A stretch of 12,391 nt of DNA from a bacterium (GTDB lineage Bacteria; UBA9089; CG2-30-40-21; SBAY01), in the NCBI GenBank assembly GCA_040757115.1, contig JBFLYA010000118.1, positions 1-12,391 of the forward strand, read 5' to 3'. The position numbers were made by a program, and so were the translations under genes. How positions within the stretch are numbered: the first letter of the stretch is position 1; the number at the start of each line of letters is the position of its first letter. The notes under the pieces were generated by a model. That model saw nothing but the letters and a program-made list of their open reading frames with translations. It did no database searches and had not been told where the DNA came from. Below are positions 1 through 12,391 of the stretch, piece by piece.

Positions 1-112
1 TTAGACTAATAAAAATAATCACACAGAGACACAAAGTCACAAAGGAATTGAATAAAACAATAAACCTTTGTGTTCTTTGTGGCTTTGTGTGAGAAAATAA
101 AAAGGAGATATT
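1..112 (+). repeat. Non-coding hairpin cassette, copy 1 (CACAGAG/CTTTGTG inverted repeat)
   Basis: The window opens inside an attC end (TTAGAC, the tail of a GTTAGAC core), so this is the start of a cassette. A left arm (about 20-46, CACAGAGACACAAAG type) and a right arm (about 66-93, CCTTTGTG...TTTGTGTGA type) are imperfect inverted repeats around an AT-rich loop of about 19 nt, so the transcript would fold into a long stem. No gene is visible. The same block recurs at 11931-12036 and 12249-12354, each time followed by the 213-bp attC-bearing unit. A degenerate relative may sit near 6230-6265. I see no function beyond being part of a repeated non-coding cassette. Confidence 0.7.
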
Positions 113-325
113 TTAGGGTCAAACCGTAAATGTGGAATGCACAATAATTCGGTGAGGCAGAGGAAAAGGAAAAGACAGCGAATCAAAGCTTTTGTCTAAC
201 CCTGCGTTGCAGTTGACGGCGGGGGACTGTGCCGTGGTCAGAGTTTTGTGGTCTCTCAAAGTTTTATCTTGCTATCAAACTTTTGTGGTAATCCTCCCCG
301 CAGCAGGTGAGCTCAATCGTTAGGC
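113..325 (+). repeat. 213-bp non-coding cassette unit, copy 1 (TTAGGG box + trailer + attC)
   Basis: This unit begins with TTAGGGTCAAACC, runs through a purine-rich stretch (GAGGCAGAGGAAAAGGAAAAGA) and ends in an attC site. Other copies are at 1126-1338, 2993-3205, 9148-9360, 9809-10021, 12037-12248 and (cut) 12355-12391. The complete copies are 213 bp except the one at 12037, which lacks one A. Between TT of the first core and G of the last it has the architecture of an ORF-less integron cassette of about 207 bp. Confidence 0.75.
194..325 (+). other. attC: attC-1 (A/B chimera)
   Basis: R'' is GTCTAAC (194-200) and R' is GTTAGGC (319-325); length 132 bp. The 5' half is the A type (GCAGTTGACGGCGGGG), but the 3' arm is the B type (CCCCGCAGCAGGTGAGC). 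The L-box part of the stem therefore pairs worse than in either pure family, and only the GCGGGG/CCCCGC block and the R boxes match well. It leads into the nucleotidyltransferase/HEPN cassette. Confidence 0.85.
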
Positions 326-348
326 AAAAACAACTTTGGAGAGTATCT

Positions 349-666
349 ATGATTTCTGAAAAAATAATTAAAAAAGCAATAGAACGATTGATAGAAGTAG
401 CAAATCCACAAAAGATATATCTATTTGGCTCTTATGCACGTGGTGATGCTCGAGAGCAATCTGATTTAGACCTTTTGGTCGTTGAACAAACGATAAAAAG
501 CCAACGAAAGGAAATGGTTTATCTCCATGATGCAATTCGTTCAATGTGTATTCCTGTAGACATTATACCTGTAAGCGAAGCTACTTTTAACGAATGGTCC
601 AATGTACCAGGTACTGTCATTCATAAAGCCAAAACTGAAGGACGATTATGCTATGAAAAATCGTAA
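349..666 (+). CDS. mntA: MNT-type nucleotidyltransferase antitoxin (MntA-like)
   Basis: A protein of 105 aa from ATG 349, preceded by GGAGAG at 338-343; a longer reading from GTG 307 lies inside attC and is unlikely. The nucleotidyltransferase signature GS-x10-DxD is present (GSYARGDAREQSDLDLLV, about residues 27-44), with the two Asp as metal ligands. Small MNT proteins are known partners of HEPN toxins, in characterised cases transferring AMP onto the toxin (type VII toxin-antitoxin). Its stop overlaps the HEPN start by 14 nt, implying translational coupling. It is the first gene of a cassette starting at attC-1. Function is inferred from motif and pairing. Confidence 0.85.
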   Translation: MISEKIIKKAIERLIEVANPQKIYLFGSYARGDAREQSDLDLLVVEQTIKSQRKEMVYLHDAIRSMCIPVDIIPVSEATFNEWSNVPGTVIHKAKTEGRLCYEKS

Positions 667-1048
667 ACTTGCAGAACGGTTTCTGAGTAAAGCAAATCAA
701 GATATGATTGTTATCGAGAAGTGGCGGCAAGACAAGGAGATTCCTGATGAGATTTTAGGCTTTCATGCTCAACAAGCGGCTGAGAAAATGCTTAAAGCGG
801 TTTTGGCCTATCAAGGGATCGAATTTCCATTTACTCATCGATTGGCTGACTTGATAGACTTAAGCAAAAAGCAAGGTATCGTTTTACCAGAGAGATTGGA
901 AGAGGTACGTTTTTTGACTCCTTTTGCTGTTAAGTTTCGTTATGACCTTTATTATGAAGAGGATAAAGAACCTATTGATTTTAAAGAAATATTCACCTTG
1001 CTTATCGAATTACGCAACTGGGTGAATACAATAATCTCTCAGGAGTGA
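653..1048 (+). CDS. hepT: HEPN-domain protein (HepT-like toxin partner)
   Basis: A protein of 131 aa; the start chosen is ATG 653, which overlaps the end of the nucleotidyltransferase gene, and an in-frame ATG at 602 would only add residues from inside that gene. It looks like an all-alpha HEPN protein of the PF05168 type: FHAQQAAEKMLKAVLAYQG in the second helix, FPFTHRLADL, then LTPFAVKFRYD. Partners in such pairs are often RNases using an RX4-6H motif. I do not find that motif here, so nuclease activity is uncertain and it could instead be a binding or regulatory HEPN. It is followed after 6 nt by a truncated attC. Confidence 0.8.
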   Translation: MKNRKLAERFLSKANQDMIVIEKWRQDKEIPDEILGFHAQQAAEKMLKAVLAYQGIEFPFTHRLADLIDLSKKQGIVLPERLEEVRFLTPFAVKFRYDLYYEEDKEPIDFKEIFTLLIELRNWVNTIISQE

Positions 1049-1054
1049 TAATTT

Positions 1055-1110
1055 GCCTAACGAATCGTTGCAGCGGACGGCGGGGGATTGTGCCGTGATT
1101 AAAAGTTTTG
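1055..1110 (+). other. attC: Truncated attC (5' half only)
   Basis: It starts with R'' GCCTAAC (1055-1061) and follows the family sequence through CGGACGGCGGGGG, TTGTGCCGTG and AAAGTTTTG. The 3' arm and R' box are missing, and the sequence runs via about 15 unrelated nt (ending AAGATA) into a 213-bp non-coding unit. It cannot fold as an attC alone. The MntA/HepT cassette could then only move together with the following unit. Confidence 0.75.
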
Positions 1111-1125
1111 AAACCGGGAAAGATA

Positions 1126-1338
1126 TTAGGGTCAAACCGTGAATGTGGAATGCACAATAATTCGGTGAGGCAGAGGAAAAGGAAAAGACAGCGAATCAGA
1201 GTTTTTGTCTAACCCTGCGTTGCAGTTGACGGCGGGGGACTGTGCCGTGGTCAGAGTTTTGTGGTCTCTCAAAGTTTTATCTTGCTATCAAACTTTTGTG
1301 GTAATTCTCCCCGCCGCACCTGAACTTTATCGTTAGAC
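1126..1338 (+). repeat. 213-bp non-coding cassette unit, copy 2
   Basis: A near-identical copy of the TTAGGG-to-attC unit, joined directly to the truncated attC behind the HEPN gene. There is no ORF with a ribosome binding site. Together with the truncated attC and the 5' region of the next cassette, this fills the gene-free stretch 1049-1423. Confidence 0.75.
1207..1338 (+). other. attC: attC-2 (A type)
   Basis: R'' GTCTAAC (1207-1213), R' GTTAGAC (1332-1338), 132 bp. The arms GTTGCAGTTGACGGCGGGG and CCCCGCCGCACCTGAAC pair along their length, apart from G-U wobble and two unpaired bases (G and A of the 5' arm), as expected for the folded single-stranded substrate of IntI. Confidence 0.9.
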
Positions 1339-1423
1339 ACTTGAGTTTTAAGATATTTCGGCTGTGCGATGTTATAAGGTTTGCTGATTAAAGGCAAATA
1401 TAATTTAAAAGGAGTATGTATAA

Positions 1424-1636
1424 ATGAAGATAAAAGAAAAAGCCATGAAGGAATTGAAGGCAATGACACCGTTAGAAATTATCACGATTTATGAGATAAT
1501 GCTTTCGTTAAAAATCAAAACAAAGAAGAAACTTCCAAATCATTCAAAAGCCTATATCAAAGTGAGAGAGGCATTAAGTAAATGCGACGGGTCGTTAAGC
1601 AATGACATACTTATGGAAAGAGAGGATAAAATTTGA
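1424..1636 (+). CDS. Small VapB-like antitoxin candidate
   Basis: A 70-aa, Lys-rich protein from ATG 1424, with AAAAGGAG about 7-8 nt upstream. I recognise no named DNA-binding fold. The antitoxin call rests on size, charge and position: it ends in ATTTGA, where its TGA overlaps the TTG start of the PIN-domain gene, a coupling typical of VapBC operons. The gene begins about 85 bp after attC-2, longer than in the other cassettes. Role as the toxin's neutralising partner is inference. Confidence 0.6.
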   Translation: MKIKEKAMKELKAMTPLEIITIYEIMLSLKIKTKKKLPNHSKAYIKVREALSKCDGSLSNDILMEREDKI

Positions 1637-2085
1637 AACTGTTCATTGATAGTTCCGCACTTGTTAAATTCTTTCATAAAGAAGAAGGCTCTCAGAGAGT
1701 TACGGAATTAATAGTTTCGGAAGACAATGAGATATGGATTTCCGAAATTGCCGGAGTTGAATTTCTCTCTGCGGTAACAAGAAGATTTAGGAATAAAGAA
1801 ATAGATGAGGAGAATTTGAATAATGCCATTTCGGGTTTTGAAGAACAGTTAAGCACTTTCAATGTAGAGCCTGTAGGACATGCGATAATTAAAGAAACTG
1901 AATCTTTAATCAAACAACATGGAAAGTCACAAGGACTTAGAACACTTGACGCACTACACCTCGGAACATTTAATCTGATTGCTGAAAAAGACTGGGTATT
2001 TGTAGCAGCAGACGAAACTCTCTGTAAAGCAGTTCACCAAATGGGATACAGTTTTATAAATCCTCTTGAAGATCAGAGACAATAA
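1633..2085 (+). CDS. vapC: PIN-domain toxin (VapC-like RNase)
   Basis: A 150-aa PIN-domain protein with the four acidic metal-binding positions: D6 (FIDSSALVKFF), E43 (EIAGVEFLSAV), D106 (LRTLDALHL) and D127 (VFVAADETL). Such toxins are Mg-dependent endoribonucleases acting on tRNA or rRNA. The start codon is TTG (1633), overlapping the antitoxin stop by 3 nt; I see no other good start before the conserved first strand. After the stop comes a diverged trailer (ATTAGGTTCAAACC at about 2115) and then attC-3. The target RNA cannot be told from the sequence. Confidence 0.88.
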   Translation: MKLFIDSSALVKFFHKEEGSQRVTELIVSEDNEIWISEIAGVEFLSAVTRRFRNKEIDEENLNNAISGFEEQLSTFNVEPVGHAIIKETESLIKQHGKSQGLRTLDALHLGTFNLIAEKDWVFVAADETLCKAVHQMGYSFINPLEDQRQ

Positions 2086-2193
2086 CAAGTTGAATACCAA
2101 GAGGAGGATAGATTAGGTTCAAACCTCGAAGATAGAATTTACAAAAAACCGAAGATTAAGAAAAGAAGAAAAAGACGGCGGAGCAAGTCTTTT

Positions 2194-2325
2194 ACCTAAC
2201 AAATCGTTGCAGCGGACGGCGGGGGACTGTGCCGTGGTCAGAGTTTTGTGGTCTCTCAAAGTTTTATCTTGCTATCAAACTTTTGTGGTAATCCTCCCCG
2301 CCGCACCTGAACTTTATCGTTAGCA
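2194..2325 (+). other. attC: attC-3 (A type)
   Basis: R'' ACCTAAC (2194-2200), R' GTTAGCA (2319-2325), 132 bp. The left arm reads AATCGTTGCAGCGGACGG rather than the CCCTGCGTTGCAGTTGACGG of the non-coding unit, so this appears to be the site belonging to the VapBC cassette. The gene-free stretch 2086-2356 consists of the trailer (a diverged version of the TTAGGG-box trailer) and this site. Confidence 0.9.
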
Positions 2326-2356
2326 TCAAACATTTTCAGAAGAGGTGAATTATACC

Positions 2357-2548
2357 ATGCGAAGAAAAGATTATATTCAACTTCAGAGAAAATACGGTGG
2401 TAATTTTATTGCCACTATGAATGACCAGATAGTTGCTGTAGCAAAAACTCAGAAAGAGTTAACCTATAAAATAACCGAAAAAAAATTAAAGAGAAAAGAT
2501 GTCATCTATGAATATATCGAACCGAAAGGAGCTATCTGTGTCTATTGA
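2357..2548 (+). CDS. DUF5678-like small protein
   Basis: A protein of 63 aa from ATG 2357, with AGAGGTG about 9 nt upstream; the GTG at 2345 is part of that ribosome binding site. The pattern DYIQLQRKYGGNFIAT, DQIVAVAKTQKEL, then IYEYIEPKGAICVY resembles the DUF5678 family, short proteins of unknown function often coded next to retropepsin-like proteases, as here. It overlaps the protease gene. The family match is from memory of the pattern and not certain. Confidence 0.65.
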   Translation: MRRKDYIQLQRKYGGNFIATMNDQIVAVAKTQKELTYKITEKKLKRKDVIYEYIEPKGAICVY

Positions 2549-2948
2549 ATTCCCGCTTAGAGAAAAAAGAACACATTTAGGAGTTATCCCTGACCCTAAA
2601 ATAGATATCCTGATATTGGAAAAATCTGGCTATGCTCCTTACAGATTTCTCCTCGATACAGGTGCTGACTGTACAATGATGCCTTCCTCATCAGCGGAAG
2701 ACTTAGGCATTGATTTAGAGCAGTGTCCTATTGATCGTTCTTATGGTATTGAAGGAGATGGTGTAAAAGTTTATCTTAGTCCGATAACAGTTAAAATCGG
2801 AAGTCATAACCTAACTATTAAATGCCTCTTCTCAGAGAAGGAAAATACTCCTTATTTACTGGGACGGATGGATATTTTCTCTCATTTTAATATCACCTTT
2901 GATAATGAACAGAAGAAACTAATTCTTACACATATTCCTACTGATTAG
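2538..2948 (+). CDS. Retropepsin-like (clan AA) aspartic protease
   Basis: A protein of 136 aa if it begins at GTG 2538, which has AAAGGAG 6 nt upstream and overlaps the preceding stop by 11 nt; ATG 2499 would give 149 aa but has no such site. The core is FLLDTGADCTMM, the DTG active-site loop of single-domain aspartic proteases that act as dimers, with a later hydrophobic LLGRMDIF motif typical of the family. No signal peptide or membrane segment, so probably cytosolic. With the DUF5678-like protein it makes a two-gene cassette. Substrate unknown; an antitoxin- or maturation-like pairing is only a guess. Confidence 0.82.
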   Translation: MSIEFPLREKRTHLGVIPDPKIDILILEKSGYAPYRFLLDTGADCTMMPSSSAEDLGIDLEQCPIDRSYGIEGDGVKVYLSPITVKIGSHNLTIKCLFSEKENTPYLLGRMDIFSHFNITFDNEQKKLILTHIPTD

Positions 2949-2967
2949 CCCTACTGTGGAGAAAGAT

Positions 2968-3001
2968 ATTATTAGTTAGGGTCAATTATTAGTTAGGGTC
3001 A
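2968..3001 (+). repeat. 17-bp tandem duplication of the TTAGGG box
   Basis: ATTATTAGTTAGGGTCA occurs twice in direct tandem (2968-2984, 2985-3001) where the protease cassette meets the next 213-bp non-coding unit. Each copy holds a GTTAGGG, identical to an attC R' core, so the duplication may reflect repeated recombination or slippage at a core site. Confidence 0.7.
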
Positions 3002-3205
3002 AACCGTGAATGTGGAATGCACAATAATTCGGTGAGGCAGAGGAAAAGGAAAAGACAGCGAATCAAAGCTTTTGTCTAACCCTGCGTTGCAGTTGACGGC
3101 GGGGGACTGTGCCGTGGTCAGAGTTTTGTGGTCTCTCAAAGTTTTATCTTGCTATCAAACTTTTGTGGTAATTCTCCCCGCCGCACCTGAACTTTATCGT
3201 TAGCA
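2993..3205 (+). repeat. 213-bp non-coding cassette unit, copy 3
   Basis: Same unit as at 113-325, complete, following the retropepsin gene with only a 17-bp tandem repeat between. It fills the gene-free stretch 2949-3251 together with the leader of the GH13 gene. It carries attC-4. Confidence 0.75.
3074..3205 (+). other. attC: attC-4 (A type), last attC of the left array
   Basis: R'' GTCTAAC (3074-3080), R' GTTAGCA (3199-3205), 132 bp, with well-paired A-type arms. The GH13 gene starts 46 bp after the core, the usual spacing of a cassette gene. No further complete attC is seen until 7836. Confidence 0.9.
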
Positions 3206-3251
3206 TATAATACAAGCATTGAATAACACGACATAAGGAGGAATGATTTAT

Positions 3252-6167
3252 ATGCCTAAAATTAGAATTCATTATAACAATGAGTATGCCTATTCTCAGC
3301 CAGAATTATATGTTTGGGCAGATAAGATGAAACCCATAAAACAGAAGCCGGATGGAAATGATTCCTTTGGACCTTATTTTGATTTTGATCTTATTGGTTT
3401 CCATGATAATCTCCATTTTAAGTTCAAAGATGGAGAAGTGTATGAACCAAATAGCGACAATCGTCTCCTAAAAATCGATAGCCCCAATAATATCTGGACA
3501 TTTGCTGGAAGTAATGGGGTATTCTATGAAGACCAGATAAAATTAGATATAACCACCCTCAAAATTCACCTGAGAACAGCTAATAAATATGTCAATAGTA
3601 AATTATATATTTGGTCCTTGGCTGGCAACAAAATAGGTGATATTGAAAAATCAGGCAATGATGATTTTGGTCCATATTGGGAAGTCCCATTAAAGACGGA
3701 TAAAGAACGGACTTCTATATGTTTTAAATTTCACAAAGATGATTTATGGGAACCTGACAGGGCTAATAAGTTATGGTTATGTGTTTATGGGAATGAGGTT
3801 TGGACAAAAAGTGAAACTAATCTGGTCATTAGTAAAAAACCTGAGATGCTCAACATCAAGGTAAAATTTAAAACTAAAAAACTATCCCCAATAATGCATA
3901 TCTGGCAGCAGGATGATTTTATTAAAGATATTCCATCCAGATCTAAAGATAAATTTGGGTTTATCTATACGGTGTCGCTATATACCGGTTTACCGTATAA
4001 TTTTATGTTTTATGAGAATGGGAACTGGGAGATGGAAAGTTGTATAAAGACATTTACCCCAGAAAAAGATAACAGCTATATCTGGGCATTTGATGGCGTC
4101 ACCCAGTTATTTAACCAAAAGCCATTAAAAAACAAGATACTTACGGTCTCTATGCAAAGAGAACCTAAGAGTCTATTGGATGATTCGACGAGGATGCATA
4201 TCTGGGCTGGGAATGCGATTAAAGAGGATATTGCTCCTCGTTATGTATCGACTAACGGTCGGCTTGTTTATAAATTGAAGGTCTATTCAGGACTACCCTA
4301 CAGAATGATGTTTCATAAAGGAGATAATTGGGAGAGAAGCAGTGAAAGAAGTGTTGTCTTAGAGAAAAGTAAAGCGGTCTGGGTTATTGAAAATAATCTT
4401 TCTATACTTAACTCACCGCCTCCTTATAACTTGTTCCAAAATCCTGACTTCTGGATAAAAAGACCCGGGGTATATAAAGAGAACGGGTTCTACCGATTTG
4501 TCCTACATGCCCCTCATGCTGGTCGGGTAAGAGTCATTGGTGAGTTTACAGACTGGGAGAAAAATGCCTATGATCTGAGACTTACCGAGGATAAACGCTA
4601 CTGGTGGGTATCAATTCCGGCTAATAAGATAAGGCATGGGCAGAAATACAAATATTTACTCAATGATGATTGGTATTCTCAGGATCCAGCGGCAAGTTGG
4701 GTTGAGAATTCGTCATATTCAGCCTGTTCCCAGATTCTTGTTTCTGATAATTATAAATGGAATGATAGTCAGTGGCGAACACCTGGTTTTGAATATCTAA
4801 TCATCTATCAATGTCATATCCGAAGATTTACTAATCGTAATGGGAATCAGCGGACATATTCTCAATTGATTGAAGAAATAAAGGAAAATGCCAAAAACAA
4901 TTACCTGAAAGACCTGGGGATTACCGTCATTGAGTTATTACCTATCCAGGAGTTTCCTATGGATAAATCATGGGGATACAATCCATCTTTCTTCTATGCC
5001 CCGGAGTCGGCCTATGGTAAGCCTGATGAATTAAAAGAATTTGTTGATATTTGCCATCAGAATGGGATAGCTGTTATCCTGGATGTCGTCTTTAATCATG
5101 TTGGAGGGGATTGTGCCTTGTGGAATTTAGCTCAGGAGACCTATTTTGATGGTGATACTAAATGGGGGGCAATGATTAATTACGATAATGAAATAACCCA
5201 GCAATTTTTTACCCAAAATGTCTTATATTTAAGAGAAGAATACCACATCGATGGATTCAGATTTGATTGCACGGATGCAATTATCCATTCTACGGCTAAG
5301 AATGATTTGATAAAGAAACCAGGCAGTGATGGTGGCGGGAATTTCTTGCATAAGATAAGAAAAGCTGTCAAAGGTGTGGATAATAATATCATCTTGATTG
5401 CGGAACAATTACCTAATGATTTCAGCTTGACTAATTACGGTGGTCCAATGGATACCCAATGGTTTGACGACTTCCATGATATCCTGAAAAAGTCACTTTG
5501 TGGTGTTCATAATATGGATGACCTGGCACAGGCGTTTACCCTGGGTTATAAGCGTTGTAATGAGTGGAATGATGTGGTCAATTATTCTGAGAGTCATGAT
5601 GAAGTAGGGAATACAGATGATAGAATCGCTCGCGTTGGGGCAGATTTTAAAGGATACAATATGTGCAAAATAGCGGCTACGGCTACATTAATGGCCAGAG
5701 GGATCCCCATGTTGTTTATGGGACAGGAAAGTGGTGAATCTAAGCAGTTTAAGGTAGATAACGATGATGTGCTTGACCTGGATGATTATGAAAAGGACAT
5801 AAACAAAACTAAGATTCGAGAATGGACAAAGGCAATGATTGCCTTGCGTAAAAATAATCCTTTTATCCAAAATGGGGCAGATTTGACCATAAAATATACC
5901 TATAACCAGGATAAAATTATTGCCTTTACCAGAGGTGGAGATAAATATTTTGTCGTTATGAACTTTGGAGGTTGGCATGGCTATCGTTATCTGGGTGAGA
6001 TGAATTTGCCTTATGGCGACTATAAAGAGATTTATAACTCTACCTGGCCATATTATGCCTTTGACTTTGAAGATGAACATACCAATGGTGGTTATAATGC
6101 TTGCTTAAATGCTAATCATAGTTTAAATATCCCTGATTATGGTGTAGTTATACTTGAAAAACGGTAA
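3252..6167 (+). CDS. Multidomain GH13 alpha-glucan-active enzyme (alpha-amylase/branching-enzyme superfamily)
   Basis: A protein of 971 aa from ATG 3252, 10 nt after AAGGAGG; ATG 3243 sits too close to that site. About residues 1-400 form four tandem modules of roughly 95 aa, each with LYVW/LYIW/MHIW, a central FGPYF/FGPYW/FGFIY/RLVYK block and a KDDLWEP/GDNWER-like end, resembling starch-binding pullulanase-associated modules. A CBM48-like beta domain follows (about 410-500), then the GH13 barrel with DVVFNHVG (D611), GFRFDCTD (nucleophile D672), ILIAEQ (acid/base E718) and SESHDE (D783), and a C-terminal beta domain. There is no signal peptide, so it probably acts on internal glycogen or maltodextrin. 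The subfamily (amylase, pullulanase-like, branching) is unresolved. It starts like a cassette gene behind attC-4 but has no recognisable attC after it. Confidence 0.9.
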   Translation: MPKIRIHYNNEYAYSQPELYVWADKMKPIKQKPDGNDSFGPYFDFDLIGFHDNLHFKFKDGEVYEPNSDNRLLKIDSPNNIWTFAGSNGVFYEDQIKLDITTLKIHLRTANKYVNSKLYIWSLAGNKIGDIEKSGNDDFGPYWEVPLKTDKERTSICFKFHKDDLWEPDRANKLWLCVYGNEVWTKSETNLVISKKPEMLNIKVKFKTKKLSPIMHIWQQDDFIKDIPSRSKDKFGFIYTVSLYTGLPYNFMFYENGNWEMESCIKTFTPEKDNSYIWAFDGVTQLFNQKPLKNKILTVSMQREPKSLLDDSTRMHIWAGNAIKEDIAPRYVSTNGRLVYKLKVYSGLPYRMMFHKGDNWERSSERSVVLEKSKAVWVIENNLSILNSPPPYNLFQNPDFWIKRPGVYKENGFYRFVLHAPHAGRVRVIGEFTDWEKNAYDLRLTEDKRYWWVSIPANKIRHGQKYKYLLNDDWYSQDPAASWVENSSYSACSQILVSDNYKWNDSQWRTPGFEYLIIYQCHIRRFTNRNGNQRTYSQLIEEIKENAKNNYLKDLGITVIELLPIQEFPMDKSWGYNPSFFYAPESAYGKPDELKEFVDICHQNGIAVILDVVFNHVGGDCALWNLAQETYFDGDTKWGAMINYDNEITQQFFTQNVLYLREEYHIDGFRFDCTDAIIHSTAKNDLIKKPGSDGGGNFLHKIRKAVKGVDNNIILIAEQLPNDFSLTNYGGPMDTQWFDDFHDILKKSLCGVHNMDDLAQAFTLGYKRCNEWNDVVNYSESHDEVGNTDDRIARVGADFKGYNMCKIAATATLMARGIPMLFMGQESGESKQFKVDNDDVLDLDDYEKDINKTKIREWTKAMIALRKNNPFIQNGADLTIKYTYNQDKIIAFTRGGDKYFVVMNFGGWHGYRYLGEMNLPYGDYKEIYNSTWPYYAFDFEDEHTNGGYNACLNANHSLNIPDYGVVILEKR

Positions 6168-6328
6168 CCATTCAGGATGTAATGAAGGGAAAAGGGGAAA
6201 TAGGGGGGAATAGGAAATTTAGCCACCTGGGCGATTAGACTAATTCATCGCAGAGACGCAAAGGAAAAATAAATGGAAAATAGGAAATGAAAAATGGGAA
6301 ATTTTAGTAATTCGCAAGACTCATTACC
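6168..6328. other. Junction region with possible cassette remnant
   Basis: About 160 bp without a gene, rich in GGGAAATAGG-type purine repeats. At 6230-6262 the text GGGCGATTAGACTAAT, then CGCAGAGACGCAAAGG, resembles the attC end plus hairpin cassette (TCGTTAGACTAAT, then CACAGAGACACAAAG) at 12240-12265. It may be the decayed end of the GH13 cassette's attC and a fragment of the hairpin cassette. The same region replaces the lost 3' end of the integrase gene. Confidence 0.4.
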
Positions 6329-6700
6329 TTTTTCATCGCAGTGGTGTCGTCGTATCTTACCACTGCGAGGATCGCTGGATATTCGGCTGGATGGAAAAAC
6401 ATATTGCCATCCCCATTCCTTAGAGGCATTAGGATATTTCCGTTCTAAGGCAAAAGGCAGATAGACCTCTCCCAACCCCTTTTGAAGATCCTCTTCGTGC
6501 AATATCTTAACTCGGCGTAAATGTTCTAACAATGCTGGTTTTAATGTTTCAGGCAGCATCGTTGAACGGTCTTTCCTCCCTTTTCCCTCACGCACAATGA
6601 CTTGATTTCGTTCAAAGTCAATATCTTTAACCCGCAAACGAATACATTCCATCAACCGTAGTCCACAGCCGTAAATAAGTTTTGCCATCAATCCATATAG

Positions 6701-6966
6701 CGGTTATTAACTGGAAGTTTACATAGGATAATACCCATAAATAAGGTATGAGAATAATCGTTCCGTTAGGAACATAATATTGGTAGAAATAGATAGACAA
6801 ATCAATCAGTTCCGTAGGAACGATATATTGGTAGAAAATTTATGGAAAGCCATTTACCGATATATTGTCCCTCTGGGACATTATTTGTATGATATTTATT
6901 TCTACCGATATGTTGTCCCTCTGGGACATTATTTGTATTTCTAAGTAAAGTTTTGAATAATAACTG
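6701..6966. mobile_element. 266-bp MITE-like element inserted in intI
   Basis: The ends are 22-bp imperfect inverted repeats (6701-6722, CGGTTATTAACTGGAAGTTTAC, and the complement of 6945-6966, CAGTTATTATTCAAAACTTTAC; 15 of 22 match). Flanks CCATATAG (6693-6700) and CCATAAG (6967-6973) look like a target duplication of about 7-8 bp with one change. Inside are four short palindromes in two orientations: GTTCCGTTAGGAAC (6760-6773), GTTCCGTAGGAAC (6809-6821) and GTCCCTCTGGGAC twice (6867-6879, 6915-6927), each linked to a TTGGTAGAAA or TTTCTACCGA tag. There is no transposase, so movement would need one in trans. Confidence 0.75.
6760..6927. repeat. Four REP-like palindromes inside the MITE-like element
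   Basis: Two left units (palindrome then ATTGGTAGAAA) face two right units (TTTCTACCGATAT or a close form, then palindrome), so the whole is a large inverted array. This could form strong secondary structure in either transcript. Confidence 0.65.
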
Positions 6967-7421
6967 CCATAAGTCCCTGACATAGCTGACAGAACACGAC
7001 TAACTTCTGCTTTTGTCAAAACTGTGGGTAACTTTTCAGGCTTCTTAGCTCGCTGGATATGCCCAAAATCTCCCAGTTCAATCTGAAGAATATGTTTATA
7101 AAGAAAGACGATAGCATTGAGCGCCTGATTTTGGGTGCTTGCCGAAACCTTCTGATTGGTTGCCAGGTAAGAAAGATACTGAGAGATTTCCTTTTCTCCC
7201 ATATATTTTGGATGCTTTTTGTTATGGAAGAGAACAAATCGTTTTATCCATTCAATATAACTTTGCTCAGTACGAATAGAATAGTGCTTTTTACGCATCA
7301 CTTCACTGGTCTGCTCAAGAAGATTCACCTCATTAGACCTCCTTTCAGCATTTTTCGGTTTCAATATTACATGCATTTTAACTATAAAACACTATTTATC
7401 AGCTAATTGCAAGAAAAAAAT

Positions 7422-7609
7422 TTATAATGCAGTAAAATAAAAACCGCTAATAGGCAGTATAATATCAGGATGTTATTTTTCAGTATTTTCTAATTTTGAT
7501 ATTAAAATTTTTCTTGACAGAATATTCTATTTATGCTACTCTATAAATAGCCTAACTTATAATGCAGTAATATAAAACTGCCAATAGGCAGTATAATCTA
7601 AGGTTAGAC
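7422..7609 (+). other. attI: Putative attI site with two direct repeats
   Basis: This lies between intI and the first right-hand cassette, where attI belongs. The insertion core is GTTAGAC (7603-7609). Two direct repeats of about 46 bp (7422-7467 and 7557-7602; shared TTATAATGCAGTAA and TAGGCAGTATAAT) flank about 90 bp and could be integrase accessory-binding sites, like DR1/DR2 of attI1. The second contains a perfect ACTGCC-AATA-GGCAGT palindrome (7577-7592). A GCCTAAC at 7550-7556 faces the core, so 7550-7609 also looks like a short, 60-bp attC-type palindrome. Confidence 0.6.
7514..7542 (+). promoter_or_regulatory. Candidate cassette promoter Pc
   Basis: TTGACA (7514-7519) with a 17-nt spacer to TACTCT (7537-7542), and TG one base before it as in an extended -10. 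It points into the right array from between the attI repeats. The -35 is perfect and the -10 is weak. GAATATTC (7520-7527) within the spacer is a perfect palindrome and could be an operator. Confidence 0.5.
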
Positions 7610-7961
7610 ATGCCAGACAGACAAGAAGGAGAAGGAGGAGAGTTATTCCTGTTGGAAGTTTCGGTGAGAATATTTGCTCCTTAGCGGACTATACCAGGCC
7701 TGCGAGATTGATGCTTTTCGGAAAGAGTTGCTTATCCCTCAGAAGCAACAGGGGGAGGCTAAGAGGGTCTACTGAAAAGTGATAGTTAGGTAAGATAGAG
7801 GAAGCAAGAAGAAAGAGACGGCAAAGTGCAGCTTTTTCTAACCATTCGCTGCACCTGACTGCGGGGGGCTGTGCCGTAATTAGAGTTTTGTGGTATCTTA
7901 AGCTTTTATCTTGTTTACAAAGTTTGGTGGTAATCCGCCCCGCAGCAGGTGAGCTCTATCG
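7604..7961 (+). repeat. First cassette of right array: non-coding, with a gene remnant (copy 1)
   Basis: This holds no intact gene from attI to the first attC, which accounts for most of the gene-free stretch 7329-8019. It shares about 230 bp with 11564-11806. In one frame both copies can be read as EYLLLSGLYQACEIDAFRK, then ELLIP, without a start, so a decayed gene end is possible, but later stops and frame differences (stop after ELLIP in copy 2) show that it is not coding now. A TTAGGT trailer (7785-7842) precedes attC-5. Confidence 0.55.
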
Positions 7962-7967
7962 TTAGCT
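7836..7967 (+). other. attC: attC-5 (B type)
   Basis: R'' TTCTAAC (7836-7842), R' GTTAGCT (7961-7967), 132 bp. The arms GCTGCACCTGACTGCGGGG and CCCCGCAGCAGGTGAGC pair perfectly but for an unpaired G and A, the same two positions as in the A family although the stem sequence differs. Confidence 0.9.
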
Positions 7968-8019
7968 TTCGAACCGAAACTCTAAACAATCGCGAAAGAA
8001 GCGAAGAATGGAGGAACCA

Positions 8020-8526
8020 ATGACTCAAAATGAAGAAAGAAAAGGAGTGCTTTCTCAAATCATTGTCGCCGTCGTTGTCACTTTACTAGTTGGCGGTACT
8101 GCTCCATGGTGGTGGGACATAATCGCTCCGGAAAAATCTCAGGAAAAACCTGATGGCATTCCAACTTGGGATGGGCAGATTCAGGAAAAACCTGATGGCA
8201 TTCCAACTCGGGATGGGCAGATTCAGGTTCGGTGTACTGCCAGTCCCCATTCAATTCCCGCTGGCGGACAGGTCGGAATCACGGTTCTGGCCTTCACAGA
8301 GCAGAGTTCTCCGGTCAGTAGCGCAAATGTTCGTATTGAAGCAGGCGGAGGATGGTTCTCCAGAAGCGGAACCACTATCGAGGTCGGACAGACGGACGCT
8401 GGTGGTGTATTCATGACCCAGTGGAGGTCTCCGAACCCAGCCGCGGGGGCATATGGAATGAACGTAACAGTGACCAAAGATGGTTTTACCGAGGGCAGGG
8501 ATGAGTGCAATATCCCCATACAATAG
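8020..8526 (+). CDS. Membrane-anchored protein with Ig-like domain
   Basis: A protein of 168 aa from ATG 8020, with GGAGG 5 nt upstream; ATG 8008 overlaps that site. One hydrophobic segment near the N-terminus (SQIIVAVVVTLLVGG, then APWWW) would anchor it with the rest outside the cytoplasm. A 14-aa unit (QEKPDGIPTWDGQI) is repeated in tandem, followed by an Ig-like/invasin-type beta domain (VRCTASPHSIPAGGQVGITV to VTKDGFTEG) with two Cys near its ends that may form a disulphide. Its base composition looks richer in G+C than the neighbouring cassettes, suggesting a different origin. Function unknown. Confidence 0.75.
   Translation: MTQNEERKGVLSQIIVAVVVTLLVGGTAPWWWDIIAPEKSQEKPDGIPTWDGQIQEKPDGIPTRDGQIQVRCTASPHSIPAGGQVGITVLAFTEQSSPVSSANVRIEAGGGWFSRSGTTIEVGQTDAGGVFMTQWRSPNPAAGAYGMNVTVTKDGFTEGRDECNIPIQ
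8140..8223 (+). repeat. 42-bp in-frame tandem duplication
   Basis: Two copies (8140-8181, 8182-8223) differ by one base (TGG/CGG, Trp/Arg). They lie in the linker between the membrane segment and the Ig-like domain, so copy number would change the spacer length without breaking the frame. Confidence 0.85.
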
Positions 8527-8546
8527 AAGAAGCTACATACGGGATC

Positions 8547-8678
8547 ATCTAACCATTCGCTGCACCTGACTGCGGGGGGCTGTGCCGTAATTAGAGTTTT
8601 GTGGTATCTCAAGCTTTTATCTTGTTTACAAAGTTTGGTGGTAATCCGCCCCGCAGCAGGTGAGCTTGATCGTTAGCA
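8547..8678 (+). other. attC: attC-6 (B type)
   Basis: R'' ATCTAAC (8547-8553), R' GTTAGCA (8672-8678), 132 bp, almost identical to attC-5. It follows the Ig-like protein gene by 20 bp without the TTAGGG-type trailer seen before many other sites. Confidence 0.9.
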
Positions 8679-8713
8679 CCAGATTGAACTAACCACCAGA
8701 AGGAGGAAGAGAC

Positions 8714-8995
8714 ATGGGAAAATGTCCGAAATGTGAAAATCTTATTACAACCGTCAACATTGAAGACGTTACTGTAAATCATCTTTTTCAGCCTGGTTGG
8801 AAAGGAATTTCATATCTTTGCCCATTTTGTAATTCTGTTCTGAGTGTACAGATTGATCCGATTGCGGTACGCACTGACATTTCAGACCATGTAGATCAGG
8901 CAGTTGCTCCTGTTTCGCAGGAGGTTGTTACCTTGCGTAGTCAAGTCACTCGGTTGGAGCAACTTTTAGCGCAGTTGTTGCAGCCACGGCGCTAG
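8714..8995 (+). CDS. Small zinc-ribbon protein with coiled coil
   Basis: A protein of 93 aa from ATG 8714, preceded by AAGGAGGAAGA. Two CxxC knuckles (CPKC at 4-7, CPFC at about 36-39) make a probable zinc ribbon. The C-terminal third, VSQEVVTLRSQVTRLEQLLAQ, has heptad-like Leu/Val spacing and suggests an oligomerising coiled coil. No catalytic motif is visible, and I do not recognise the family. Nucleic-acid or protein binding is possible. It is a single-gene cassette behind attC-6. Confidence 0.7.
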   Translation: MGKCPKCENLITTVNIEDVTVNHLFQPGWKGISYLCPFCNSVLSVQIDPIAVRTDISDHVDQAVAPVSQEVVTLRSQVTRLEQLLAQLLQPRR

Positions 8996-9073
8996 GGTTG
9001 CGTGGGTTCAGATGTCTGTCTGGTTCAGGAGGAAGTAAGTTAGGGTCGGAACCTGATTATTAGGAAATAGAGG

Positions 9074-9098
9074 AAATAGGGGGACATTTCCCCTATTT
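9074..9098 (+). terminator. Perfect hairpin in cassette trailer
   Basis: AAATAGGGG and CCCCTATTT form a 9-bp perfect stem with a 7-nt loop, after the zinc-ribbon gene. Only a weak T run follows, so Rho-independent termination is uncertain, but it could stabilise the 3' end of the message. Confidence 0.4.
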
Positions 9099-9102
9099 AT
9101 TG

Positions 9103-9139
9103 ACCTAACAAATTGTTGCAGCGGACGGCGGGGGCTGCG
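9103..9139 (+). other. attC: Truncated attC (5' quarter)
   Basis: R'' ACCTAAC (9103-9109), then AAATTGTTGCAGCGGACGG and the G run. The rest is replaced by CTGCGGGGATATT and a 213-bp non-coding unit. It is the second case of a gene cassette whose own attC is cut and followed by this unit. Confidence 0.7.
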
Positions 9140-9147
9140 GGGATATT

Positions 9148-9360
9148 TTAGGGGCAAACCGTGAATGTGGAATGCACAATAATTCGGTGAGGCAGAGGAA
9201 AAGGAAAAGACAGCGAATCAAAGCTTTTGTCTAACCCTGCGTTGCAGTTGACGGCGGGGGACTGTGCCGTGGTCAGAGTTTTGTGGTCTCTCAAAGTTTT
9301 ATCTTGCTATCAAACTTTTGTGGTAATTCTCCCCGCCGCACCTGAACTTTATCGTTAGCC
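9148..9360 (+). repeat. 213-bp non-coding cassette unit, copy 4
   Basis: A complete unit starting TTAGGGGCAAACC, joined to the truncated attC. With the trailer and hairpin before it, this fills the gene-free stretch 8996-9397. Confidence 0.75.
9229..9360 (+). other. attC: attC-7 (A type)
   Basis: R'' GTCTAAC (9229-9235), R' GTTAGCC (9354-9360), 132 bp, well-paired A-type arms. It leads into the second retropepsin-like gene. Confidence 0.9.
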
Positions 9361-9397
9361 ACTCAACAAATAAAACTTGATATAGGAGGGAGAAATT

Positions 9398-9787
9398 ATG
9401 GGACGAATTGTAGCACAAGTTGAAATATCGAATCCACAAGATGAGGGGAAGAATTTGACATGCAGTATATTTGTTGATACTGGTGCTGCTGGATTAATTC
9501 TTCCAATGGCATGGAAAGAACGCTTGGGGAAATTTGCAAGCAGTGAAGTTGTAGATCTTGTGTTAGCGAACAATGAAGTAGTTAAAGGTGAAGCGTGTGG
9601 ACCTGCAGGAATTCAAATAGAAGGATTCCGAAAAGTCTTTAACGAAGTAACCTTTATGGAGATGGAAAAAGCAGAAAATGGTGAATACGAACCCCTTTTA
9701 GGATATATAATTCTGGAACAAACACAAGTAGCCGTTGATATGCTTGGACATCGTCTTGTACCTGTGAAATATATCGATTGCAGATAA
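9398..9787 (+). CDS. Retropepsin-like (clan AA) aspartic protease
   Basis: A protein of 129 aa from ATG 9398, with AGGAGG 8 nt upstream. The active-site loop is FVDTGAAGLILP; a later EPLLGYIILEQTQVAVD matches the second conserved hydrophobic block of single-domain aspartic proteases. There is no signal or membrane segment. It is distinct from the protease at 2538-2948 (DTGAAG against DTGADC, and no DUF5678-like partner) and stands alone in its cassette. Substrate unknown. Confidence 0.82.
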   Translation: MGRIVAQVEISNPQDEGKNLTCSIFVDTGAAGLILPMAWKERLGKFASSEVVDLVLANNEVVKGEACGPAGIQIEGFRKVFNEVTFMEMEKAENGEYEPLLGYIILEQTQVAVDMLGHRLVPVKYIDCR

Positions 9788-9808
9788 ATTAAACAATAAG
9801 ATTTATCG

Positions 9809-10021
9809 TTAGGGTCAAACCGTGAATGTGGAATGCACAATAATTCGGTGAGGCAGAGGAAAAGGAAAAGACAGCGAATCAAAGCTTTTGTCTAACCCTG
9901 CGTTGCAGTTGACGGCGGGGGACTGTGCCGTGGTCAGAGTTTTGTGGTCTCTCAAAGTTTTATCTTGCTATCAAACTTTTGTGGTAATCCTCCCCGCCGC
10001 ACCTGAACTTTATCGTTAGGC
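9809..10021 (+). repeat. 213-bp non-coding cassette unit, copy 5
   Basis: A complete unit. Here it is preceded by TTTATCG, so the full GTTAGGG core (9808-9814) of a lost attC survives just 21 bp after the protease stop. This gives the exact left border expected for an integrated cassette. It fills 9788-10068 together with the next gene's leader. Confidence 0.8.
9890..10021 (+). other. attC: attC-8 (A type)
   Basis: R'' GTCTAAC (9890-9896), R' GTTAGGC (10015-10021), 132 bp, A-type arms. It leads into the DUF104/PIN pair. Confidence 0.9.
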
Positions 10022-10068
10022 AATGATGCTTTATAGTTTTATGGCATACTAATAAGTGGAGGAAGAAA

Positions 10069-10284
10069 ATGGTTAAAACATTAGAAGCAGTATTTGATGG
10101 CAAAGTATTGCATCCTGAGGGACCGATAGATTTACAGCCAAACATACGCGTCCGCATAACAATCCAGACCATCACTACACGGAAAACAAAAGCGCGTTCA
10201 TTCCTTTGTACTGCTCGATCACTTAATTTGGAAGGCCCTTCTGACTGGTCAACACGGATAGAAGAATACCTATATGGAAGGTAA
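10069..10284 (+). CDS. vapB: DUF104-like antitoxin (VapB family)
   Basis: A protein of 71 aa from ATG 10069, with GGAGGA 5 nt upstream. The start MVKTLEAVFDGKVLHPEGPIDL, then RVRITIQT, matches the DUF104/AF2212 type of antitoxin, a small beta-barrel protein that usually precedes a PIN-domain toxin. The toxin gene follows within 4 nt. The C-terminal part (SDWSTRIEEYLYGR) is the likely toxin-wrapping segment by analogy with other VapB proteins. Confidence 0.8.
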   Translation: MVKTLEAVFDGKVLHPEGPIDLQPNIRVRITIQTITTRKTKARSFLCTARSLNLEGPSDWSTRIEEYLYGR

Positions 10285-10288
10285 AGTG

Positions 10289-10711
10289 ATGCCAATGAGT
10301 AAAGTTTTTCTTGATACCGCATATGCTATTGCACTATCTTCGCCCAACGATGAGCAACACAAAAAAGCCGTGCAGATTGCAGAACAATTGGAAGCGGATG
10401 CAACTAAGTTGGTTACAACGCGAGCTGTCATATTGGAAATTGGAAATGCATTAGCTAAGTTACGGTATCGTAAAGCTGCAGTCGAATTATTGGACTCACT
10501 CGAACAAGACCCAAATGTTGAAATCATCCCAATTTCGGAAGAATTGTATAAGCGTGCATTCCAGTTTTATCGTGAGCGACCAGATAAGGAATGGGGAATT
10601 ACAGATTGTATATCTTTTGTTATTATGCAGGAGCAAAGGTTGACAGCGGCACTGACAACAGATGAACACTTCCAACAGGCTGGCTTTCAAGCACTCCTAA
10701 TGGATAATTAG
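10289..10711 (+). CDS. vapC: PIN-domain toxin (VapC-like RNase)
   Basis: A protein of 140 aa from ATG 10289, 7 nt after GGAAGG and 4 nt after the antitoxin stop; ATG 10274 and 10295 are alternatives. The PIN acidic set is complete: D9 (VFLDTAYAIAL), E50 (VILEIGNAL), D106 (GITDCISFVIM) and D125 (ALTTDEHF). The expected role is an Mg-dependent RNase held in check by the DUF104-like partner. Its stop codon TAG lies in ATTAGGGTCAAACC, the trailer box found behind other cassette genes. It differs clearly from the PIN protein at 1633. Confidence 0.88.
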   Translation: MPMSKVFLDTAYAIALSSPNDEQHKKAVQIAEQLEADATKLVTTRAVILEIGNALAKLRYRKAAVELLDSLEQDPNVEIIPISEELYKRAFQFYRERPDKEWGITDCISFVIMQEQRLTAALTTDEHFQQAGFQALLMDN

Positions 10712-10802
10712 GGTCAAACCTTGAATATTGAATTTACTTTTTGCATAACTTATTGATAACAAAAGAGATAAGAAAAGAAAAAGATGGCAAAGCATAGTTT
10801 TT

Positions 10803-10934
10803 ACCTAACAAATCGTTGCAGTTGACGGCGGGGGACTGTGCCGTGGTCAGAGTTTTGTGGTCTCTCAAAGCTTTATCTTACTATCAAACTTTTATGGTAA
10901 TCCTCCCCGCCGCACCTGAACTTTATCGTTAGGT
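10803..10934 (+). other. attC: attC-9 (A type)
   Basis: R'' ACCTAAC (10803-10809), R' GTTAGGT (10928-10934), 132 bp. The left flank is AATCG as in attC-3, with the GTTGACGG arm of the non-coding units. A diverged TTAGGG trailer (10708-10802) precedes it, so 10712-10963 holds trailer, attC and leader. Confidence 0.9.
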
Positions 10935-10962
10935 GGATTGAAGATAAGTGGATTGAAGATAA
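10933..10962 (+). repeat. 15-bp tandem repeat at cassette start
   Basis: GTGGATTGAAGATAA occurs twice in direct tandem between the attC-9 core and the acetyltransferase ATG. No strong ribosome binding site is seen, and the repeat may have displaced or replaced it. Confidence 0.8.
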
Positions 10963-10963
10963 C

Positions 10964-11512
10964 ATGATAAGTGGGTTTAAGGTTTCGCTTCGAGCAGCAA
11001 AGGAATCTGATCGTCGGCAGGTGTATAAATGGTTAGCTTGCTCTGACTTGACGCCATCAATGATGGGTCCTCCAGACTTTCCCGACCATCCGGTTCCAAC
11101 CTGGGAAGAGTTTTGTTCAGATTACAAAGCACATTACTTTGATGACTCTGCCATATATTCTGGCAGGTGCTTCATTATCACGGTTGCACATGAAGGCGTT
11201 GGTGTGGTAAGCTATAATCAGATTAACCAGAACAGAAGAGAAACCGAATTAGACATCTGGCTTCGCTCAGAATCTGATTGTGGAAAGGGATACGGCTCTG
11301 ATGCTTTGAAAACGCTATGTGATTATCTACATACCACTTACGGCATTGAAAGCTTTATCCTCAGGCCGTCTGCAAGAAACCAACGAGCTATTGCCGCATA
11401 TCAACGAGCGGGTTTTAAATTATTGTCTCTTTCGTCTGGTAAACAAAGAGCCGAATATGGTCCAGGAGACTACGTTGATACAGTGGTACTTTGCAAGCAT
11501 ATGTCCACCTAA
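10964..11512 (+). CDS. GNAT-family N-acetyltransferase
   Basis: A protein of 182 aa from ATG 10964. The acetyl-CoA pyrophosphate loop is CGKGYGSDAL (106-115, of the Q/RxxGxG/A type), and RPSARNQRAIAAYQRAGF (134-151) is the usual GNAT motif B. The N-terminus (VSLRAAKESDRRQVYKWL) resembles RimJ/RimL- and AAC(6')-like enzymes, so acetylation of a protein N-terminus, small amine or aminoglycoside is possible. The sequence does not decide between these. The stop TAA lies inside R'' of the next attC (ACCTAAC), so the gene fills its cassette completely. The ribosome binding site is weak. Confidence 0.85.
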   Translation: MISGFKVSLRAAKESDRRQVYKWLACSDLTPSMMGPPDFPDHPVPTWEEFCSDYKAHYFDDSAIYSGRCFIITVAHEGVGVVSYNQINQNRRETELDIWLRSESDCGKGYGSDALKTLCDYLHTTYGIESFILRPSARNQRAIAAYQRAGFKLLSLSSGKQRAEYGPGDYVDTVVLCKHMST

Positions 11513-11569
11513 CCAATCGCTGCACCTGACCACGGCTATCGCTCGGGCAGGTGAGCTCAATCGTTAGAC
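11507..11569 (+). other. attC: attC-10, short 63-bp form (B-type arms)
   Basis: R'' ACCTAAC (11507-11513), R' GTTAGAC (11563-11569). The arms GCTGCACCTGACC and GGGCAGGTGAGC pair with the same unpaired G and A, closed by a short loop. Only half the length of the other sites, like the 59-base elements of mobile integrons, so this cassette probably came from a different source. Confidence 0.88.
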
Positions 11570-11923
11570 AGGCCGGGGGCAGACAAGAAGAAGAAGAAGG
11601 AGGAGTTATTCCTGTTGGAAGTTTCAGGGAGAATATTTGCTCCTTAGTGGCCTATACCAGGCCTGCGAGATTGATGCTTTTCGCAAAGAGTTGCTTATCC
11701 CTTAAAAGCAACAGGGGGGAGTCTAAGAGGGCTTACTGAAAAGTGATAGTTAGGTAAGATAGAGGAAGCAAAAAGAAAGAGACGGCGAAGTGCAGCTTTT
11801 TCTAACCATTCGCTGCACCTGACTGCGGGGGGCTGTGCCGTTTTCAAAGTTTTGTGATTTATCAAGCTTTTATCTTGCTTACAAGGTTAGTGGTAATTCA
11901 CCCCGCAGCAGGTGAGCTCAATC
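11564..11923 (+). repeat. Non-coding cassette with gene remnant, copy 2
   Basis: It shares about 230 bp plus attC with the first right-hand cassette (7604-7961), with scattered substitutions and small indels. A 62-codon reading frame from 11551 starts inside attC, has no ribosome binding site and is not kept in the other copy, so I do not call it a gene. A TTAGGT trailer begins at 11750. Confidence 0.6.
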
Positions 11924-11930
11924 GTTAGGC
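11800..11930 (+). other. attC: attC-11 (B type)
   Basis: R'' TTCTAAC (11800-11806), R' GTTAGGC (11924-11930), 131 bp. B-type arms are intact; the central loop differs from attC-5 and attC-6 at many positions, so it has evolved separately for some time. Confidence 0.88.
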
Positions 11931-12036
11931 TAATAAAAATAATCACACAGAGACACAAAGTCACAAAGGAATTGAATAAAACAATAAACCTTTGTGTTCT
12001 TTGTGGCTTTGTGTGAGAAAATAAAAAGGAGATATT
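11931..12036 (+). repeat. Non-coding hairpin cassette, copy 2
   Basis: Same CACAGAG/CTTTGTG inverted repeat as at 1-112, directly behind attC-11 and followed by the non-coding unit at 12037. Together they form an ORF-less cassette of about 318 bp. The stretch 11513-12391 contains only attC sites and non-coding cassettes. Confidence 0.7.
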
Positions 12037-12248
12037 TTAGGGTCAACCGTGAATGTGGAATGCACAATAATTCGGTGAGGCAGAGGAAAAGGAAAAGACA
12101 GCGAATCAGAGCTTTTGTCTAACCCTGCGTTGCAGTTGACGGCGGGGGACTGTGCCGTGGTCAGAGTTTTGTGGTCTCTCAAAGTTTTATCTTGCTATCA
12201 AACTTTTGTGGTAATTCTTCCCGCCGCACCTGAACTTTATCGTTAGAC
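12037..12248 (+). repeat. Non-coding cassette unit, copy 6 (212 bp)
   Basis: Complete copy lacking one A in the TCAAACC box. It ends in attC-12. Confidence 0.75.
12117..12248 (+). other. attC: attC-12 (A type)
   Basis: R'' GTCTAAC (12117-12123), R' GTTAGAC (12242-12248), 132 bp, A-type arms. Confidence 0.9.
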
Positions 12249-12391
12249 TAATAAAAATAATCATACAGAGACACAAAGTCACAAAGGAATTGAATAAAAC
12301 AATAAACCTTTGTGTTCTTTGTGGCTTTGTGTGAGAAAATAAAAAGGAGATATTTTAGGGTCAAACCGTGAATGTGGAATGCACAATAATT
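12249..12391 (+). repeat. Hairpin cassette copy 3 and start of non-coding unit copy 7, cut by window end
   Basis: A tandem repeat of the preceding cassette: hairpin block to about 12354, then TTAGGG at 12355-12360 and the first bases of the unit. It is near-identical to 1-149 of the window, differing for example at CATACAGAG/CACACAGAG and GTGAATG/GTAAATG. Confidence 0.7.

Follow-up and report, generated by a model that had tools for sequence, protein, structure and literature searches.

We found that a 211-nt unit, in which one arm of a dispersed palindromic repeat is joined to an attC site, recurs with a constant left edge after dozens of unrelated genes as well as within truncated attC sites, and that it appears to be a 3′ module shared by integron cassettes. 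The copies come to about 75 in total, with ~50 in the host genome and ~21 in the sole other genome of the genus; searches gave 42 matches in the host and 45 in this separately assembled congener (best E ~1e-107 and ~1e-103, respectively). We tentatively favor, with slightly less than even confidence, the explanation that the integron integrase spreads gene-less cassettes and that illegitimate joining at the repeat-like head fuses the unit to upstream genes.

The window, that is, the whole 12,391-nt stretch of DNA analyzed here, is one contig (C118) of a 4.3-Mb genome assembled in 462 contigs. A search with a covariance model built on 16 attC sites with 35 pairs detected ~125 attC sites in the host genome, which indicates a large, fragmented chromosomal integron. 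The cassettes on the plus strand of the window carry toxin-type genes (MNT nucleotidyltransferase, HEPN and two PIN genes) together with one aspartyl-protease-like and one GNAT gene. A broken integron integrase gene lies on the minus strand (6245–7376) in two frames, which match positions 1–126 and 116–240 of the 315 positions of TIGR02249, the last ~75 model positions being absent. An intact integrase gene was found on another host contig (G000:C39; TIGR02249 match of 368.6 bits, cut-off 265). The relatives of the integrase come from MAGs of Deltaproteobacteria, Brocadia/Scalindua and Nitrospirae. An Rfam search of the whole window and an exact pattern search of public genome contigs gave no match.

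The unit extends from TTAGGG to CGTTAG at the end of R′ and consists of a REP-like head (~27 nt, TTAGGGTCAAACCGTGAATGTGGAATG), a purine-rich leader (~54 nt) and a 130-nt attC, so that head and purine-rich part together form an 81-nt leader upstream of the attC. The head begins with GGGAGATATTAGGGTCAAACC and reads TTAGGGTC or TTGGGGTC. In copy 5 (9809–10019, plus strand), the head with its REP-like arm occupies 9809–9835, the leader reaches 9889 and the attC spans 9890–10019. The 130-nt right part is a normal attC: the R″-to-R′ consensus RYYYAAC...GTTRRRY is present as GTCTAAC...CGTTAG, the inner arms are foldable, and, in the copies read, a GTTA cassette core marks the right edge. The 3′ part of the leader (AAGACAGCGAATCAAAGCTTTT) fits a pattern, AAGAAAAAGACGGCRAAGTG-AGCTTTT, that is common to many host attC sites. 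The unit attC is 96% identical among copies (median), whereas the other long attC sites share 73% identity with one another and 75% with the unit attC; the possibility that the copies differ as much as the attC sites of unrelated cassettes, raised in a preliminary description of the window, can thus be dismissed. VCR-type attC families of chromosomal integrons also consist of long (~130 nt) sites that are highly similar within one host. In contrast to these families, the likeness among the units reaches 81 nt upstream of the attC to a sharp edge, and just about a third to a half of the sites belong to the unit group. The attC sites are mosaic and the internal variants of the units are unlinked, indicating that exchange among copies is common; a comparison of left-edge with internal variants offered too little variation to reveal any linkage between them. 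Matches on G001:C97 that seemed to represent the left part alone proved to reflect a MITE inserted in the leader.

All seven copies listed in the preliminary description were recovered on the plus strand of the window, starting at 113, 1126, 2993, 9148, 9809, 12037 (12036 in one search) and 12355 (cut by the contig end), with full copies 96.7–100% identical to that at 9809. The repetition is real; the strict length of the unit is 211 nt (210 nt in the 12037 copy), the 213 bp given earlier including two bases of the next cassette. GATATT or GATATTA precedes five copies rather than six, since the 2993 copy follows a partly duplicated GATATTATTAGTTAGGGTCAATTATTAG and the 9809 copy follows TTTATCG. 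The only gene-less copies in the window are those at 113, 12037 and 12355, where the cassette measures 318 bp with a hairpin part in front. Copy 1 (113–323), whose attC 3′ end (CAGCAGGTGAGCTCAATCGTTAG) belongs to another attC type (mosaic), is preceded at 1–112 by this hairpin part (CACACAGAGACACAAAG...CTTTGTGTTCTTTGTGGCTTTGTGTG), inside which the contig begins and which is 99% identical to 12243–12354. At 11925–12246, a 318-bp gene-less cassette comprises the 106-bp hairpin part followed by copy 6 (12037–12246), with an intact attC (11800–11928) directly upstream, and a second tandem cassette (12243–12391, with copy 7 from 12355) is cut by the contig end. Copies 2 (1126–1336) and 4 (9148–9358) sit within truncated attC sites, and copies 3 and 5 form the 3′ end of a gene's own cassette; copy 3 (2993–3203) lies behind the aspartyl-protease-like gene, with flank and head partly duplicated at its left edge. 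Two diverged relatives on the plus strand were absent from the earlier list. One (2113–2323, 84%) lies behind a PIN-domain gene and has a REP-like head, TTAGGTTCAAACCTCGAA; in the other (10708–10932), the stop codon of another PIN gene is fused to a REP-like head, TTAGGGTCAAACCTTGAATATTG, and the leader differs from that of the unit, with the attC at 10803–10932.

Similarity starts within 5 nt of one common point in more than 60 of the 75 copies. In 24 copies this point adjoins a 106-bp hairpin part, which folds as RNA at −35.5 kcal/mol (computed on the 11925 copy), and the upstream attC, wherever recovered, is intact and ends 106–108 bp before the unit. These hairpin-bearing copies are true gene-less cassettes of 318 bp, with cores on both sides and no ORF. 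The sequence next to the other copies is unique and tends to be a gene's 3′ end; in ~28 of the 43 informative ones, a mechanically called ORF stops no more than 100 nt upstream of the unit. In most non-hairpin copies, gene and unit are not separated by an intact attC, so the unit there forms the 3′ terminus of the cassette to which the gene belongs; and because most copies have no complete attC directly upstream, the left end does not correspond to an integrase crossover. Of the two boundaries stated earlier for each copy, a core tail on the left and the end of an attC on the right, only the right one therefore holds. With no core site at its left end, the 211–213-nt unit does not, in most copies, qualify as a gene-less cassette in its own right: that designation applies to about a third of the copies, as the 318-bp version, and the rest are the 3′ ends of gene-bearing cassettes. 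The view of a single unit that has multiplied behind unrelated genes, in the manner of a spreading sequence, was borne out. A few left-truncated copies are joined at other points (L053:16568, L022:230 and L022:6701). Partial duplication of the locus-specific flank and head was seen at the left edge of 7 of 39 attC-linked heads and 8 of 47 other heads (the latter including two hairpin-cassette copies near contig ends), and this likeness points to the same slippage or joining process in both sets. The sequence GGGAGATAT before the head is largely module-specific, being absent from the ~20 genomic repeat copies read.

The unit follows an attC lacking its 3′ part at 1126 and 9148 in the window and at L011:2466, L059:4460 and L101:123 elsewhere. 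The left half of the attC of the MNT/HEPN cassette (1055–1113, plus strand), 96% identical to the attC at L024:3804 with the last 75 bases missing, is followed by GAAACCGGGAAAGATA and copy 2, and another left half (9103–9140, plus strand), with its ~95 last bases gone, precedes copy 4. The configuration of fused gene cassettes was accordingly found at both of these sites and at L011:2429, L059:4366 and L101:1. At least seven left-half remnants were identified, most of them directly followed by the head of the unit or another repeat-like head; two are followed by other heads (GGGTCACATCTTGA at L052 and GGGGACGCACACAATTA at L010), indicating that the process is not limited to the 211-nt unit. 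If 318-bp cassettes had been deleted, remnants of their hairpins would be expected, and a search found none. In three pairs, one version of a gene has the unit and the other lacks it. At L100 (G000:C3) an intact attC closes the gene's cassette, whereas at L059 (G000:C39) a 98% identical copy of the gene ends in a different attC that breaks off within its right arm, and the unit comes next. In L097 (G000), GCGAAAAG stands before the junction and AGGAATAG beyond it, where L043 (G001) reads GCGAAAAG and then TATTAGTAGGG...TATTATTAGGGTC and the unit. Likewise, L020 (G000) continues from CATCCCAAA into TGGAATGATA, and L055 (G001) from CATCCCAAA into GGAGATATTTTACGGTC and the unit. We infer that some of the joined genes were formerly not cassettes; many joins carry no trace of an attC, so the earlier cassette status of those genes is unproven.

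The unit head matches one arm of a ~64-bp palindrome, ATTRGGGTCARACCKTGAATG...CATTCAAGGTYTGACCCYAAT, that lies scattered through each of the family's four genomes, where a reversed control pattern gave 0–1 matches per strand. Two Y1_Tnp genes have such sequences close by: at L124 a related head, GGGTCAGACCTCGAA, precedes the gene by ~50 nt, and at L118 a copy of the palindrome is near the gene; a scripted check found no such repeat near five of the six Y1_Tnp loci. Judged from these sequence resemblances, the head is plausibly part of a REP/RAYT system. Related heads were also located 42–101 nt upstream of 13 of 91 other long attC sites in the two genomes (3 in the downstream control), and single composite examples occur in the sister genus (L130 and L143). 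The composite thus predates the recent amplification of the 211-nt version. At two genomic palindromes, the flanks of the corresponding sites in the congener were rearranged.

Deletional joining after integrase spread is the simplest account of these data, and a repeat transposase is its main rival. Under the former, the integron integrase would maintain and copy the unit in the arrays, partly as 318-bp gene-less hairpin cassettes, and illegitimate joining would fuse it repeatedly to upstream genes, with the head (GGGAGATATTAGGGTC) as the constant breakpoint. Joining may proceed by deletions that end at this hairpin-forming head and remove the intervening DNA, be it some 3′ flanking sequence or the distal (3′) half of an earlier attC, and hairpin stalling could set the breakpoint. 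The gene would gain a new attC and either remain or turn into a mobile cassette. The GGGAGATAT sequence before the head is equally compatible with deletion and with a ~222-bp element that has its own left end and moves en bloc. The module could then be a non-autonomous REP/RAYT element, served by an HUH Y1 transposase, that has the REP arm as its left end and inserts behind genes together with its attC. We consider this unlikely: the palindrome arm in the head, the related head and palindrome copy near Y1_Tnp genes, the left-edge duplications shared by units and genomic copies and the module-specific flank argue for it, but the right end is unlike REP, its edge being the integrase core, five of the six Y1_Tnp loci checked have no repeat nearby, and a search for attC halves recovered no orphan right half from an interrupted attC, the one exception being a site that a contig end truncates. 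A comparably doubtful proposal is that the REP-headed attC module is a dedicated cassette-making element, attaching behind ordinary genes and converting them into mobile cassettes; if true, cassettes would arise by a repeat transposase or repeat-guided joining and not through group II introns. Three reverse-transcriptase matches were detected in the two genomes, none tied to units. Two were inspected, of which one yielded no ORF and the other resembled, by eye, a defence-type reverse transcriptase, and no group II intron was seen.

Homologous or illegitimate recombination between a repeat behind a chromosomal gene and the repeat arm of a cassette, linking the gene to an attC, seems less probable still. 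The dispersal of the repeats in all four genomes and the frequent exchange among copies are consistent with it; however, the homology would be just ~20–27 nt, the flank before the head is not common to the genomic repeats read, and outside the arrays no gene was found with a full repeat at a matching place. We are more skeptical again of the reading first proposed, in which the integrase inserts a gene-less cassette behind gene cassettes and the cassette is selected as a promoter, terminator, small RNA or spare attC. This fits the 24 copies in 318-bp cassettes, and promoters are known in gene-less cassettes, although often unpredictable in silico (PMC11014356), so the unit may still carry one. 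Most other copies, however, have no intact upstream attC and hence are not separate cassettes, and prediction and Rfam searches of the unit revealed no promoter, terminator or known RNA, lending no support to such a role. An assembly or binning artefact is scarcely credible. Several contigs end within copies, as is typical of repeats in short-read assemblies, but the unit occurs with diverse flanks in two separately assembled genomes, which excludes misassembly of one copy, and one junction is identical in both, with upstream DNA 99.2% identical.

The unit can be viewed as a variation on fused and gene-less cassettes, marked by a near-identical, repeat-headed tail that would often replace an older site. 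Fused gene cassettes likewise have a truncated or lost upstream attC, and the gene moves with the next cassette via the second attC (PMC4670013). Those fusions are rare and join gene to gene, whereas here dozens of joins involve a gene-less partner and a constant breakpoint at the repeat head. The ORF-less cassettes of superintegrons (PMC11014356, PMC6557892) resemble the 318-bp hairpin cassette in having an attC and no gene; the unit differs in its lack of a predicted promoter, in the ~24 near-identical copies of one unit and in also ending gene cassettes. REP/RAYT (TnpA-REP) systems (PMC8266576) share with the host dispersed extragenic palindromes, one related head lying beside a Y1_Tnp gene, but the unit has one arm only, joined to an attC, and the likeness is one of sequence. 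The group IIC-attC intron proposal (reviewed in PMC7923331) also envisages an attC joined behind an arbitrary gene, yet here no group II intron was seen and the reverse-transcriptase matches showed no tie to the units. How genes acquire an attC has been described as largely unknown (PMC5371416) and called an outstanding question (PMC8618304). An attC module that is nearly identical from copy to copy, begins abruptly on its left side and follows dozens of unrelated genes, together with the before-and-after pairs and the truncated older sites, offers a natural system for studying attC acquisition and replacement, and it links the integron arrays to the dispersed palindromic repeats of the host.

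The integron integrase gene of the window (6245-7376, - strand) is interrupted by an insertion at approximately 6700-6950, inside which lies a high-copy repeat, CCGATATATTGTCCCTCTGGGACATTATTTGTAT. Several further integrase genes are broken in the host genome and only one is intact. This intact integrase (P0001, encoded at L065:1471-2853) carries an N-terminal extension of about 130 residues, for which full-length alignment was found in many relatives from Deltaproteobacteria, anammox bacteria and Nitrospirae.

A second family of gene-less cassettes (AGACAAGAAGGAG...) is represented at 7603-7970 and 11570-11928; it has several copies and is also present in the congener, at loci L041 and L050. 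Among the cassette genes, one of unknown family contains an in-frame tandem duplication of 42 bp (8139-8222). Short proteins of two unrelated-looking cassettes (2499-2948 and 9398-9787) share retropepsin-like DTGA motifs; the former matches Pfam (Asp_protease_2), whereas the latter does not reach Pfam.

At locus L055 of the congener, a MITE of about 230 bp (GTAAGCGTTCAG...CTGAACGCTTAC) has inserted into the leader of the unit (L055:8865-9140 and L055:10656-10980), and in one copy it is flanked by a duplicated AAGACAGCG. At a locus holding a Y1_Tnp gene, a minisatellite with the repeat unit GGAACCATGAAGGGTCG (L124:1280-1520, - strand) expands immediately next to a copy of the REP-like palindrome.

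Follow-up and report, generated by a model that had tools for sequence, protein, structure and literature searches.

The stretch of DNA studied here (the window; 12,391 nucleotides, contig C118 of a 4.3 Mb draft genome in 462 contigs) is very probably a head that has lost its local integrase, within a large chromosomal integron of multiple loci. The head consists of an integrase gene read from the minus strand (intI, about 7376-6331), then an attI region and an attC array, and both breaks in the gene could be mapped at base level by comparison with uninterrupted paralogues and a same-genus genome. Given the insertion in intI and the missing HxxR, LGH and Tyr, a functional integrase is not encoded at this locus, which is an inactivated integron head and not a complete integron. 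Coordinates are collected in Table 1.

Table 1. Features of the window and of the short-type intI genes elsewhere in the genome
Feature	Position	Strand	Description
Left cassette array	1-3205	+	3' of intI; four attC sites: 195-325, 1208-1338, 2195-2325, 3075-3205
Alpha-amylase/pullulanase-like ORF	3243-6167	+	974 aa; directly downstream of attC (cassette-like position); convergent with intI
Dispersed repeat 2	6223-6331		Cut short towards intI; CCACCTGGGCGATTAG at its left end; intI junction at ~6331
intI middle fragment	6331-6697	-	Codons ~120-242; GLRL box, GKG, IntI patch; stops short of HxxR/LGH/Tyr
MITE-like repeat 1	6698-6969		Inserted in intI; flanked by a duplicated TA (6696-6697, 6970-6971); contains ~48-bp palindromic units
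intI N-terminal fragment	6970-7376	-	Codons 1-121 (7328-6966) from GTG 7328; upstream ATG 7376
attI/promoter region	7414-7606		95-96% identical to the C30 and C116 regions
Right cassette array	7604-12391	+	Eight attC sites: 7837-7967, 8548-8678, 9230-9360, 9891-10021, 10804-10934, 11508-11569 (short), 11801-11930, 12118-12248
Short-type intI	C63		Repeat 1 inserted at codon ~163
Short-type intI	C30		Codons 125-318 only
Short-type intI	C114		Internal TGA; match stops after codon 207
Short-type intI	C324		Codons 94-234 deleted, with frame change
Short-type intI	C116		Codons 1-74

Two breaks in the integrase gene

An earlier, sequence-only reading of this DNA had described an integrase gene at 6329-7328 that was inactivated twice, by an insertion and by loss of its catalytic C-terminus, and the remnant agrees with both the coordinates and the description. 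TIGR02249 (integron integrase) is the best family for the two fragments (4.6e-42 and 9.4e-54), each of which is partial and so scores under the whole-protein cut-off, and their Pfam matches are to Phage_int_SAM_4 and Phage_integrase. The IntI-specific patch that marks an integron platform, which the same reading took to be intact, is indeed present. The last ~75 codons, which would carry HxxR, LGH and Tyr, are gone as had been claimed: a search with the C-terminal 80 residues found no match in any of the six frames of the window (E up to 10), and thus no missing portion encoded nearby in another frame, a finding which that reading had said would overturn it. Either break should have been sufficient on its own, the insertion because the reading frame ends early and the truncation because HxxR, LGH and the catalytic Tyr are lost with it.

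The first break is made by an element of 272 bp (repeat 1, counting its terminal TAGCG/TGCCA). That an element splits the gene, as had been supposed, is borne out by its dispersal in the genome, by its inverted ends and by the TA duplication seen on comparison with the uninterrupted gene of a relative, G010. The ends read TAGCGGTTATTA and TAATAACTGC(T/C)A, and the terminal inverted repeats TAGCGGTTATTA...TAATAACTGCTA, the latter end being TGCCA in the window version. A second insertion of repeat 1 lies at a different codon (~163) of a paralogous intI on C63, where comparison with the copy on C30 again reveals a duplicated TA target. At least 40 places in the genome carry the 5' part of repeat 1, a lower bound since 40 candidates were scored, and several are 97-98% identical over the whole query. 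Measured between the inner ends on which the search was based, complete copies are 167, 214, 262 or 385-440 bp long, the first three lengths rising in steps of about 48 bp. Palindromic units (GTTCC..GGAAC and GTCCC..GGGAC) occur in the window copy at 6756-6938 with a spacing of 48 bp. Many copies are also present in the same-genus genome G001; in five more distant genomes the matches were mostly to the internal palindromic part, and the sixth distant genome searched (G041) gave zero matches.

IS630/Tc1-like MITEs have terminal inverted repeats, a TA target duplication and tens of copies. Repeat 1 has all of these in common with them, its sequence signature is typical of the group and it is MITE-like in this sense; the varying number of its internal ~48-bp palindromic units sets it apart. 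DDE_3 transposases are encoded in the genome, and the ends of repeat 1 were not matched at the three IS630-type transposase loci of this genome that were examined. The first break results from the insertion of a TA-targeting, MITE-like repeat into intI.

The second break, at ~6331, lies at the margin of another dispersed repeat (repeat 2), and the other repeat 2 matches listed end at this same point, with none crossing into intI. Full copies of repeat 2 continue as ACCTTTCAGTTATAC, intact intI at the position of the break reads CCACTTTCATCGCAG in G001, and the window junction reads ACCTTTTTCATCGCAG, in which CTTTCA is a microhomology common to both and is accompanied by two extra T. We infer that the catalytic C-terminus was probably removed by a microhomology (illegitimate) deletion beside repeat 2, and the same deletion may have joined intI to the upstream cassette array that ends in the amylase gene. 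On C30, intI lacks its N-terminus as far as GCACAGGTGG, a sequence similar to an end of the repeat 2 kind.

Both breaks fall at high-copy repeats and the genome is a fragmented draft, so one may ask whether the assembly has brought unrelated sequences together at such repeats while the real intI is whole. We consider an assembly artefact of this sort very improbable, given that repeat 1 has exact ends and a TA duplication both here and in the second intI, as for real insertions. The window copy of repeat 2, moreover, reaches at most 93% identity with any other copy listed, with a longest exact run of 45 nt among the few copies compared, and none of the matches listed elsewhere in the genome crosses the intI junction.

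The death of the window intI looks recent, because its surviving codons are open and conserved and a matching C-terminus is found in a same-genus genome. The fragments contain zero further stops or frameshifts. Their dN/dS is 0.04-0.13 against relatives, and 0.20 against the short G001 piece, but most of this divergence predates the breaks and dN/dS therefore shows only slight decay since death. An intI of this type is represented in G001 by codons 193-318, with 149 bp that are 97% identical to the window at the DNA level, in a locus syntenic with C30 (90% over 5.4 kb). The comparison with related genomes that the earlier reading recommended has therefore supplied a near-identical C-terminal half (G001) as well as an uninterrupted relative (G010).

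Cassettes and their arrangement

Eleven of the attC sites in the window are 130-131 bp long and one is short; all lie in a single orientation and have R''/R' boxes. The first cassette of the right array starts at a predicted G^TTAGAC junction at 7603, which agrees with the G^TTRRRY consensus. Genes in the left array encode nucleotidyltransferase/HEPN, PIN and aspartyl-protease-like proteins, and acetyltransferase proteins are also found among the cassette genes. An Rfam search of the window returned zero RNA families.

A profile built from the window attC sites gave 122 matches, of which 105 are nearly full-length, and 32 of the 34 contigs scanned carry at least one. On C93 (L181), attC sites occur in both orientations and face one another (+ up to 9455, - from 11337). 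The 318-bp window cassette at 11930-12247 recurs with the same boundaries on C39, C93, C298 and C49, its copies being 96-99.5% identical outside attC. Judged from the sequences, this sharing fits integrase-mediated spread, with the integrase and the date left unspecified by it, and it could predate the integrase deaths.

The cassettes of the left array point at intI from its 3' side and are followed by the amylase gene. A deletion at ~6331 explains why this gene abuts intI, and it leaves unexplained the presence of arrays on both sides of heads; C63 likewise has a single attC on the 3' side of its intI, in matching orientation. We also considered the amylase gene as an old chromosomal neighbour, an idea which is unsupported since the ORF had zero matches in 20 other genomes searched.

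Integrases elsewhere in the genome

The genome has six copies of the short-type intI; all are broken, each in a different way. The search for an intact gene of matching type in the same genome, which the sequence-only reading had advised, thus had a divided outcome. An intact short-type intI was not found elsewhere in the 462-contig draft, in which the C63, C114, C116 and C324 copies are located at contig ends, so that an intact, collapsed copy could be missing; a divergent integrase of 460 aa with all motifs present, encoded on C39 (L005:1240-2622), is the sole intact IntI found. This protein scores 372.5 bits against TIGR02249 (cut-off 265), its best PDB match is IntI4 (2a3v, E 2.3e-70), its catalytic residues are present in the alignment and its dN/dS against orthologues from the same order is 0.16. 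The tree places the short types of this genome and of G001 next to each other, in two sister groups. The long type falls elsewhere, in a supported clade that includes genomes of the same order and family. The C39 gene is accompanied by an attI-like junction, a short first attC and then attC sites of the same family as those of the window, and its attI differs from the short-type attI.

Several further features of these loci can be recorded. The C39 IntI has an N-terminal extension of ~130 aa with four predicted helices (6-18, 23-42, 51-62 and 67-86), similar in their order to the four helices of the core-binding domain downstream of it (130-149, 153-169, 180-193 and 198-215); a tandem core-binding domain is possible, on a structure model of low confidence (mean pLDDT 67.7, pTM 0.44). 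A group II intron domain lies on the 3' side of intI on C39 (L016:4030-4106; Rfam RF00029, 56.9 bits), and C63 (L011:6752-15768) carries 5S, 23S and 16S rRNA genes. A Nitrospinae MAG (G041, the genome of L018; contigs C136, C317, C115 and others) likewise contains one short IntI that is intact, one long one and numerous partial matches. C136 and C317 share an internal deletion (codons 127 to 271), and their DNA is 83% identical.

The C39 IntI is an intact candidate to act in trans on the window array, and the window cassettes may last have been moved by it or by short-type copies that have recently died. The sequence-only reading had proposed either a recent death or an integrase supplied elsewhere. 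We find evidence for both halves, which are mutually compatible: the first agrees with the lack of further lesions, the low dN/dS and the G001 C-terminal half, and the second with an intact, divergent integrase beside same-family attC sites, whose action in trans is put forward as a candidate.

It is a real possibility, though less than probable, that the whole system around this head is dead, with the cassettes frozen since the short-type deaths and the C39 IntI serving only its own array or none. The loss of all six short-type copies and the dissimilarity of the C39 attI would be in keeping with this, as would the state of G001, which has 66 attC-pattern matches and as its only IntI match a short-type fragment at a contig end. 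Such a system does not, however, sit easily with a C39 IntI that is intact, conserved and adjoined by same-family attC, nor with a window cassette that is common to C39 at 98.9% identity. The genome may contain a dispersed superintegron, with about 120 attC sites and seven intI loci. All six short-type integrases would have been disabled independently, and the divergent long integrase would be the sole driver of cassette movement, working in trans on the arrays of the dead heads; this strikes us as somewhat doubtful.

The cause of the repeated breakage might be selection removing extra integrases, rather than drift in redundant genes. The six lesions are all different, and intI genes were hit twice by the same MITE, more often than a naive random expectation would give (P about 0.0005-0.0016), but insertion tolerance in redundant genes accounts for this excess equally well. 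A study from 2011 (PMC3108266), which reported 43-46% as inactivated, linked inactivation to loss of LexA control and so lends some weight to an adaptive shutdown, which we nevertheless think unlikely.

Relation to known integrons

Taken as one head of a multi-locus integron with its local integrase lost, the window belongs to a genome that shows by itself several aspects of integron decay. Routes of integrase death are represented by MITE insertion and repeat-adjacent deletion, and near-identical cassettes are found both in dead-head arrays and beside an intact integrase. It is also a natural system for testing whether many heads can be served by a single integrase.

Nemergut et al. (2008; PMC2426708) reported that about a third of intI genes are pseudogenes (with insertions, deletions or stops), some of them arising from intragenomic duplication, that more than one intI occurs in 20% of integron bacteria and that the IntI of clade 15 is about 120 aa longer than usual. 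Inactivated intI, duplication-derived pseudogenes, several intI per genome and a long IntI are features which the present genome shares with these pseudo-integrons. It differs in having six broken short-type copies and one intact long IntI in a single genome, and in that the lesions are assigned at base level to repeat insertion and repeat-adjacent deletion. In the inactivated integrons and CALINs of Xanthomonas (PMC12444791), truncated intI genes are accompanied by retained cassette arrays, as in the window, and according to that study a functional IntI can mobilise CALINs in trans. There, intI is located downstream of ilvD in nearly all genomes, whereas here one genome has seven intI loci, of which one is intact and divergent. 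Integrase pseudogenes, multiple intI per genome and long IntI have already been published, and the window is a well-resolved and detailed new case.
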